DNA from: Faecalibacterium sp. UBA1819
GTDB taxonomy: Bacteria; Bacillota; Clostridia; Oscillospirales; Ruminococcaceae
DNA length: 64,000 nt
Assembly: GCA_002315015.1 (NCBI GenBank)
Contig: DCEX01000003.1
Location: 3,824 to 67,823, forward strand
Reading direction: 5' to 3'
Part shown: positions 1 to 64,000 of the stretch, one piece after another
Position numbering within the stretch: the first letter of the stretch is position 1
Layout: each line of letters begins with the position of its first letter
Notes under the pieces: generated by a model
What the model was told of the DNA's origin: nothing
What the model saw: only the letters and a program-made list of their open reading frames with translations
Database searches by the model: none
Made by a program: the position numbers and the translations under genes

Positions 1-3000
1 GTTCAATCCAGCCGGTAAAGCCATAACCCGCTTCCACGGTAACGCTTTCGACATCGTACAAAATACTGGTGTTATTTTGAATGATGCCCATGAAAATATC
101 TTTCAGCGTTTCGCAGTGCTTTGTCAAAATGCTGGCCGCGTACATGATGGCGAGGTCGATGCGCTCTTTTTCAAAGGTTTTAATGCCGTGCAGCCGAACG
201 CTTCCTTTGGGGAACAAGTCGGTAGCACTCAGCAAAACCGTATTGGCGCTGCCCAAGGCCTGCACGGCGCTGGGGCCGGGAATGACCACTTTGTGCCGGA
301 ACGCATATTTCTGCATCAATTCCGCAGGGACGGCGTAAACGAGCGTACACGCGAGCGGTGCAATCATACACACCGCACCGGCCAAAGCGGAAATGCCCTG
401 CATGACGTCCTTTTGCACCACGCCGGAAATGACCGCGCACAGCACCGCCGCACCCGCAATGACATAAGAAAGCGTTTGCGCCATTGCGTCATACAAACGT
501 GCCGAGAAGCTCTGCGTCAAAAAGCCTTTCACCAAAGCGGTCGGACGGCTGATGAGCAGCACCGGTTCTGGTTCGCCCAGCCCTGCACAAAGGCGCTTTG
601 CCAAGCTTTCTTTCTTCACCAAAAATGCTGCGGCGTGTTCCGCGCCGGAGCTTGTCTGGTCGAAGTTGCGGCAAATCATACGAATCTGCATCCATTTTCC
701 CACCGCGCTGCCAAAGAGAATCAAGGCCGCAATCGGGGCAAACAAAGTGATCTTTGTCGGGTCGTATTGGTTGGGAACAAACAAGTATGCCAAGCTTTGC
801 AGCATCGCGCCGGTAAAGGCCAGCGAAGCAAAGCTATCGGTAGTCGGCTCCTGCGCCAGCCCCATGAAGCCCGCCGAAAGCGTTGTGATGGAAATGAGGC
901 CGCATCCAGCCAACAAGACAAAGTTGGTCAAAATAAAGAACAGCGGGGCCGACACCGGGTCAATGCCCTGCGGAACAGCCAGAGACGCACCGGCAGCAAA
1001 GCCGAGGTATACGAGAACCAAGGAAATAACACCCGTCACTACCATGCGCAAGAAGCGTGTTTTTCGCATCGTGGCCAAGTTAGCCGCCACAACAGGCGCA
1101 TCCGAAAGGGTGCTGTATTCATCCACGGGCGCTTGTGCGTCCGGGTTCGCCAAACGATGGGCGCGGCGGCGGCGTTCCATTTCTTCCTCGCCCAAGGGAA
1201 TATCAATGTCGTCGGGAATGCTCTTTTCGTTATACTTGCGGGCGGTTCCCTCCACGGGGGTTGCCGACGACTCCAAATTTTTCATTTTCAGAGTCAGCAC
1301 GTCTGCTTTCAGCCCGCCGGTGTCCTCCACATGATGCTCCGTCATCACCTCGCCGACAGTGTCGGTGTGAATCGAACCCGTTACCACTTGGTAGGGCGCT
1401 TCACGCGGCGGCGTGCTTTCCTGAGGATGCTCTTGAGCCGCCTCCTCGGCTTGCTGCACCACTTCTTCCTTCTGCTCGTCAGAAGGCTCTATCTGGTCCG
1501 CCACAGGCTCGGGCAAAGGCTCCTCTTTGCCGGCAGATTCCTGCACCGCTTCGCCGGGCTGGAGCACCTTTTCCTGCTCCAAAGACTCCTGCACCGCCTT
1601 TTCCTCGGCCTGTCCGGCATTCGGAAGAAGAATTCCCTCTACCGGCTTCTGCGGCGTTTGCGCAATTTTCTCTGCAACCGGCTCCTCCTGCGCGGGCGGC
1701 TGTGTACGATAACCGGGCGTTCCGGGCATCAATGCATCATAATCTCCGGTGACCGGCGCCGTCTCCTCCACCGCGCGCTTGTGGAACAAGCGGTGGAAAA
1801 AGCCCTGCTTTTTATGTCCGTTGACCGCTTCATCCATCGCGGCCTTATCCACAACAACCGTTTTGCTGAAAAAGGCGCGGAACTGGTCGTCTACTTCGCC
1901 AAACAGGTCATTGCCCAGCGTTTCCTCCTGAAAATCCTCTTGCTCATCCGGGTTTTCCGCTTTGAGCGACGCCATATGACGGCGTGTGATTTCCATTTGC
2001 ATGGCAAACTGCGCGGCGTTGTGGATGGTATTGCGCGCTTCGCGCTGGGCTTCCTCCATGATGCGCCGCCGTTCTTCTTCCAAACGGTACGCTTCGGCAT
2101 CCGCGTAGGCCTTAATGGTCGGCAGTTCCAGCGTGGGAAGCTCCGGCTCACGCTCCTCATGCAAATCCTGAATGAACGGGTCGCTGTCTGCGCCGTCATC
2201 GGTGTTGAGATATTCTTCCTCTACCTCTTGGATGGTTTGCTCCACACGGCGGCGGCGCTCTCTGCGCTCTTCCTCGCTGGGCGGCTGCTCATCCATTTGC
2301 GGCTCTTTTGGGAGCTCCATCTCCTCCATCGGCTCACTTTGTTCCACCGGTGCGCTCGCCGCAGCGGTCTTTCTGAGCCTTCTGGGCTTTTGTGCGCTCT
2401 TTGCCTGGCCGGACGGCTGCTTGGCAGGCTGTGGCTGACGCACGGGCGCCTGCTGCTCTATGACCTCTTCTTCCGACGGCTCGACGGTTTGCTCGACAGC
2501 TGGTTTTTCGCGCCGTGCTGCCAGCTTATCTGCCGCAGTCTGGCCGGGCTTTGCCTTTTGTGCCGCGCGCGGCGCTTGGCTGACGGCTACCTCCTGCAAC
2601 ACCTGTTCGGTGTCCTGTGCTTTCGCTTTTTTCGCCTGTCTGCGCGTTTTCTGCTGCGCGGGACGGCGGGCAGCCTCCTTCTTTTGAACCGGCTGGGGGG
2701 GCACGTCATCTTCGGGCACCGCCTGCTGGGTGGGAATGAGCTGCGCTTCTTCCTGGGGCTTACCCTCAGCGGACTGCTCCTCCTCCACACCGGGCACTTG
2801 AATTAAAATTGGGTCTACCTTTCTTTTGCGGCTGGGCTCAATGCCAAGCTCATGCAAAATGGTGTTCAGCTCCCATTCTTCCCCTTTTGGGGTTTTGGGA
2901 TAGCGCGGCCCCTTTTCCTGCGGCTGAGCGCTTTTTTTCTCGCGCACCTGTTCCAGAATACTGTCAATTTGTATCGTATCAAAACGTGCGCGGTCGTTTT

Positions 3001-3016
3001 GTTCCTGTGATTTCAA
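1..3016 (-). CDS. Large membrane protein resembling an inactive P-type ATPase (partial, C-terminus outside window)
   Basis: One open minus-strand frame covers the whole interval and leaves the window without a stop, giving about 1,005 residues. The first ~640 residues are low-complexity, rich in Q, P, K, E and A, and probably disordered. Then come about six hydrophobic segments (roughly residues 652-772 and 850-895). Residues ~895-935 align with the TM4-to-phosphorylation-site stretch of P-type ATPases: PLACTL sits where CPCALG is expected, and VLLSATDLFPKGSV matches VVFDKTGTLTKGEV position by position, with Ser ~930 replacing the phosphorylated Asp. The A-domain interval is only ~65 residues and I see no TGE. 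Start: TTG 8 nt after GGAGG; GTG at 3022 is in frame but too close to GGAGG. It lies 25 bases after the rlmB stop, probably co-transcribed. The family call is inference. Confidence 0.6.
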   Translation of the reverse strand, partial: MKSQEQNDRARFDTIQIDSILEQVREKKSAQPQEKGPRYPKTPKGEEWELNTILHELGIEPSRKRKVDPILIQVPGVEEEQSAEGKPQEEAQLIPTQQAVPEDDVPPQPVQKKEAARRPAQQKTRRQAKKAKAQDTEQVLQEVAVSQAPRAAQKAKPGQTAADKLAARREKPAVEQTVEPSEEEVIEQQAPVRQPQPAKQPSGQAKSAQKPRRLRKTAAASAPVEQSEPMEEMELPKEPQMDEQPPSEEERRERRRRVEQTIQEVEEEYLNTDDGADSDPFIQDLHEEREPELPTLELPTIKAYADAEAYRLEEERRRIMEEAQREARNTIHNAAQFAMQMEITRRHMASLKAENPDEQEDFQEETLGNDLFGEVDDQFRAFFSKTVVVDKAAMDEAVNGHKKQGFFHRLFHKRAVEETAPVTGDYDALMPGTPGYRTQPPAQEEPVAEKIAQTPQKPVEGILLPNAGQAEEKAVQESLEQEKVLQPGEAVQESAGKEEPLPEPVADQIEPSDEQKEEVVQQAEEAAQEHPQESTPPREAPYQVVTGSIHTDTVGEVMTEHHVEDTGGLKADVLTLKMKNLESSATPVEGTARKYNEKSIPDDIDIPLGEEEMERRRRAHRLANPDAQAPVDEYSTLSDAPVVAANLATMRKTRFLRMVVTGVISLVLVYLGFAAGASLAVPQGIDPVSAPLFFILTNFVLLAGCGLISITTLSAGFMGLAQEPTTDSFASLAFTGAMLQSLAYLFVPNQYDPTKITLFAPIAALILFGSAVGKWMQIRMICRNFDQTSSGAEHAAAFLVKKESLAKRLCAGLGEPEPVLLISRPTALVKGFLTQSFSARLYDAMAQTLSYVIAGAAVLCAVISGVVQKDVMQGISALAGAVCMIAPLACTLVYAVPAELMQKYAFRHKVVIPGPSAVQALGSANTVLLSATDLFPKGSVRLHGIKTFEKERIDLAIMYAASILTKHCETLKDIFMGIIQNNTSILYDVESVTVEAGYGFTGWIE

Positions 3017-3041
3017 AGCCACATCCTCCGCTCTGCCATAG

Positions 3042-3821
3042 TCATTCCTGCGGTTTGTTCAAGCCGCGCTGGCGCATCATTTCGTATAAAATAATGCCGC
3101 CTGCCACCGATACATTAAAGCTGTCGACCGCTGTCGCCCCTGCCGCCATCGACAGCGACACCGCGCCGTCACACAGCTTTTTTACCAGCGGGGAAACGCC
3201 TTTCCCCTCGCTACCCATCACCAGCGCCACCGCACCGGTGAGGTTTTGCTTTTCCAAAGCAGCGCCGTGCATATCAGCACAATAAACAAAAACGTTCTCT
3301 TTTTTCAGGCACCGGATGGCCTCGCCCAAGTTGGACACGCGGGCAATGGGCATCACAGCCGCAGCCCCCGCACTGCTTTTCATCACAACGGGCGTCACAC
3401 TGACCCCGCCGCGCTTGGGAATTACCACGCCATGTGCGCCGCACAGCAGCGCCGTGCGGATTAACGCCCCCAAATTATGCGGGTCTTCCACGCCGTCGCA
3501 AAGCAGCAAAAAGGGTGCTTGACCCTTTTCCTGCGCGAGGCGCAGCAAATCTTCCAGTGTACGGTATTCCACATCCGCCGCCCGCGCAGCCACGCCCTGA
3601 TGGTTGTCCGTGCCGCACATTCCGCGCAGTTTTGCGCTGTGAACGCGCTTTACCACGGCGCCCGCTTCTTTCGCCAAGGCTGTAAAATAGGCGGCCTGGC
3701 CCGCCTGCATGGTATCTTGTATAAAAACCGTATCGACGCCCGCACCGCTTTTCAGCAGCTCTGTTACCGCATTTTTTCCGTATACCGGCGCTTGGGTCAG
3801 CTTTTCTTCCTGTTCTTTCAT
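3042..3821 (-). CDS. rlmB: 23S rRNA 2'-O-ribose methyltransferase, TrmH/SpoU family (RlmB-type)
   Basis: SAM-dependent methyltransferase predicted to methylate a guanosine ribose of 23S rRNA. The 259-residue product has the three SPOUT motifs in order: DPHNLGALIRTA (~113-124), VMGSEGKG (201-208) and SFNVSVAGG (234-242); the usual Leu before NVS is Phe here. The N-terminal ~75 residues match the small RNA-binding domain of RlmB (YGKNAVTELL). The chosen ATG follows GGAGGACAC; an in-frame ATG 48 nt further upstream has no ribosome site. It is the first gene of a minus-strand unit with the large membrane protein. TrmH-family members differ in target, so 23S G2251 is inferred. Confidence 0.88.
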   Translation of the reverse strand: MKEQEEKLTQAPVYGKNAVTELLKSGAGVDTVFIQDTMQAGQAAYFTALAKEAGAVVKRVHSAKLRGMCGTDNHQGVAARAADVEYRTLEDLLRLAQEKGQAPFLLLCDGVEDPHNLGALIRTALLCGAHGVVIPKRGGVSVTPVVMKSSAGAAAVMPIARVSNLGEAIRCLKKENVFVYCADMHGAALEKQNLTGAVALVMGSEGKGVSPLVKKLCDGAVSLSMAAGATAVDSFNVSVAGGIILYEMMRQRGLNKPQE

Positions 3822-3936
3822 GTGTCCTCCGTTGCCCTGAACGCCCCGCTGGGCAGGCTGTGCGGCCAAGGCTTTTTGCCCTGTGCCGCTTGTATTTTTG
3901 CGGCCTGGCCGCCTTCTTAATCCATAATCGTTAAAT

Positions 3937-3965
3937 AGTATAGCATATTTACAGCTAATTTTCTA
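3937..3965 (-). promoter_or_regulatory. Probable sigma-A promoter for rlmB
   Basis: On the minus strand, TAGAAA and TATACT are separated by 17 bases. The start of transcription would lie about 110 bases before the rlmB ATG. The -10 element is good and the -35 element is weak. Confidence 0.45.
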
Positions 3966-4159
3966 TGTTTTTCTTTTTTTTCCAAAAAAAACGTATTTTG
4001 CCGCTGCTTTGCCGCCTTTCATTTTTTGCTGTGACAGACCGATTATACAACGGGTAGTAGCGTTTTTTACGCTTGTGGAATGTTGAAAACCTTGTTGAAA
4101 GAGTGGAAAAGGCTGTTATTTCCTATCTTTTTCACATTTTTAACGCATTTTTTCACCCG

Positions 4160-4182
4160 GTTTTCCACACGGTGTGGAAAAC
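4160..4182. repeat. Perfect inverted repeat containing two face-to-face TTTTCCACA words
   Basis: Eleven-base arms GTTTTCCACAC and GTGTGGAAAAC flank a single central G. Each arm contains TTTTCCACA, one base from the DnaA-box word TTATCCACA. It lies about 80 bases upstream of the fba -35 element. It could be a DnaA site, another regulator's operator or a hairpin; there is no T-run after it to make it a terminator. Confidence 0.6.
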
Positions 4183-4258
4183 TTTTTCACAAAACTCTTT
4201 GTTGAATTTGTCTGTCTTTCCCAAAAAATTGGATTTTTGACGCCTTTTTGCTGTTTTC

Positions 4259-4287
4259 TTGATTTTCCTGTGCGAATACGTTATAAT
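4259..4287 (+). promoter_or_regulatory. Sigma-A promoter for fba
   Basis: TTGATT, a 17-base spacer and TATAAT lie about 55 bases upstream of the fba start codon. This is a near-consensus vegetative promoter, fitting a highly expressed glycolytic gene. Confidence 0.8.
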
Positions 4288-4341
4288 ATTCACATACATG
4301 CTTCCTGCGTTGTACAGGAACAAGATTTGGAGGTTATCAAT

Positions 4342-5205
4342 ATGCTGGTAAGCGCAACCGAAATGCTGAAAAAAGCACGCGACGGCCACTATGCAGTGGG
4401 TCAGTTCAACATTAACAACCTGGAGTGGACAAAAGCCATCCTGCTGACGGCTGAGGAGCTGAAAAGCCCCGTGATCCTGGGTGTTTCCGAGGGCGCCGGT
4501 AAGTACATGACCGGCTACAAAACTGTTGCCGCTATGGTAAAGGCAATGGTGGAAAGCCTGAACATCACTGTTCCCGTAGCTCTGCACCTCGACCACGGCA
4601 GCTACGAAGGCGCACAAAAGTGCATCGAAGCCGGCTTCTCTTCCATCATGTTCGACGGCAGCCACTATGCCATTGACGAGAACATCGCAAAAACCAAAGA
4701 GCTGGTTGAGATGGCTCACAAAAACGGCCTGTCCATTGAGGCTGAGGTTGGCTCCATCGGCGGTGAAGAGGACGGCGTAATCGGCGCTGGCGAGATTGCA
4801 GACCCCGAGGAGTGCGCAAAAATTGCCGCTTTGGGCGTTGACTTCCTGGCAGCCGGCATCGGCAATATCCACGGCGTTTATCCCGAAAACTGGAAGGGCC
4901 TGGATTTTGACGCTCTGGATAAAATCCACAATGCTACCGATCACATTCCTCTGGTTCTGCACGGCGGCACAGGCATCCCCGCTGAGATGATCAAAAAGGC
5001 AATCAGCCTGGGCGTTTGCAAAATCAACGTGAACACCGAGTGCCAGCTGTCCTTTGCAGCTGCTACCCGCGAGTACATCGAGGCTGGTAAGGATCGTCAG
5101 GGCAAGGGCTTCGACCCGCGCAAGCTGCTGGCTCCCGGCACCGAGGCCATCAAGGCAACTGTAAAAGAGAAAATGGAGCTGTTCGGCTCTGTGGGCAAAG
5201 CGTAA
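4342..5205 (+). CDS. fba: Class II fructose-1,6-bisphosphate aldolase
   Basis: Zinc-dependent cytosolic enzyme that splits fructose 1,6-bisphosphate into dihydroxyacetone phosphate and glyceraldehyde 3-phosphate in glycolysis. The 287-residue product has the class II metal site LHLDHG (His 82, His 85), the acidic GSIGGEEDG loop, the later GNIHG and VLHGGTG metal and phosphate motifs, and the ending expected for the family. The ATG at 4342 follows TTGGAGG at a good distance and starts at the conserved MLVSATEML; the frame stays open for 56 codons upstream, but those have no ribosome site and overlap the promoter. A strong promoter and a terminator bracket it as a single-gene unit. Confidence 0.97.
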   Translation: MLVSATEMLKKARDGHYAVGQFNINNLEWTKAILLTAEELKSPVILGVSEGAGKYMTGYKTVAAMVKAMVESLNITVPVALHLDHGSYEGAQKCIEAGFSSIMFDGSHYAIDENIAKTKELVEMAHKNGLSIEAEVGSIGGEEDGVIGAGEIADPEECAKIAALGVDFLAAGIGNIHGVYPENWKGLDFDALDKIHNATDHIPLVLHGGTGIPAEMIKKAISLGVCKINVNTECQLSFAAATREYIEAGKDRQGKGFDPRKLLAPGTEAIKATVKEKMELFGSVGKA

Positions 5206-5230
5206 GCGCTTGTTTGGACATCCCCTGTTT

Positions 5231-5254
5231 CCCCTGTGGAGCAGGGGATTTTTT
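5231..5254 (+). terminator. Intrinsic terminator of fba
   Basis: CCCCTG/CAGGGG stem with a 5-base loop followed by a six-T run. It lies just before the ribosome site of the next gene, so some read-through into the ABC pair is possible. Confidence 0.75.
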
Positions 5255-5275
5255 CATCAAAGGGAGGAATCTTTT

Positions 5276-6106
5276 ATGAAAGCCATCGAATTTGAGCATT
5301 TCACAAAGCGCTACGGAAATTTTACTGCTGTGAAAAACCTCTGCCTGTCTGTGGAAAGCGGCACCATGACGGGCTTTGTCGGAAAAAACGGCGCAGGAAA
5401 AACGACTACCATCCGAACCATGCTGAATTTTCTGCACCCCAGTGAAGGCAGTGTACGAATCTTCGGCCATGACAGTGTGCGCGACAGCGCCAAAATCAAA
5501 GAGATGACGGGCTATATGTCTGCCGACAGCGCCTTTTACGATAAAATTACCTGCGCCGAACTTCTGCGGCTGAATTGTTCCATTTGCGGCACACCGTGGG
5601 AACAAGCGCACGAATACCTCTCCTATTTTGAATTAGACGGACATAAGAAAATAAACGAGCTGAGCCTTGGCAACCGCAAAAAAGTGGGCATTATTCAAGC
5701 CTTGCTCAAGCCGGTAAAGCTTTTAATTTTAGATGAACCCACCAGCGGTCTTGACCCTTTAATGCAAAAAAAGTTTTTTGAGCTTTTGCAGCGGCTGCAA
5801 AAAGAGGGCGTTACCATTTTCTTATCCAGCCACCAGCTGGAAGAAATTGAAACCTATTGCGACCGTGCTGTGATTTTAAAAGACGGCGTCGTGGTGGAAG
5901 ACATTGACATGACAAAAGCACGGGCGCAGCGCCGTCAGAGCGTGAGCTACACCTTGGCGGACGGCACGCAGGAATCTTTTGATTATACCGGCGATGTAAA
6001 CGATTTGGTGGCGCGTTTGGCAAAGCTGGATTTATCCCGGCTGGAAATCCGCGACCGCACCGTGTCGGAAGAATTTTTGAAATATTACGAGGGGGATGAA
6101 ACATGA
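5276..6106 (+). CDS. ABC transporter ATP-binding protein (ABC-2 type system)
   Basis: Cytoplasmic ATPase that drives the membrane partner encoded next. The 276-residue protein has Walker A GKNGAGKTT (~36-44), a recognisable signature LSLGNRKKVG, Walker B LLILDEP with the D-loop TSGLDP, and the switch His in LSSHQLEE. It belongs to the family of drug, lantibiotic or polymer exporters (CcmA/YxlF-like). The ATG follows AGGGAGGAATC. Its stop overlaps the permease start by 4 bases (ATGA), so translation is coupled. No substrate can be read from the sequence. Confidence 0.92.
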   Translation: MKAIEFEHFTKRYGNFTAVKNLCLSVESGTMTGFVGKNGAGKTTTIRTMLNFLHPSEGSVRIFGHDSVRDSAKIKEMTGYMSADSAFYDKITCAELLRLNCSICGTPWEQAHEYLSYFELDGHKKINELSLGNRKKVGIIQALLKPVKLLILDEPTSGLDPLMQKKFFELLQRLQKEGVTIFLSSHQLEEIETYCDRAVILKDGVVVEDIDMTKARAQRRQSVSYTLADGTQESFDYTGDVNDLVARLAKLDLSRLEIRDRTVSEEFLKYYEGDET

Positions 6107-6912
6107 TTTCATTTTCGCCGCGCCGGTGCGGTAAACTATTTTTATTTTTCCTAAAGACAAAAGCGAAAACCATTCTTCTTTGGTGCATTGGGCTGTTTGG
6201 CATCATGTTTTTATACATGATTCTCTTTCCTTCCATGAAGGAAATGGCACAGATGAAATTTGACAGTATGCCCAAAGAGCTGATGCAGTTTATGGGGATG
6301 GAGTCCATGCAGGACATGGGCAATTACATGCACTATTTCGGCATGATTTTTCAAATTTGGCTGATTGTCATCAGCTTTTTTGCAGCCAGCTTTTCCGGCG
6401 GCCTCATTGTGCAAGAGGAAAAGCGTAAGACGATTGAATATCTCTATGCCATGCCGGTCAGCCGTTTTGATATTTATTTTGCCAAAGTCGCCACGGCTTT
6501 TTTGGCGGTGCTTGCCGTTGTGGCGTGTACGGGCATTTCCGCGATGATCTGCGGCGCCGCTGTGGGCGGTGAGACCTATCAGGCATCTGAACTGATGCTC
6601 ATTGTGAAGCTGTCGGGCTTTATTCCCTTTTTCTTTCTGGCTGCCGCTTTCCTTCTTTGCGGTCTATCGGCTTCGTTCGGTGCTTCCGCGGCAAATGGGT
6701 GCGTGCTGGTTTTGTATCTGCTGGGCTATCTGGGAGCAATTTTAGAAAAAGACGGCGAATGGCTGACGTATTTCAGCCCCTTTGAGTGCTTTTCTCCGCA
6801 AAAAATTCTTTCGGAAAATTGGAGCCTCCCCGCTTTCAGCGCTTATCTTGCTTTGTTCTTTGTGCTGATTGCCGCCGGAGCCTTCTTCTATCATCGGCGT
6901 GATTTTCGATAA
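6103..6912 (+). CDS. ABC-2 type transporter permease
   Basis: Integral membrane partner of the preceding ATPase. It has 269 residues with about six hydrophobic segments: one near residues 23-43, a second near 86-106 after a Met-rich extracellular stretch, then four more ending near the C-terminus. This is the usual layout of ABC-2 permeases such as those next to YxlF/NatA-like ATPases. The start overlaps the upstream stop. Export of a drug, peptide or lipid is possible but not shown by the sequence. Confidence 0.85.
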   Translation: MISFSPRRCGKLFLFFLKTKAKTILLWCIGLFGIMFLYMILFPSMKEMAQMKFDSMPKELMQFMGMESMQDMGNYMHYFGMIFQIWLIVISFFAASFSGGLIVQEEKRKTIEYLYAMPVSRFDIYFAKVATAFLAVLAVVACTGISAMICGAAVGGETYQASELMLIVKLSGFIPFFFLAAAFLLCGLSASFGASAANGCVLVLYLLGYLGAILEKDGEWLTYFSPFECFSPQKILSENWSLPAFSAYLALFFVLIAAGAFFYHRRDFR

Positions 6913-6925
6913 GTAATATAAAAAA

Positions 6926-6975
6926 GAGCCTTGTGCACACAGCAATCAAGCTGCATCACAAGGCTCTCTTTTTTT
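6926..6975. terminator. Bidirectional terminator between the ABC permease and the alpha-galactosidase gene
   Basis: Ten-base arms GAGCCTTGTG/CACAAGGCTC with a run of T on the plus side and a run of A on the other, serving two convergent genes. Confidence 0.85.
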
Positions 6976-7025
6976 GAGCAATTTTTTAAACTCTGCGCTG
7001 GAACTCTGCGCGTGTCACAAATCCA

Positions 7026-9209
7026 TTACGCCTCTTTTACCAAATGATACATAAAGGATTGGTTATCGCCGCTGGTTCTCGGCAGCAAAATTCCGCCGTT
7101 CATGAGCGCCTGTGCCGTGTAAACAGCGTCGGTGCCTTCTACGCGGTAACGCGCTCCAGCTTCGAGGCCGGTCAGCTTCAAGCAGCGGCGCAGCGTGTTG
7201 GGACGCGTGCGGAACACAACGCCCTGCACCAGTGCTTCGCTGCCGTCCTGCGCCGTCCACTGCCATGCAGCCAGCTCTCCGGCAAACGGGTCGGTCAGAC
7301 GGTAGTATTTTCCGTCATAAATGAGCGGCTGATGCTTTTTATAGGTTTTCACCTGCTCGGCCACCGCTTGTTTTTCCTCATCGGACAAGCGGTTCAAATC
7401 CAGCTCATAACCAAAGCTGCCGGCCATCGCCACCACGCCGCGCGTGTCAATGGAAGTAATGCGGCCTGTTTGATGGTTCGGCACAGCGGAAACGTGAGAA
7501 CCAACAGTGGAGATGGGATAGAAGAAGCTGGTGCCGTACTGAATCATCGTGCGCTCGAAAGCATCGGTATCATCACTGCACCAAATCTGCGGGCAGTAGT
7601 ACATCATACCGGCGTCAAAGCGTCCGCCGCCGCCGCTGCATCCCTCAAACAGAACATGCGGAAACTCGCTCGTCAAGCGCTCCAGCAAAGCGTAAAGGCC
7701 CAGCACATAGCGGTGCGGCATTTCCTTTTGACGTGCGGCGGGCAAAGCTGCGCTGTACCAATCGCAAATGCTGCGGTTCATGTCCCACTTGACATATTCG
7801 ATGTGGTTTTCGCGCAGAATGGCGCTCATGCGCTCATAGAGGTAGTCCACAACTTCAGGACGGGAGAAATCCAGCACAAGCTGATAGCGGCTGCGTGCGG
7901 GGGCACGGCCCGGCGCTTGAATGACCCATTCGGGATGTGCGCGGTACAAATCGCTGTCCTCAGAAACCATTTCCGGCTCGAACCAGATGCCAAACTTCAT
8001 GCCCAGCCCGTTGATGCGCTCGATCAGCGTTTTCAGGCCGCCCTTCATTTTCTTCTCGTTGACAAACCAGTCGCCCAAGCCGCTGACATCGTCGTCACGC
8101 TTGCCAAACCAGCCGTCGTCAAGCACCATCATATCAATGCCCAGCTCAGCCGCCTGCTTTGCGATGTGGTAGATTTTTTCCTCATTGAAGTCAAAGTATG
8201 TTGCTTCCCAGTTGTTGATCAGCACGGGGCGCTTCGACAGCTGATATTCCCCGCGGCAGACATGATGACGAATGACGTGATGGAACTGCTGAGAAAGGCG
8301 TGCCAAGCCCTGAGTCGAGCAAGAAAGAATGACTTCCGGTGCGTTAAAGTGTTCACCGGGTGCAAGCGTCCATGCAAATGTACCGGGGTGAATGCCCATC
8401 ACCAAGCGAACCTGCTCCATTTGGTCTTTTTCCACCTGTGCTTGGAAACCGCCGCTGTACATCAGCGCTGCGCCGATGCAAACGCCGCTTTGCTCGGTGC
8501 AGTCAGACTCACACAAAAGCACCGTGGGGTTTTGCTGGTGGCTGGAGGTTCCGCGGCGGCTGCCGCTTTCCTGAATACCGTGTGCAATGGGAAGGCGTTC
8601 CACTTGACGCTCCATCGTGTGTCTGCCGTGGAAATGCACCCACTCCCAATCACCATAGGGCAGATCGAGGCACATGCTGTGAACACGGTCGAGCACCACT
8701 TCTTTGTCGCCGCGGTTTTCCACGCGCACGCTGCGAGTGATCGCATCCTCTTTCGCCAAAACGCCGTACAAAAGCACAACGCGCAGCTCGCTGGCAATGT
8801 CTTTCAGCACAATTTCCAGCGTTTGTGCCTCGCTGTCATCGGCATAAACGGCGGGCAAGCCCTCGATGGAGTATTTGCCTTCCATCACACGAGAGCTTTC
8901 AAAACGCAAATCCAGCGCAGTGCTGCCGTCTGCGTGGGTAACGGAGATGGCGGGAACGCGGAAATCCGAAACACCGCTTGCCGCATACTCCAAAGGCAAG
9001 GTGTCCAGCGAATAGGTGCGGCAGTTGCCCGCCTCGGGAATATTACCGGAAAAACCAACGTCGGGATAATCGAGCCGATAGTCCATAGAGCAGCCGGTTT
9101 TCGCGCCGTACCACAGATGGTACAAAACGCCGTACTCATCCACCTTCATTTGGTACAGTGTGTTGGCTGTTTCTAACGAAAATACTTTGTTTTTCATTTC
9201 AATTGCCAT
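7026..9209 (-). CDS. aga: Alpha-galactosidase, glycoside hydrolase family 36
   Basis: Retaining glycosidase that removes terminal alpha-1,6-galactose from melibiose, raffinose and related sugars. The 727-residue product matches full-length bacterial GH36 enzymes: N-terminal beta-sandwich, (beta/alpha)8 barrel and C-terminal sheet. The catalytic nucleophile is Asp 476 in KWDMNR and the acid/base is Asp 546 in CSDDTDA, spaced as in the Geobacillus stearothermophilus enzyme. There is no signal peptide, so it acts in the cytoplasm after uptake. The ATG follows GAAGGG. It is the last gene of the binding protein-permease-permease-enzyme operon, downstream of an intercistronic hairpin. Confidence 0.95.
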   Translation of the reverse strand: MAIEMKNKVFSLETANTLYQMKVDEYGVLYHLWYGAKTGCSMDYRLDYPDVGFSGNIPEAGNCRTYSLDTLPLEYAASGVSDFRVPAISVTHADGSTALDLRFESSRVMEGKYSIEGLPAVYADDSEAQTLEIVLKDIASELRVVLLYGVLAKEDAITRSVRVENRGDKEVVLDRVHSMCLDLPYGDWEWVHFHGRHTMERQVERLPIAHGIQESGSRRGTSSHQQNPTVLLCESDCTEQSGVCIGAALMYSGGFQAQVEKDQMEQVRLVMGIHPGTFAWTLAPGEHFNAPEVILSCSTQGLARLSQQFHHVIRHHVCRGEYQLSKRPVLINNWEATYFDFNEEKIYHIAKQAAELGIDMMVLDDGWFGKRDDDVSGLGDWFVNEKKMKGGLKTLIERINGLGMKFGIWFEPEMVSEDSDLYRAHPEWVIQAPGRAPARSRYQLVLDFSRPEVVDYLYERMSAILRENHIEYVKWDMNRSICDWYSAALPAARQKEMPHRYVLGLYALLERLTSEFPHVLFEGCSGGGGRFDAGMMYYCPQIWCSDDTDAFERTMIQYGTSFFYPISTVGSHVSAVPNHQTGRITSIDTRGVVAMAGSFGYELDLNRLSDEEKQAVAEQVKTYKKHQPLIYDGKYYRLTDPFAGELAAWQWTAQDGSEALVQGVVFRTRPNTLRRCLKLTGLEAGARYRVEGTDAVYTAQALMNGGILLPRTSGDNQSFMYHLVKEA

Positions 9210-9234
9210 GTAAAACCCTTCTTTCTATTTTAAC

Positions 9235-9283
9235 ACCGGGCAAACCCGGTATCGCGTTTGCGCATACACCCGATTTGCCCGGT
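9235..9283 (-). other. Intercistronic stem-loop between the second permease gene and aga
   Basis: Ten-base perfect arms ACCGGGCAAA/TTTGCCCGGT around a long loop that holds further GC pairing. No T-run follows on the minus strand, so it looks like an mRNA processing or stabilising hairpin rather than a terminator. Confidence 0.6.
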
Positions 9284-9300
9284 CAATGAAATTGATTTGA

Positions 9301-10143
9301 TTATCCTTTGACGGCACCATTGGCAACGCCGTTCAAAATCTGTTTTTGACATACGATGTAGAAAATCAAAATCGGAATCAAAGACAGCAAGTAAGAGGCA
9401 AATGCCAAGTTGTAGTTTGTGCCGAACTGTGTTTGGAAGTTGAGCTGTGCCAGCGGCAGGGTGTTTTCACCGGTACCGGACATGATGACGAGCGGCGTCA
9501 TGACGTCGTTCCAAGTGCCGAGCGCTGTCAAAACAGCCACCGTTGCATGCATCGGCTTCATCATGGGGAACACAATGCTCCAATAGGTTTTCCAAGTGGT
9601 CGCGCCGTCAATTTCCGCGGCTTCGTCGAGCGCCTGCGGAATATTTTTCAAATAGCCGACATACAGCAAAATATTCATCGGCATATAGAACACCACATAC
9701 AGCAGGATAACGCCCAAGCGGTTGCCCAAGCCCATCTGCGCTGTTTGTTTTACGAGGGGCATCATCAAAATGGCAAACGGAACAAACATACCGCTGACAA
9801 TATACAGGTATACCACGCGGTACATTTTGTGGTTGGCCATGCTGCGGGCAATGGCATAGCCCGCGACAGAGTGAATGAGAATGGCCAGCACAATCGTTGC
9901 TACGGCAATCAGCAAGCTGTTGCCCAGAGAGTGCCAGAAGTCGGTCACTTCCATGGCCTGTGCAAAGTTGTCAAAGCTCCACTGCTGCGGGAAAGAAAGC
10001 GCACCCGCAACGTCGTTGGTCATTTCTGTGGGCTTTTTAAAGGCAATAATGATTGCCATATACAGCGGGAAAAACACGGTCAGCGTGCCAAGAATCAGCA
10101 CGATGGTTAAAACCCAGTTGACTCTCTCTTTGGTTTTCATCAC
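9301..10143 (-). CDS. msmG: Carbohydrate ABC transporter permease, CUT1 (MalG/MsmG type)
   Basis: One of two inner-membrane subunits of a sugar importer. The 280-residue product has six membrane segments and the cytoplasmic EAA loop EAAEIDGATTWKTYW near residues 178-192, which docks the ATPase; it ends with the NGAVKG-type tail of MalG homologues. Its start overlaps the upstream permease stop by 4 bases. With the binding protein and GH36 gene it forms an alpha-galactoside uptake operon comparable to streptococcal msm. No ATPase gene is present, so a shared MsmK-type ATPase must come from elsewhere. Confidence 0.93.
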   Translation of the reverse strand: MMKTKERVNWVLTIVLILGTLTVFFPLYMAIIIAFKKPTEMTNDVAGALSFPQQWSFDNFAQAMEVTDFWHSLGNSLLIAVATIVLAILIHSVAGYAIARSMANHKMYRVVYLYIVSGMFVPFAILMMPLVKQTAQMGLGNRLGVILLYVVFYMPMNILLYVGYLKNIPQALDEAAEIDGATTWKTYWSIVFPMMKPMHATVAVLTALGTWNDVMTPLVIMSGTGENTLPLAQLNFQTQFGTNYNLAFASYLLSLIPILIFYIVCQKQILNGVANGAVKG

Positions 10144-11021
10144 AGCTGCTCCTCCTTTTTATTCAATACGATCATCTGGAACAGGGAAATTGCCACGATA
10201 ACCACAAAGAAAACGACAGCGTTCGCGCTTTGGAAGCCGAATTGCCCGCCATCCATACCGTTGCGGTAAATGAGGTAGGAAATCGACTCGGTGCTCTGTG
10301 CCGGGCCACCCTTTGTCAAAGCCATAATCTGGTCGAACACCATGAGGAAGTTCTTGGTGCTGAGCACGAGGTTAATGGTGACAAACGGCATCACGAGCGG
10401 CAGAGTCACGCTCCAAAATTCTTTCCACTTGCTGGCGCCGTCCAGCATACTGGCCTCGTACACATCGCTGGGAACGGTTTGCAGACCGGAAATATAGATA
10501 ATGGTGTTCATCGCCACTGCCTGCCATACGCCGACAATCAAGACGCCCACCCAAGCAAACTGCTCGCTGGCAAGGATGCTGTTTTCCAGGAAAGAAATGC
10601 CCAAGGCCTGGCCGACAGCCGGAATGATATAAGTGAAAATAAAGCTGAAAATGTAACCGATAACAAGGCCGCCCAAAATATTCGGCACAAAGTAAATGCC
10701 GCGCAGCGCACTTTTAAAGCGAATTGCACCGTTTAAGCCAAGCGCCATCAACAAGCTGATAATATTCACCAGAATTGTTCCGGCAATCGCGTACTTAAAC
10801 GTGAACAAATAGCTGCCCCAAACGCGCGTATCGGTGATTAAGTCGAGGTAGTTGCGAACACCGACCCAGTCGGAGCTGCCGTAACCTTTATAGTTGGTGA
10901 AGCTGTACATCACGCCTTTCAGCATGGGCAGCGTGTTAAAGGTGAAAAACAAAATGACTACCGGCACAATAATGGCCAAAAAGGTTTTTTCCTTATTGTT
11001 CATGCGTTTTTTCGTTTTCAT
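10140..11021 (-). CDS. msmF: Carbohydrate ABC transporter permease, CUT1 (MalF/MsmF type)
   Basis: The other membrane subunit of the sugar importer: 293 residues, six predicted membrane segments and an EAA loop EASMLDGASKWKEFW (~200). The first segment follows a short basic tail, as in short MalF homologues without the extra periplasmic insert. The gene is overlapped by 4 bases at both ends, by the binding-protein stop and by the msmG start, a tight coupling that favours equal subunit amounts. Confidence 0.93.
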   Translation of the reverse strand: MKTKKRMNNKEKTFLAIIVPVVILFFTFNTLPMLKGVMYSFTNYKGYGSSDWVGVRNYLDLITDTRVWGSYLFTFKYAIAGTILVNIISLLMALGLNGAIRFKSALRGIYFVPNILGGLVIGYIFSFIFTYIIPAVGQALGISFLENSILASEQFAWVGVLIVGVWQAVAMNTIIYISGLQTVPSDVYEASMLDGASKWKEFWSVTLPLVMPFVTINLVLSTKNFLMVFDQIMALTKGGPAQSTESISYLIYRNGMDGGQFGFQSANAVVFFVVIVAISLFQMIVLNKKEEQL

Positions 11022-12319
11022 TTCGCCGCCTCCTGCTCTGCCTCATATTCCTGCACCATACGAATCAGGTCTTTGTTATAGCGCACCCAATCGGTATCAA
11101 AGCGTGTTAAGAAGGTATCCACCGCATTTTCGCTGGTATCCATGAGGAAGGTTTGAATCATCGCATCCGCAGCCATACCGGTGGGATAGTAGTGGTCCTG
11201 ATAGTCCGCCATGCGGCCTTCCTCAATGTAGGAGCTCATGCCGCTCAGCTCCGGCGCCAAAGTGAAGTCGCCCTCTTTACAGGGTACAGCGCCTTGGTCA
11301 TCAATGTACAGCTGGATAATTTCGTCTTGATACAAGAACTCAAGCACCTCATACACAGCTTCCTTCTTTTGCGTGTTTTGCATCACACAGAACTGAAGGT
11401 CGATACCGGAGTTCAAAACGTTATCGGCTTCGTTGTCATTCGACGGGAAGGTGAACGAGTCAACATTCATATCCGGGTTTACCGATTTAATCTGCGGAAT
11501 AGCATAGCTGCCGATGGGGTACATGGCAGCCTCTCCGCGAGCAAAGGCGGTGCAGGCATCGTTATAGCCGTATGCATAGGGGTTCGGCTCGGCATAGTTG
11601 AGCAGCTCTTTCATCTTTTCTGCCGTTTCGCGGTATGCCTCGGTGAACGTTGCCTCACCACGGTTCACCTGCTGGCAAATATCAGCATCTGCCAAACCAA
11701 CTGCCAAAGCATTCCAAGGAGCAAGGCAGGTCCAGGTATCCTTAAAGCCGAAGTACAGCGGCAAAATTCCTTTGGCCTGAATTTCTTCGCACAGAGCGGT
11801 AAACTCCTGCCAAGTGGTGGGAATTTCCCAGCCGTTTTCCTCAAACAAATCGCGGTTATACAAAATGCCGGCAGCATTTGCTACATAGGGCAATGCATAA
11901 ACGCCTTCCTGGGGGACAAACTCCAGCTGCTTATCAATTTCCAAGTAAGCCGGTTTTACCTGGTCAATCACCGACAAATCGGAAAGTTCCATGAACAAAT
12001 CGGAATCCAAGAAGTTGGAGTAGTTGATGTCGCCGCCGATGGCCACAATGTCCGGGTAATCCTCACGAATAAAGCGGGTTTTTAAAATCGTCATCGCCTC
12101 GTTGGGAGAATCAATTACCAGCTCAATGTCGTCATGCGTTTCATTGAAGCGTTTGGCAATCTCGCCGAAGACCTCCACAGCCTCCTGCTTGTAGGACACC
12201 ATCTCCACAACCGTTTTGCCGCTTGCAGCCTCCTGACTACCGCAACCGGCCAGCGTGCAAACGCCCAGTGTCAGCACCATAGCGCCGCAAAGCCCTTTCC
12301 AAATGCTTTTTTTCGCCAT
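11018..12319 (-). CDS. msmE: Sugar ABC transporter substrate-binding lipoprotein (MsmE-like)
   Basis: Captures extracellular sugar for the MsmF/MsmG permease. The 433-residue product starts with a lipoprotein signal: MAKKS, a hydrophobic core and the lipobox LAGC, so the mature protein is anchored through a lipidated Cys at about residue 26. The rest has the family 1 extracellular solute-binding fold, with the usual ETHDDIELV and GDINYSNFL features. ATG at 12319 follows GGAAGGAGAA; an in-frame ATG 18 nt upstream overlaps the ribosome site. It is the first gene of the operon, behind a good promoter and divergent from araC. Galactoside specificity is inferred from the GH36 gene. Confidence 0.92.
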   Translation of the reverse strand: MAKKSIWKGLCGAMVLTLGVCTLAGCGSQEAASGKTVVEMVSYKQEAVEVFGEIAKRFNETHDDIELVIDSPNEAMTILKTRFIREDYPDIVAIGGDINYSNFLDSDLFMELSDLSVIDQVKPAYLEIDKQLEFVPQEGVYALPYVANAAGILYNRDLFEENGWEIPTTWQEFTALCEEIQAKGILPLYFGFKDTWTCLAPWNALAVGLADADICQQVNRGEATFTEAYRETAEKMKELLNYAEPNPYAYGYNDACTAFARGEAAMYPIGSYAIPQIKSVNPDMNVDSFTFPSNDNEADNVLNSGIDLQFCVMQNTQKKEAVYEVLEFLYQDEIIQLYIDDQGAVPCKEGDFTLAPELSGMSSYIEEGRMADYQDHYYPTGMAADAMIQTFLMDTSENAVDTFLTRFDTDWVRYNKDLIRMVQEYEAEQEAAK

Positions 12320-12353
12320 ATTCTGTTCTCCTTCCATCAGTTTTCACGGTTTT

Positions 12354-12382
12354 TTTATAGTAAGTTTATTGTAACACCGCAA
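12354..12382 (-). promoter_or_regulatory. Promoter of the msmEFG-aga operon
   Basis: TTGCGG, a 17-base spacer and TATAAA on the minus strand, ending about 35 bases before the msmE ATG. The AraC-type regulator probably binds in the adjoining AT-rich region. Confidence 0.65.
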
Positions 12383-12441
12383 TTTGCACAGTAAAATATC
12401 AGAGTTTTTCATTTTTTATATCAAAATAGCGTTTTTTGTGG

Positions 12442-12447
12442 TATAAT
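12442..12447 (+). promoter_or_regulatory. -10 element of the araC-type regulator gene
   Basis: A consensus TATAAT lies 45 bases before the start codon. I see no convincing -35 hexamer at the right distance, which fits an activated or self-regulated promoter. Confidence 0.45.
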
Positions 12448-12491
12448 GTGATATAACATCGCATTTTGGTATATGAATGAGGAGCAGGCTT

Positions 12492-13334
12492 ATGAATAAC
12501 GTCCTTTTTTCCATTTTTCCCAATGAAAATTTTATTGATTTGGGCATGTATCAATACGGCTGGGAACGCTGTCAACCGGGTCATTCTTTTGGCCCTGCTG
12601 CTCGCAATCACTTTTTATTTCACTATGTTCATTCCGGTACGGGAACGCTTATGGCCGAAAATTCCAAAGGGGTTACGGTACACTACCAGGTCAAGGCCGG
12701 GCAAGGCTTTTTAATCTTTCCCGGACAAGTCACCATGTACTGTGCCGATAAAGAATCCCCTTGGGAATACAGCTGGTTGGAATTCGACGGCCTTCGGGTC
12801 AAACAGGCTTTTGAAATGACCTCGCTTTCCCCCGACACTCCCGTTTACCATACTCATTTTAAAGAATTGAAAGAAAAAATGGTGTCGGAAATTCATTACA
12901 TTGTGCATCATGCACAAGAATCTCCGTTTCACCTGATTGGGCATCTTTATTTGTTTTTTGATTATTTAATTCAATCGTCCCGAACAAACACGCCCCCCTC
13001 GCCGGGCAAAATGAGCGATTTCTATTTAAAAGAAGCCATTACGTTTATTGAACAAAATTTCCAAAGCAGCATCACTGTGGAAAACATCGCGTCTGTTTGC
13101 GGCATTAACCGCAGTTATCTTGGGAAGATTTTTCAAAAAAATGTGGGGAAATCGCCGCAGGAATTTTTAATTCAATATCGCATGGTGAAAGCAACCGAAA
13201 TGCTGCGCCATACCGATTTGCCGATTGCCAAAATCGGGGCATCGGTCGGCTATGAAAATCAGCTGCATTTTTCGCGTGCGTTTAAAACGGTGTACGGTGT
13301 TTCACCCAGCCAATGGCGCGCGCAAAACCGATAA
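12492..13334 (+). CDS. msmR: AraC family transcriptional regulator (MsmR/RafR-like)
   Basis: Predicted sugar-responsive activator of the divergent msmEFG-aga operon. The 280-residue protein has an N-terminal cupin sensor domain (~20-160, with GQGFLIFPGQ) and two C-terminal helix-turn-helix motifs (~190-275): IASVCGINRSYLGKIFQK and IGASVGYENQLHFSRAFK, ending in the family's GVSPSQWR. ATG 12492 follows GGAG at good spacing and is preferred over an in-frame ATG 15 bases upstream. Position and domain order match regulators of alpha-galactoside loci. The ligand is inferred. Confidence 0.9.
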   Translation: MNNVLFSIFPNENFIDLGMYQYGWERCQPGHSFGPAARNHFLFHYVHSGTGTLMAENSKGVTVHYQVKAGQGFLIFPGQVTMYCADKESPWEYSWLEFDGLRVKQAFEMTSLSPDTPVYHTHFKELKEKMVSEIHYIVHHAQESPFHLIGHLYLFFDYLIQSSRTNTPPSPGKMSDFYLKEAITFIEQNFQSSITVENIASVCGINRSYLGKIFQKNVGKSPQEFLIQYRMVKATEMLRHTDLPIAKIGASVGYENQLHFSRAFKTVYGVSPSQWRAQNR

Positions 13335-13372
13335 TCCTTCACCGGTTGCACCTCTAGAAACGTAAAAACAAC

Positions 13373-13415
13373 AAGAGCGGGAAGAATGCACGCACTCTCC
13401 CCGCTCTTATTCTTT
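13373..13415. terminator. Bidirectional terminator between msmR and glgA
   Basis: Nine-base arms AAGAGCGGG/CCCGCTCTT with a T-rich tail on the plus side. It separates two convergent units. Confidence 0.75.
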
Positions 13416-13464
13416 TGATTATCCGTTCAAAAGAAATCCATCCCTTTTTAAAGGTAAGACGAAA

Positions 13465-14889
13465 TTACCAAAGGGTATAGACTTCCTCATACATGGCACG
13501 GTATTTTTCAGCGCTGGCGTTCCAGCTGTAATCGCACTTCATCGCGCGGCGCACCAGCACCGTCCAGCCCTTTGTTTGCTCGTAGCCCTCTTTTGCGCGC
13601 ATCACGGCGTGCAACATATCATGGGCGTTGTAGCTGGCAAAAGTAAAGCCGTTGCCCTCACCGTCTCCGGAATCCTGAATGGAATCGCGCAGACCACCCG
13701 TTTCACGCACAATGGGAATGGTGCCATAGCGCAAAGCCACCATCTGCGACAGGCCGCACGGCTCCGATTTCGACGGCATCAAGAACATGTCCGCACCGGC
13801 ATAAATCTTGCGTGCCATCGAGGGAATGAAGCCAATCTTGACGCCAACACGGCCGGGATTGCGCATCGCAAGCTCGGAGAAGAAGCTCTCATACTCTGCT
13901 TCACCGGAACCAAGCAGCACAAACTGCACGCCGTTGTTTACCATTTCCTGCGCCACATGACGCACCAGATCCAAGCCTTTGTGACCCACCAAGCGCGTTA
14001 CCATTGCCACAATGGGGCTGTCATCGTCTTGAAGGCCAAACATCTCACGCAGCTCTTTTTTGCAGACGGGTTTGCCTTTTGCAAACGTTTTGTCGTTATA
14101 GTTCTGCGCCAAATTCGGGTCTTTAGCCGGGTTGTAGCCGTCCACGTCAATGCCGTTCAAAATGCCGCACAGCTTATACTGTTTCTGACGCAGCAGCTCG
14201 TCCAAGCCATGGCTGAACCAGGGGTCCAAAATTTCGTAAGCATACGACGGCGAAACCGTTGTCACCTTATCGCTGCACTCAATTGCACCCTTCATAAAGT
14301 TGCAGCAGCGGTCATATTCCACCACATGACGTGCATCGCGGCCAATGCCGACGGTATCTTCCAGAATTTCGAGGCCGTATTTGCCCTGATACTGAATATT
14401 GTGAATGGTGAACACCGTTTTGATTCTGGAGTACTCCTCCATATGGCGGTAGTACAAATCCAAATAAACAGGAACCAGTGCGGTCTGCCAGTCATTGGCG
14501 TGGATGATATCGGGGCGGAAATCAACGTGATGCAGCATTTCGAGCAGCGCACGAGAGAAGAACGCAAAACGCTCGCCATCATCATAAAAGCCGTACAAAC
14601 CGCTGCGTTTAAAGTAATACTCATTATCCAGGAAATAATACGTTACGCCCTGATGCTCCAAAGTGAACAGGCCGCAATATTGATTCCGCCAGCCAACCGG
14701 CACGTTAAAATTGGTTTTATACTCCAACTTTTCACGGTACTCCTGCTTCATGTCTCCGTACAGCGGCATTACCACCCGGCACTCGGTGTCTTTGCTGCAC
14801 AAGGCACGGGGCAAGCTGCCCGCGACATCGCCTAAACCGCCGGAGGCGGCAAAGGGTGTTGCCTCTGACGTGCAAAATAAGATATTCAT
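13465..14889 (-). CDS. glgA: Glycogen synthase, GT5
   Basis: Transfers glucose from ADP-glucose to the non-reducing end of growing alpha-1,4-glucan. The 474-residue product has the ADP-glucose-binding N-terminus with GGLGDV (~17-22), HANDWQTAL in the N-terminal Rossmann domain, and the C-terminal GT-B domain with GSGEAEYE and the catalytic loop SKSEPCGLSQ with its Glu. ATG 14889 follows AGGAGGGG; the frame is open for 22 more codons upstream but those lack a ribosome site. It is the last gene of the glgB-glgC-glgD-glgA operon and is preceded by an intercistronic hairpin. Confidence 0.95.
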   Translation of the reverse strand: MNILFCTSEATPFAASGGLGDVAGSLPRALCSKDTECRVVMPLYGDMKQEYREKLEYKTNFNVPVGWRNQYCGLFTLEHQGVTYYFLDNEYYFKRSGLYGFYDDGERFAFFSRALLEMLHHVDFRPDIIHANDWQTALVPVYLDLYYRHMEEYSRIKTVFTIHNIQYQGKYGLEILEDTVGIGRDARHVVEYDRCCNFMKGAIECSDKVTTVSPSYAYEILDPWFSHGLDELLRQKQYKLCGILNGIDVDGYNPAKDPNLAQNYNDKTFAKGKPVCKKELREMFGLQDDDSPIVAMVTRLVGHKGLDLVRHVAQEMVNNGVQFVLLGSGEAEYESFFSELAMRNPGRVGVKIGFIPSMARKIYAGADMFLMPSKSEPCGLSQMVALRYGTIPIVRETGGLRDSIQDSGDGEGNGFTFASYNAHDMLHAVMRAKEGYEQTKGWTVLVRRAMKCDYSWNASAEKYRAMYEEVYTLW

Positions 14890-14937
14890 AAAAATACCCC
14901 TCCTATTGATTTGGCATTGCGCCATATGGACGGCAAA

Positions 14938-14963
14938 GCGCAGGGGGGCACACAACCCTGCGC
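14938..14963 (-). other. Intercistronic stem-loop between glgD and glgA
   Basis: Perfect eight-base GC-rich arms GCGCAGGG/CCCTGCGC with a ten-base loop and no T-run on the coding strand. Confidence 0.55.
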
Positions 14964-15006
14964 GATGCCAGTCATTTCCTTTTCATTTTTACGGCAATGA
15001 TACTTG

Positions 15007-16128
15007 TTAAACCTTCGTATTTTTTTGAACGTAAACAGGGAAGCTTTCATTGCCAATCAAATGCTTATCCTGCGTAATGGTCACGTTTTTGTCGGTGATG
15101 ACATATTCTACATCGGCACCTGCCTCGACCACAGTTCCCTGCATCAAGATGGAGTTTTTCACCTTGGCGCCCTTGCTGATTTTTACACCGCGGAACAGCA
15201 CACAGTTTTCCACTTCGCCCTCAATCACGCAGCCGTCAGCCAACATGCAGTTATCCACTTTGCAATCCATTGCGTAACGCACAGGCGCTTCGTCATGAAC
15301 TTTTGTGTAAACGGGGCGAACCTCCGGGAACAGCGCTTCCATGTTTTCATGCTTCAGCAGGCGCATATTCTCATTGAAATAGCTGCGCATATCATAAATG
15401 CGGGAACGATAGCCGGTGTACTCATAACCGCGCACATTCAAAATTTTCAAGCTGGGAGCGATAATATCGCGCTCAAAATGAATGAGGTTGTGGGCACGGG
15501 CATCCTTAATAAAGGAAATCAGTTCCTCGCGGCCAATCACGGTGACGTTCATGGAAAGACTCTGTACGCCTTGGCGATAGTCATTGATGAGCAGCTCGTT
15601 GATGCGGCCATTCTCGTCCACCGCAAAGGTATAATTCTCCGTTTTGAGCGCTTCGGGAATTTCGGATTGCTCATACACCATGGTGACGTCTGCGCCCGAC
15701 TCCACATGCTTATGAATCAAGTCTGCGAAATCGAGGTCGGAGGCGATGTTGCAGTCACTCAAAATGACATACTTTTCCTTTTGGCTTTCCAAAAAGTTTA
15801 AAATGCTGGACAAAGCCTCCACTCGTCCGTGATACATTTTTTGATTGACCTGTGCAAAAGGAGGCACAATGTGCAAACCGCCGCGTTTGCGGGAAAGATC
15901 CCATTCACGGCCATTTCCCAAATGGTTCATCAAAGAATAGTAGTTTGTTTTTGCCAAAACGGTGACATTTTGGATTCCCGCGTTAACCATAGCAGAAAGC
16001 GAAAAGTCAATCATGCGATAACGGCCTGCAAACGGCACAGAAGCCATTGTTCTGCGCAGCGCGATGTCGGGAATCAATTCGTCGTATGTGTTGGGGAAAA
16101 TAATACCCAATGTGTTAATATTTACCAT
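15007..16128 (-). CDS. glgD: Glucose-1-phosphate adenylyltransferase subunit GlgD
   Basis: Second, usually non-catalytic or modulatory subunit of Firmicute ADP-glucose pyrophosphorylase. The 373-residue protein has the nucleotidyltransferase fold, but the GGxGxRL nucleotide loop of GlgC is replaced by an ordinary stretch ([14 protein letters not shown]). It keeps [11 protein letters not shown] and the C-terminal left-handed beta-helix with repeated isoleucine-patch hexapeptides. The start lies inside the end of glgC (7-base overlap), showing coupled translation of the heteromer. The altered P-loop is typical of GlgD and is the reason for the call over GlgC. Confidence 0.93.
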
Positions 16129-17336
16129 AATTTCTCACCGTCCTGAACGTCTTTCTCAAGCATTGCGCGGGGGCCTACCACCGCATTTTCACCGATGGTG
16201 ACATTTTCGCCTACAACGGCAACGCCCCATTTCTCCTTATCCTCTACCGACTCAGGTCTTGCACCCACACATGCGCCTTTTTTCACATGTACATTTTCTG
16301 CGATAATCGAATAAGCGATATGTGCGCCTTCTTCCACTACGGCACCCGGCATTAAAATAGACGATTCAATGATGGCGCCCTTTTTCACCTGAGAACCTGC
16401 GAACAGAATGCTGTTGGCCACTTCGCCTTCCACAACACAGCCCTCTGTAATCATGGAGTTATCCACTTTTGCGCCGGAGCTGATGTAATGTCCCGGGCGT
16501 CCTGCCGTGCGGGAATAAATTTTCCACTCAGGGTCCCACACATCCAATGCGACATTCGGATTGAGCAAATCCATATTTGCTTCCCACAGGCTGTCAATGG
16601 TTCCAACGTCTTTCCAATAACCCTCAAACGGGTAAGCAACCATCTTCTCACCGGCGCCGAGCATGTTCGGAATAATGTTTTTTCCGAAGTCATTGGAGGA
16701 AGTTTTGTCGGCCTCGTCTTCGGTTAAGTATTTGCGCAGCTTTTCCCAGGTGAAGATGTAAATACCCATGGAGGCCAGATTCGACTGCGGCTCCTTCGGC
16801 TTTTCTTCAAACTTTGTGATGGTGCTGTTTTCGTCCGCTGTCATAATGCCAAAGCGGGAAGCTTCTTCCCAAGGCACTTCCATTACGGCGATGGTGCAGT
16901 CGGCACCCTTTTCTTTATGGAAGTCCAGCATTTTTGCATAATCCATTTTGTAGATATGGTCGCCGGACAAAATCATCACATATTTCGGGTCGTAACGCTC
17001 GATAAAGTTGATATTTTGGTAAATAGCGTTTGCCGTGCCCTTATACCAGTCGGAACCGGTTGCCGTCTGATACGGCGGCAAAACATGCACACCGCCGTAG
17101 GTGCGGTCCAAGTCCCACGGCTGGCCGTTTCCGATGTACTCATTGAGCAGCAGCGGCTGATACTGTGTGAGTACGCCCACCGTGTCGATGCCGGAGTTTA
17201 CGCAGTTGGACAGCGGAAAGTCAATGATACGATATTTTCCGCCGAACGGTACAGCCGGTTTTGCCAGCTTTTTTGTCAGAGCGTACAAACGGGAACCCTG
17301 ACCCCCTGCTAAAAGCATTGCGATACATTCTTTCAT
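16122..17336 (-). CDS. glgC: Glucose-1-phosphate adenylyltransferase, catalytic subunit
   Basis: Makes ADP-glucose from ATP and glucose 1-phosphate, the committed step of glycogen synthesis. The 404-residue product has the intact nucleotide loop [14 protein letters not shown] (~8-21), [14 protein letters not shown], the sugar-phosphate motif FEEKPKEP, and a C-terminal beta-helix. ATG 17336 follows GGGGAG; an in-frame ATG 24 bases upstream has no ribosome site. It sits between glgB and glgD and overlaps glgD. Confidence 0.95.
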
Positions 17337-17395
17337 GTTTTTCTCCCCTTGTGGCGGCAAGGCATGGGCTGCCGCCGGATTTATTCTACCCCACC

Positions 17396-17419
17396 CGCTG
17401 CGGCATGTTTGCCGCAGCG
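17396..17419 (-). other. Intercistronic stem-loop between glgB and glgC
   Basis: Ten-base perfect arms CGCTGCGGCA/TGCCGCAGCG with a four-base loop. No T-run follows, so it is not a standard terminator. It may set the relative amounts of glgB and glgCDA mRNA. Confidence 0.6.
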
Positions 17420-17492
17420 AGGTAAAACCTAAAGATAAAAAGTATTTACAGCAAAGCCGCAGCTGGGCGGGCCTTCGCTGTGCGGCGCCCTG

Positions 17493-19772
17493 TTAGGGGG
17501 TCGCTTTTTTTGCCTTTGCAGGCGTCTTTTTCGCCGGCTTTTTTGTCGGCTGAGCCGGTGCCGCCTGAACCGTCTCTTTTTTATCGGGCACGGGTGCGGG
17601 TTTCTTTTCCGGCGCCGCTTGTTTCTCCGGCTGTGCTGCCGGCTTGGCCTGCACGGTTTTTGCCGCAGCGGGCTGTGCCTTTTTCGTGTTCTTTGCCGGT
17701 TTTTCCGCACTAGGCTTTGTTTTTGCGCTTGCTGCCGAAGTTGCTTCGGCGCTCGCTTGCGCTTTCACCGTTTCTTTTTTAGCTGCGGGCTTTTTTGCGG
17801 TTGTTTTTTTTTGCTCTTTTGCCTTTTTTTCAGCAGCGGACTCCCCCGCTTTTGCACGGGTAGCAGGCACTTTCAAGAAAAGCGCCGACATGGGGGGCAC
17901 ATCTACCGAAATGCTTTGTTCAAAGCCATGCATCGGCTTTTTGTGCGTGCGAATGGCCGCTGTGCCGATTCCGCCGCCGCCAAAGCGAAGATTGTCCGAA
18001 TTTAACAGCTCGTGATAAGTACCGGCCTTGGGAACACCAATTTTATAATCCTGTCTGCGGACGGGTGCAAAGTTGCAAACGCAAATTAACTGGTTGCCCT
18101 TTTTGTCTCTGCGCAGGAAAGCAATCACGCTCTGGGTGTTGTCGTCGGGGACAATCCACCGGAAGCCTTCCCAAGAATCATCCACTTCCCACAAAGCGGG
18201 TGTTTTGCAATACAGCTCGTTCAGCTCACGCACATATTCCTGCATTTGCACATGCTTATCATAATCCAAAAGCAGCCAATCGAGTTGTTTTGCTTCATTC
18301 CACTCAATAAACTGAGCAAACTCCTGGCCCATAAAGAGCAGCTTTTTACCGGGATGCGCCATCATGTAGCCGTACAGTGTACGCAAGCCTGCAAATTTCT
18401 GCTCGTAGTCGCCGGGCATTTTGTTGATCAAGCTGCACTTGCCGTGAACCACCTCATCGTGGCTGATGGGCAGCACAAAGTTTTCGCTGAACGCATAGAA
18501 GAAGCTGAAAGTGATTTTGTTATGGTTGCCCGAACGGAACAAGGGGTCGGTGCTGACATAGCTGAGCATGTCGTTCATCCAGCCCATATTCCACTTGAAG
18601 TTAAAGCCCAAACCGCCATCTGTAACCGGGTGGGAAACCTTCGGCCATGCCGTGCTTTCCTCCGCAATCATGAGCGCGTGCGGATGACGGGCAAACACCT
18701 CGGTGTTCAGCTTTTGCAAAAATGCAATGGCTTCAAGGTTTTCTTTTCCGCCGTCTTTATTCGGAGCCCATTCGCCGTCGCGGCGGTTATAGTCGAGATA
18801 CAGCATACTGGCCACCGCATCCACGCGCAAGCCGTCAATATGGTACTCCTCCAGCCAGAACAGCGCATTGGAAATTAAGAAGCTCTGCACCTCGCCGCGG
18901 CCATAGTCAAACACCATGGTTCCCCACTCTTTGTGTTCTGCACGCAGCGGGTTTTGATCTTCATAGCAGTTTGTTCCGTCAAAACGATACAAACCAAAGG
19001 CATCCTTGGGGAAATGCGCAGGAACCCAGTCCATGATCACGCCGATGCCCGCCTGGTGGCAATAATCCACAAAATATTTAAAATCATCAGGTGTGCCGTA
19101 ACGGCTGGTGGGGGCAAAGTAGCCCGTCACCTGATAGCCCCAGCTCCCGTCAAAGGGATACTCCATCACCGGCAGCAGCTCCACATGAGTGTAGTTCATG
19201 TGTTTCAGGTAGGGAACCAGCTCCTGTGCCAATTTGCGGTAATCGTAAGGATTGCCGTCCTCATAAGTACGCCAGCTTCCCGCGTGCATTTCGTAAATAT
19301 TCATAGCCGACTGGATGGGGTTTTTCTTGGCTTTTTCATTGTTCCAAGCATCATCGTGCCACTCATAGCCGGACAAATCGTAAATCTTGCTGCAATTGGC
19401 CGGGCGCGTTTCCGCGTGGAACGCATAGGGGTCGGCTTTGAACAGCAGCTCATCGTCCTGCGTGGTAATGCAGTATTTGTAGATGTCAAACTGAGCCAAT
19501 CCAGCCACCCAGCACTCCCAAATACCGCCTTCAGGGTCGATGTTTCTCATGGGTGTTGCACCCGGCACCCAGCTGTTGAAATCGCCCACTACACTGACCG
19601 ATTTCGCCCGCGGAGCCCATACGCGAAAGCATACGCCGGTGCTTTCCCCTCTGGTTTCAAAGTGAGCGCCGAAAAAGCGCTGTGCCTCAAAGTTATTTCC
19701 CTGCTTGAACAAATAAATAGGAACTTCATGCTCGCGCTGAAAGTCCGTTGTCACCGTCTTTGTCTTTTTCAA
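17493..19772 (-). CDS. glgB: 1,4-alpha-glucan branching enzyme, GH13, with histone-like C-terminal tail
   Basis: Creates alpha-1,6 branches in glycogen. After a short N-terminus come a CBM48 domain (~30-130, [18 protein letters not shown]), the GH13 barrel with nucleophile Asp in [10 protein letters not shown], the acid Glu in IAEESTAW and the third acid in SHDEVVHG, then the C-terminal sheet ending near residue 635. A ~125-residue tail of Ala, Lys, Pro, Thr and Glu follows, rich in AKKP and PAAKK-like words; this is not normal for GlgB. The chosen start is TTG, 9 bases after AAAAGGAGG; an upstream ATG giving 798 residues has no ribosome site. First gene of the glg operon. Confidence 0.94.
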
Positions 19773-19868
19773 CTTCGACTTCCTCCTTTTGACACTTTCT
19801 CCCCCCGGAGAAACGTGCTGACTCGTTCGATTAAAAAGCCGTCGAAAACAATGCTTCTTATACTTATA

Positions 19869-19897
19869 ATAATACTCATTTTCTGCCAATTTTTCAA
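19869..19897 (-). promoter_or_regulatory. Promoter of the glgBCDA operon
   Basis: TTGAAA, a 17-base spacer and TATTAT on the minus strand. Transcription would start about 90 bases before the TTG start of glgB. Confidence 0.65.
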
Positions 19898-20110
19898 CAC
19901 TTTTCTGTATTATATATTCAAACGCATAGCAAAAAATCCCTGATTATTTAGTCATTTTTCACAATAAACCCTGAAAAAAGCTTTTCTCTCGATATTTTTG
20001 CAAAAAATATGTCTCTTTTTCCCAATTTTTTTTCAAAGTGTTTGTTAAAAAAATATTCAAAAAAAGGAAAAGAACTGTTTTCTTTCTTCTTTTTTTTTGC
20101 TATTTATGCG

Positions 20111-20160
20111 AAAAGAGCCACTTTTTTTTGTAAAAAAGTGACTCTTTTATTTTATTTTTG
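20111..20160. terminator. Intrinsic terminator-like hairpin, probably bidirectional
   Basis: Sixteen-base arms with one mismatch (AAAAGAG... and ...CTCTTTT) and a five-to-six-base loop, followed on the plus side by a T-rich stretch. On the minus strand it lies downstream of the folate enzyme gene. Confidence 0.55.
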
Positions 20161-20230
20161 TGCACATTGCCGGAAAGGCTTTTCCTCTTTTTTACAACAA
20201 GAGAGCCTTCCGAAGCAATGCGCACAAAAA
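20155..20230. repeat. Long imperfect inverted repeat (about 33-base arms)
   Basis: The left arm (TTTTTGTGCACATTGC...) and the right arm (...GCAATGCGCACAAAAA) pair over about 33 bases with few mismatches around a short loop. It lies just after the stop of the folate enzyme gene. It may act as its terminator or be a small palindromic repeat of the genome. Confidence 0.6.
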
Positions 20231-20243
20231 TTCTGATTCTGTT

Positions 20244-20861
20244 TTAAGGCGTGGTACCATTTTCCGAACGCGGTTCCACGCGCACCATTCCGCTTTGTGT
20301 CACAATGCGATGAAAGCGGTAATCTGTTTTTCCGGCGGGCAGCGTTTCACAAAGCATTTTTTCGTTGCAAAGCACCACGCAATAGCAGCGCGAAGAAAGT
20401 TTTGGCATAAAGCGGTCATAATAGCCGCCGCCATGGCCCAGCCGTGTGCCGTCTTTTGCAGCTGCCAAACACGGCGCCGCGCAAAAATCAATCTCCTGCT
20501 CTGATACAACAGGGGTGTCTTCTTTCGGCTCCAAAATTCCGAACAATCCGGGTTTCAAGTCGTCGAGAGAGGTAATTTCCCTTGCCTCCATCTGTCCTTT
20601 TCCCAAGCAAAGAGGCACACAAAGACGCTTGCCATCGTCGAGCACCTGCTGCAAAAAGGGAATGGTGTCCGGCTCTTTCTTGGTGGAAACAAAGCAGAAC
20701 ACAACACGCGCCATCCGATAAGCATTGCTCTGGCGCAAATAGGTCAGCATTGCCTGACCGGCCTCGTGGTTTTCTTCTTCGGTAATCGTGCTCAAACGCC
20801 GCTTAATGGCAGCGCGTGCCAACCGTTTTTCCTTCATGCTTTCCGCTTCTTTTTTCAACAT
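20244..20861 (-). CDS. fau: 5-formyltetrahydrofolate cyclo-ligase
   Basis: ATP-dependent conversion of 5-formyl-THF to 5,10-methenyl-THF, returning a storage folate to one-carbon metabolism. The 205-residue product has the family's N-terminal KRLARAAIKRRL helix, the FCFVSTKKEPDT segment and the C-terminal nucleotide loop LGHGGGYYDRFM (~147-158). It starts 7 bases after the stop of the glycosyltransferase gene, with AGGAG 9 bases before ATG, so it is the last gene of the polysaccharide transcript. The link to that pathway is only positional. Confidence 0.93.
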   Translation of the reverse strand: MLKKEAESMKEKRLARAAIKRRLSTITEEENHEAGQAMLTYLRQSNAYRMARVVFCFVSTKKEPDTIPFLQQVLDDGKRLCVPLCLGKGQMEAREITSLDDLKPGLFGILEPKEDTPVVSEQEIDFCAAPCLAAAKDGTRLGHGGGYYDRFMPKLSSRCYCVVLCNEKMLCETLPAGKTDYRFHRIVTQSGMVRVEPRSENGTTP

Positions 20862-20867
20862 AGCTCG

Positions 20868-22661
20868 TCACTCCTTTGGCAAAACATCATTTTCGGAAAA
20901 ATCTTCTCTGTCCAACGTCAAGTTGGGGTTGTAGAACGGGTCGCACAACAGCCCTTGCCGCGTGTGCTTTTGTTCCAGCCGTGCCCGCTCCCGGTCAAAC
21001 CGCGCTTTTGCTTCTCCTTTCACATCCAGCCCTCTGCTTTTCGATTCGTGATGATACAAAACCGCGTAAGGAGTATATAAAATGCGATAACCGGCATCGC
21101 GTACACGCAAACAAAAATCAACGTCATTAAACGCTACCTGAAAGGCTTCATCCAAGCCGCCCACTTCGTCATAAACTTTCGCGGGACACAGCAGACACGC
21201 TGCTGTCACCGCCGAAAAATTCTGCACAGTTGCCAGGCGGAACATATAGCCGGAAGCCTCTTTTCTTGCATACTTGTGGCTGTGTCCGGCAAACCCGCCA
21301 AGGCCCGTCACCACACCCGCATGCTGCACGGTGTCATCGGGATACAAGAGCTTTGCCCCCACCATTCCGACCCCCGGCTGCACACACAAAGAAAGCATTT
21401 CTTTCAGCCAGCCGCCGTCGATGACTTCAATATCATTATTAAGCAGCAGCAAATATTCTCCGTTTGCATAGGTGCGTCCAAAGTTATTGATGGCCGAGAA
21501 ATTAAACCCGCCTTGATACTGCACCACGCGCAAGTTTTGATGCTGTTTTTGAATGGTATCGTAATAATCCAACGTTTCTTTTTCGGTAGAGTTGTTCTCA
21601 ATGACAATCACTTCAAAGCGGACGCCGATGGTTTTTTCATAAAGCCCGGTGAGCAGCTTGGAAAGGTCCTCGACATGGTCTTTGTTGGGAATTAAGATGG
21701 AAACCAGCGGGTCGCCTTCTATTGCATATTCCACTTTATAGGTAGACGGGAACAACCCATCCGTTACACTTCCCTTTGCCCCGATACGCTCCAGATGAGC
21801 GGCAATGGCACGCTTAGCGGCCTGGGCAACATAGGGTTTGGCTTCGGTTCCCGATGCCGTTGAAGCGGCATGAACCCGCCAGAAGTACAGCACTTTCGGA
21901 ATATGAACCGGTGTTGTTTTTTCACTCAAGCGCAAAAAGAGATCATGGTCTTGACTGCCGTCACACGCAGGGTTTAAGCCGCCTGCCTGCCAAAACAAAT
22001 CGGTTTGAAATACGGCTAAATGACAGATATAATTGCAGCAGTTCAAATAATCCGGGGCAAAATCCGGCTTAAAGTGGCCGACATGTGCCTTTTTAATACT
22101 GGTGAAAAACAGCGCTTCATCACTGTACAGAAACAAAGCACCGCTTTCAGAAATCGCCTTTCCCATTTCAAAAATGGCATTTGGGCTTAAAACATCGTCG
22201 TGGTCGAGCAAGGCAAGATAGCTGCCGGACGCCAAACGTGCGGCTTCATTTGTATTGGCGGCAATGCCGCTGTTATCAATTTTAGAATAGTGAATGCGGC
22301 TGTCCCCGAGCGATTCCAGATACTGTCGGCGCTCGGCATTGCCGTCGTTAGAAGCATCTGCCAGACACAGCTCCCACCGCGGGCAAGACTGTGCCAAAAC
22401 ACTTTCCACCATTTCTTTCAAAAACGGCATTGGCGTATTGTAAAGAGGGACACAAATAGAAATGATTGGAAAAGCGGAGGTATCGGCTGCGCGCTGACGT
22501 TCCAGCACTTGTGATGAGGGCAAAAAGCGCCCTTTTTTGCTTTTCAGGCGCCGCTTTGCAAAGCCCGCCGCGCGGCTCATCGTTTGACCAAAGCCCTCCT
22601 CCTGCACCATCTTACAAAAAACCTGTGCCAGCTCTTTCGTGCGTTTCCACCTGAGATTCAC
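20868..22661 (-). CDS. Tandem-domain family 2 glycosyltransferase
   Basis: Cytoplasmic GT-A enzyme with 597 residues and two GT2 domains in a row. Domain 1 starts near residue 75 (PIISICVPLYNTP) with the motif LLDHDD; domain 2 starts near 320 (DPLVSILIPNKDH) with ENNSTEKET and LLLNNDIEV. Such double GT2 enzymes often build rhamnose-containing or other repeat-unit polymers. The start is GTG after AGGTGA. It is a close paralogue of the next upstream gene (22762-24624) and lies in a cluster with an exporter and RfbC. Sugar donor and acceptor cannot be read from the sequence. Confidence 0.88.
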   Translation of the reverse strand: MNLRWKRTKELAQVFCKMVQEEGFGQTMSRAAGFAKRRLKSKKGRFLPSSQVLERQRAADTSAFPIISICVPLYNTPMPFLKEMVESVLAQSCPRWELCLADASNDGNAERRQYLESLGDSRIHYSKIDNSGIAANTNEAARLASGSYLALLDHDDVLSPNAIFEMGKAISESGALFLYSDEALFFTSIKKAHVGHFKPDFAPDYLNCCNYICHLAVFQTDLFWQAGGLNPACDGSQDHDLFLRLSEKTTPVHIPKVLYFWRVHAASTASGTEAKPYVAQAAKRAIAAHLERIGAKGSVTDGLFPSTYKVEYAIEGDPLVSILIPNKDHVEDLSKLLTGLYEKTIGVRFEVIVIENNSTEKETLDYYDTIQKQHQNLRVVQYQGGFNFSAINNFGRTYANGEYLLLLNNDIEVIDGGWLKEMLSLCVQPGVGMVGAKLLYPDDTVQHAGVVTGLGGFAGHSHKYARKEASGYMFRLATVQNFSAVTAACLLCPAKVYDEVGGLDEAFQVAFNDVDFCLRVRDAGYRILYTPYAVLYHHESKSRGLDVKGEAKARFDRERARLEQKHTRQGLLCDPFYNPNLTLDREDFSENDVLPKE

Positions 22662-22699
22662 GGGTGTTCACCTGCCTGTTCCGGCTTTCGCCTGAATAT

Positions 22700-22734
22700 A
22701 GAAAAAGAAAAGGAGAGGTTTCTTTCTCCTTTTC
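22700..22734 (-). terminator. Intrinsic terminator or attenuator between the two GT2 genes
   Basis: Ten-base perfect arms GAAAAGGAGA/TCTCCTTTTC, then TTTTTC on the minus strand. It would reduce transcription of the second GT2 gene and fau relative to the upstream genes. Confidence 0.6.
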
Positions 22735-22761
22735 CAGTGGGATTTACGGGAACGCTGTTTT

Positions 22762-24624
22762 TCAGCGCCAGCCGTAATTTTCATAAAGCAATGTCAAATG
22801 CGGGTTGTAATAGGGGTCGCCTTTTTCCATCAGCTCGCGGTACTTGTGGACAAAACACGCCTTTTCCCGTTCATAGCGCTGCTGTTTTTCGCCGCCCGAT
22901 TTCGTATCGTCACCGCGGCTTTTTGATTCGTAATGCACTCCGGCGGCAAACGGCGTCATCACATTCAAAAGCCCATGGCCGCGCAGCCGCAGACAGAAGT
23001 CTACATCGTTGTAGGCTACGGCAAAATTGGTTTCATCCAAACCGCCCGCCGCACGATACAGCTCTGTTTTCACCATCAGACACGCACCGGTGACAGCGCT
23101 CATATTCTGCGTCGTTGCCAAGCGGTACATATCGCCCGCACTTTCGGCAGGATGCCCTTTGTGATTATGCCCCGCCGAGCCGCCCAGCCCAATGAAAACA
23201 CCGGCGTGCTGCACGGTTCTGTCCGGGTAAATCAGCTTGGCTCCCACCGCACCGACATCCGCACGCTGGGCATAACTGAGCATTTCGCGCAAAAAGTCGG
23301 GTGTTGTCATTTCCACATCATTATTCAGCAGCAGCAGATACTCGCCGTTTGCGTGCTGTGCGCCGAAATTGTTAATGGCAGAAAAATTAAACGCACCCTC
23401 GTAACGAATGACCCGCAAATCAGAAAGCGCATGAGTGATTTTTTGATAAAAATCAAACGTTTCCTGTTCGGTGGAGTTATTTTCAATAATCACAACTTCC
23501 ATATTGCGCCAGCCGCTGTTGCGGTAAAGCGCCGCCAAGCACCGGTGCAAATCCTGCACATGGTCTTTGTTGGGAATGAGCACGGTCACCAAGGGATTTC
23601 CCTGCACTTCATAACGGGTGCGGTAAGCACCGGGACATCCCTGAATGGGCTCTACCGTTCCACGCAGGCCGACACGGTTCAAATGCTCTTGCACCGCAGC
23701 CGCCCCTGCTTGCAGCGCCTGCGGCTTGACAGACATATCACTGGCAGTTGACTGCCCGTGCCGCCGCCAATAGTACAGCACCTTCGGCACATGGACAATG
23801 CGCTGTGCTTTTTCCGTCAGGCGCAGAATCAAATCGTAATCCTGTGCCCCGTCCATCGCGGAACGCTCGCCGCCTGTCTGCGTCAAAAGCGCTTTGCGGA
23901 ACACCAGAAAGTGCGTGATGTAATTGCACCCGCGCAGCGTGTCGGGGGAATAATCCGGCTTAAAGTGGTATTCACACAAGTGCTTTAGCTTTGCGTCCAA
24001 AACAATTTCATCGGAATACAGCATATCTGCGCCGGTTTCGTTAATGGTTCGCACCATTTCATACAAAGCACTGGGAGAAAGCGCATCGTCGTGATCCAAC
24101 AGGGCAATATATTCGCCCTGTGCCTCTGCCATACCGATATTGGTATTTTCGCTGATGCCGTTGTTTTTGGCAATGCGGCAATAGCGAATGCGTTTATCCC
24201 GCTGACGTGCAGTATATTTCCCCAAAGCGCGAAAACGCGGATCGGAAGCGTCCACCAGCACCAGCTCCCAATTTTGATAGCTTTGTGCTTTTACGCTTTT
24301 GATCAGCTGGCGAAAAAACTTCATTGGGGTGTTATACACCGGAACGACAATGCTCACCAGCGGCATGTACTGCATCTGCTGGGCTTTTTGCGCGCGAAGC
24401 TCTCGTTTCAGCGGCAAATCGGCACGAAAGCGCCAATCCTCGCCGCTCGTTGCCAAATTGATGCGATAGCTGATTTCCCGAAACACGGCTTCGGCGCCGC
24501 GCTGTTTCCAGCAAGCCACACCGCGCTTTAACAACCCGGCACTGTGGGCAGGGTTTGCCACACGGCCTACCATTTTACCAAAGGAATCCCGTTCTTGCGT
24601 CTGGTTTTCACCGCTCAAAGACAT
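22762..24624 (-). CDS. Tandem-domain family 2 glycosyltransferase
   Basis: Paralogue of the 20868-22661 gene with 620 residues and the same layout: a basic N-terminal region of ~90 residues, GT2 domain 1 from ~95 (PLVSIVVPVYNTP, LLDHDD) and GT2 domain 2 from ~345 (PLVTVLIPNKDH, ENNSTEQET, LLLNNDVEM). Both carry the DXD-like acidic motifs in each half. ATG follows GGAAGGAG. It starts 29 bases after the exporter ATPase stop. Together the two proteins give four GT-A domains, enough for a multi-sugar repeat. Donor sugars are unknown; rhamnose is suggested by RfbC. Confidence 0.88.
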   Translation of the reverse strand: MSLSGENQTQERDSFGKMVGRVANPAHSAGLLKRGVACWKQRGAEAVFREISYRINLATSGEDWRFRADLPLKRELRAQKAQQMQYMPLVSIVVPVYNTPMKFFRQLIKSVKAQSYQNWELVLVDASDPRFRALGKYTARQRDKRIRYCRIAKNNGISENTNIGMAEAQGEYIALLDHDDALSPSALYEMVRTINETGADMLYSDEIVLDAKLKHLCEYHFKPDYSPDTLRGCNYITHFLVFRKALLTQTGGERSAMDGAQDYDLILRLTEKAQRIVHVPKVLYYWRRHGQSTASDMSVKPQALQAGAAAVQEHLNRVGLRGTVEPIQGCPGAYRTRYEVQGNPLVTVLIPNKDHVQDLHRCLAALYRNSGWRNMEVVIIENNSTEQETFDFYQKITHALSDLRVIRYEGAFNFSAINNFGAQHANGEYLLLLNNDVEMTTPDFLREMLSYAQRADVGAVGAKLIYPDRTVQHAGVFIGLGGSAGHNHKGHPAESAGDMYRLATTQNMSAVTGACLMVKTELYRAAGGLDETNFAVAYNDVDFCLRLRGHGLLNVMTPFAAGVHYESKSRGDDTKSGGEKQQRYEREKACFVHKYRELMEKGDPYYNPHLTLLYENYGWR

Positions 24625-24652
24625 TCGCTCCTTCCCTGCATCCGCACAGGCG

Positions 24653-25390
24653 TCACGCCTGCCCTTCCAGCGCCTTGTAAGCGTCGCACACCGTCTGCAC
24701 GTCGCCCGTCATGCGCACACGACCCTTTTCCAGCCATGTAACGCGGTTGCAAAGGCGCTCAATCTGATCAATGGAATGGCTGACTAAAATGACGGTTGTT
24801 CCGCCGCCCATCAGCTCATTCATGCGCTTTTCACACTTTTCCTGAAACAAAAAGTCGCCCACAGACAAAATTTCGTCTGCAATCAAAACGTCCGGTTTTG
24901 TGACGGTGGCAATAGAAAACGCGATGCGCGACACCATACCGGAGGAGTAATTTTTGAGCGGTACATCCAAAAAGTCGCGCAGCTCACTAAACTCTACAAT
25001 TTCATCAAATTTGGAATCAATGTATTTCGGCGTCATACCAAGCACTGTGCCGTTAAGATAAATATTTTCACGCGCGGTTAAGTCCATATCAAAGCCCGCT
25101 CCAAGCTCAATCAACGGGGCAATGGTGCCATGCACTACCGTGCTGCCCTGCGAGGGCTTAAACACACCGGAAATCACTTTCAAAAGAGTGGATTTTCCCG
25201 AACCGTTCAAGCCGATTAGGCCGTAGCAGTCCCCTTTTTCCACATCGAAAGAAACGTCGCGCAGGGCATAAAATTCTTCAAACTGAAGCTTTCCCTGTAC
25301 GGCGGCCAAAAAGTATTCTTTCAAGCTTTCGTGCTTTTCCTTTGCCATATTAAAGCGCATGGATACGTTGCGCACTTCAATCATATTCAT
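24653..25390 (-). CDS. Polysaccharide ABC exporter ATPase (Wzt/TagH type, short form)
   Basis: Powers export of a lipid-linked glycan with the permease encoded just upstream. The 245-residue protein has the Wzt-type N-terminus (MRFNMAKEKHESLKEYF), Walker A GLNGSGKST (~58-66), a Wzt/TagH-style signature segment LKNYSSGMVSRIAFS, Walker B DVLIADEI and the family hallmark LSVGDFLFQEKCEKRM. The C-terminal carbohydrate-binding domain of long Wzt proteins is absent, which fits systems that do not need end-cap recognition. Confidence 0.92.
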   Translation of the reverse strand: MNMIEVRNVSMRFNMAKEKHESLKEYFLAAVQGKLQFEEFYALRDVSFDVEKGDCYGLIGLNGSGKSTLLKVISGVFKPSQGSTVVHGTIAPLIELGAGFDMDLTARENIYLNGTVLGMTPKYIDSKFDEIVEFSELRDFLDVPLKNYSSGMVSRIAFSIATVTKPDVLIADEILSVGDFLFQEKCEKRMNELMGGGTTVILVSHSIDQIERLCNRVTWLEKGRVRMTGDVQTVCDAYKALEGQA

Positions 25391-25407
25391 GTGGCAGCCA
25401 TCCTCTC

Positions 25408-26226
25408 TTAAATATGCAGCACAAATTTATCTTGTTGACGACGGAACACCAAAAGGCCCAAAATAAGCGCCGCCAAGGCCCCGACCCCGCACAACATGAC
25501 ATTATCCCACGGCAGCACTTCACCGTCCAATACGGCGGTGCGAAAGCCGTAAATGTACCAGTAAACAGGGTTATAGGTAATAAATTTCGACATGGAAATC
25601 GTCACGCCCAAAATCACCTGATCCCCCATTTGAGAAGGGTCATAAAACACAGCGGAAAAATACATGAGCGCCGTGGTAAACACACCCCACAAGTGCATAA
25701 TATCCCGAAAAAACACTGTGGCAGCAGCCAGCATCAGCCCAACCCCTAAGCTGAACACGGAAAGCGTCAAGAAGGGGTAAATTCCCAAAAGAGCCGTGGG
25801 GTAAAGCGGAGAGCCGGTCGCAATCATAACAATAGCGAGCGCAATAAAACTGAACAGACAGTTCACCATGGCAAAGCCCACCTTTTCCAAGGGGAAAATG
25901 TACTTGGGAATGTATACTTTTTTAATCAGCGGCGCAGCCCCGAGCATACTGCTCAATGCACTGGTTGTGGCTTCGTTAAAGAATCCAAACAACAACTGAC
26001 CAATAATCAAATAAACCGGGAAATTCTTAACTCCCATTCCGCGGGTGTCGAAAATTGTTGTAAACACCAGCACCATGACAAGATTCATCAAAAGCGGGTT
26101 TAAAACACTCCAAACAACACCCAAAATACTCCGGCGGTAACGAAGCGTAAAGTCGCGTGCAATGAGATTTTGCAGCAAATAACGGTACCGCCAAAAATCC
26201 TTACAATATGCTTTGAATAATTCCAA
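25408..26226 (-). CDS. Polysaccharide ABC exporter permease (Wzm/TagG type)
   Basis: Membrane channel half of the exporter; 272 residues with about six hydrophobic segments and the family's N-terminal FTLRYRRSILGVVWSVLNPL (~28-48) and C-terminal YNPVYWYIYGFR stretches. I chose TTG at 26226, 8 bases after AAGGTGG; the longer GTG start at 26238 overlaps that ribosome site and the rfbC stop. It sits between rfbC and the ATPase in a tight operon. Confidence 0.88.
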   Translation of the reverse strand: MELFKAYCKDFWRYRYLLQNLIARDFTLRYRRSILGVVWSVLNPLLMNLVMVLVFTTIFDTRGMGVKNFPVYLIIGQLLFGFFNEATTSALSSMLGAAPLIKKVYIPKYIFPLEKVGFAMVNCLFSFIALAIVMIATGSPLYPTALLGIYPFLTLSVFSLGVGLMLAAATVFFRDIMHLWGVFTTALMYFSAVFYDPSQMGDQVILGVTISMSKFITYNPVYWYIYGFRTAVLDGEVLPWDNVMLCGVGALAALILGLLVFRRQQDKFVLHI

Positions 26227-26231
26227 ACTTG

Positions 26232-26798
26232 TTACCACCTTTCAAAAAATTCAAAGCTTTGCTCATTGAAGCCGGGGTGCTGTTCGTCTTTTGCGGAAAG
26301 CTTGATTTCGCAATCGAGCTTCGGCCACTCGATGCCGATGGCGCTGTCATCCCAGCGCACGCCGCCCTCGGAAGCGTGGTCGTAGTAATCGGTGCACTTA
26401 TAGGTAAACTCCGCTTCTTCGCTGAGTACCAAAAAGCCGTGCGCAAACCCTTCGGGAATATAAAACTGCTTTTTGTTTTCTGCGCTCAGCGTCACACCCA
26501 CCCATTTGCCGAAGGTTTTGGAATTGGGGCGGCAGTCTACGGCAACGTCAAACACCTCGCCGGAAATCACACGCACCAGCTTGCCCTGCGTATGCTCTTT
26601 TTGAAAGTGAAGGCCGCGCAAAACGCCGCGCGTACTTTTCGACTGATTATCCTGCACAAACGGGCGGTCAATGCCTACGGCTGCAAACTCCTGCGCCTGA
26701 AACGTTTCCATAAAATAGCCGCGCTCGTCGCCAAAAACAGTAGGCTCAATAATCCAAACGCCCTCAATTTCTGTTTGAATAAAGTTAAATTTTCCCAT
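26232..26798 (-). CDS. rfbC: dTDP-4-dehydrorhamnose 3,5-epimerase
   Basis: Third enzyme of dTDP-L-rhamnose synthesis. The 188-residue cupin-fold protein shows the family pattern: GDERGYFMETF, RGVLRGLHFQ with the catalytic His, DVAVDCRPNS, FYIPEGFAHGF and the KCTDYY stretch. ATG follows AAAGGAATG. It heads the rfbC-permease-ATPase-GT2-GT2-fau run. RfbA, RfbB and RfbD are not in the window, so the rest of the pathway must be elsewhere. Confidence 0.95.
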   Translation of the reverse strand: MGKFNFIQTEIEGVWIIEPTVFGDERGYFMETFQAQEFAAVGIDRPFVQDNQSKSTRGVLRGLHFQKEHTQGKLVRVISGEVFDVAVDCRPNSKTFGKWVGVTLSAENKKQFYIPEGFAHGFLVLSEEAEFTYKCTDYYDHASEGGVRWDDSAIGIEWPKLDCEIKLSAKDEQHPGFNEQSFEFFERW

Positions 26799-26990
26799 AA
26801 TAACTCATTCCTTTTTCTTTTGTGTAAAAGTTTGTGACAGTGGAAAAACTTTTATACTTTTATTTGATTTACACTTTCTAACTTTCTGAAAAATAATGAA
26901 ATATCTCTTTTTGCAAAAAGCAAAGGCTTTTGCTTTCCAGAAAATTCCTAACGAAAGATAGGCGGTTACATTGTAACACATACACCCTTT

Positions 26991-27038
26991 TTTTTCAAGA
27001 AAAACAGGCATTCTCCGCTTTTACACCGAAAATGCCTG
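26991..27038 (-). terminator. Terminator downstream of the SpoIIQ-like gene
   Basis: Eleven-base arms that pair CAGGCATT with AATGCCTG, with TTTTTCTT after the hairpin on the minus strand. It separates the M23 gene from the rfbC operon. Confidence 0.65.
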
Positions 27039-27070
27039 CTGCAACAACTATTTTTATTTTTCTATCGCGC

Positions 27071-27853
27071 TTATGCTGCCGGGAGTACCTGCTGCGGGTC
27101 GATATAGGCCCCATTCTGCAAAACTTCCACATGCACATGGCTTTCCGATTCTGCTTCACAAGGCACCTCGCCCACAATGCCGAGGGTATCACCCTGCTTT
27201 ACCTGCATGTCCTGCGAAACGCTGATTTTATCCAAACCGCACAGACGAATGACTGTGCCGCTGTCGTCGGTCAGCTCCACAACACCGCCCCAAAGCGGGT
27301 CTTCCTTGTCCATCGCCGTCACTTTGGCGTTCATCGGCGCTGTCACCGGAGTGCTTGCCCCCACGGCAAAGTCAACGCCGTTGTGCGTGCGCCAGTCCTG
27401 CATGGTGGTGTTGAACACCAGCTCATCCCCGCTGAAGGCCTGCAAGACGGAGCCCGTAACCGGCAATGTGTATGGCGCTGTCTGCGATTCTTCCGGCGCG
27501 GACGGCTCGGCGGATACAGAGGGCGCAGCGGATGAAGCTGATGGTAATGGCTGCGTACTCGATGATGCAGACGAGCCGCCTTGCCCTTTGTTCGACATTG
27601 CCTCCGGCTCGCTGACAGGTATATTTTCCTGCTTTGTTTCTGCGGGCGCTTTGCTGGAATCCCATACGTTGTCCTCCTTTGTTTGGGTTGTGTTTGACTG
27701 CGACGGCGCTGCAGGGGATGCAGAATCAGCCGTTCCCAGCTTAACCATCATGCTGTTGATGGCAAGAAAGCTGGCCAGCGCCGCACCTGCCACCACCAAA
27801 CCCAAAGCGGCATACACCGCTTTGCCTTTCCAAAACGGATGCTGTTGTTTCAT
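27071..27853 (-). CDS. spoIIQ: M23-family metallopeptidase domain protein, SpoIIQ-like
   Basis: Probable forespore protein that pairs with SpoIIIAH across the septum, or a cell-wall endopeptidase. The 260-residue protein has a short cytoplasmic start, one membrane segment (~13-34), a Ser/Ala/Pro-rich linker (~45-130) and a LytM/M23 domain. The domain has the zinc motif HNGVD (within WRTHNGVDFA, near 175) and HVHVE near the C-terminus, so the metal site looks complete, as in clostridial SpoIIQ. The FSGDELVFNTTMQDWRTH stretch before it is the best argument for SpoIIQ. spoIID and spoIIID are not adjacent. Other M23 proteins remain possible. Confidence 0.65.
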   Translation of the reverse strand: MKQQHPFWKGKAVYAALGLVVAGAALASFLAINSMMVKLGTADSASPAAPSQSNTTQTKEDNVWDSSKAPAETKQENIPVSEPEAMSNKGQGGSSASSSTQPLPSASSAAPSVSAEPSAPEESQTAPYTLPVTGSVLQAFSGDELVFNTTMQDWRTHNGVDFAVGASTPVTAPMNAKVTAMDKEDPLWGGVVELTDDSGTVIRLCGLDKISVSQDMQVKQGDTLGIVGEVPCEAESESHVHVEVLQNGAYIDPQQVLPAA

Positions 27854-27975
27854 ATTGTTCCTCCCTGCCGTTTTTTACCGGCTTTTTTTGTTGCCCTTAG
27901 TCTTGGCCATCCGGCGCAAGGATATGCACTGTGCCCGTTTACTTTTTTAAAAAAACGTGCGCTCGCCAAAATAGG

Positions 27976-28004
27976 TTGCGTTTTGCACAAAGAACGATTA
28001 GAAT
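27976..28004 (+). promoter_or_regulatory. Promoter of the PsuG-like gene
   Basis: TTGCGT, a 17-base spacer and TAGAAT, about 75 bases before the ATG. Confidence 0.55.
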
Positions 28005-28079
28005 AAAAGGGAATGACATTTTGATTTCTTTGCTGTGAAAAGGCATTCTTTTTATCAATCTTCCAGGAGGGTGCCCGCT

Positions 28080-28985
28080 ATGAACTTAAAACGCTATTTG
28101 GAAATTTCCAAGGAAGTACAAAGGGCGCTGCGCGCAAATAAGCCCGTCGTCGCTTTTGACTCGTCTTCTGCCATCTGCGACACGCCGCACGGAATGCGCC
28201 TTTCCTATTTGCAGGCGCGCGAGGAAGCCGCACGCGCCGCCGGGGCAGTTCCGGCCACGATAGCCATTTTAAACGGCGTCATTTATGTGGGGCTCAGCCG
28301 TGCGGAAGCCGAGCATTTATGCAGCACCGCCCATCCGCAAAAGCTTTCCCGCCGCGATTTGCCCGTCGCACTGGCCACGGGCGGCACCGGTGCCGTCACC
28401 TCAGCCACCGGAATGATTGCCGCAATGCTGTCGGGCATTCGCGTATTCAGCAGCGCCGGCATCGGCGGTGTGCGCACCGGCAGCCTTGACATCAGCGCCG
28501 ATTTGCAGGAGCTGCACTCCTCCTCCATTGTTGTGGTGTGCGCGGGGGTGAATCCCGGCGCCGACAGCTGCGCAACTTTGGAGTACCTCGAAACCATGGG
28601 CGTTCCCGTTTTGGGGCTTGGCACAGCAGATTTTCAAACAAAACCGGAAGGCCCGGTGGACTTTTTCCAGACCGAGCGCCGCGTGAGTGCCGCAGAGGGC
28701 GCTAAAATTGCCAAAATCAAGTGGGATTTAGGGCTTGGCGGCGGCCTTTTGCTGACGTGCTCCCCACCGTCCGAAGCAACACTTTCCCATGATGTGCTGG
28801 AACCGGCTTTATCGAAAACGATGCGGCAGGCTCAAGCGGAACATGTTACCGGACAGGCCTTCACGCCTTATCTGAACTCCCATTTGCTGCAAAGCTGCCC
28901 CAGTGCCGGAAAAGCACGTTTTGCGCTGGAGCGCCACTGTGCGGCCAAAGCAGCGGAAATCGCCTTCACATTATGCAGGCTATAA
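28080..28985 (+). CDS. Pseudouridine-5'-phosphate glycosidase family protein (PsuG-like) with altered active site
   Basis: PsuG splits pseudouridine 5'-phosphate to uracil and ribose 5-phosphate. This 301-residue protein has the family's backbone: HGMRLSYLQAREE, GAVPATIAILNGVIYVGL, SRRDL, GIRVFSSAGIGGV, DISADLQEL (metal Asp) and TLEYLETMGVPVLG. However, the segment corresponding to AGAKSILD, which carries the Schiff-base Lys of E. coli PsuG, reads AGVNPGAD here, and the early Glu is Asp. It may have lost or changed its activity. AGGAGG precedes the ATG. PsuK is absent; DeoC and a Nudix enzyme lie nearby. Confidence 0.72.
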   Translation: MNLKRYLEISKEVQRALRANKPVVAFDSSSAICDTPHGMRLSYLQAREEAARAAGAVPATIAILNGVIYVGLSRAEAEHLCSTAHPQKLSRRDLPVALATGGTGAVTSATGMIAAMLSGIRVFSSAGIGGVRTGSLDISADLQELHSSSIVVVCAGVNPGADSCATLEYLETMGVPVLGLGTADFQTKPEGPVDFFQTERRVSAAEGAKIAKIKWDLGLGGGLLLTCSPPSEATLSHDVLEPALSKTMRQAQAEHVTGQAFTPYLNSHLLQSCPSAGKARFALERHCAAKAAEIAFTLCRL

Positions 28986-29015
28986 AAAACGATTTTGTAA
29001 GAAGGATGGTATTGC

Positions 29016-30629
29016 ATGAACGATAAAAAAAACTCACCCGCGCACGACGACCATTTTGCAAACGAAGTAGACGAGACGCTTTCGGCATTAGAGCGCTCGC
29101 ACGAGCCGAAAGCCGAGAAAAAAGAGCCGAAGAAAAAGCCCCGCCGCGACGAACCTGCCGCGGCGCATGAAAAAAAGCACACGAAACCCGCGCCTAAAAA
29201 GCATCCCTCTTTGGTAGACGACGACCAAGCGTTTGAAACGCAGCACAGCGCCAAGGAAACGGCATATGAGGCGCATGTATCGGCGCAGAAAAAGAAAAAT
29301 CCACTTGTTGCGCTGGGCATTGCCGTGGGCGTTTTGGCCGTTCTCTTTGTCGGCCTGAGCGTGCTTTCCGTTGTCATGTACCAAAAGTACAGCCCGGAAC
29401 GGTTTATCAGCCAAGTGATGACAGCTGTCGAGCAGCAGGACAGCAAGGCGCTGGCCGCACTTTTGGTCAGCGACACGCTGACCGTCAACGAGGAAAACGC
29501 CGCCCTGCTGTGCCAAGCATTCTCCACAGAAAATGCGCAAAAGGCGCTGAGCGAGCAGTTGAATGAGCAAGTGCTTGACCCAACGCTCCCCGGCGCTTAC
29601 GAGGCGCTGCAAGTGCAGAAAGACCCCGTGTTCTTCGGCTTTTCGGAATACCATTTGAAAGCGCTGGGTGTTTCACTTTTGCTGCGCACCGATGCACAAA
29701 ATGTGCTCATGTCGCTCAACGGCACCACCCGCACCGGTGAATTAACGGAAAACGGCGTACTCTACAATAACCTGTTCCCGGGGCGCTACACTTGTTCCGT
29801 CACCGGCTCCAGTGCTTTGGGACAAGCGCTGGAAGGCGAATCTACCGTATTGGATTTGTTTATGGTTTCCAAGCCGATCACCTTCGACGGCGCTTTGCCC
29901 ATTTATGACATCACGGTTTCCGGCATTCCTGACGACAGCTCCAACATCTTTGTCAACGGCACAAAGGTAGAGCAAAAGCCGTCCGGCGGAACGGTCAGCC
30001 TGCCGCAAGTCACCGTAGGCAGCACCATCACAATGGAATATACTGCGCCGCATGGAGCTGTCACTTCCTCCAGTGTGATTTTCCAAGACCCGTCTGTCAC
30101 CGAGCTGACATTCACCGATTTCCAAACACAGGGCGGCACCCCCGACGAAGCGGGTATCAATCTGCTGCTGAACACTTACTATTCTTCGCTTTTAAACGCC
30201 GCAAACCAAAAGGATGCTTCGCAAATCGGCGGCGTAAACGAAACCATGCGCGCGGCTGCCGCACAGCAGATTACTACAGAGCCCTTCACCGGAAAAACGC
30301 TGCAATTCACCAATGCAGCCGTGAACTTCGGTTCGGTGCAAATCACAGAGGTCAACGGCCTGCCGGGCTTTGTCTGCACCACTGCTGTCGCCTATTCCTA
30401 CACGCTTCCTGAGGACAGCACTGCCAGCATCACCGCAATCATGTATGAGGCATGTGAATTTGTATTTGAAAATAACACCTGGGTGCTCAACCGAACAGCC
30501 GTCATTGATGAACCGCGTTTCACCGCCGGTGACGTCAGTGCTTTGACCACCCCCGCAGCTCCCGCAGCCGACAGCACGGCATCTTCTTCGGCTGCTTCCT
30601 CCGCTGCGTCTTCTGCCCCGGCGGCATAA
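29016..30629 (+). CDS. Single-pass membrane protein, TcaA/YvbJ-like
   Basis: The 537-residue product has a charged Lys/Glu/Pro-rich cytoplasmic part (~1-92), one membrane segment (~94-118) and a long outside part with repeated beta-rich modules, including PEGA-like ITVSGIPDDSSNIFVNGTKVE (~300), and an NTF2-like module from ~385 (LLLNTYYSSLLNAA). It ends with a Ser/Ala-rich tail. This order (cytoplasmic segment, membrane helix, TcaA modules, NTF2-like end) matches TcaA/YvbJ proteins linked to cell-wall stress; the usual N-terminal zinc ribbon is missing. It lies 30 bases after the PsuG-like gene. Family placement is by architecture only. Confidence 0.6.
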   Translation: MNDKKNSPAHDDHFANEVDETLSALERSHEPKAEKKEPKKKPRRDEPAAAHEKKHTKPAPKKHPSLVDDDQAFETQHSAKETAYEAHVSAQKKKNPLVALGIAVGVLAVLFVGLSVLSVVMYQKYSPERFISQVMTAVEQQDSKALAALLVSDTLTVNEENAALLCQAFSTENAQKALSEQLNEQVLDPTLPGAYEALQVQKDPVFFGFSEYHLKALGVSLLLRTDAQNVLMSLNGTTRTGELTENGVLYNNLFPGRYTCSVTGSSALGQALEGESTVLDLFMVSKPITFDGALPIYDITVSGIPDDSSNIFVNGTKVEQKPSGGTVSLPQVTVGSTITMEYTAPHGAVTSSSVIFQDPSVTELTFTDFQTQGGTPDEAGINLLLNTYYSSLLNAANQKDASQIGGVNETMRAAAAQQITTEPFTGKTLQFTNAAVNFGSVQITEVNGLPGFVCTTAVAYSYTLPEDSTASITAIMYEACEFVFENNTWVLNRTAVIDEPRFTAGDVSALTTPAAPAADSTASSSAASSAASSAPAA

Positions 30630-30656
30630 CGTGTTTTCCCCTTCTTGAAACCATGC

Positions 30657-30705
30657 AAAAACCCGCGGGCTTCACAGGTATCTATCTGTGAAGCCCGCGG
30701 GTTTT
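30657..30705. terminator. Strong bidirectional terminator
   Basis: Twenty-base perfect arms (AAAACCCGCGGG... / ...CCCGCGGGTTTT) with an eight-base loop between the convergent TcaA-like and deoC genes. Confidence 0.9.
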
Positions 30706-30755
30706 CTGATTTGTGATAAAAAACAACACTTGCGCCAAACTTTGCTTTTCAGCGC

Positions 30756-31424
30756 TTAATAATCGGCACTTGCCGTCATGCCCTGCATAATGGCAACGCC
30801 GTTGCTGGTGCCAAGACGCTCACAACCCATTTCGATATAGCGTTTGGCATCCTCGGCGGTGCGAATCCCGCCCGAAGCTTTCATTTTCGCCGGTTTTTTC
30901 AAATACTTGCAAAACAGCTCGATGTCCTCCGGCGACGCACCGCGTGTGCCGTAACCAGTGCTCGTTTTAATAAAGTCTGCACCTGTTTTCTCCACAATGC
31001 GGCACATGGCGGCAATGTGCTTTTCGTCTAAATAGCACGTTTCGATAATCACTTTCAACAGTGCGCCCGCCTCGCGGCAAGCATCGGCCAAAAGCTGCAC
31101 CTCGTGCTCCACATAAGCCTCATCGCCCTCTAGCAGGTGGCCCACCGAAATGACCATGTCCAGTTCCTGCGCCCCGTCGCGCAGCGCCGCTTTTGCTTCG
31201 GCCAGCTTGATCTCCGGCAGATGGGTGCCGAAGGGAAAGCCCACAACACAGCACGTTTTCACATCACTTCCGGCAAGCTCTTTCGCCACAAATGCCGCGT
31301 GGCACGGGTTGACGCAGACGCTTGCAAACTCGTACTGCTTTGCTTCGTCACACAGCGCTTTCAGCTGGTCGTGCGCTGCAAAAGGTTTGAGCAGCGTATG
31401 GTCGATAAAACGATTGATTTTCAT
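30756..31424 (-). CDS. deoC: Deoxyribose-phosphate aldolase
   Basis: Cleaves 2-deoxyribose 5-phosphate to acetaldehyde and glyceraldehyde 3-phosphate in deoxynucleoside breakdown. The 222-residue TIM-barrel protein has DHTLLKPFA, SVCVNPC, CCVVGFPFGTH, the Schiff-base Lys in FIKTSTGYG (~150) and the second active Lys in KMKASGGIRT. ATG follows GGAG. It is a single-gene unit; pdp and cdd are not nearby. Confidence 0.96.
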   Translation of the reverse strand: MKINRFIDHTLLKPFAAHDQLKALCDEAKQYEFASVCVNPCHAAFVAKELAGSDVKTCCVVGFPFGTHLPEIKLAEAKAALRDGAQELDMVISVGHLLEGDEAYVEHEVQLLADACREAGALLKVIIETCYLDEKHIAAMCRIVEKTGADFIKTSTGYGTRGASPEDIELFCKYLKKPAKMKASGGIRTAEDAKRYIEMGCERLGTSNGVAIMQGMTASADY

Positions 31425-31571
31425 AAAGAAACTCCATCCTTTCCTTGTATCCGGCAGCGTACCGTGTTATGATAAATTTGGCACGGCTTCCTTTGTTTTG
31501 AAAACGATGGAAGCTGGATTTCAGTATAGCAAATGCAGGCCGCCTTTGCAAGCGCGGCGCGGAGGGAACCA

Positions 31572-32042
31572 ATGAAAAATACAACAGTATGCTACTTGGA
31601 GCGCGGCACACAATATCTGCTTTTACACCGCACCAAAAAGCAAAACGATGAAAATGCCGGAAAGTGGATTGGGGTCGGCGGCAAGTGTGAAGAAAACGAA
31701 AGCCCCGAAGATTGCATGATGCGGGAAGTGTACGAAGAAACCGGTCTGCATGTGACCCGCTCGCGTCTGCGCGGGGTAATCACCTTTGTTTCCGATGCTT
31801 GGGAAGGGCAGTATATGTACCTGTTCACCGCGTCGGAATGGCACGGAAGCTTAACCGACTGCGATGAAGGTGAGCTTGCATGGGTGGAGCGTTCGGAAAT
31901 GACGCGCCTTCCGCTTTGGGAGGGCGACCGAATTTTTCTTCGTCTGCTGGCACAGGACCACCCGTTTTTTTCGCTCAAACTGGTTTATCAAGGCGACAGC
32001 CTTCAGCAAGCTGTGCTGGACGGCGTTCCTCTCTCCCTATAA
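31572..32042 (+). CDS. Nudix hydrolase, MutT-like (8-oxo-dGTP diphosphatase type)
   Basis: Predicted to hydrolyse oxidised or damaged nucleoside triphosphates. The 156-residue protein carries a full Nudix box: GG near residue 37, then the acidic REVYEETGL (~52-60), matching G-x5-E-x7-REUXEEXGU. The N-terminus (TTVCYLERGTQYLLLHR) and the LAWVERSEM stretch resemble the MutT/8-oxo-dGTP subgroup. Start 31572 follows GGAGGGAACCA; an upstream in-frame ATG has none. Exact substrate is not shown. Confidence 0.88.
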   Translation: MKNTTVCYLERGTQYLLLHRTKKQNDENAGKWIGVGGKCEENESPEDCMMREVYEETGLHVTRSRLRGVITFVSDAWEGQYMYLFTASEWHGSLTDCDEGELAWVERSEMTRLPLWEGDRIFLRLLAQDHPFFSLKLVYQGDSLQQAVLDGVPLSL

Positions 32043-32048
32043 CAAAAA

Positions 32049-32078
32049 AGGCGTGCTTTGCGGCACGCCTCGGGTTTG
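32049..32078 (+). terminator. Weak terminator after the Nudix gene
   Basis: AGGCGTGC/GCACGCCT stem starting seven bases after the stop, but only a poor T-run follows. Confidence 0.4.
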
Positions 32079-32115
32079 TCAAAAAAACTCTGTTTTCCCG
32101 CAAACTGTGTACGGA

Positions 32116-32147
32116 TTTTAAATAAAAAAGGGGGCCTAGCCCCCTTT
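32116..32147 (-). terminator. Intrinsic terminator of the DtxR-type gene
   Basis: AAAGGGGGC/GCCCCCTTT stem with a three-base loop followed by TTTATTT on the minus strand, directly after the gene. Confidence 0.75.
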
Positions 32148-32149
32148 GC

Positions 32150-32527
32150 TTAACCATGTACGCCATGGCTGCGCATAAACTCTTTCAATTTTTCAAAGCT
32201 TTCTTCGCTGATTACATGCTCAATGCGGCAAGCGTCCTCAGCGGCGGTCTCCTTAGATACGCCAATCGCTTCTAAGTACGTTTTAATCAGGCAGTGACGC
32301 TCGTACACACGGCTTGCCATCGCCAAGCCGGACGGCGTTAATTCCAGCAAGCCGTCCTTGTCCATCGTCAGCAAATCAGCAGCTTTCAGCAAACTGACAG
32401 CGCGGCTGACACTGGGCTTGGAAAACCCCATGCGTGTCGCAACGTCAATGCTGCGGACAGCGCCTTTCTCCCGTTTCAGAACCAAAATTGTTTCCAAATA
32501 ATCTTCACGCGATTCAAACGAACGCAT
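32150..32527 (-). CDS. Metal-dependent transcriptional regulator, DtxR/MntR family
   Basis: The 125-residue repressor has an N-terminal winged helix (~5-65: IDVATRMGFSKPSVSRAV as recognition region) and the dimerisation/metal domain with RHCLIKTYLEAIGV and DACRIEHVIS, which holds the usual Glu, Cys/Asp and His metal ligands. The SH3-like third domain of DtxR/IdeR is absent, as in MntR. ATG follows GGGAGG. No metal transporter is adjacent, so its targets are elsewhere; a dyad lies 37 bases upstream of its start. Confidence 0.88.
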   Translation of the reverse strand: MRSFESREDYLETILVLKREKGAVRSIDVATRMGFSKPSVSRAVSLLKAADLLTMDKDGLLELTPSGLAMASRVYERHCLIKTYLEAIGVSKETAAEDACRIEHVISEESFEKLKEFMRSHGVHG

Positions 32528-32563
32528 GGCATCGCCTCCCTACGCGGATGATACTCCGTTCAG

Positions 32564-32579
32564 TGTAACATATTTTACA
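32564..32579. promoter_or_regulatory. Possible operator dyad upstream of the DtxR-type gene
   Basis: TGTAA and TTACA arms with a six-base AT-rich spacer, 37 bases upstream of the start codon. Short arms, so chance is possible. Confidence 0.3.
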
Positions 32580-32661
32580 AAAGTTGACAAGCCGCTTACC
32601 CACGCCGCAAACGCAACTTGTGCCGCGTGGGTTGGTGCCAAGCTCTTGGAATCAAGCCGCA

Positions 32662-33495
32662 TTACTCTGTTTCCAATCGGCGCAACAGGGCAATTTCCTG
32701 CGCCCAGCCGGCATCATCGTTGGGTGTTTCAAGCACCATCGGCTTGCCCCGCAGGGCAGGATGACGCACAACACGGCCAAAGGTTTCCAAGCCGAGATGG
32801 CCTTCCCCGATTTTTGCATGACGGTCTTTGTGCGCCGCCAAGGGGTTCATGCTGTCGTTTACATGCAGCGCCTTCAAGCGCTCCAAACCAATGATATCGT
32901 CAAACTGCTGCAGCACCTCGTCGAGATGGGCGGCAATGTCATACCCGGCATCCCACACATGGCAGGTATCCAAGCATACCCCCAGCTTTTCGTTGTGGTG
33001 TACTCCTTCTATAATGCGCGCCAGCTCCTCAAAGCTTCGGCCCACTTCACTGCCCTTGCCCGCCATGGTTTCCAGCAGAACCGTTGTATTCATCTCCGGC
33101 CAAAGCACGTCATTCAGCTGCCGGGTAATGTGTTCCATGCCCGCATCGCTCCCCTGTCCAACGTGGCTGCCCGGATGAAAATTATAATAGTTTCCCGGCA
33201 AATGCTCCAGGCGCTGCAAATCCTCCTGCATCGCCTCACGCGCAAATCGGCGCAAATCGGGGTCTTTGGCGGCGGCGTTCATGGTATACGGCGCGTGAGC
33301 CACCAAGGGGCCAAAGCCCTGCTGTTCAGCCAACTGCCGAAACGCGGCAATGTCCTGCAAATCGAGCGCTTTTACCGAGCCGCCCCGCGGATTTCGCGTA
33401 AAAAACGCAAAGGTGTTTGCGCCCAGCTTCATCGCCTGTTTTCCCATGGCAAGATACCCTTTTGACGAGGAAATATGACTTCCGAAATATCCCAT
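32662..33495 (-). CDS. nfo: Endonuclease IV (AP endonuclease)
   Basis: Zinc enzyme that cuts DNA 5' to abasic sites in base-excision repair. The 277-residue TIM-barrel protein has GSHISSSKG, AHAPYTMN, NFHPGSHVG, LLETMAGKG, CLDTCHVWDAGYD, HVNDS, KDRHAKIGEGHLG and LETPNDD, which carry the metal ligands in the usual order. ATG follows AAAGGATTCTAGGA. It diverges from the alkD-ogt pair, forming a compact alkylation/abasic-site repair locus. Confidence 0.96.
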   Translation of the reverse strand: MGYFGSHISSSKGYLAMGKQAMKLGANTFAFFTRNPRGGSVKALDLQDIAAFRQLAEQQGFGPLVAHAPYTMNAAAKDPDLRRFAREAMQEDLQRLEHLPGNYYNFHPGSHVGQGSDAGMEHITRQLNDVLWPEMNTTVLLETMAGKGSEVGRSFEELARIIEGVHHNEKLGVCLDTCHVWDAGYDIAAHLDEVLQQFDDIIGLERLKALHVNDSMNPLAAHKDRHAKIGEGHLGLETFGRVVRHPALRGKPMVLETPNDDAGWAQEIALLRRLETE

Positions 33496-33600
33496 TCCTA
33501 GAATCCTTTCCGGTATAAAACCACTTGTTTCATTGTGTTTTTTATTATACCATTTTCATCTAGTTTTATCAAGACTGACACAGACAAGGAGATTTTCCCC

Positions 33601-34296
33601 ATGCAAACAAACGCGGATTTGCTTCATGAATTGCATGCCATGGCCGAGCCTTCCTATGCGGCGTTTGCCTCTGCGCTTGTGCCCGGCTCACTGCCGTTTT
33701 TAGGTGTTCGTCTGCCCGCGCTGAGAAAGCTGGCGGCATCGCTCACCCGAGCATATGGCAAAGAGGCTCTTTCCCTGCCCGGCTGCACCTATTTTGAAGA
33801 AGTAATGCTGCGCGGCATGATGGTCGGATGTTGCGTGAAAACACCGGCGGACTGGCCGCTTGTGGCAGAGTTTCTTCCGCATATTTCCAACTGGTCGGTA
33901 TGTGACAGCTTTTGCAGCAGTTTAAAAGCGGTTTCGCGCTATCCGCAGGAATTTTTCCCCGCCATTTATGCGCTTCGCAGCGCGTCAGAACCTTATACCG
34001 CGCGTTTTTCGCTTGTCATGATGCTGCGATATTACTTAACGGACGACTATTTTGCCCTGGTACTGTCACATATCGCGTCGTGTGAACGGGAGGAATACTA
34101 TGTGCAGATGGCGGCGGCATGGACGCTGGCCGAAGCCTATTCCAAATACCCCGAAGCGGCGCTTGAAACACTGCTGATACTGCAAAAGCGCCGCTCCCCC
34201 ATTGCAGCCATGGCGGTGCGCAAGGTGATGGAATCGAAAAAAATATCCTTGGAACAAAAAGCGCGTGTCAGCGCACAAAAGGAGGAGTTCGTATGA
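33601..34296 (+). CDS. DNA alkylation repair protein, AlkD-like HEAT-repeat glycosylase
   Basis: AlkD-type proteins remove bulky or cationic N3/N7-alkylated purines. The 231-residue all-helical product matches in length and in key segments: FLGVRLPALRKLA near the start and ISNWSVCDSFCSSLK, where the NW..D motif holds the catalytic-site Asp and Trp. ATG 33601 follows AAGGAG; an open extension upstream has no ribosome site. Its stop overlaps the next gene's start by 4 bases, so the two are co-translated. Confidence 0.85.
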   Translation: MQTNADLLHELHAMAEPSYAAFASALVPGSLPFLGVRLPALRKLAASLTRAYGKEALSLPGCTYFEEVMLRGMMVGCCVKTPADWPLVAEFLPHISNWSVCDSFCSSLKAVSRYPQEFFPAIYALRSASEPYTARFSLVMMLRYYLTDDYFALVLSHIASCEREEYYVQMAAAWTLAEAYSKYPEAALETLLILQKRRSPIAAMAVRKVMESKKISLEQKARVSAQKEEFV

Positions 34297-34595
34297 CATT
34301 CAGCGAAAAAGTGTATGAAATCGTGCGCCAAATTCCACGCGGCAAAGTTTCCACCTATGGCCGTGTCGCCGCATTGTGCGGCAACCCGCGCGCTTCCCGC
34401 ATCGTAGGGTTTGCCCTGCATCGCAACCCAAGGCCGGGCGAAATTCCCTGCCACCGTGTTGTGTTTCAGGACGGTCGGCTTTGCACGGGATTTGCATTCG
34501 GCGGCGAAGATGCACAGCGCAAGCTGTTGGAGGAAGAAAGCGTTGGCTTTTTATCCGATGGCCGCGTTGATCTTGACGCCTGCCTTTGGCCGTAA
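34293..34595 (+). CDS. Methylated-DNA--protein-cysteine methyltransferase domain protein
   Basis: The 100-residue protein equals only the C-terminal domain of Ogt/MGMT. It has the winged-helix GKVSTYGRVAALCG, the Arg finger region SRIVGFALHRNP and the acceptor-Cys motif PCHRVV (~50). Alkyltransferase-like (ATL) proteins of this size normally replace the Cys by Trp, but here Cys is kept, so transfer of O6-alkyl groups is possible. It overlaps alkD by 4 bases and is followed by a terminator. Confidence 0.87.
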   Translation: MTFSEKVYEIVRQIPRGKVSTYGRVAALCGNPRASRIVGFALHRNPRPGEIPCHRVVFQDGRLCTGFAFGGEDAQRKLLEEESVGFLSDGRVDLDACLWP

Positions 34596-34616
34596 GCTTT
34601 TCTAATGATAGATTGC

Positions 34617-34655
34617 AAAAGGGGCGAGAGAACGCGCGTTCTCTCGCCCCTTTAT
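34617..34655. terminator. Bidirectional terminator
   Basis: Long near-perfect stem AAAGGGGCGAGAGAACG/CGTTCTCTCGCCCCTTT with a two-base loop, between convergent genes. Confidence 0.85.
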
Positions 34656-34671
34656 TGTGCCCACAATGGGA

Positions 34672-36219
34672 TTATCTTGCATATTTCTGTGCAATCGTGC
34701 GCAGTGTTTCCTCGTTCGCTTCGATCCACTCATCAAAGCTCTTGCCGGATTGCTCCACCGTGCGGCCCAGCTCGACCAAAAAGGCGGGAATCTCTGCTTG
34801 CAGCATAGCGCATACCGAAGTGCCGATTGCCTCTTTGCCCAGCGCGTCACGCCCGCCCAAAAACAGCGTAAACGCCGGATGTGCCACTTTGTCAATCATT
34901 TTCACGCCGCCGACAAAGCCCATGGCGCAAGCTTGATGGGTGCCGCAGCTGGACGGACAGCCGGAAATTCCCATTTTCGGCAGTGCATTGGCCGCAATAC
35001 GAGCCTCACGCACCGCTTGGACGCACTCTGTCAACAGTGCCTGAGAATCGCGCACGCCCTGCTGACAGGTCGAAGCGCCGATACAAGCTGTGCTGCACTC
35101 AAACGGCGTTTTCGCGCTGTCCTCGGTCGCGTTCAGGACGCCGGGCACTTCCTGTGCTGTCAGATTGACAATATAAAGCCCGCCGCAGGGGTGCAAGCGC
35201 AGCTCTGCCTGTTTCAATTGGCCGATGGCGCTGTTCAAACGGCGAACCGCGTCCGGGGTGAGTACGCCGCCCACAGGGTGGTACTCCACCGCATACAGTC
35301 CATGCTGTTTTTGCGCCGTGACACGCTCCATCGGAAGCGTCAATTCTTCCTCGGAGGCTTGCGGCTGCCACTCGCAGATTTCCAGCGCTACGTCGTCACG
35401 GCCGGCGGCTTTTTCCATCGCCTTGGCAAACGCGCTGCGCAGCCCTTCCTCTCCCAAGGTATCCTGCAAGTAGCGCGTGCGGGCTTTGGCGCGGTTTTCA
35501 TAATTGCCATGCGTGCAGAACACATCAATCATGGCCTCCACAGCGCAGGCAGCATCTTTAGGCTGTACGCCCTCGGCCGCTAAAATGCCCAGCTTCGGGT
35601 TCGGCCCAAGGCCGCCCGCGCAATACACGTCAAACGTACCATCCTGACGGGCAACAAAGCCCAAATCACGGAACGTTGCATGAACTTCATCGCTTACGCC
35701 GTTGGAAAATGCGACTTTCAGCTTGCGCGGCATTTTCAGCGTCCAAATGCGCTCGACCAAATGACGGCCTACGGCCTCAGCCACGGGACGCACGTCAAAA
35801 TACTCGCCGGTTTCCAAGCCGGAAAGCGGGTTTACCATCACATTGCGCGGATGGTCACCGCCGCCGCCGCGCGTGATGATATCGCAGTCGATGGCTTTTT
35901 CCATAATGTCAGCCACGGCATCAGGTGTTAAATCATGCAGCTGAATCGTCTGGCAGGTGGTGATTTTCATGCGTTTGACGTTGTGCTCCTCCACCATATT
36001 TGCCAAAAATGCCAGCTGCTCTTTTGTTACACGTCCGCCCGGTAAGCGAAGGCGCAGCATGTTGCCGGTTTCGCCGCGCTGGGCATACGAGCCAAAGCCG
36101 CCGGAAATGCCTTTGTAAGCTTTGCGGTCAATTTCGCCCGCCGCAAAGGCGCGCGCTTTTGCGGCAAAGCCGGGAATTTCCGTGCGGAATGTTTCTTTCA
36201 GTTGGGTGTTGTCCTTCAT
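34672..36219 (-). CDS. Siroheme- and [4Fe-4S]-dependent nitrite/sulfite reductase
   Basis: Six-electron reductase of the ferredoxin-type NiR/SiR family, cytoplasmic. The 515-residue protein has the duplicated layout: two ferrodoxin-like half domains (~40-115 and ~300-370) and two reductase domains. The cluster/siroheme Cys set is C-x5-C (CIGASTC) and C-x3-C (CPSSC). Substrate-side basic residues appear in LRLPGGRV and TTCQTIQLHDL. ATG 36219 follows AAAGGAG; a 60-codon open extension upstream lacks a ribosome site and overlaps yggS. No siroheme, sulfate or nitrate genes are adjacent, so nitrite versus sulfite is undecided. Confidence 0.88.
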   Translation of the reverse strand: MKDNTQLKETFRTEIPGFAAKARAFAAGEIDRKAYKGISGGFGSYAQRGETGNMLRLRLPGGRVTKEQLAFLANMVEEHNVKRMKITTCQTIQLHDLTPDAVADIMEKAIDCDIITRGGGGDHPRNVMVNPLSGLETGEYFDVRPVAEAVGRHLVERIWTLKMPRKLKVAFSNGVSDEVHATFRDLGFVARQDGTFDVYCAGGLGPNPKLGILAAEGVQPKDAACAVEAMIDVFCTHGNYENRAKARTRYLQDTLGEEGLRSAFAKAMEKAAGRDDVALEICEWQPQASEEELTLPMERVTAQKQHGLYAVEYHPVGGVLTPDAVRRLNSAIGQLKQAELRLHPCGGLYIVNLTAQEVPGVLNATEDSAKTPFECSTACIGASTCQQGVRDSQALLTECVQAVREARIAANALPKMGISGCPSSCGTHQACAMGFVGGVKMIDKVAHPAFTLFLGGRDALGKEAIGTSVCAMLQAEIPAFLVELGRTVEQSGKSFDEWIEANEETLRTIAQKYAR

Positions 36220-36237
36220 AACGAACTCCTTTGTGAT

Positions 36238-36280
36238 GAAGGCGTTCCCGAACAGCAATATTTGCTTTTCAGAACGCTTC
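36238..36280 (-). other. Stem-loop in the leader between yggS and the reductase gene
   Basis: Imperfect GAAG(G)CGTTC/GAACGCTTC arms with an inner AGCAA/TTGCT pairing, ending 19 bases before the reductase start. No T-run follows. It may affect translation or processing. Confidence 0.45.
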
Positions 36281-36358
36281 TGGTAAACCCGAAAACGCGG
36301 CTTTTTCCGCTTTTTCAGGACGGGTGATAGGTTCAAAACCAGTGCGCTTGCCGCATCG

Positions 36359-37081
36359 TCAGGGATAAGAGCGCGCACCAAAGATAGCGGTGCCGACACG
36401 CACTATGTTTGCACCTTCTAAAATCGCATTTTCAAAATCGCCGCTCATGCCCATGGACAGCCACTTCATGCAAGCGTTTTCACCGCATTCCGGGGCAAGG
36501 CGTTCCCAGCAGCGGCGCACGGCCGCAAGGTCTTTTCGGTTTTCGTCTTGCGTATCACGAACCGGGGGAATGGCCATCAGCCCCTCCACCCGGACATGGG
36601 AAAGGCGCTGAGCGACCTCCAGCGCGGCAGACAAATCCTGTGCAGCAAAACCGCTTTTGCTTTCCTCGCTGCCAATATTCACCTCGAGCAAAATAGGCTG
36701 ACACAAATCTTTCAGGGCTGCTTGCTTGTCCACTGCTTCCAGTAAACGAAGCGAACCGACCGACTGAATGAGCGACACCGCCCCCACAACCTGACGCACT
36801 TTATTCGTTTGCAGATGGCCGATAAAATGCACCGGCTTATCGCCGTAAGCGTTTTGCTCCAGCTTTTGCACGAGCTCCTGCACGCGGTTTTCACCAAAAA
36901 GATCCAATTGGAGCAAAGACGCGGCACGCACGGTTTCGGCGCTTTGCATTTTACTGGCGGCACACAGCAAAATTTCCTGTGGTGAGCGGCCTGCTGCTCG
37001 GGCTGCCGCTGTCATTTTTTCTCGAATCGCGGCAATCCGTTCTTCCATGGTATCCGATATTTGATTCTTTTGTTCTGTCAT
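36359..37081 (-). CDS. yggS: YggS family PLP-binding protein (PLP homeostasis)
   Basis: Fold-type III alanine-racemase-like protein that buffers pyridoxal phosphate and amino-acid pools but has no known catalytic turnover. The 240-residue product has the PLP Lys in CAASKMQSAE (~44), FGENRVQEL, HFIGHLQTNK, LEVNIGSEESKSGF, and the C-terminal LSMGMSGDFE and VRVGTAIFG phosphate-binding loops. The ribosome site (GCGGGGC) is weak and the start is uncertain by a few codons. In Clostridia it usually lies near cell-division genes; here it precedes a reductase gene. Confidence 0.92.
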   Translation of the reverse strand: MTEQKNQISDTMEERIAAIREKMTAAARAAGRSPQEILLCAASKMQSAETVRAASLLQLDLFGENRVQELVQKLEQNAYGDKPVHFIGHLQTNKVRQVVGAVSLIQSVGSLRLLEAVDKQAALKDLCQPILLEVNIGSEESKSGFAAQDLSAALEVAQRLSHVRVEGLMAIPPVRDTQDENRKDLAAVRRCWERLAPECGENACMKWLSMGMSGDFENAILEGANIVRVGTAIFGARSYP

Positions 37082-37186
37082 GGCTGTGCCCCGCTTTCAC
37101 GTTTCTATCTGTTACAGTATAGCACATGCATCTAACAAAAAACAAATCAGATTTGTAAAATTTATCCGCTTTTCTTGAACCGAGGC

Positions 37187-37215
37187 AAGACAAACTTTTT
37201 ATTTTATGCTATAAT
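37187..37215 (+). promoter_or_regulatory. Possible coaD promoter
   Basis: AAGACA, a 17-base spacer and consensus TATAAT, about 125 bases before the coaD start. The -10 element is strong, the -35 is partial. Confidence 0.45.
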
Positions 37216-37339
37216 GGCCGAGAAGCGGCGATACAAATTTGACAGTCTTTCTGATTGTTTCTTTTCAGCGCAGCGAGTAACGGCATTTACTTTATTGTGC
37301 CAAACGCAAACCAGCCGCAGCAAGGAGTTTGAAGGAAGT

Positions 37340-37837
37340 ATGAAACAACGCATTGCCCTGTGTCCGGGCAGTTTTGACCCCATTACGAATGGTCATTTGG
37401 ACATTATCCGGCGCGCTTCGTGCCTGTTTGACGAGGTCGTTGTGCTGGTGATGATCAATTTTTCCAAAACCAATACCGCGTTCAGTGTGGCGGAACGAGT
37501 GGATATGGCACGCCGTGCAACGGCAGATTTTCCCAATGTGCGTGTGGACAGCTACGACGGCCTTCTGGCAGATTATGCCCGTCATGTGGGGGCGTGCAGC
37601 GTGGTAAAAGGTCTGCGTGCAGTGTCCGATTTTGAATATGAATTCCAAATGGCGCTCACCAATAAAAAATTATACCCGGAATTGGAAACCCTGTTTTTGA
37701 CCACCGGGCTGCAATATATGTATCTTTCTTCGTCCATTGTGCGGCAGGTGGCCGCGCTGGGCGGCGATATTTCCGAATTTGTGTGCCCGGAAATTCAGCA
37801 GGAAATTTTGCAGCGGCTTTATCAGCCCAAGCCGTAA
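37340..37837 (+). CDS. coaD: Phosphopantetheine adenylyltransferase
   Basis: Fourth step of coenzyme A synthesis: 4'-phosphopantetheine and ATP give dephospho-CoA. The 165-residue protein is full length and has GSFDPITNGHLDII (~9-22) with the TxGH nucleotidyl-transfer motif, VVKGLRAVSDFEYE, and YLSSSIVRQVA. ATG 37340 follows GAAGGAAG; the open frame extends 55 codons upstream without a ribosome site. It is often next to rsmD in Firmicutes; here rsmD is 7 kb away. Confidence 0.96.
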   Translation: MKQRIALCPGSFDPITNGHLDIIRRASCLFDEVVVLVMINFSKTNTAFSVAERVDMARRATADFPNVRVDSYDGLLADYARHVGACSVVKGLRAVSDFEYEFQMALTNKKLYPELETLFLTTGLQYMYLSSSIVRQVAALGGDISEFVCPEIQQEILQRLYQPKP

Positions 37838-37875
37838 GTGCCGCATAGCGAGGCGCAATTTTTTATGAAAAAGCC

Positions 37876-37904
37876 TTGACATCCGCAGCTTCTTTCGATA
37901 TAAT
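37876..37904 (+). promoter_or_regulatory. Consensus promoter of tRNA-Gly
   Basis: Perfect TTGACA and TATAAT with a 17-base spacer, 20 bases before the tRNA 5' end. Confidence 0.92.
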
Positions 37905-37924
37905 AGCTATTGTCGATTTGATAT

Positions 37925-37998
37925 GCGGATGTAGTTTAGTGGTAGAACTCCAGCCTTCCAAGCTGGTCGTGTGGGTTCGATTCCCATCATCCGCTCCA
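37925..37998 (+). tRNA. tRNA-Gly (anticodon TCC)
   Basis: Complete cloverleaf of 74 bases: acceptor GCGGATG/CATCCGC, D arm with TAGTGGTAGA, anticodon loop CTTCCAA, TTCGATT loop, discriminator T and an encoded CCA end. It reads glycine GGA (and by wobble GGG) codons. Confidence 0.95.
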
Positions 37999-38002
37999 TA
38001 TT

Positions 38003-38030
38003 CCGCAGGCAGTTTGCCTGCGGTTTTTTT
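38003..38030 (+). terminator. Terminator of tRNA-Gly
   Basis: Nine-base arms CCGCAGGCA/TGCCTGCGG with a three-base loop and seven T, five bases after the tRNA end. Confidence 0.9.
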
Positions 38031-38109
38031 ATTTTATTTTTTCTCTGGCAGGGCGTTTGAACTGTTAAAAAAGCGCCGCAAAACCAATGATAAAAAGGGG
38101 ATTTTTCGC

Positions 38110-39609
38110 TTGTTTTATCCCGATGATTCCGCTTTATGCGAAGCATTGCAGCGCTATTTCGGGCATTCGTCCTTTCGCCCTGGGCAGCTGGATATTGTTC
38201 GCGCACTGACGGCCGGGCGTGACGTGCTGGCCGTCATGCCCACTGGGGCAGGAAAATCCATTTGCTATCAGCTGCCTGCTTTGCTGCGGGATGGCGTCTG
38301 CCTTGTAGTTTCGCCGTTGATTGCGCTGATGCAAGACCAAGTACAACGCTTAATTCAAAATGGAGTGCGTGCCGCCTATATCAACAGCGCCCTCACGGAA
38401 AACCAGTGCCGCAAAGCGCTGCAAAATGCGGCGCAGGGCATGTACCGCATTGTATACGCTGCGCCTGAGCGCCTGATGACGCCCAGCTTTTTGCACTTTG
38501 CGACCAGTGTGCCGATTTCCCTTGTCTGCATTGACGAAGCACACTGCATTTCCCATTGGGGGCCGGATTTTCGCCCGGGATATCAGCGTATTGCTGAATT
38601 TTTATCGCTTTTGCCGCAGCGTCCGCCGGTGGGTGCTTTTACGGCTACCGCCACGCCGCGTGTGCGTGAGGACATTTTGCAGTCATTACAGCTTTGCCAG
38701 CCGCTTGTTACCACCAGCGGGTTTGACCGCCCCAACCTCTTTTTTGAGGTGCATCAATACAGCCGGGAAGAAAAACTGCAAGCACTCAAGCTGTATCTCT
38801 CGCAAAAAAGCAGTGCCAGCGGCATCGTTTACTGCTCTACACGAAAGGCGGTGGACGAACTTTGGATGCTGTTGACGGCAGAGGGCTATCGCGCTGCCCG
38901 TTACCACGCGGGGTTGTCGCTTTCCGAACGGCAAACGGCACAGAAGGGCTTTTTGTGCGGACAAGCCTCCCTGATGATTGCCACCAATGCATTTGGCATG
39001 GGTGTGGATAAGCCGGATGTGCGCTTTGTGATTCACTACAACCTGCCGCTGGATTTGGAAAGCTACTATCAAGAGGCCGGGCGTGCCGGACGCGACGGGC
39101 TGCCCGCTGAATGCATTTTATTTTACACACAGAGCGATGTGCGCACCAACCATTTTTTAATTGAAAACAGCGGCGCAGAAACTGCACAGCAGGACGCGCA
39201 AAAAAAGCGTCTTTCCGACATGATACAATTTTGCTTTACACAAAGCTGTTTGCGCCGCACGCTTCTGCGCTATTTCGGTGAAGCATATGGCCGCTCCTGC
39301 GAGCATTGCGGCAGCTGCGCCCCGCGCGCACAGCGGGCCTCGCTGAGCCGGATGCTGGCCAAAGAAACGCGCCAAAAAAGCCCGGCGGTTGACTCACGGC
39401 TTTGGTGCGAGCTGGACCGCACCCGCAAACTTCTGGCACGTCGGGAAAGCCGCCCGGCATTTGCCATCGCAAGCGACGCAGTGCTGACACAGCTTTGTTT
39501 GCAGCGCCCCTCCTGTATGCGCGAGCTATACCGCATTCCCGGTATGACACAGACCAAGGCGGAGGCATACGGCAAAGATTTTTTAAAAGTGATTGCCGCA
39601 TTTTCCTAA
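38110..39609 (+). CDS. recQ: RecQ-family ATP-dependent DNA helicase, short form
   Basis: 3'-5' helicase for repair and recombination. The 499-residue protein has all SF2 motifs: FRPGQ, MPTGAGKS (motif I), CIDEAHCISHWG (motif II), AFTATATP (III), YCSTRKAVDEL (IV), ATNAFGMGVDKPD (V), YYQEAGRAGRDG (VI); then a zinc site (CLRRTLLRYFGE...CEHCGSC). A ~70-residue HRDC-like end follows directly; the winged-helix part of full RecQ (about 600 residues) seems missing. I chose TTG 38110, 9 bases after AAAAGGGG; the open frame continues upstream through the tRNA-Gly gene, which cannot be coding. Confidence 0.9.
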   Translation: MFYPDDSALCEALQRYFGHSSFRPGQLDIVRALTAGRDVLAVMPTGAGKSICYQLPALLRDGVCLVVSPLIALMQDQVQRLIQNGVRAAYINSALTENQCRKALQNAAQGMYRIVYAAPERLMTPSFLHFATSVPISLVCIDEAHCISHWGPDFRPGYQRIAEFLSLLPQRPPVGAFTATATPRVREDILQSLQLCQPLVTTSGFDRPNLFFEVHQYSREEKLQALKLYLSQKSSASGIVYCSTRKAVDELWMLLTAEGYRAARYHAGLSLSERQTAQKGFLCGQASLMIATNAFGMGVDKPDVRFVIHYNLPLDLESYYQEAGRAGRDGLPAECILFYTQSDVRTNHFLIENSGAETAQQDAQKKRLSDMIQFCFTQSCLRRTLLRYFGEAYGRSCEHCGSCAPRAQRASLSRMLAKETRQKSPAVDSRLWCELDRTRKLLARRESRPAFAIASDAVLTQLCLQRPSCMRELYRIPGMTQTKAEAYGKDFLKVIAAFS

Positions 39610-39619
39610 AAGCAACCAA

Positions 39620-39672
39620 AAGAGGGTTCGTTTCCACTAAGCCAAAAGCGATGTCGGAAACGAACCCTTCTT
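39620..39672. terminator. Bidirectional terminator between recQ and the small membrane-protein gene
   Basis: Thirteen-base perfect arms AGGGTTCGTTTCC/GGAAACGAACCCT with a loop of about 20 bases, directly after the recQ stop. Confidence 0.75.
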
Positions 39673-39703
39673 GATTTTGATATTATTTGAAAAACGGTCA
39701 AAG

Positions 39704-39922
39704 TTATGCGGCAAAATACCCCATCCAGTGAAAGTACCACAGTGCCGCTGCGGTGCCGCCCACTGCCACAAGCAAGCAAAGCAAAAGAAGCTTGCCCACT
39801 TGGCCTTGTGTCATCACGGGGTCATCGCTCGGCTCATCCTCCGTTTGCTGCGGCGCTGTTTCGTCTTGCGGCTGCTCGAAAACGGGCTGCTCTTGTAAGT
39901 CGCAGGCCTCACGCTCGTCCAT
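39704..39922 (-). CDS. Small single-pass membrane protein, unknown function
   Basis: A 72-residue product with an acidic Gln/Glu/Asp/Pro-rich first half (~1-40) and one membrane segment (LLLLCLLVAVGGTAAALWYF, ~44-63). It has a good ribosome site (AAGGGGGAG) 6 bases before ATG and sits between a terminator and the tRNA-Pro gene, with no other gene on either strand. I do not recognise a family. The topology would place the acidic end in the cytoplasm. Confidence 0.6.
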   Translation of the reverse strand: MDEREACDLQEQPVFEQPQDETAPQQTEDEPSDDPVMTQGQVGKLLLLCLLVAVGGTAAALWYFHWMGYFAA

Positions 39923-39947
39923 GTCGGCTCCCCCTTTGCAAAAAACG

Positions 39948-39993
39948 GTAAAAAAGCAGAAGAGCCGCGAACACCATACAGCGTTCGTGGCTC
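39948..39993 (-). terminator. Terminator of tRNA-Pro
   Basis: AGAGCC..GAAC/GTTC..GGCTCT stem with one internal mismatch region, followed on the minus strand by TCTGCTTTTTT, six bases after the tRNA end. Confidence 0.75.
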
Positions 39994-39998
39994 TCCAC

Positions 39999-40074
39999 TG
40001 GTCGGAGTGAGGAGAGTTGAACTCCTGGCCTCTTGGTCCCGAACCAAGCGCGCTACCATCTGCGCTACACCCCG
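39999..40074 (-). tRNA. tRNA-Pro (anticodon CGG)
   Basis: Complete cloverleaf on the minus strand, 76 bases with CCA encoded: acceptor CGGGGTG/CACTCCG (one G-U), D loop with GATGGTAGC, anticodon stem CTTGG/CCAAG around TTCGGGA, T loop TTCAACT and discriminator A. It decodes CCG. It lies downstream of tRNA-Gln. Confidence 0.93.
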
Positions 40075-40104
40075 AAAGAAAACGGCAGCTGTTGTGCTGC
40101 CGTT
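40075..40104 (-). terminator. Hairpin between tRNA-Gln and tRNA-Pro, terminator-like
   Basis: AACGGCAG/CTGCCGTT stem with an eight-base loop and TTTCTTT after it on the minus strand. Its first base overlaps the last base of the tRNA-Gln CCA end. Partial read-through must reach tRNA-Pro unless that gene has its own promoter, which I do not see. Confidence 0.6.
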
Positions 40105-40177
40105 GGTTGCGGAAGAAGGATTCGAACCCTCACAATACGAGTCAGAGTCGCAGGTGCTACCATTACACAATTCCGCA
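40104..40177 (-). tRNA. tRNA-Gln (anticodon CTG)
   Basis: Complete cloverleaf on the minus strand, 74 bases with CCA: acceptor TGCGGAA/TTCCGCA, D arm GTGT/GCAC, anticodon stem TGCGA/TCGTA around CTCTGAC, T stem GAGGG/CCTTC with loop TTCGAAT. It decodes CAG. Confidence 0.93.
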
Positions 40178-40210
40178 TCAAGCACTTTGCTATCGCCTCA
40201 GTGCTTTATC

Positions 40211-40239
40211 ATTATATCTAACAATTCGCGGAATGTCAA
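40211..40239 (-). promoter_or_regulatory. Consensus promoter of tRNA-Gln (and probably tRNA-Pro)
   Basis: Perfect TTGACA and TATAAT with a 17-base spacer on the minus strand, 33 bases before the tRNA 5' end. Confidence 0.92.
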
Positions 40240-40333
40240 CCCTTTTTTCAAATTTATTTTAAAAAATTTTTTGACCGCTTTTTTGCTGCATTCCATCGGG
40301 TTGATTGGTTGTGTGCAGATAGAAGCTGTATCG

Positions 40334-40362
40334 TTGACAAATGCAATCATAAAGCATATAAT
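40334..40362 (+). promoter_or_regulatory. Consensus promoter of the marR-FUSC operon
   Basis: Perfect TTGACA and TATAAT with a 17-base spacer. Such a strong promoter is likely held down by a repressor; see the overlapping dyad. Confidence 0.9.
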
Positions 40363-40380
40363 TAACAACGTTAACTATAT
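40356..40380. promoter_or_regulatory. Probable MarR operator over the -10 element and start site
   Basis: Eleven-base arms ATATAATTAAC and GTTAACTATAT with one mismatch and a three-base centre. It covers the -10 hexamer and the expected transcription start, 20 bases before the marR start codon. MarR proteins bind such dyads to repress themselves. Confidence 0.65.
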
Positions 40381-40399
40381 AAACAGGAGACCTACTCAC

Positions 40400-40846
40400 A
40401 TGGACTGGACAGACATGGTACATTATCAGCAGCAGATGCAAAAGGTGATGCGCTCCCTGCTCCCTGCGCAGAAATCGACACTCACCGTCAGTGAGTGCGA
40501 GATTTTAGCCCATTTATATTTGCAGCCCGAGCAAAACACCCCTATTTTGCTCAGTCAGGGCACCGGCATGAAAAAAGAGGCTGTCAGCCGCTGCCTCAAG
40601 TCGCTTGACGAAAAAGGCTGCATCCAAAAACAGCGGCACACCACAGACGAACGAAGCTACCAACTCTTTATGACGCCAACGGGCCTTGCCGAACTGAAAA
40701 AAGGGTACGAAAGTATTTTGCAGCCGTTTTATGACTTATGGCGCAGCTGCGGCACAGATTTTGAAGCATTTTTATGCTATGCCGATAAGATTGCGGCACA
40801 TCTTGAGAAAGGAAAGGAAAATAGCCGTGACGACGAAATTTTATGA
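40400..40846 (+). CDS. MarR family transcriptional regulator
   Basis: The 148-residue protein has the MarR winged helix: LTVSECEILAHLYL (helix 2-3), TGMKKEAVSRCLKSLDEKG (recognition helix region, ~55-75), and the wing with TTDERSYQLFMTPTG. N- and C-terminal helices form the dimer interface. ATG follows AGGAG. The exporter-like gene starts 20 bases before its stop, so the two are co-transcribed; repression of the exporter, relieved by a small phenolic or similar ligand, is the usual arrangement and is inferred. Confidence 0.9.
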   Translation: MDWTDMVHYQQQMQKVMRSLLPAQKSTLTVSECEILAHLYLQPEQNTPILLSQGTGMKKEAVSRCLKSLDEKGCIQKQRHTTDERSYQLFMTPTGLAELKKGYESILQPFYDLWRSCGTDFEAFLCYADKIAAHLEKGKENSRDDEIL

Positions 40847-41909
40847 TGCATTGCAAACGGATCCCTCGATTTTAAAGCGCAAAATTGCCGCTTGCGATAC
40901 GCAGCAGAAAAAAATTTACTACTGGGTGGCCATGGCTGTGCGCTCGGTATTGATTGTCGCATTCGCCATTGTGTTTATCAGCGGGCTCTCCGCGATATTC
41001 GGCGCAGACAACACTCCCATGGCAGTCGCGTTATTCTGCATGATGCTCGGCATCCGTTTTGTCAACTTTGAATACTGCGTGGGGGATTCTATGCTCACCT
41101 TGGCAGCCGTGCTGGCCATTCTGGTGCTGGCCCCCAGTGCAGCCGCCGCAGTCCCGTCAGTCTTTTTAATTCCGCTGCACTTTGCCGCTTTTTTCGCCGT
41201 TCTTTTCATCACGACACAGCGACCAGAAATGGGCAATGGCGGGCTGTACAGCTTCGCTTATGTCTACTTAGCGGGAAACCCTGTGGTGGGAGAAGCGCTT
41301 GTGCGGCGCGGGCTTCTGGCGTTGACAGGCTACCTTCTTTGCGGGGCCATTCTGTGGGCCAAGCATCGGCACCAACATAAAAGCATCCGGTTTCACCATG
41401 TGGTGCGCCAATTTCACCCATCCATTCCCTTATGCTTATGGCAGCTGCGCATGGCGCTCGGCGTCAGCCTTATGATGACGGCCGGGCAAGTATTTTCCGT
41501 GGAACGCTTTATGTGGATGGGCTTTGCTTGTGCCTCGTTGTTATTGGAATATCCCTACTCCGCCAATACCACCGTCCGCTTCCGCCAACGCATTGTGGGC
41601 GCGGTTGCCGGCTCGCTCGCCTTTTTTGTTCTTTATTTGATTCTGCCGCAATCGCTGCACTCGCTCATGGGGCCGCTGGGCGGGCTTTGCTTGGGCTTTT
41701 GCACCGACTACCGCTATAAAACTGCCATGAACTGCTTTGGCGCACTGATGCTGGGCGCGGGAATCTACGGGCTTCCTGCGGCTGTTGCTCTGCGCATTGT
41801 TGACACCGTTTTGGGCGTTACCTTTGGCCTAATTTTTGCCGCCGTGTTTCATCGGCTGGCGGCTGTTCGATTTTTACCGAAAACAGAAACCGAAACACCG
41901 AACACATGA
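40827..41909 (+). CDS. FUSC/aromatic acid exporter-like membrane protein
   Basis: The 360-residue protein has two blocks of membrane segments (about ~35-160 and ~205-345), each of four to six helices, separated by a basic stretch (HRHQHKSIRFHHVVRQFH). This two-block pattern and the second-block start (LRMALGVSLMMTAGQVF) are typical of FUSC/ArAE family proteins (YccS, YdhK, AaeB), though the large cytoplasmic domain is reduced. Start GTG 40827 follows GAAAGGA and overlaps marR by 20 bases. The regulator suggests export of toxic aromatic compounds. Confidence 0.75.
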   Translation: MTTKFYDALQTDPSILKRKIAACDTQQKKIYYWVAMAVRSVLIVAFAIVFISGLSAIFGADNTPMAVALFCMMLGIRFVNFEYCVGDSMLTLAAVLAILVLAPSAAAAVPSVFLIPLHFAAFFAVLFITTQRPEMGNGGLYSFAYVYLAGNPVVGEALVRRGLLALTGYLLCGAILWAKHRHQHKSIRFHHVVRQFHPSIPLCLWQLRMALGVSLMMTAGQVFSVERFMWMGFACASLLLEYPYSANTTVRFRQRIVGAVAGSLAFFVLYLILPQSLHSLMGPLGGLCLGFCTDYRYKTAMNCFGALMLGAGIYGLPAAVALRIVDTVLGVTFGLIFAAVFHRLAAVRFLPKTETETPNT

Positions 41910-41935
41910 GCAAACACTTGCTGCAAACGCGAAAC

Positions 41936-41975
41936 AACCGCACATCCTTCTGTTAGGGTGTGCGGTTATTTTACG
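41936..41975 (+). terminator. Terminator of the marR-FUSC operon
   Basis: Nine-base arms AACCGCACA/TGTGCGGTT followed by ATTTTACGTTTATTTTTT. Confidence 0.75.
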
Positions 41976-42000
41976 TTTATTTTTTAATAGCACAAAGCAT

Positions 42001-42705
42001 TTACATCTTTAACACCTGTGCAATAGGCTCTTGAATGACAAGCGAAGCGCGCGAGTCAGCCGGTGTGGGCGTTTTGTTGATGACCACTAAGTCGTTGCCC
42101 GAAAAATAACGCAGCAGCCCGGCAGCCGGATATACATTCAGGCTTGTCCCGCCGACAATCAACAAATCGGCCTCCATCAAAGCATGGATAGATTGCTCAA
42201 TGATTGTTTCGTCCAAAGCTTCCTCGTACAAGACGACCTCCGGCTTGATGATGCCGCCGCACTCACAGTGCGGCACACCATCACCCGATAAAACAGCCTC
42301 CAACGGATAAGCTTTCCGGCATTTCATGCATCGGTTGCGGTGCACGCTGCCATGCAGCTCATACACCCGGCGCGAACCCGCCATCTGATGCAGCCCATCA
42401 ATATTCTGTGTGATGACGGCGTTCAATTTGCCCTCCTGCTCCCACTTGGCCAGTGTGACATGGGCATCATTCGGCTTTGCCTTGGGATAAAGCATTTTGT
42501 CGCGGTAAAAGCGGTAAAATTCCTCTGGATGCTGCACAAAAAAGTGGTGAGACAAAATCTCCTCCGGCGGGTAGGCATACTGCTGATGATACAGCCCGTC
42601 CTGCGAACGGAAATCGGGAATTCCGCTTTCACATGATACGCCTGCACCGCCAAAAAACACCACTCGACGTGCCTTGTCCACCAGCAACGCCAACTCTTGA
42701 TTCAT
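42001..42705 (-). CDS. cobB: Sir2-family NAD-dependent protein deacylase
   Basis: Removes acetyl or other acyl groups from lysines using NAD. The 234-residue protein shows GAGVSCESGIPDFRS (NAD site, ~20-34), TQNIDGLHQMAG, the catalytic His in YELHGSVH, a four-Cys zinc module (CMKC and CEC) and VGGTSLNVYPAAGL. ATG 42705 follows GAGGGAG. It is the last gene of the perR-rbr-cobB run, behind an intercistronic hairpin. Linking deacylation to oxidative stress is inference from position. Confidence 0.93.
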   Translation of the reverse strand: MNQELALLVDKARRVVFFGGAGVSCESGIPDFRSQDGLYHQQYAYPPEEILSHHFFVQHPEEFYRFYRDKMLYPKAKPNDAHVTLAKWEQEGKLNAVITQNIDGLHQMAGSRRVYELHGSVHRNRCMKCRKAYPLEAVLSGDGVPHCECGGIIKPEVVLYEEALDETIIEQSIHALMEADLLIVGGTSLNVYPAAGLLRYFSGNDLVVINKTPTPADSRASLVIQEPIAQVLKM

Positions 42706-42746
42706 GACGATCTCCCTCGTTTTCTCATAGAAAAATAGATACAGCA

Positions 42747-42774
42747 AACAGCCGGGCAAAACGCCCGGCTGTTT
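42747..42774 (-). other. Intercistronic stem-loop between rbr and cobB
   Basis: Perfect twelve-base arms AAACAGCCGGGC/GCCCGGCTGTTT with a four-base loop and no T-run on the coding strand. It may protect or trim the upstream rbr message. Confidence 0.6.
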
Positions 42775-42783
42775 GAAAAAAGA

Positions 42784-43320
42784 TCAATAATTTTTTGCCT
42801 GCAAAATGAAATAGCCTTGCGGATGATCGCAAACAGGGCATTTCTCCGGCGCATGCTTGCCAATGTGGACATGGCCGCAGTTGGAGCACACCCATACCTG
42901 CTCGGTTTCACGCGCAAACACGGTGCCGTTTTCCAAAGAGGCACGCAATGCGCGATAACGCTCCTCGTGCTCTTTCTCAATTTTGCCAACGGCCTCAAAC
43001 AAGTAAGCAATCTTGGTGAAGCCTTCCTCGTGTGCGGTTTTAGCAAAACCGGCATACATATCGGTCCACTCGTAATTTTCGCCCTCAGCTGCGTCCGCCA
43101 AGTTGGTCATGGTGTCGGGCATACCGTCATGAAGCAGTTTAAACCAAATTTTTGCATGCTCTTTTTCGTTGTTTGCCGTTTCCTCAAAAATCGCTGCAAT
43201 TTGGTTGTAGCCCTCCTTCTTCGCTTTGGAAGCATAGTAGGTGTACTTGTTGCGTGCCTGGCTTTCACCGGCAAACGCCGCCATCAAATTTTGCTCTGTC
43301 TTTGATCCTTTTAAATTCAT
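42784..43320 (-). CDS. rbr: Rubrerythrin
   Basis: NADH-linked peroxide reductase of anaerobes. The 178-residue protein has a ferritin-like four-helix diiron domain (~1-140) with ligand Glu residues in [22 protein letters not shown] and EKEHEERY, and a C-terminal rubredoxin-like iron site: CSNCG (~144-148) and CPVC (~161-164). ATG follows AAAGGATG. It lies 57 bases after the PerR-like gene, the normal pairing for peroxide control. Confidence 0.96.
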
Positions 43321-43376
43321 ACCACAACATCCTTTCCGTAAAATTAAGGCTTGCGCCTTTTTTCATGTTATTCTGC

Positions 43377-43778
43377 TTACCCCGCTTTGTGCTCGGCTTT
43401 GGCCGCACAATCGGGACAAACGCCGTGAAACACCAGCTCATGGCTGGACTGCTGATAACCGGTAAGCGCCTCTACTTTTGCATCCAGCGCTTCATCGCAG
43501 GTAATCGGGACATCACAAAAACGCCCGCACCGCACACACTCGATATGGGAGTGCGGCTGCAAAAAATGGTCAAATCGATCCGCCCCGTTTGCCAAAGGAA
43601 TATGACGCAGCTGGCCGTCCTGGGCTAAACTGTTGAGATTGCGGTAAACCGTAGCTTTGCTGATGCTGGGGTGGTGCTGCACCACCTCGGCATAAACCTG
43701 CTCTGCGGTGGGATGGTCGGCAAGAGCGCAAACCGCATCCAGCACAAGACGCTTTTGAATGGTATTGCGTTTTTCCAT
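43377..43778 (-). CDS. perR: Fur-family repressor, PerR-like
   Basis: Metal-dependent peroxide sensor. The 133-residue protein has the Fur winged helix (HPTAEQVYAEV, ISKATVYRNLNSLAQDG), a C-terminal regulatory domain with HFLQPHSHIEC, and two zinc CxxC motifs: CVRC and CPDC. The short N-terminus and next-door rubrerythrin favour PerR over Fur. I chose ATG 43778, 9 bases after AAAGG; an ATG three codons upstream overlaps that site. A perfect 25-base palindrome 15 bases upstream is its likely own operator. Confidence 0.88.
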   Translation of the reverse strand: MEKRNTIQKRLVLDAVCALADHPTAEQVYAEVVQHHPSISKATVYRNLNSLAQDGQLRHIPLANGADRFDHFLQPHSHIECVRCGRFCDVPITCDEALDAKVEALTGYQQSSHELVFHGVCPDCAAKAEHKAG

Positions 43779-43792
43779 GCGTATCATCCTTT

Positions 43793-43817
43793 CTTAATGA
43801 TATATTATATCATTAAG
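43793..43817. promoter_or_regulatory. Perfect 25-base palindrome, Fur/PerR-box-like operator
   Basis: Twelve-base arms CTTAATGATATA and TATATCATTAAG around a single T. The inner TGATATA-T-TATATCA fits the 7-1-7 pattern of Fur-family boxes. It overlaps the -10 region of the perR-rbr promoter. Confidence 0.8.
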
Positions 43818-43830
43818 AACCTATTGTCAA
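43802..43830 (-). promoter_or_regulatory. Promoter of perR-rbr-cobB
   Basis: Consensus TTGACA, a 17-base spacer and TAATAT on the minus strand (a TATAAT is also present at a 15-base spacing). The palindrome covers the -10 region, so binding would block transcription. Confidence 0.7.
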
Positions 43831-43914
43831 GTTAGAAACAAAACTTTTTAAAAAAATAATTTTTTCTCTCAATGGATTGCTGCGCATGGTCGCCCGCTTG
43901 TACGCGCCCTGCTG

Positions 43915-43963
43915 CGCTAAAAAAGGTGCGGCATAAAGCATTTTGCCCGATGCCGCACCTTTT
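43915..43963 (-). terminator. Terminator downstream of the coiled-coil protein gene
   Basis: Fourteen-base arms AAAAGGTGCGGCAT/ATGCCGCACCTTTT, with six T following on the minus strand. Confidence 0.85.
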
Positions 43964-43983
43964 GTTGCATTGTAATCATAAAT

Positions 43984-44445
43984 TTACTTCGAAACGCCAA
44001 AATTCTTTTTCAGGGTGCCTCGAACCGTTTTCACATCGTTTAAATCTTTGGAAAGAAGTTCCTCGGTTTCACGCAGCACATTTTCACAGTAATTGGTTAC
44101 TGTGGTACGAATTTCACGGCTTTGCTCCTGCGCCTGCGCCAAAATTTCCGTCGCTTTTTGCTGTGCAGCTTTGACAATGGCCTCTTGTGCCACCAAAGTG
44201 CGTGCGCGCTCCTCCGCCTGTTTTACAATGGCAGAAGCCTCCAGCTTAGCGGTTTCCAAAATATTATTCCGGTCACGCACGACATTCTTTGCCTGACGAA
44301 TTTCCGCGGGCATATTCAAACGAATATCGTCGATGATTTCGCGCACCTTTTCCACATCTACTACGCGCTTTCCGCCCGTAAAAGGAAGGTTTGTCGCCTC
44401 CTCTAAGGTATCATCCATCACATCCAGCAATTCATCAATCGTCAC
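43984..44445 (-). CDS. Coiled-coil protein, ATP synthase B/E-subunit-like, unknown function
   Basis: The 153-residue product has a short N-terminal region (DELLDVMDDTLEEA, TGGKRVVDVEKVREIIDDIR) and then a long helix (~45-140), rich in Ala, Glu, Gln and Lys, as in the stalk subunits of ATP synthases; databases often name such proteins ATPase for this reason only. There is no membrane segment. It starts with GTG after GGAGGAG and follows rsmD in the uvrC-rsmD run. A DivIVA-like or cell-division scaffold role is possible but unproven. Confidence 0.65.
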   Translation of the reverse strand: MTIDELLDVMDDTLEEATNLPFTGGKRVVDVEKVREIIDDIRLNMPAEIRQAKNVVRDRNNILETAKLEASAIVKQAEERARTLVAQEAIVKAAQQKATEILAQAQEQSREIRTTVTNYCENVLRETEELLSKDLNDVKTVRGTLKKNFGVSK

Positions 44446-44469
44446 CGATGCTCCTCCTTCTTCCTGTCA

Positions 44470-44492
44470 CGCAGCCGCCGCGGGGCGCTGCG
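44470..44492 (-). other. Intercistronic stem-loop between rsmD and the coiled-coil gene
   Basis: CGCAGC/GCTGCG arms with an eleven-base GC-rich loop; no T-run on the coding strand. Confidence 0.4.
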
Positions 44493-44503
44493 CTTATGCT
44501 TTT

Positions 44504-45046
44504 TTACTGTTCCAAGTCTTTTTCATAGCGAGTCAAAGCGACTGTACCATACTTATACTGCTTTTTGCGGTGCAGGTCGCCGCATGTTTCGGGCATCTCT
44601 GCCCCATACTCCGTTTCCGCCATGATGACGCCGCCCGGCGCAAGCACTTTATCCAACGAGGGCAACAGGGCTTGTACCGTTCCGTGATGATAGGGCGGGT
44701 CCAACAAAATTAAATCGAACCGGTCCGAACAGGAGGAAAGATAGCTTTCTGCCGGCATTTGCAGCACATCGGCATCCATCTGTGCCCCTTGCAAATTCTT
44801 GTGAATCACTTTGCACGCGCCGCTGTCGGTTTCTACAAACACACAGTAGGCGGCGCCTCGGCTGAGTGCTTCAATTCCTAATTGCCCAGAACCGGAAAAC
44901 AAATCAAGCACGCGCGCCCCCTCGAGTAAAAACTGAACCGCACTGAACATGCCTTCTTTCACGCGGTCCACGGTGGGACGTGTTACATCATCGCCGGGAA
45001 GCGTTGCCAAACGTGTTCCGCGCGCTGTACCGGATATTACTCGCAC
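44504..45046 (-). CDS. rsmD: 16S rRNA m2G966 methyltransferase
   Basis: Methylates the 2-amino group of G966 in 16S rRNA with SAM. The 180-residue protein has the family start VRVISGTARG, RPTVDRVKEGMFS, the SAM loop LDLFSGSGQLGIEALSRG (~55-72) and the catalytic DLILLDPPY. Start GTG 45046 lies 7 bases after AAGGGGG; an ATG nearby is in another frame and an upstream in-frame ATG has no ribosome site. It follows uvrC at 102 bases. Confidence 0.95.
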   Translation of the reverse strand: MRVISGTARGTRLATLPGDDVTRPTVDRVKEGMFSAVQFLLEGARVLDLFSGSGQLGIEALSRGAAYCVFVETDSGACKVIHKNLQGAQMDADVLQMPAESYLSSCSDRFDLILLDPPYHHGTVQALLPSLDKVLAPGGVIMAETEYGAEMPETCGDLHRKKQYKYGTVALTRYEKDLEQ

Positions 45047-45148
45047 ATCATAACCCCCTTTTTTAACATCACGGCCTTGCCGTCTGTTTTCATTATGGGC
45101 AAGGCAATCTGATTTGTCAAGGGTATATGCCAATTTTTACCGAAACTT

Positions 45149-46975
45149 TCAAACGCTGTGAAAATAGTCGTAAACGCTTTGTGCTGCCTTGCGCGAAACA
45201 CCTTTCACTTGGGCCATCTCTTGAGCCGAAGCCGCTTTCACAGCCGCCAGTGTTTTAAAATGCGCCATCAGCGCTTTGCCGGTCGCAGGCCCCACGCCCG
45301 GCACCTTTTCCAAGGTGGAGGAATACGACTTGCTTTTGTGCATCCGCTTGCGGTAATCGTTTGCCCAACGGTGCGCTTCATCTTGAATGGACGTGACAAA
45401 GGCAAACGGTCCGCGGTGCATCGAAAGCACAATTTCGCTGCCGGAAGCGTCCATCAAGCCGCGGGTGCGGTGACGGTCATCCTTTACCATACCCAAAAGA
45501 GGAACATCCTCAAATGCTGTTCCCTGCAAAACGGCCTGAACCGCATGGACTTGCCCCAAGCCGCCGTCCAGCAAAATCAAATCTGGCTTACAGACAAACT
45601 GGCCCGGTGCGCCGCGCTCATACTCCTGCACACGCCGGGTGAGCGTTTCCGCCATGGACGCATAGTCGTCCGTTCCCGCAACCGTTTTCATTTTATAGCG
45701 GCGATATCCCGCCTTTTTGGGTTTGCCGTTTTCAAATACCACCATACCGGCCACACTGGTTCCGTCGCCCCAGTTGGAAATATCGTATGCTTCAATCATT
45801 TTGGGCAGCTTTTTCAAGCCCAGCAGATTGCCCAGCTCGTCCATTTGCTTTTCGGCATGGCTCACGCGGCCGCTTTCCCGCGCCAGACGCTCAAACGCAT
45901 TGGTTCTTGCCATTTCCACCAGCTTTGCGGTATCGCCGCGCTGCGGCACATACAGCTGTACCTTTGCACCTTTTGTCTCCTCCAGCAGGCGATTCAAAGA
46001 ATCAGCGTCGGTGGGAAGCTCGTCCACTGCAATGCTTTTGGGGATAAACTCCACATCTTCTAAATAATAGCGCGGTAAAAATTCCTCGCGCACCTCGGCT
46101 ACATTCGTTCTGCCGTGAAACAAAAATTCCTGCTTATCCCGCAGCCTTCCCTCACGAAAGCGCAGAATGGCTGCGCAAACAGCATCTGCCGAACCGGCAA
46201 ATGCCAGCACATCCTGCTGCTCCACATCGCTGCGCACCACTTTTTGCCCGCGCCCCAGCTTTTCAATGGCGTTGATTTGGTCGCGCAGAAGGGCTGCCCG
46301 CTCAAACTCCAGCGCTTCGGCAGCCTGTTCCATTCGGGTACGCAGTGTTTTGACAATTTCCCCTTGGCCGTGGCGGATTAAGTGAACGGCGCTGTCTACC
46401 GCCTCACGGTAATTTTCACGCGAAATGCGTCCCGAACACACCGCCATACACTTACCGATATGCGCGTTCAAGCAAGGGCGGCCTTTGCCGATATCGCGCG
46501 GAAACACCTTGCTGCACCGCGGCAGGCGAAAGGCATCGCTGGCGGTTTCCACCATTTCCCGCACCGCAAAGCCGGAGGTAAAAGGCCCGATGTATTCCGC
46601 CCCATCCTCCTCTTTTTGCAGCACCGCAGAAAGCCGCGGCCATTCCTCGTTTGTCACTTTAACGTAGCTGTATCCCTTGTCGTCTTTCAGCAGGATATTA
46701 TATTTGGGCTGATGCTGTTTGATTTGGCTGCACTCCAGCACCAGTGCTTCAAACTCGCTTTGCGTTACGATGACATCAAATTCAAAGGCATGTTCAATCA
46801 TCTTTGTCACTTTTGCATCGTGCGGGACACCGTCGCGAAAATACTGCGAAACACGGGTTCTCAGCCGCTTTGCTTTTCCGACATAGATAATCTCACCTTT
46901 TTTATCCCGAATCAGATAGACACCGGGCAAAAGCGGAAGCAGCATCGCTTTTTTCCATAATTCAAATTTTGTCAC
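45149..46975 (-). CDS. uvrC: Excinuclease ABC subunit C
   Basis: Makes both incisions in nucleotide-excision repair together with UvrB. The 608-residue product is full length: GIY-YIG domain at the start (GVYLIRDKKGEIIYVGKAK, ~18-36), a Cys-rich motif (CNAHIGKC-like, ~170), the UVR domain (~200-235), the RNase H-like incision domain (EAYDISNWGD, ILLDGGLGQ) and two helix-hairpin-helix motifs at the end (VPGVGPATGKALM). Start is GTG after AAAGGAG. It is the first gene of uvrC-rsmD-coiled coil. Confidence 0.97.
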   Translation of the reverse strand: MTKFELWKKAMLLPLLPGVYLIRDKKGEIIYVGKAKRLRTRVSQYFRDGVPHDAKVTKMIEHAFEFDVIVTQSEFEALVLECSQIKQHQPKYNILLKDDKGYSYVKVTNEEWPRLSAVLQKEEDGAEYIGPFTSGFAVREMVETASDAFRLPRCSKVFPRDIGKGRPCLNAHIGKCMAVCSGRISRENYREAVDSAVHLIRHGQGEIVKTLRTRMEQAAEALEFERAALLRDQINAIEKLGRGQKVVRSDVEQQDVLAFAGSADAVCAAILRFREGRLRDKQEFLFHGRTNVAEVREEFLPRYYLEDVEFIPKSIAVDELPTDADSLNRLLEETKGAKVQLYVPQRGDTAKLVEMARTNAFERLARESGRVSHAEKQMDELGNLLGLKKLPKMIEAYDISNWGDGTSVAGMVVFENGKPKKAGYRRYKMKTVAGTDDYASMAETLTRRVQEYERGAPGQFVCKPDLILLDGGLGQVHAVQAVLQGTAFEDVPLLGMVKDDRHRTRGLMDASGSEIVLSMHRGPFAFVTSIQDEAHRWANDYRKRMHKSKSYSSTLEKVPGVGPATGKALMAHFKTLAAVKAASAQEMAQVKGVSRKAAQSVYDYFHSV

Positions 46976-47029
46976 GCCATCACTCCTTTTCCGGCTTTAT
47001 CTGCATGTTGCCCTTTTTTAAAGCTCATA

Positions 47030-47071
47030 AACAAAAACGCGCCGCTTGCGCTCACTTTTGGCCAAGCGGCG
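47030..47071 (-). terminator. Second of two terminators after ptsH
   Basis: Nine-base arms CGCCGCTTG/CAAGCGGCG, then CGTTTTTGTTT on the minus strand. Confidence 0.75.
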
Positions 47072-47116
47072 TAAAAAAACAAAAAATGTGCGCCGCCTTT
47101 TACAGCAACGCACATT
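47072..47116 (-). terminator. First of two terminators after ptsH
   Basis: AATGTGCG/CGCACATT arms, then TTTTTTGTTTTTTT on the minus strand, 17 bases after the ptsH stop. Confidence 0.75.
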
Positions 47117-47132
47117 CTTACAAAAACAAAGC

Positions 47133-47396
47133 TTACTCGGTAAAACCAGAGCTGACCAGCTTTACTAAAGCCTCTACAGCTGCCTGCTCGTCAGGACCAT
47201 CAGCAATGATGCGAATGGCAGTACCGCCAATGATGCCCAGCGACAGCACGCCGAGAAGACTTTTTGCATTGACGCGGCGCTCCTCTTTCTCCACCCAGAT
47301 GGAAGACTTGAACTCGTTCGCCTTCTGGATAAAGAAGGTAGCGGGACGTGCGTGCAGACCAACTTGATTTTCAACAGTAACTTCTTTCACAAACAT
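47133..47396 (-). CDS. ptsH: HPr phosphocarrier protein
   Basis: Phosphocarrier between EI and EIIA of the sugar PTS and, when Ser-phosphorylated, a CcpA co-repressor in Firmicutes. The 87-residue protein has the active His 15 in GLHARPATFF and the regulatory Ser in AKSLLGVLSLG (~46). Both sites are present, so it can serve as true HPr rather than Crh. It is a single-gene unit with a good promoter (47445-47473) and tandem terminators; ptsI is not adjacent. Confidence 0.93.
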   Translation of the reverse strand: MFVKEVTVENQVGLHARPATFFIQKANEFKSSIWVEKEERRVNAKSLLGVLSLGIIGGTAIRIIADGPDEQAAVEALVKLVSSGFTE

Positions 47397-47444
47397 AACA
47401 AACGCTCCTAATAAAGTCAGAATATATGTGTGCCCTTGCCTTCT

Positions 47445-47473
47445 ATTTTAAACCTATGCGGCGGGTTCGTCAA
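47445..47473 (-). promoter_or_regulatory. Promoter of ptsH
   Basis: TTGACG, a 17-base spacer and TAAAAT on the minus strand, about 50 bases before the start codon. Confidence 0.75.
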
Positions 47474-47609
47474 ATGTTTTTTGCACCCTATTGCACATTT
47501 TCCACAAAACGCCACACTTTGCAGGGACACTTCTTGCCGCTTTGTACGTTTTTAACAAATTATTTTCAACATACACATCATGTTGAACAAAATCTTTGGC
47601 GGAAAATTA

Positions 47610-48329
47610 TTACTTTTCTCCATTGACTTTTTTAAAATAAGCCTCGTACAAGTCAGGCCGGCGCGTCTTTGTGCGCAAAAGCGCCTGTTCGGCACGCCAT
47701 TTGGCAATCGCACCATGGTTTCCCGACAGCAAAACCGGGGGCACTTTCAAGCCGTGCCACGCCTCGGGCCGCGTGTACTGCGGGTATTCCAAAAGGCCGG
47801 AATAATAGCTTTCATCCTGAAAGCCTTCCTCGCAGGAAAGCACGCCCGGCTTCATGCGAAACACGCTGTCCGCCACCACAAGAGCGCCCAGCTCGCCGCC
47901 TGTTAAAACATAATCTCCAATGCTGATTTCCTCGTCGGCCAAAGCGTCAATGACGCGCTCATCAATGCCCTCATAATGGCCGCACACCAGCAAAAGGCTT
48001 TTCATCTGCGCCAGCTCCTTGCAGCGCTCCTGCGTGAGCGTTTTGCCGCCTGCCGTCAGGAAAATAACGTGCGGCCGTCCATAGCCCGCATCATCTATTT
48101 GACGCATGGCCTCAACGCAGCAATCGTATATCGGCTGCGCCTGCATCACCATGCCTTGGCCGCCGCCATAGGGGTAATCGTCTACTTGCCGCTGCTTGCT
48201 TAACGTATAATCGCGGATTTGATGGCATTTCCAGTCAATCAAGCCCTTTTTTGTCGCGCGGCCAATGATGCTTTCCGACAAGACACGCTCGCACATCTCG
48301 GGAAACAGCGTGACAATATCAATCCTCAT
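47610..48329 (-). CDS. trmD: tRNA (guanine-N1-)-methyltransferase (m1G37)
   Basis: Makes m1G37 in tRNAs reading CNN codons, which prevents +1 frameshifting. The 239-residue SPOUT protein has MRIDIVTLFPEM, the SAM trefoil knot with VCGHYEGIDERV and SIGDYVLTGGELGA (~105-145), and the C-terminal tRNA-binding domain with EYPQYTRP. ATG 48329 lies inside the end of rimM (11-base overlap), showing tight coupling. rplS, its common partner, is not downstream here. Confidence 0.96.
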   Translation of the reverse strand: MRIDIVTLFPEMCERVLSESIIGRATKKGLIDWKCHQIRDYTLSKQRQVDDYPYGGGQGMVMQAQPIYDCCVEAMRQIDDAGYGRPHVIFLTAGGKTLTQERCKELAQMKSLLLVCGHYEGIDERVIDALADEEISIGDYVLTGGELGALVVADSVFRMKPGVLSCEEGFQDESYYSGLLEYPQYTRPEAWHGLKVPPVLLSGNHGAIAKWRAEQALLRTKTRRPDLYEAYFKKVNGEK

Positions 48330-48855
48330 CCGCGTCACCGTTCACCATTTCGCCAAACATGCCGGGAATGGGGCGCACGACCACCAAACGGTTTTCGGGT
48401 TCCAGCGCGGCCAAAAATTCGTCCACCGCCGGGAACAAGTATTCCTGCCCGCTTTCGGAACGAATGGTGTACACATCATTCGCGCCGGGGTGTGTAATGT
48501 GAACAATCTCTCCGTACACATGCCCGGTATTGGCATCCACCACGCGGCATCCGATGATGTCCTGCACAAAATAGCGTCCCTCAGGCAGTGAAACATCATT
48601 GCGGTCAAAGTAGACCGTTCTTCTCAAATAGGGCCGAGCCGCCTCGATGCTGTCCACGCCTTCCAGCTTCACAATGCACATGCCTTTGTGAATGCGCACA
48701 TTCACCGGCTTTAACGCGGTACCGCCCTGCGCAGAAAGATACAGGCGCGGTAAATTTGCTACAAACTCGGGGCTGTCACTCCACGGATAAAGCTTTAATT
48801 CGCCCATCACGCCGTGGGTCGTTACAAACTCGCCCGCTTCTAAAAACTGCTTCAT
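48319..48855 (-). CDS. rimM: 16S rRNA-processing/ribosome maturation factor
   Basis: Helps maturation of the 30S head near S19. The 178-residue product has the N-terminal beta-barrel (THGVMGELKLYPWSD, ~13-27) and the C-terminal PRC-barrel (VYGEIVHITHPGANDVYTI, EYLFPAVDEFL). ATG follows AAAGGAA. It overlaps trmD. Instead of rpsP upstream there is a pentapeptide-repeat gene 44 bases away. Confidence 0.95.
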   Translation of the reverse strand: MKQFLEAGEFVTTHGVMGELKLYPWSDSPEFVANLPRLYLSAQGGTALKPVNVRIHKGMCIVKLEGVDSIEAARPYLRRTVYFDRNDVSLPEGRYFVQDIIGCRVVDANTGHVYGEIVHITHPGANDVYTIRSESGQEYLFPAVDEFLAALEPENRLVVVRPIPGMFGEMVNGDADED

Positions 48856-48899
48856 TTCACTATTCCTTTCTTTTGATTGTTACCAGCGCTCCTCAGCAC

Positions 48900-49526
48900 T
48901 CATTCGCCTTCCTCGCGTATGACAACGCCTAACAGCCTTGCCAGCTCACAAGCCTGCACCGGGCTGACCACCGCGCCCCGAAGCTCTGCGCCTTCTACGC
49001 GCAGCCCGTCTATCGTGCAGGTGTCCAAACGCTGCCCCGTTAAGGCAGTTTTGGCAAAATCGGCTCCGGTTAAGTCGCATCCGCGCACACTCCAGCGGCT
49101 TTTCGGCTTTAATCCGTCCAAAAAAGCCTGCTCCATGCGGCAATCCACAAAGTCCACGCGCTTCAATAACGCCTGTGTCCACGCCGAGGAGGAAGCGGTG
49201 CAGCGCTCAAACACGGCATCTTCTAAACATGCTCCCGCAAAGGCTGCCCCATTCAAACGGCAAGCCGTCCACCGGCAGCGCCGAAAGAAAGCGTCCTGCC
49301 AATCAGCCATCAAAAGCACACAATGCTCAAACGAGCAATCTACCCATTCTGATTTCTGCGCCGAAAGCGCGTCAAAAACACAGTGGCGAAACACACAGCG
49401 CTCAAACCGCAGCGCACCAACGCCGCCGGACAGCGTCTCTTTTTCCCAAATATGCGCCTCAATCGCTTGGGGCTCTGCGCTTGCACGCGCAAGGCAGATG
49501 TTCCATTCCTCTTTTTGATCTTCCAT
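48900..49526 (-). CDS. Pentapeptide-repeat protein
   Basis: The 208-residue protein is built largely of five-residue repeats with Leu or Phe in the centre: CVFRHCVFDA, CSFEHCVLL, AFFRRCRWTACRLNGAAF, CDLTGADFAKTAL and others (~40-180), which fold into a right-handed square beta-helix. Cys is unusually common at the outward positions. There is no signal peptide. Some such proteins (Qnr/MfpA) mimic DNA and protect gyrase, but most have no known role; length is close to Qnr. It lies just before rimM-trmD. Confidence 0.8.
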   Translation of the reverse strand: MEDQKEEWNICLARASAEPQAIEAHIWEKETLSGGVGALRFERCVFRHCVFDALSAQKSEWVDCSFEHCVLLMADWQDAFFRRCRWTACRLNGAAFAGACLEDAVFERCTASSSAWTQALLKRVDFVDCRMEQAFLDGLKPKSRWSVRGCDLTGADFAKTALTGQRLDTCTIDGLRVEGAELRGAVVSPVQACELARLLGVVIREEGE

Positions 49527-49572
49527 CTCGCCTGTTCCTTCCCAAAGTCCGCTTTACGCAAAGCCCTGCTCC

Positions 49573-49604
49573 ATAAAAAAACAGGCCGATGAGATTCACC
49601 GGCC
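49573..49604 (-). terminator. Terminator after the 45-residue protein gene
   Basis: GGCCG/CGGCC stem with outer partial pairing, followed by TGTTTTTTT on the minus strand, 13 bases after the stop. Confidence 0.65.
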
Positions 49605-49616
49605 CGCTGTGCTGTT

Positions 49617-49754
49617 TCATCGAATGTGCGGACGCACGTTTCTCTTGGCAAACGCCAGTCCCAACGCACTGAACACAATAGCGGTGATGGAAACAGCCGC
49701 GCCGCAAGCGCCCAGAATGAAGCCAACCAGGCCAAATACGCTTCCTTTTTTCAT
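49617..49754 (-). CDS. Small membrane protein, 45 residues, unknown function
   Basis: A short frame begins with ATG 6-7 bases after GGAGGG and encodes MKKGSVFGLVGFILGACG followed by more hydrophobic residues and a basic end (KRNVRPHIR). Most of it is one or two closely spaced membrane segments (~6-36). It lies 19 bases after the ppa stop and is followed directly by a terminator, so it reads as the last gene of the ppa unit. No family recognised. Confidence 0.6.
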   Translation of the reverse strand: MKKGSVFGLVGFILGACGAAVSITAIVFSALGLAFAKRNVRPHIR

Positions 49755-49772
49755 GGTAAAACCCTCCTTGCC

Positions 49773-50306
49773 TTAACGGCAGAATTTTTCAATGTAGGCA
49801 TCACGGCATTTTTGAATGATTTCCTTCGCCTTTTCGGGGCCTTGTTCCTCATCCACCACCGTGTCCTTTCCTTCCAAGTTTTTATAAACGCTGAAGAAAT
49901 GGCGCATCTCGCTGAAAATATGCGCAGGCAGCTGCTCAATGTCCGTATAGCTGTTGTAAACAGGGTCATTAAACGGAATTGCAATAATTTTCTCATCCAG
50001 TTTTCCCTGGTCGCACATGGTGATGACGCCGATCGGATAGCAGCGCACCAAGCTCATCGGCATAATGGTTTCGCTGCTGAGCACCAATACGTCAAGGGGG
50101 TCACCGTCATCGGCATAGGTACGGGGAATTAAGCCGTAGTTTGCCGGGTAGTGGGTGGAGGTGTACAAAATACGATCCAGAATAATATGTCCCGTTTCTT
50201 TATCCAGCTCATATTTCATTTTAGAGCCTTTTTCAATTTCAATCACAGCGATGAAGTCCTGCGGATTGATGCGTGCAGGGCTGATGTCATGCCAGATATT
50301 TGCCAT
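49773..50306 (-). CDS. ppa: Inorganic pyrophosphatase, family I
   Basis: Hydrolyses pyrophosphate made by biosynthetic reactions, drawing them forward. The 177-residue protein is full length and has the soluble family I active site: IEIEKGSKMKYELDK, YPANYGLIPRTY and DDGDPLDVLVL, whose Asp residues bind Mg. ATG follows AAAGGAGAGGG. Many Clostridia use membrane or family II enzymes instead, so a family I enzyme is informative. The 45-residue gene lies downstream. Confidence 0.95.
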   Translation of the reverse strand: MANIWHDISPARINPQDFIAVIEIEKGSKMKYELDKETGHIILDRILYTSTHYPANYGLIPRTYADDGDPLDVLVLSSETIMPMSLVRCYPIGVITMCDQGKLDEKIIAIPFNDPVYNSYTDIEQLPAHIFSEMRHFFSVYKNLEGKDTVVDEEQGPEKAKEIIQKCRDAYIEKFCR

Positions 50307-50363
50307 AAAAAACCCTCTCCTTTGTTATGTGGCATTCTGCCTTTCTTGTATCATACCATTCTT

Positions 50364-51185
50364 TTACCGGCTCGGCAAGTGTTCCAATGATTTTGAGATA
50401 AAACCGTTTCCTTTCGGCATCCAAACTTCCCGAATGCCTGCGGCTTTCATCTGCGCCAGCGCAGCGTCGAAGCCAAAGCAAAGCCCTTCTGCATTATGGG
50501 CGTCAGCATTCAGCGTCACTTTACCGCCCAGGCGTGCCAATTCTTCCAGCAAAAAGGCTGCGGGGTAAAAATCTTCGCGGTAGCCGCGGTAGGCGCCGCC
50601 TGTATTCACTTCCACGATGCATCCCGCTTTGATGCAGGTGTGCAGGGCATGAAGCGCCGCAGCACGATAGGCGCTGCTTGTTTCGTCAAAAAAGCGCCCC
50701 CCGGCATTATTTTTGACAATCAAATCAAAGTGCCCGACAATGTCCGGCTGAAACCGCTTTACGTTTTCCTCTACCAAAGCATAGTACGCACGCACCATAG
50801 CAGCGCCGTCGCCCTCAAACTCGTCCAAACACGCTTGGAGCTCCTCGGCGCCCCAGTCCACCGGATGGAGTTTTCCCGTTTTCGGCCCCTTAATATAGTG
50901 TACCGAACCAAGCAGATAATCCAATGCCTTTCGGTTTTCCACCGGGCGGTAAAAATCCTGTTCAATGCCCAGCAAAATATTCAGCCGCCCGCTCCGTTCG
51001 GCTTTTAACTGCGTGATATCCGCAAGATAAGCGCGCTCGTCCAAATTTCCGCAAAAGGGGTCGCTGTGGCTGGAAAAGCCGAAATCGGTAAAGCCCGCCG
51101 CTTCGGCAGCGTCTGCCATCTGCCGCGCTGTCAGCTTGCCGTCGCAGTGGGTGCAGTGGTTATGCGTTGTTCCCGTGAGCCACAT
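50364..51185 (-). CDS. PHP-domain phosphatase, histidinol-phosphatase (HisJ/HisK) family
   Basis: Metal-dependent phosphoesterase. The 273-residue protein has the PHP motifs: THNHCTHCDG (motif I, ~7-16), FSSHSDPF (~37), EQDF (~75), GSVHYI (~93), GHFDLI (~150) and NADAHNAEG (~228). This set and length match histidinol-phosphatase of the PHP type, last but one step of histidine synthesis, though no his gene is near and related PHP proteins have other substrates. It starts at once after pepT with GAGG before ATG. Confidence 0.8.
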   Translation of the reverse strand: MWLTGTTHNHCTHCDGKLTARQMADAAEAAGFTDFGFSSHSDPFCGNLDERAYLADITQLKAERSGRLNILLGIEQDFYRPVENRKALDYLLGSVHYIKGPKTGKLHPVDWGAEELQACLDEFEGDGAAMVRAYYALVEENVKRFQPDIVGHFDLIVKNNAGGRFFDETSSAYRAAALHALHTCIKAGCIVEVNTGGAYRGYREDFYPAAFLLEELARLGGKVTLNADAHNAEGLCFGFDAALAQMKAAGIREVWMPKGNGFISKSLEHLPSR

Positions 51186-51187
51186 GG

Positions 51188-52417
51188 TTATGCCTCACGA
51201 TGCGCAGCGTAAAGGCGCACCATCTCGCACATCATTTCCACAGCGGCATCCATGCTTTCTACGCTGATGCACTCGTAAGGGCCGTGGAAGTTGTGTCCGC
51301 CTGTGCCGAGGTTCGGGCACGGTACACCCATGAACGACAAATGCGCGCCGTCCGTACCGCCTCGAATGGGAGACACCACCGGGGTAACGCCCACGGCTTC
51401 ACACGCTTTTTTCGCGTTCTCAATGAGGTGCATACACGGACGGATTTTTTCTTCCATGTTGTAGTAGCTGTCTTTCAGCGACAGGCGCACCTTTGCCGTC
51501 GGATATTTGGTCTGCATCGTTTCGCTGATGCGGCACAAAAGCGCCTTGCGCTCGGCAAAACGTTCGGCGTCATGGTCGCGCACAATGATGCTCAGTTTGG
51601 CGTGTGCGCAGTCGCCCGCAATTTCCTCCGCAAAGAAAAAGCCCTCATACCCTTGCGTTTTTTCCGGCGTTTCTTCCGCCGGCAGCATGGATACAATTTC
51701 ACAGGCAATGAGTACGGCATTGACCATAACGTCCTTCGCACTGCCCGGATGAACGGAAACACCCGTAATATCAAACACCGCACCGGCTGCATTAAAGTTT
51801 TCATACTCAATGCCGCCTACCTCGTCGCCGTCCATGGTATAGGCAAAATCGGCTCCGAAAGCCTTCAAATCAAAATTCGCCGTGCCGCTTCCCACTTCCT
51901 CATCGGGAGTGAACGCCACACAAATTTTTCCGTGCGGAATGTCCCCTTGTGTCAAACGCTCGCAAAGCGTCATAATCTCTGCAACGCCCGCTTTGTCGTC
52001 TGCACCGAGCAGCGTTGAGCCGTCCGCCGTAATCAGCGTGCGCCCTTTCATGCCTTTTAAAAACGGGAATGCCTGGGTACGGATGACGCGGTTTTCCTTG
52101 GGCAAAATGATGTCCTCGCCGTTGTAGTTTTCATGGACAACAGGACACACATTTTCACCGCTGAAGCACGGCGCAGTGTCCACATGGGCAACAAAGCCAA
52201 GCGCCGGCGCCTGCTCACAGCCGGGTGTTGCCGCCAAGTGGGCATATACATAGCCTGTATCGCTTAAATAAGCATCCTCAATTCCCATATCTTTCAGTTG
52301 ACGAACCAAAAGGCGGGACAAATCCAGCTCTCGTGCAGCGCTGGGGGATGATTCCGACTGTTCGTCGGACGTGGTATGGATTTTGACATACTTTAAAAAA
52401 CGTTCATGTGCTCGCAT
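51188..52417 (-). CDS. pepT: Peptidase T (tripeptide aminopeptidase)
   Basis: Cytosolic di-zinc M20B aminopeptidase for tripeptides. The 409-residue protein has the metal motifs FVAHVDTAP (~78), GADDKAGVAEIM (~140), TPDEEVGSG (~173) and the final GTDGAHLSF and NFHGPYECI. ATG 52417 follows GGGAGAG; a longer open frame (to 52789) covers the pepT promoter and runs into the divergent capE gene, so it is not coding. Co-transcribed with the PHP gene. Confidence 0.95.
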   Translation of the reverse strand: MRAHERFLKYVKIHTTSDEQSESSPSAARELDLSRLLVRQLKDMGIEDAYLSDTGYVYAHLAATPGCEQAPALGFVAHVDTAPCFSGENVCPVVHENYNGEDIILPKENRVIRTQAFPFLKGMKGRTLITADGSTLLGADDKAGVAEIMTLCERLTQGDIPHGKICVAFTPDEEVGSGTANFDLKAFGADFAYTMDGDEVGGIEYENFNAAGAVFDITGVSVHPGSAKDVMVNAVLIACEIVSMLPAEETPEKTQGYEGFFFAEEIAGDCAHAKLSIIVRDHDAERFAERKALLCRISETMQTKYPTAKVRLSLKDSYYNMEEKIRPCMHLIENAKKACEAVGVTPVVSPIRGGTDGAHLSFMGVPCPNLGTGGHNFHGPYECISVESMDAAVEMMCEMVRLYAAHREA

Positions 52418-52468
52418 ATTAAACTCTCCCTTCCCCGGGTAAAATAAAGGTGTGCTTACCCGCCCTCT

Positions 52469-52498
52469 ATTATAGCCCCGCGCGGCATAAAGCGTCAA
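52469..52498 (-). promoter_or_regulatory. Promoter of pepT
   Basis: TTGACG, an 18-base spacer and consensus TATAAT on the minus strand, about 50 bases before the start codon. Confidence 0.75.
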
Positions 52499-52577
52499 CT
52501 CCCCCGCCTTCTTCCTTCGCTTTTTTACCGCGCTTTTTCCTTTTGCTTCATTCCGGTGATTTTTCCGGGCAAAAAAA

Positions 52578-52606
52578 TTCCCTTTTTCCGCAAGATATGA
52601 TATAAT
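52578..52606 (+). promoter_or_regulatory. Possible promoter of the cap cluster
   Basis: Consensus TATAAT at 52601-52606 with a poor -35 (TTCCCT) at 17 bases. The weak -35 suggests activation or lower expression. Confidence 0.45.
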
Positions 52607-52643
52607 AAAACGAATTGTAACATTTGTACTATGGAGGCGCAAT

Positions 52644-53690
52644 ATGAAAACCGGCGTATTTAAAGATAAAACCCTGCTGATTACGGGAGGTACGGGCAGC
52701 TTCGGCAACACGGTGCTGCGCCATTTTCTGCAAAGTGACATCGGAGAAATCCGCATTTTCTCCCGCGATGAGAAAAAGCAGGACGACATGCGTCACGACT
52801 ATCAGCAAATGTTCCCGGAGCTTTCCTCCAAACTGCGGTTTTACATTGGCGACGTTCGGGAACCGGCCAGCTTGAGAAGTGCAGTGCGCGGCGTGGACTA
52901 TATTTTCCATGCGGCAGCGCTCAAACAGGTTCCCAGCTGCGAGTTTTTCCCCATGGAAGCCGTGCGCACCAATATCATCGGCACAGATAACCTGCTGACC
53001 GCCGCCATTGACGCGGGCGTAAAGCGCGTGGTTTGCCTTTCCACCGATAAGGCCGCTTATCCCATCAATGCCATGGGCATGTCCAAAGCCATGATGGAAA
53101 AGGTGATCGGCGCGAAAGCCCGCACTGTCCGTGCAGAGGAAACCACCATTTGCTGCACCCGTTACGGCAACGTGATGGCCAGCCGCGGCAGCGTGATTCC
53201 TTTGTTCATCGAACAAATTAAGGCAGGAAAACCGATTACCATTACCGACCCGGACATGACGCGCTTTTTAATGAGCCTCGATGAGGCGGTGGATTTGGTT
53301 GGCTTTGCATTTGAACACGCCAACCCCGGCGATTTGTTTGTGCAAAAAGCCCCCGCCTCCACCATCGGTGATTTGGCAAAGGCGGTTCAGCAGATTTTCG
53401 GCGACACCGGCACACGCATCATCGGCACGCGCCACGGCGAAAAGCTGTACGAAACCCTGCTCACCCGCGAGGAGCGCGTGCGCAGTGAGGATATGGGCGA
53501 TTATTATCGCGTTTGCGCCGATGGCCGTGACTTAAACTATGATAAATACTTTGTAAACGGCAAAGTTCATACCCAAGCCGACGAGGACTACACCAGCCAC
53601 AACACCACCCGCCTCAATGTGGAACAGGTGGTGCAGCGCCTGCTGACGCTGGACTATGTGAAGAAGGAGCTGGAAGAACATGGAAAATAA
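52644..53690 (+). CDS. capE: UDP-GlcNAc C4,6-dehydratase/C5-epimerase (CapE/WbjB type)
   Basis: First step from UDP-GlcNAc to UDP-L-FucNAc. The 348-residue short-chain dehydrogenase has the NAD loop TGGTGSFGNTVL (~14-25), HAAALKQVPSCE (~88), the STDKAAYPINAMGMSK segment (~128-143) with its Lys in the MSK that replaces the Tyr-x3-Lys of classical SDRs (typical for CapE: M-x3-K), and MTRFLMSLDEAV. ATG follows GGAGG. It overlaps capF by 11 bases. Confidence 0.93.
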   Translation: MKTGVFKDKTLLITGGTGSFGNTVLRHFLQSDIGEIRIFSRDEKKQDDMRHDYQQMFPELSSKLRFYIGDVREPASLRSAVRGVDYIFHAAALKQVPSCEFFPMEAVRTNIIGTDNLLTAAIDAGVKRVVCLSTDKAAYPINAMGMSKAMMEKVIGAKARTVRAEETTICCTRYGNVMASRGSVIPLFIEQIKAGKPITITDPDMTRFLMSLDEAVDLVGFAFEHANPGDLFVQKAPASTIGDLAKAVQQIFGDTGTRIIGTRHGEKLYETLLTREERVRSEDMGDYYRVCADGRDLNYDKYFVNGKVHTQADEDYTSHNTTRLNVEQVVQRLLTLDYVKKELEEHGK

Positions 53691-54816
53691 AGAGCTGTGT
53701 ATTCTGATTACCGGTGCAGGCGGCTTTATTGGCAAAAACCTGACCGCCGCTTTGCAGACCAAGGGCTATCAGAACCTTCTGTGCTTTGATGTTGACACTC
53801 CGCAGGAGCTGCTGGCAGAGTATGCCGCGAAAGCACAATTCGTATTTCACCTGGCCGGTATCAACCGCCCGAAAGACCCCAGCGAATTTTATGCCGGCAA
53901 CCGCGGCTTCACCGAGGAGCTGCTGCACCTTTTGGCCAAGGCCGAAAACCGTGCGCCCGTTCTTGTTACCAGCTCCATTCAGGCAGCGCTGGATAACGAC
54001 TATGGCATTTCCAAGCGCGAGGCGGAAGCGCTGGTGTTTGAACATGAGCGCGCTACCGGCGCACCGGCACTGGTGTATCGTCTGCCCGGTGTATTCGGTA
54101 AATGGTGCCGCCCGTCGTACAACAGCGTCGTGGCCACCTTCTGCCACAATATCGCACACGGCTTGCCCATTGAAGTGCGCGACCCCGCCTATGCGCTGGA
54201 TCTTGTCTACATTGACGACGTTGTGGAAAGCTTTATTGCCGCCATGGAAGGCCGCGCGGTGCGCGATTGCGCTATTCCCGGCTTTTGCCATCTGGCGTGC
54301 GACGTTCACAATGTAACGCTGGGCTTTTTGGCCGACACCATTCGCAGCTTTGCCGCTTCGCGCCAAACGCTGGATGTGCCCGACCAAAGCAGCGCCGTCG
54401 TAAAAAAGCTGTATGCAACCTATTTATCTTACTTGCCCACAGACGGTTTTTCCTATCCTTTGGAAATGCACTGCGATGAACGCGGCAGCTTTACCGAGTT
54501 TCTGCGCACCCAGCAGCACGGACAAGTCAGCGTGAATATCGCAAAGCCCGGTATTGTGAAGGGCAACCACTGGCATCACACCAAAAACGAAAAATTTCTT
54601 GTCGTGCAGGGCGAGGCCGTCATTCGCTTCCGCCGTTTGAACACGGAGGAAGTCATTGAGTATCACGTCAGCGGCGACAAGCTGGAAGTGGTGGATATTC
54701 CCACCGGCTACACACACAACATTGAAAATGTCGGCACCGGCGACCTTGTTACGGTGATGTGGGCCAACGAACCGTTTGACCCGGAACACCCCGACACCTT
54801 CTTTGAAAAAGTATAA
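53680..54816 (+). CDS. capF: Bifunctional capsular enzyme, reductase with C-terminal cupin (CapF/WbjC type)
   Basis: Second step of UDP-L-FucNAc synthesis: C3-epimerisation then C4-reduction. The 378-residue protein fuses an SDR domain (~1-250; TGAGGFIGKNL at ~11-21, FHLAGINRP, YGISKREAE with the catalytic Tyr-x3-Lys) to a cupin domain (~255-378; NHWHHTKNEKF, GYTHNIEN), whose His residues bind zinc in CapF. Gene order capE-capF-capG confirms the role. Confidence 0.93.
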   Translation: MENKELCILITGAGGFIGKNLTAALQTKGYQNLLCFDVDTPQELLAEYAAKAQFVFHLAGINRPKDPSEFYAGNRGFTEELLHLLAKAENRAPVLVTSSIQAALDNDYGISKREAEALVFEHERATGAPALVYRLPGVFGKWCRPSYNSVVATFCHNIAHGLPIEVRDPAYALDLVYIDDVVESFIAAMEGRAVRDCAIPGFCHLACDVHNVTLGFLADTIRSFAASRQTLDVPDQSSAVVKKLYATYLSYLPTDGFSYPLEMHCDERGSFTEFLRTQQHGQVSVNIAKPGIVKGNHWHHTKNEKFLVVQGEAVIRFRRLNTEEVIEYHVSGDKLEVVDIPTGYTHNIENVGTGDLVTVMWANEPFDPEHPDTFFEKV

Positions 54817-54845
54817 CAAAACGTACAATAAGGAGCTATGCTGCT

Positions 54846-55985
54846 ATGCAGAAATTAAAGCTGATGACCATTGTCGGCACTCGTCCTGAGATTATCCGTC
54901 TGTCGCAGGTAATCAAAAAATGCGACCGTTACTTCGACCAGATTCTTGTGCATACGGGTCAAAACTATGACTATACCCTGAACCAGATTTTCTTTGAGGA
55001 TTTGGGGCTTCGCGCACCGAACTTTTATTTGGAGGCCGTCGGCGAACACTTGGGGGAAACGATTGGCAATATTATCGCTAAAAGTTATGCCTTGATGTGC
55101 GAGCAAAAGCCGGATGCCCTGCTGATTTTGGGCGATACCAACAGCTGCCTTTCCGCCATTGCCGCAAAGCGTCTGCATATTCCTATTTTCCACATGGAAG
55201 CGGGCAACCGCTGCTTCGACGAATGTCTGCCCGAGGAAACCAACCGCCGCATCGTCGACCACATTGCCGACGTGAACTTGTGCTATTCCGAACATGCCCG
55301 CCGCTATCTGAATGCCGAAGGCACGGCGCGTGAGCGCACTTATGTCACCGGCAGCCCCATGGCGGAGGTTCTGCGCGCAAATTTGCAGCAAATTCGCGCC
55401 AGTGATATTCTTTCGCGCCTGTCGCTGAAAAAGGGCGGCTATATGCTGCTTTCAGCGCACCGCGAAGAAAATATTGACACGGAAGAAAATTTCATCAACC
55501 TCTTTACTTCCATTAACCATCTGGCACAGCGCTATGACATGCCGATTCTGTACTCTTGTCACCCGCGCAGCCGCAAGTTCTTGGAGCAGCGCGGCTTTGT
55601 GTTGGACGAGCGCGTGCGTCTGCATGACCCGCTGGGCTTCCACGATTACAACAACCTGCAAATGAATGCCTTTTGTGTCGTGAGCGATTCCGGCACACTG
55701 CCCGAGGAGTCGAGCTTTTTCACCAGCATCGGCTGCCCCTTCCCTGCCGTTTGCATCCGCACCTCTACCGAGCGCCCGGAAGCGCTGGATAAGGGCTGCT
55801 TTGTGTTGGCGGGTATCCGCGAGGGCGGCGTGGAACAGGCCGTGGCAACTGCTGTCAGCATGAATGAAAACGGTGACTACGGCATCCCCGTGCCTGATTA
55901 CGGCGAGGATGTTTCCACCAAGGTGGTCAAGATGATTCAAAGCTATGTCGGCGTGGTCAACCAAATGGTTTGGCGCAAACATTAA
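54846..55985 (+). CDS. capG: Non-hydrolysing UDP-HexNAc C2-epimerase (CapG/FnlC type)
   Basis: Last step to UDP-L-FucNAc in this pathway. The 379-residue GT-B-like protein has TRPEIIRLSQVI (~13-24), HTGQNYDY, LILGDTNSCLS, HMEAGNRCFD, EETNRRIVD, LLSAHREENID and SDSGTLPEES. The sequence AGNRC and EETNRR are those of the FnlC/CapG branch rather than WecB/MnaA. It follows capF at 30 bases with AAGGAGC before ATG. Confidence 0.92.
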   Translation: MQKLKLMTIVGTRPEIIRLSQVIKKCDRYFDQILVHTGQNYDYTLNQIFFEDLGLRAPNFYLEAVGEHLGETIGNIIAKSYALMCEQKPDALLILGDTNSCLSAIAAKRLHIPIFHMEAGNRCFDECLPEETNRRIVDHIADVNLCYSEHARRYLNAEGTARERTYVTGSPMAEVLRANLQQIRASDILSRLSLKKGGYMLLSAHREENIDTEENFINLFTSINHLAQRYDMPILYSCHPRSRKFLEQRGFVLDERVRLHDPLGFHDYNNLQMNAFCVVSDSGTLPEESSFFTSIGCPFPAVCIRTSTERPEALDKGCFVLAGIREGGVEQAVATAVSMNENGDYGIPVPDYGEDVSTKVVKMIQSYVGVVNQMVWRKH

Positions 55986-55991
55986 AAACAG

Positions 55992-57206
55992 ATGGAACAG
56001 AAAAAAAGAATTCTTGTGGTCAGCCAGCACTATTACCCTGAAAATTTCCGTGTAACCGACTTATGCGAAGCCTTTGTCGAGGATGGGTTTGAGGTGGACG
56101 TGCTGTGCGGTCTGCCCAACTACCCGCACGGAGAATGGTTTGAGGGCTATTCTCTGCGCGGGCCAATGCGCGAAACACGCCGCGGCGTAGAAATTTTCCG
56201 AACCAAAGAAATTCGGCGCAAAAACAACACGTCTTTGCGTATCTTTCTCAACTACATTTCCTATCCGCTCACCGCGGTTTTTCGGCTGTTTTCTCTGCGC
56301 AAGCGTCACTATGACGCGGTGTTCTGCTATGAAACCAGCCCGGTTTTAATGCTCTTTCCCGCCATTGTCTGCGCAGGGCTTCGGCGCATTCCGCTGACGT
56401 GCTATGTTTTAGATTTGTGGCCGGAAAACCTTTATTCCGTGCTGCCCATTCAAAACCGCTTTTTGCGCGCGGTTGCCAAAGGCGTTTCTCACTGGCATTA
56501 CCGTCGGTGCAGCCAGCTGGTTGCCATGTCGGATGCTTTAGGCGAAAAGCTCAAAACGATTTCACCGCGCAGCAAGGTGCATGTAATTCCGCAGTATTGC
56601 GAAGATTTTTATGCCAAAGAGATTCGAGACGATGCGCTTCGCGCGCGCTTTTCGGACAAGTTCTGCGTGCTGTTTGCGGGCAACATCAGCCCCGCGCAGA
56701 ATTTAGACCTTTTGGTACAGTGTGCCGTGCGTCTTCGTGACGCGGGGCGCAGTGAGATTCATTTTATCATTGTGGGCAACGGCATGAGCCGCGAAGCGCT
56801 GGAACAGCGTGTGGCGGAACATGGGGTGCAGGCGTTGTTTTCCTTTGAAGGGCAAAAGCCTGCCGAAGAAATCCCCCGCTACACCGGCTGCGCGGATGCA
56901 CTCTTTGCCGCGCTGAGTGCCAGCGATGATTTGGGGCTGACGGTTCCCGCAAAAATTACCAGCTACTTGGCGGCGGGCAAGCCCTGCCTTGTCAGTATGG
57001 ACGGTGAGCCGGCGCGCGTTATTCGTGAAGCCGGGTGCGGCCTGGTTTCGCCTGCCGGAGATATTGACGCGCTGTATCACAATTTGCTGGAGCTTGCCGA
57101 GTGTTCCGCCAAAGCTCGCCAGGAAATGGGCGGGCGTGCGCGCAGCTATTATCAGGCGCATTTCAGCCGCAGTATGCTTTTAAAACAAATGGAAGCACTT
57201 TTTTAA
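55992..57206 (+). CDS. Family 4 glycosyltransferase, WbuB-like (probable L-FucNAc transferase)
   Basis: GT-B enzyme, 404 residues, in the family of WbuB, which adds L-FucNAc to the lipid-linked first sugar. Visible parts: VSQHYYPENFRVTDL (~10-24), GLPNYPHG, CYVLDLWPENLYSVL (~130), a basic-hydrophobic membrane-near patch (~90-130), AGNISPAQNLDLL and the nucleotide-binding SDDLGLTVPAKITSYLAAGKP region. It starts 7 bases after capG and is followed by a terminator. Donor UDP-L-FucNAc is inferred from the three genes before it. Confidence 0.88.
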   Translation: MEQKKRILVVSQHYYPENFRVTDLCEAFVEDGFEVDVLCGLPNYPHGEWFEGYSLRGPMRETRRGVEIFRTKEIRRKNNTSLRIFLNYISYPLTAVFRLFSLRKRHYDAVFCYETSPVLMLFPAIVCAGLRRIPLTCYVLDLWPENLYSVLPIQNRFLRAVAKGVSHWHYRRCSQLVAMSDALGEKLKTISPRSKVHVIPQYCEDFYAKEIRDDALRARFSDKFCVLFAGNISPAQNLDLLVQCAVRLRDAGRSEIHFIIVGNGMSREALEQRVAEHGVQALFSFEGQKPAEEIPRYTGCADALFAALSASDDLGLTVPAKITSYLAAGKPCLVSMDGEPARVIREAGCGLVSPAGDIDALYHNLLELAECSAKARQEMGGRARSYYQAHFSRSMLLKQMEALF

Positions 57207-57244
57207 CAGCTGAAACCATTTTTCAGCCATGATTCTGCTTTACC

Positions 57245-57278
57245 AGGCGCAGAAAGCGTTTATTCTGCGCCTGTTTTT
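57245..57278 (+). terminator. Terminator after the cap-type genes
   Basis: Ten-base arms AGGCGCAGAA/TTCTGCGCCT followed by GTTTTT. Confidence 0.75.
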
Positions 57279-57316
57279 CAATAAAAAGCCGGTTTGTCCT
57301 TGAAAGAGGTGGATTT

Positions 57317-58033
57317 GTGAAAGTTCTTGTGATTATTCCTTGCTATAATGAGGAAGAAAATATTGAGCGCGTCGTTTCCGACTTGCGCCGCGCTGCACCA
57401 GACGTTGATTATTTAATTGTCAACGACTGCTCTACCGACCGCTCTGCTGCAATTTGCCGCGAAAACGGTTTTTCTTATTTGTCATTGCCGATCAATCTGG
57501 GCATTGGCGGCGGCGTGCAGAGCGGTTATTTGTACGCCAAAGAAAACGATTATGACATCACCGTTCAAATGGATGGCGACGGCCAGCACGACCCGTCTTA
57601 TCTGCAAACCGTGATTGCGCCTGTCGCGCGCGGTGAGCTGGATATGTGCATCGGCAGCCGCTTTTTGAAGAAAGAAGGCTTTCAAACCAGCTTTATGCGG
57701 CGCATGGGCATTCGCATTCTCAGCACCTTGCTGCGGGTTTTGTGCGGCGTGCGCATTTTGGATGTCACCAGCGGCTTTCGGGCGTGTTCCAAAGAGCTGA
57801 CCGCCTTTTACGCCGAAAATTATGCACAGGACTATCCCGAACCCGAAGCAATTATTACAGCGGTACTCGCCGGATATCGCGTGGGAGAAGCCCCGGTACA
57901 AATGCGCGAACGCATGGGCGGCGCTTCGTCGATCAATGCGCTGAAATCCATTTATTATATGGTGAAAGTTACCATTTCTTTGGTGGTGTTTCGCATTATT
58001 ACGCCGAAACGCAAAGGAGGAAAAGGCACATGA
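57317..58033 (+). CDS. Family 2 glycosyltransferase, polyprenyl-phosphate sugar synthase-like
   Basis: The 238-residue GT-A protein has IIPCYNEEENIERVV (~6-20), VNDCSTD, the donor motif MDGDGQHDP (~82-90), GSRFLKKEG and a C-terminal hydrophobic stretch (~205-230). This matches the DPM1-like group that loads a sugar onto polyprenyl phosphate. Start is GTG after AGAGGTGG. It overlaps the DUF2304 gene by 4 bases; the GT2-DUF2304 pair is common in Gram-positive glycan clusters. Confidence 0.88.
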   Translation: MKVLVIIPCYNEEENIERVVSDLRRAAPDVDYLIVNDCSTDRSAAICRENGFSYLSLPINLGIGGGVQSGYLYAKENDYDITVQMDGDGQHDPSYLQTVIAPVARGELDMCIGSRFLKKEGFQTSFMRRMGIRILSTLLRVLCGVRILDVTSGFRACSKELTAFYAENYAQDYPEPEAIITAVLAGYRVGEAPVQMRERMGGASSINALKSIYYMVKVTISLVVFRIITPKRKGGKGT

Positions 58034-58407
58034 TGAACGCACATATCGAACCTTTGCTGCGCATTCTTTTGCTGATTGGCGTTGCCGTGTACTTGTTTGT
58101 CATCCTTTGGCTGATGAAAAAGCAAAAGCTCCTCGTGCGCTACTCCATTATTTGGCTGTTTTCGGCAGCGGTGCTGGCGTTGTTCGCCGTGTTCCCTTAC
58201 ATTGTGCTTGTTCTGCGCGATCTCACCAAAATCGTTACGCCATCCAACTTAATCTTTATGATGGCAATTGCGTTTTTACTGCTCATTTCGCTTTGCTTAA
58301 CCAGCATTGTCTCCGGCCTTTCGGAAAAAATCAAAAAGCTGGCGCAGCAAAACGCTTTGCTGGAACGGCGTGTGCGTGAGCTGGAAGAAAAGCGCGAGGA
58401 ACGATAA
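58030..58407 (+). CDS. DUF2304 membrane protein
   Basis: The 125-residue protein has three membrane segments (~8-30, ~38-62, ~72-93) and a charged coiled-coil C-terminus (LLERRVRELEEKREE). This is the DUF2304 layout. Such proteins are nearly always found right after a polyprenyl-phosphate GT2 gene and are thought to help it, perhaps as a flippase or scaffold. The start overlaps the GT2 stop (ATGATG; either Met could be used) behind GGAGG. Confidence 0.85.
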   Translation: MMNAHIEPLLRILLLIGVAVYLFVILWLMKKQKLLVRYSIIWLFSAAVLALFAVFPYIVLVLRDLTKIVTPSNLIFMMAIAFLLLISLCLTSIVSGLSEKIKKLAQQNALLERRVRELEEKREER

Positions 58408-58496
58408 ATGCCCTTGGGCAAACACGCGCCCAAGCTGTGCGCGGCACACGTTGTGTCATGCCGCCCAACGCTAGACAGAAAGGCTGAATTGACGCT

Positions 58497-59981
58497 ATGA
58501 CCAATATACTTTCTCTGGCATTTTTGCTGTTCCTTGCGGCGGCATGCCTGGTTTATTTTGTTTTACCACGCACGGTGCGCAGTGCGTGGCTGCTTTGCTG
58601 CAGCTATTTATTTTACTTGTACGACCCTCAAAACGCCGGGTTTGTCCCCCTTCTTGCTGGGGTTACGCTTGTCACCTATGCCGCAGGGCTGGGCATTGCC
58701 GCTGCAAAACCCAAATGGGTCAAACGCCTTTTGCTGGGCGGCTGCGCTGCGGGTTGTTTAGGGTTATTTGTGTGGTTTAAGTATGCGCGCATTTTGCAGG
58801 ACACCTTCGGCAGCTGGCTTTCTTTCAGCGGATCTTCCCTCAGCTTTGCCGTTCCCTTGGGCATCAGCTATTTTCTATTTATGGCGACCAGTTACTTGAT
58901 TGATATTTACCGCGGGAACATTAAGCCGGAGTACCGCCTGTTCGACTATGCCCTTTTTGTCAGCTTTTTCCCCTTGATGACCGCCGGGCCGATTGAACGC
59001 GCGGGCAAGCTTCTGCCTCAGTTTAAAAAGCCGCTGCGCTTTGACTATCAGCGGTTTTGCGGGGGAATGTTCCGCATTTTGTGGGGCTTTTTTAAAAAGC
59101 TCGTCATCGCCGATACCATCGGCGGCATTGTGGGGCAGGTATACGGCAATCTTTATTACGAAGCCTACACCGGGCCTATTGTGCTGATTGCAAGCTTATT
59201 GTTTTCCTTGCAGCTGTATTATGACTTTTCGGCGTGCAGCGATATTGCCGTGGGGGCCGGGCAGCTGTTCGGCATTGAGCTGACGGAAAACTTTAAGCGT
59301 CCGTTTGCCGCATCCTCTTTTTCCGATTTGTGGCGGCGCTGGCACATCAGCTTGACCAGCTGGCTGCGCGATTACGTTTACATCTCGCTGGGCGGCAATC
59401 GCTGCGGCTCTGTGCGCACCGCGCTGAATCAAATGATCACCTTTGCCCTGAGCGGCCTTTGGCACGGCGGCACGCTTCCCTATCTGATTTGGGGCGTTTT
59501 AAACGGTGTTTATCTTTCGGTGGAAAAGCAAACTTCCAAGCTTCGCCGCCGTTTGGGCACACGCAATCCGCTGTACCGCTTTTCGGCGGTGCGCAAAACG
59601 GTGCGCTTTATCATTAACTATTTGCTGTTCAGCAGCTGCCTTGTCTTTTTTCTGGTGGGCCTTTACAACACGCAGCCCGGCGCAGTTCAAGACGCATTTT
59701 TTGTCTATCGCCATATTTTTACCGGTTGGGAAAGCCTTGCAGAAAACAGCAAAGCGTTTTTCTCCACCATGGAAAGCATCGGCTTTACCGCCAACGCCAC
59801 CTTTGCTTTATGCGCGGGCGTTTTGCTGGTGGAAGGGCTGGAGTGGTTTGAAATTCCGATGCATCGCCTGATTCGCAAAATTCCTATTTTTTTGCGCTGG
59901 CCGCTTTACTATGCGCTGTGCCTCGGCATTTTGTTTTTCGGTTCTTTTGGAAAATCCAGCTTTATTTACCAAAACTATTGA
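58497..59981 (+). CDS. MBOAT family O-acyltransferase (AlgI/DltB-like)
   Basis: Membrane enzyme that passes an acetyl group to a glycan outside the cell. The 494-residue protein has 10-12 hydrophobic segments and the MBOAT marks: LGISYFLFMATSYLIDIYRG, FFPLMTAGPIERA, WRRWHISLTSWLRDYVYI (~280-297), and the invariant His in SGLWHGG (~322-328). It is followed by an SGNH-like gene, the usual AlgI-AlgJ/X-type pairing. The modified polymer may be the product of the upstream cap genes. Confidence 0.93.
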   Translation: MTNILSLAFLLFLAAACLVYFVLPRTVRSAWLLCCSYLFYLYDPQNAGFVPLLAGVTLVTYAAGLGIAAAKPKWVKRLLLGGCAAGCLGLFVWFKYARILQDTFGSWLSFSGSSLSFAVPLGISYFLFMATSYLIDIYRGNIKPEYRLFDYALFVSFFPLMTAGPIERAGKLLPQFKKPLRFDYQRFCGGMFRILWGFFKKLVIADTIGGIVGQVYGNLYYEAYTGPIVLIASLLFSLQLYYDFSACSDIAVGAGQLFGIELTENFKRPFAASSFSDLWRRWHISLTSWLRDYVYISLGGNRCGSVRTALNQMITFALSGLWHGGTLPYLIWGVLNGVYLSVEKQTSKLRRRLGTRNPLYRFSAVRKTVRFIINYLLFSSCLVFFLVGLYNTQPGAVQDAFFVYRHIFTGWESLAENSKAFFSTMESIGFTANATFALCAGVLLVEGLEWFEIPMHRLIRKIPIFLRWPLYYALCLGILFFGSFGKSSFIYQNY

Positions 59982-59993
59982 GAGGTGCGTGCG

Positions 59994-61274
59994 ATGTCTC
60001 GTCGAAAGATTCCGAAAAAGCTTCGTACCAAAATTCAGCCCGCTGCCAAAATTTCTTTGCGGCTTATTTGGGCGTTTCGGCTCGCCCTGGGAGCGTTGCT
60101 TTTTTCGCCCATTTTAATTTATATGATGTATATCAATTACAGCGTCGACCGTCAAGGCGTGTTCCAAGGCGACCAAGAATTGCGCAATGTAGTGGAAATT
60201 CTGTTTGCCGGCAATGATATCACAGGCTATGAGCAGTTTAATGAGCGTCAACGAGATATTTTAGAGCTCATTGCAGAAAAATTTGAAACGCCCCCCAATA
60301 CCATCGCCATTGGTTCTTCCCGCATTTTGCAATTAAACACAGAGATCGCGCAGCTTTCCGATGGGCAGTTTTTTAACTGCGGGCTGACGGGCGCCGACTT
60401 TTTAGATATTCTCGGCTCTTACTACTTGCTTGAGAAAAACGATTGTCTGCCGGAGAACCTGATTATCGGCGTGGACCCATGGGTATTTAACAAAAACAGC
60501 GTGGACTCGCGCAGCGATAAAACGCTTTATGCGGAGTTTTTAACCAACTGTTTAAACATTCCCACGCCATACACAAAGCCTGATCCCCGTGAAAAATGGA
60601 TGGCGCTCTACTCGCCCAGCTATTTTCAAGGCAATTTAAGCTATCTGCGTTTAACCGGCGGCCAAACGAATCAGCTGGAAATTGTGGCCAAAGACGAGCT
60701 GATGAACCAAAACACCGAGGTAAAAATGCACGACGGCAGCGTGCTGTATCCGGTGGAAATGCGTGAAATGGATCAGCAGCTGATTGACGACAGCGCCACC
60801 GCCAACATCAACTACGGTATGCTGAATTTAGAGGACTACACCGAGCTGGATGACGAGCGCGTAGAGCAGTTTGAAGCCTTTTTGCGCTATGTGCAGGCCA
60901 AAGGCGTTCGCGTATTTTTAATTTTGTCGCCCTATCACCCCATCAATTACGAGCATATGAGCGTAACGCGGCCGGACCATTATGCTTCGTTTTTAAACAC
61001 CGAACCCACCATCCGCCGCATTGCACAAGGGCTTAATATCCCGGTGTACGGCAGCTACAACCCCTATGCCATCCCCGGCGTAACCAACGAGGACTTTTTT
61101 GACTCGCTGCACTGCCGCGGAACATGTATTCAGAAATTTTTCCCCGGTATTCCAAAAGCGGTGGAAAACCTGGCAAACGGGGTGGATGTCAGCTTAAATT
61201 ACGAAACCACCAAGGAAGAAGCACAGCTGCGCGACAGCGGCGTGGACGACGCCACCGGTTCGCTGCTGACCTAA
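59994..61274 (+). CDS. Membrane-anchored SGNH-like protein, partner of the MBOAT acyltransferase
   Basis: The 426-residue protein has a basic start, one membrane segment (~25-47) and an extracytoplasmic domain. A GSSRIL motif (~100) offers the nucleophile Ser, and FFDSLHCRG near 370 gives the Asp-x2-His pair, as in AlgX/AlgJ/DltD-type proteins. It would complete O-acetylation outside the membrane. ATG 59994 lies 8 bases after AGAGG; GTG at 59985 is too close to it. It lies 12 bases after the MBOAT stop. The family is inferred from motifs and neighbour. Confidence 0.78.
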   Translation: MSRRKIPKKLRTKIQPAAKISLRLIWAFRLALGALLFSPILIYMMYINYSVDRQGVFQGDQELRNVVEILFAGNDITGYEQFNERQRDILELIAEKFETPPNTIAIGSSRILQLNTEIAQLSDGQFFNCGLTGADFLDILGSYYLLEKNDCLPENLIIGVDPWVFNKNSVDSRSDKTLYAEFLTNCLNIPTPYTKPDPREKWMALYSPSYFQGNLSYLRLTGGQTNQLEIVAKDELMNQNTEVKMHDGSVLYPVEMREMDQQLIDDSATANINYGMLNLEDYTELDDERVEQFEAFLRYVQAKGVRVFLILSPYHPINYEHMSVTRPDHYASFLNTEPTIRRIAQGLNIPVYGSYNPYAIPGVTNEDFFDSLHCRGTCIQKFFPGIPKAVENLANGVDVSLNYETTKEEAQLRDSGVDDATGSLLT

Positions 61275-61302
61275 CCCGCCTTCTTTCTTGCGCTGCAAAG
61301 AA

Positions 61303-61348
61303 AAAGCGTCCCAACTGAGCCAAGCTCAATCGGGACGCTTTCTTTTTT
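61303..61348. terminator. Bidirectional terminator
   Basis: Ten-base arms AAAGCGTCCC/GGGACGCTTT with inner pairing (TGAGC/GCTCA), then TCTTTTTT on the plus side; it lies between convergent genes. Confidence 0.85.
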
Positions 61349-61360
61349 AGAACAGATGCT

Positions 61361-62467
61361 TTAGCTTTCCTTGCGAGATTCAGCTTGTTGGCGGCACTCC
61401 TTTTCTGCACGTCTGAGCTGCACGAATACCGTGACGGCAATCGGCAGGCCGAACAAGCCCAAAAAGCCAAACAGCGACACACCCACAAACATGCTGATGA
61501 GCGTAACCAACGGGTGCAATCCAATTTGGTGGCCCACAATGCGCGGCTCCAAGCTTTGGCGCACCACCGTAATGATGGCGTAGAGAATTAACAGCCCAAT
61601 TCCTAACGGGAAATTGCCCATAATTAAGCAAATACAGCCCCAAGGAATGACAATGGTTCCCGTTCCCAAAACCGGCAGAATATCTACCACCGCAATCAGC
61701 AGCGCCAAGAGGAACGCATACGGAACGCGCAGCAAAAGCAGACCAATGAACAGCTCGACAAACGTCAGCAGCATTAACAGTGCATAAGCGCGTCCAAACT
61801 GGAACAGCACCGTTACCACACTGTTTTTCACTTCAAACAAAAGCTCTTTTCCGCGGGGCGGCAGACATTTTGCAATAAAGCTGGTTACTTTATAGTAATC
61901 GACTACCAAGAAAAACGAAGCAACAATCGTGATAATCAAGTTGACCAGAGAGGTGGGAATCCCCGCAGCCAATGAGCCAAGGCCGCCCACTACTTCGCTG
62001 GACAAGGTGGAAACCAGCCCGGAAAGCGCTGTGTTTAAATGCATCGAGATTTCATTGACAATACTCAAGGCATCTGGGTTCAAGTTTTCCACAATGTCCA
62101 CAATCATGAATTGCACCTTGTTCAAGGCGGGTTCAATGAGTGTGGAATACGTTTGCGGCAGTGCATAAAACGCCTCACGCAGCAATAAAATAATGCGCGT
62201 TCCCACCACAATGATTAAGGTGATAAATAAGATGTAAAATGCACATAGCGACAAAATTGCTGCGGTACGCCGCTTCATGGAAGTATGCTCTGAAATATAG
62301 TGAATCACCGGTTTTAATAAAAACGCAATGATAAACGCTGTGACAAACGGGCTGAGCAGCGGAAACAGAAACTTGAACACAGCAAAAATTAAAACGAGCA
62401 GAATGCTGTAAAAAACACACTGAATAATAAAAGCACGCATTCGTTCAATGCGGTCTTGGGACGGCAA
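61361..62467 (-). CDS. AI-2E/PerM family membrane protein, YtvI-like
   Basis: The 368-residue protein has seven to eight hydrophobic segments: a paired start (~14-55), one at ~65-90, a long middle loop, then segments from ~155 to ~350. Family marks include LPPRGKELLFEV, the DILPVLGTG motif (~265) and EPRIVGHQIGLHPL. AI-2E family members include AI-2 exporters, sodium/proton antiporters and the sporulation protein YtvI; the last is likely in a spore former but not proven. I chose TTG 62467, 8 bases after AAGGGGG; a longer in-frame start overlaps that site. Confidence 0.85.
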   Translation of the reverse strand: MPSQDRIERMRAFIIQCVFYSILLVLIFAVFKFLFPLLSPFVTAFIIAFLLKPVIHYISEHTSMKRRTAAILSLCAFYILFITLIIVVGTRIILLLREAFYALPQTYSTLIEPALNKVQFMIVDIVENLNPDALSIVNEISMHLNTALSGLVSTLSSEVVGGLGSLAAGIPTSLVNLIITIVASFFLVVDYYKVTSFIAKCLPPRGKELLFEVKNSVVTVLFQFGRAYALLMLLTFVELFIGLLLLRVPYAFLLALLIAVVDILPVLGTGTIVIPWGCICLIMGNFPLGIGLLILYAIITVVRQSLEPRIVGHQIGLHPLVTLISMFVGVSLFGFLGLFGLPIAVTVFVQLRRAEKECRQQAESRKES

Positions 62468-62660
62468 TACAATAACCCCCTTCAAAAATACAATCTAGAA
62501 TAGTGTCGCATTTTTGTGAAAAAATAATCACATCTGTTTTTATTATATCGCTTTTTTCAAAAAATGAAAGCAAAAAGCATAAAGGAATTGTAAAAATTTG
62601 CTGCTTTCGCCAATTCCTTGACAGTCGCTGTGCCGCTTTGGACCGATATGAGACGCATGG

Positions 62661-62689
62661 TTGCATCCTTTCTATTTTCAGAGTACAAT
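62661..62689 (+). promoter_or_regulatory. Promoter of the CARF-nuclease gene
   Basis: TTGCAT, a 17-base spacer and TACAAT, about 60 bases before the ATG. Confidence 0.6.
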
Positions 62690-62751
62690 AAAGACAGAAA
62701 GAACCGGTAACGCATCATCCCAGAAAATTAGAACACAAAGGGGGCAGCTCC

Positions 62752-63942
62752 ATGCGCCAGCCAATTAAAACCTTGATTGAGCTGTATGATAAACAGCCGA
62801 TGGAAAACATTTTGGGGGCTTGTATTTTTTCGCCTGCCATGGTGGTTTATGTTTGTGATGCGCGCGATTCCAGCCTGCGCAAAGAAATGGCGGTTGAGCG
62901 CCTGTTTAAAAGCCGAAAAATGAAAACGAAGGCGCGGTTTTATTATATTGATACCTGCGACCCGCAAATGATTTGGAACACCTTTGATGCCATTGTTCAC
63001 GACTACCCCAATTGTGTGTTTGACTGCACAGGCGGAAAAGATTTGGTGCTGTTGCAGGCGGGGCTTTACTGCCGCGAAAAAAATATTCCCACTTATTACA
63101 TCGACCCGATACGCGGAAAGTTTGTCAACGTAATTGGCTGTGATTATCTGCGCGATTATTACGCCATGCCCCAGCTGTCTGCCGAGGATCTGCTGGCCAT
63201 TGCCGGCGCTCGTTTGATCGGCTATGGCCATTACGAGCCGGAAGCACTCACCGAAGATTTTGAACAGGATGTCTTTCGGATTTGGCCGGTTGTGTGCCGC
63301 AATCCCGGCGCTTGGGGAAAGCTGGTGGCCTTTTTCCAAGCGGTATCCGGCGGCGCAGAAAACCAGCTGGTCATGGATGCACCCCATGCGGTTTATGTCA
63401 ACCGCCAATCCACCGTCTATTACCAGCCGGCTCTTTTGCATGAGCTGGAGGAGCTTGGCATTTTGTCTGATTTGCAGATTATGTCACATCGCGTTCGGTT
63501 CACCTATAAAAACACCATGATTAAAAATTGTTTGCAGAATCACGGCATTTGGCTGGAGCTTTACGCCTATTACAGCGCGCTTCAATGCGGCTGCTATGAC
63601 GATGTGCGAACCAGTGTTATTGTTGATTGGGACAACGCCAGAGGCACCGACCGCTCGACACGCAACGAGATTGATGTGCTGATGGTGCGCGGGATTCAAT
63701 CGGTATTCGTTTCTTGTAAAATGGGCGCCCCCACGCCCTTGGCGCTTTCGGAAATTAAAATTCTAAGCCAAAAATTCGGCGGCGAAAATACAAAAACCGT
63801 TGTTTTAACGGCGGCTGACGTATATGAACGCGACCGCTCGCTGCTCCAGCGTGCGCGCGACCTCGACATTATTCTAATTGACCGAAGCACCCTGAAAAAG
63901 GGCGATCTATCCCGCCGCTTTCAATCGCTGCTTCTTTTATAA
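62752..63942 (+). CDS. CARF-domain nuclease of the Card1/Can2 (DUF1887) type
   Basis: Card1/Can2 proteins sense cyclic tetra-adenylate through a CARF domain and then cut nucleic acid. This 396-residue protein has a CARF-like Rossmann domain (~1-165; TLIELYDKQPMENIL, the loop DCTGGKDLV at ~88-96), a winged-helix linker (~180-260) and a PD-(D/E)xK domain (~265-396) with GIWLELYAYY, TRNEIDVLMV and FVSCKMG. Two points are odd: the ligand loop, TGGTK in relatives, is TGGKD, and the E-x-K of the nuclease is S-C-K. ATG follows GGGGGC. It has its own promoter, and no cas gene lies in the window. Confidence 0.78.
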   Translation: MRQPIKTLIELYDKQPMENILGACIFSPAMVVYVCDARDSSLRKEMAVERLFKSRKMKTKARFYYIDTCDPQMIWNTFDAIVHDYPNCVFDCTGGKDLVLLQAGLYCREKNIPTYYIDPIRGKFVNVIGCDYLRDYYAMPQLSAEDLLAIAGARLIGYGHYEPEALTEDFEQDVFRIWPVVCRNPGAWGKLVAFFQAVSGGAENQLVMDAPHAVYVNRQSTVYYQPALLHELEELGILSDLQIMSHRVRFTYKNTMIKNCLQNHGIWLELYAYYSALQCGCYDDVRTSVIVDWDNARGTDRSTRNEIDVLMVRGIQSVFVSCKMGAPTPLALSEIKILSQKFGGENTKTVVLTAADVYERDRSLLQRARDLDIILIDRSTLKKGDLSRRFQSLLLL

Positions 63943-64000
63943 CGCAGCTGTCAAAGTTCTATCTGCCACACACAAAAAGAGACTGTCGAAAAACTGCCGC

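Follow-up and report, generated by a model that had tools for sequence, protein, structure and literature searches.

The 396-residue protein encoded near the right-hand end of the window, the 64,000-nucleotide stretch of Faecalibacterium sp. UBA1819 analysed here (GenBank assembly GCA_002315015.1, contig DCEX01000003.1), combines a CARF ligand domain with a PD-(D/E)xK nuclease domain, and our findings are best read as a CRISPR-independent nuclease from a branch whose ligand may be SAM-AMP or another nucleotide of similar positive charge. A sequence-only reading had described an altered ligand loop and nuclease motif outside any visible CRISPR locus, had offered two interpretations, either a type III effector encoded at a distance from its locus or a divergent branch sensing another nucleotide outside CRISPR, and had proposed alignment with Card1, Can2 and VC1899 and a comparison of neighbours across genomes. 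The observation is confirmed in part and the interpretation supported in part, as detailed below.

The gene is real and intact. A ribosome-binding-like GGGGG stands upstream of its ATG in the intergenic region listed in Table 1, and comparison with the gene of the sister genome, Candidatus Ruthenibacterium merdavium (L004; 89% identity), gives a dN of 0.068 at saturated dS, a ratio of about 0.03, and hence strong purifying selection. A decaying gene was ruled out by this ratio, with its saturated dS, together with stop-free matches in 14 of 14 carrier genomes. As the sequence-only reading had it, the single predicted chain has a CARF front and a PD-(D/E)xK back, which the Pfam match and the fold comparison bear out, and by these predictions the protein belongs to the DUF1887 (CARF4--PD-(D/E)xK) superfamily alongside Card1, Can2 and VC1899, with VC1899 the closest by predicted fold. 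The VIA alignments to chains that consist of, or begin with, a CARF domain stop near residue 130, and an NCBIfam search with the protein gave no lead. At the contig end, GAGACTGTCGAAAAACTG (window positions 63979-63996) resembles by eye an insertion-sequence end and may be the cause of the assembly break; no second copy of it was found within the window.

Table 1. Features of the CARF nuclease gene and its upstream region (positions in the window)
Feature	Positions	Strand	Basis
Divergent intergenic region shared with the transporter gene	62486..62751	.	sequence
CARF--PD-(D/E)xK orphan nuclease gene, 396 aa	62752..63942	+	
CARF domain, about residues 5-160 (boundary approximate)	62764..63231	+	VIA alignments, secondary structure
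E10 to D13; D13 at the place of Can2 Ser19	62779..62790	+	HMM alignment, conservation
D36, at the place of Can2 Thr42 / VC1899 Asp34	62857..62859	+	alignment, conservation
D91-C-TGGKD loop; D97 where Can2 has Lys99	63022..63042	+	alignment, conservation
PD-(D/E)xK nuclease domain, about residues 255-396	63514..63939	+	Pfam 264-382
E269, helix glutamate, invariant in S-type	63556..63558	+	conservation
N305-E306-I-D308, strand of the catalytic aspartate	63664..63675	+	alignment, conservation
S321-C322-K323 where relatives have E-C-K	63712..63720	+	alignment, pattern test
E334, helix glutamate, proposed substitute for the E of E-x-K	63751..63753	+	alignment, pattern test

In a profile alignment to solved structures, S321-C-K323 falls on the E-C-K of VC1899 and Card1, and E334 falls on a lysine (L-Y-K-L in VC1899 and Card1, I-Y-K-I in Can2); the E-x-K of the Can2/Card1 nuclease strand is absent from the window protein. 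For a test of the motif pattern, 200 distinct sequences were compared; 199 of them were parsed, the exception being L099, which has SCS. An acid at 334 or 331 occurs in all 164 S-type sequences and in none of the 35 E-type sequences, which carry K or R at 334 throughout; 147 of the S-type members have E334 and the other 17 have K334 with E331, one turn earlier. These 164 sequences are related and hence not 164 independent events, and no exception was seen among them. E269, E306, D308 and K323 are likewise invariant in 164 of 164. As judged from this conservation, the S-C-K is a lineage signature coupled to the helix acid and not damage: the altered motif noted earlier stands insofar as SCK replaces ECK, but not as a sign of a damaged site, given the conserved acid in the next helix. 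At the sequence level an acid after the lysine takes the place of the E of E-x-K, and because the serine is accompanied by this conserved helix acid, the site is probably permuted rather than broken. The permutation PD...K...D/E, first seen in Cfr10I, is described in PMC6344858, and its reference list includes a Cfr10I redesign whose title stresses spatial over sequence conservation. The CCGG-family restriction enzymes, such as Cfr10I, share with the window protein the permuted PD...K...D/E order with the acid after the lysine (PMC6344858), but they are sequence-specific DNA cutters without a CARF domain, and the likeness of the active sites is likely convergent.

The ligand pocket, too, departs from that of the relatives. 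The cA4 contacts that Can2 has in common with Can1 are Ser19, Thr42, Lys99 and Tyr118, of which Ser19, Lys99 and Tyr118 contact phosphates and Thr42 an adenine, according to PMC7969007. By alignment, the window protein has D13, D36, D97 and Y116 at these places, so that Y116 alone of the Can2-type contact set is kept. The E-type sequences mostly have S13 (31/35), N91 (32/35), K97 (31/35) and Y116 (31/35); the S-type sequences mostly have E10 (150/164), D13 (132/164), D91 (150/164) and D or E at 97 (141/164), but a few members of the window clade lack an acid at 97. The altered TGGKD loop of the sequence-only reading is thus upheld and extends to several pocket positions, and the alignment with Card1, Can2 and VC1899 that it had proposed sets D97 at the place of Can2 Lys99 as it sets S321-C-K323 on E-C-K. 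This pattern indicates that the cA4 pocket is charge-reversed in the window branch, Ser/Asn/Lys at 13, 91 and 97 having become mostly Asp/Asp/Asp-or-Glu, and that the change would be a lineage signature, not damage; positions 10 and 91 would face the ligand. Because the pocket is missing residues that contact the cA4 phosphates and has acids in their place, a cyclic oligoadenylate is an improbable ligand and a locally cationic nucleotide a probable one. SAM-AMP or a relative heads the candidates, since those acid-pocket members that were seen within type III loci all belong to Cmr loci of the SAM-AMP class. A further group of S-type nucleases (L199, L086-L088, L090) has a CARF loop without the TGG motif (e.g. 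DLSNG), with no strong Cas10 match in their genomes, and perhaps binds yet another ligand.

Eight S-type members are located within type III loci or close to one, three with a basic loop and five with an acid loop. The basic-loop members L083, L085 and L089 have T36, T96, K97 and Y116; the link is loosest for L089, whose Cas10 is about 18 kb away. By PADLOC, the company of the basic-loop members is CARF-RelE (L121) and Csx1/CARF-HEPN (L122, L123), effectors defined as cA4-activated in PMC11229360, which also concludes that one locus tends to use one messenger; CorA had no match in the scanned stretches L121, L122 and L123. The acid-loop members all lie in Cmr operons (L057 in L065, L082 in L120, and those of L164, L231 and L232). 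In the Cas10s of these five loci and of L162, L208 and L209 (8/8), the D of an [HS]DR motif and the E of an LE/AE motif align with residues 70 (D) and 151 (E) of the type III-B Cas10 in PDB 9lq5_B, from its residue numbering apparently a B. fragilis protein. The cA4-type Cmr Cas10 of L121, the one basic-loop comparison, has by eye LPNRF at the place of D70. By this alignment, the Cas10s of the five acid-loop loci bear the SAM-AMP signature, D70 and E151. PADLOC finds CorA in L065, L120, L231 and L209, thus in three of the five acid-loop loci (L065, L120, L231), and the CARF gene of L120, like that of L231, is the direct neighbour of the CorA gene on one strand, with 11-15 bp between the two. 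No CorA match was found in L232 (16-kb contig) or in L164 (25-kb contig, beginning just upstream of cas6), and in both the CARF nuclease is the only effector candidate seen on the contig.

L231 and L232 were found after the SAM-AMP idea had formed, in a search of 189 genomes of the order of G543 that returned 12 genomes: G543, the carriers of L231 and L232, G971 (fragments only, L233) and eight weak matches, of which the three that were read (L234-L236) are long E-type proteins. Long proteins of this kind (L055, L234, L235, L236; about 870-1320 aa) end in an E-type Card1-like nuclease, and L235 and L236 have by eye a kinase-like N-terminal part. The genome G734 holds a D70-type Cmr locus with a DxET protein (L208, G734:C45) and, on another contig, an acid-pocket CARF nuclease of the window clade (L171, G734:C28), with no CorA match within 17 kb of the Cmr locus; this nuclease is a possible effector in trans, and a type III effector away from its locus may thus exist in this relative. 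The DxET-motif proteins of the Cmr loci have 175-197 aa, and searches with those of the loci other than L162 gave no library or PDB match; their 'DEDD' label rests on motif, position and the description of such loci in PMC10600005.

The association of acid loops with SAM-AMP-class loci (5/5, against 0/3 for basic loops) gives p = 1/56 when calculated by hand with kinship ignored, and p = 1/10 when counted by lineage as three acid lines versus two basic lines. In the tree, built after removal of near-copies and fragments, L082, L231 and L232 form one clade and L057 and L164 stand apart; since three of the five acid loci are thus one lineage, the association rests on three lineages, and the basic-loop type III members need two lines. 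Long branches meet in this tree, which leaves the positions of L082, L085 and L089 uncertain, and the E-type protein L055 is placed among the S-type sequences, probably in error. Among the five acid-loop members, position 13 is D or S and position 116 is K, E, R or M. As background, CorA is given for 53 of 1113 type III loci in PMC11229360; a search of our phylum sample found two clear CorA matches in 398 genomes (G543 and G327); and of the 11 family-sample genomes whose palm2 match exceeds 50 bits, D70-type Cas10 occurs in two, G178 and G082 (L065, L209), the remaining Cas10s (L118, L119, L207, L210-L215) being Csm-type or other in look. Counter-cases exist in both directions, as G082 and G327 have a SAM-AMP-class Cmr with CorA and no match to the CARF profile, and G028 and G179 carry a CARF gene of the window clade with a Csm-type Cas10 on another contig.

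The window gene itself lies outside any type III locus seen, its own right flank being cut by the contig end, and no Cas10 palm match was found in its assembly (97.6% completeness). A type III locus just past the right contig end was dismissed, since the sister locus has ordinary genes: in L004 the CARF gene has a transporter gene on one side and, on the other, the gene of a 596-aa protein that matches nothing in Pfam, after which come genes for a periplasmic-binding protein, a histidine kinase and a response regulator, and no cas genes were seen in the ORF list within 10 kb on either side. The claim of a gene outside a visible CRISPR locus therefore holds, the stored type III effector finds no support in the window genome, and the stronger support goes to the other alternative, that of a divergent branch which responds to a different nucleotide and does so outside CRISPR. 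Elsewhere in the window genome (G000:C21; L117:455-4842), the Cas1 gene (306 aa) adjoins that of a 1168-aa protein in which HNH and RuvC_III domains are found; we read this protein as Cas9 and the locus as type II. Type II CRISPR systems are not known to make a nucleotide messenger.

Matches to the CARF gene occur in 6 of 11 genomes of the genus, in 14 of 61 relatives, in 24 of 197 genomes of the family sample (G146 and G222 only partial, in long frames) and, with profile A2, in 48 of 394 of the order sample. Among 68 genomes with a member of the window clade or an order-level match, the weak or long-frame carriers G631, G892, G949 and G957 having been left out, a strong Cas10 match (>60 bits) is present in six (G028, G178, G179 and G543 of 30; G734 and G854 of 38); eight further genomes with other S-type members add G373, G245 and G490. 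Weaker palm2 matches (about 20-38 bits) were taken for GGDEF-type proteins, because an E. coli control also gives matches. When 74 stretches were scanned against our own set of type III proteins, 65 had a CARF ORF; L020, L022, L068, L075, L162 (obtained for CorA), L176, L177, L189 and L196 had none after greedy ORF choice and were not counted. L065, L120, L121 and L122 had been picked for Cas10, and in the other 61, which include the very long L201 and L202, type III genes occur in one, L164. Most members of the acid-pocket branch are thus orphans. A constant defence partner was rejected, the shared neighbours being an AI-2E transporter and, by eye, a sigma/anti-sigma pair. In three genomes (L023, L024, L066) the CARF gene has next to it, in divergent orientation, a sigma-factor-like gene together with that gene's neighbour. 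Phage or plasmid cargo was also rejected, as phage records gave no match and plasmids one weak match covering 41% of the query, in Aeromonas media; the gene there (NZ_CP047963.1, 74055-74558) is annotated as a DUF1887 family CARF protein.

Of the known systems, VC1899 of Vibrio cholerae (PDB 1xmx; 18% identity) is a DUF1887 orphan that, like the window protein, lies outside type III CRISPR and has Asp at the Ser19 and Thr42 places (Asp9, Asp34); unlike it, VC1899 has an E-type site, E-C-K with the helix lysine, and Arg96 where the window protein has D97, so neither its E-x-K nor its basic residue at the Lys99 place is shared. It has weak RNase activity that is not regulated by cA4, as stated in PMC7969007. 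The foremost competitor is an orphan of the VC1899 kind: the acidic pocket would bind a housekeeping metabolite, a metal, a polyamine or nothing, the protein would serve in general stress or turnover, and SAM-AMP-class loci would have recruited such a nuclease for other reasons. The nearest fold, the shared Asp at 13 and 36, the freedom from cA4 control, the ordinary chromosomal neighbours and the near absence of type III genes (1/61 stretches not picked for Cas10) all fit, and we give this account a sizeable minority share of belief; it sits poorly with recruitment into a rare type III class in three separate lines, with an acid instead of an arginine at 97, and with acids kept at 10, 13, 91 and 97 across the branch. 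A cA4-type effector serving a distant type III system in trans seems very improbable, since the Ser19, Thr42 and Lys99 equivalents are all Asp and the window genome has no Cas10 match, although the fold is that of Card1 and Can2 and, in the carriers G028 and G179, a Csm-type Cas10 is encoded on a different contig. Can2 and Card1, which are cA4-activated, do share the CARF plus PD-(D/E)xK layout and the N-E-x-D strand with the window protein, but differ in their E-x-K site, Ser/Thr/Lys pocket and type III loci.

A protein without catalytic activity, confined to the binding of nucleic acid or a ligand, would account for the missing glutamate of E-x-K, yet is improbable in view of the four invariant residues and the helix acid in 164 of 164 S-type sequences, and of L164 and L232, where the nuclease is the sole effector candidate seen on the contig. 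Little weight also falls on a DNA repair or RNA processing nuclease without a ligand switch: a long-standing chromosomal gene under strong purifying selection, syntenic with the transporter gene in the genus, would suit such a role, but the presence is patchy (6/11 in the genus, 24/197 in the family sample) and a conserved CARF domain is retained.

Based on these findings, we propose that the window protein, a member of the DUF1887 superfamily, may work on its own as a homodimeric nuclease that a ligand switches on. A small nucleotide would bind at the CARF dimer interface, upon which the nuclease cleft would open, as described for Can2, and nucleic acid would be cut with relaxed specificity in a metal-dependent manner at the permuted site formed by E269, D308, K323 and E334; the most likely outcome would be an alarm-triggered defence or dormancy step. 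The dimer, the nuclease activity, the active-site geometry, the ligand and the defence role are all inferred, and the whole explanation, a stand-alone ligand-activated nuclease with a permuted site and a SAM-AMP-like ligand, is held tentatively, at slightly under an even chance. CorA, the SAM-AMP effector of type III-B (PMC10600005), belongs to the same Cmr class as the five type III-linked relatives, but is a membrane protein with neither CARF nor nuclease, and a Cmr locus with D70/E151-type Cas10 accompanies those five relatives and not the window gene. For the acid-pocket branch, a SAM-AMP-type ligand is quite possible, if on balance rather less than evenly probable; for the window gene, whose genome has no known SAM-AMP source because it has no Cas10 match, it is somewhat less probable. 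That the branch switched from cyclic oligoadenylate to the linear, locally cationic SAM-AMP, and that its CARF receptors serve type III-B loci as nuclease effectors which accompany or replace CorA, is a proposal that we would expect to fail more readily than to hold.

Orphan DUF1887 proteins are already in print, VC1899 among them (PMC7969007). In a literature search of partial coverage, where absence is weak evidence, we found no publication joining CARF nucleases to SAM-AMP, and a search for a permuted site returned none. Scans keyed to E-x-K would label probably working nucleases of the DUF1887 superfamily as inactive. A soluble CARF nuclease reading SAM-AMP would add a second effector class to the pathway, would show a change of CARF ligand class by charge reversal, and would be a simple test protein. 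The genomes of most branch members, like that of the window gene, lack a Cas10 match, and the SAM-AMP reading, if true, would therefore point to SAM-AMP-like signalling outside CRISPR; the orphan members pose the question of whether gut bacteria of this group have a CRISPR-free source of such a nucleotide.
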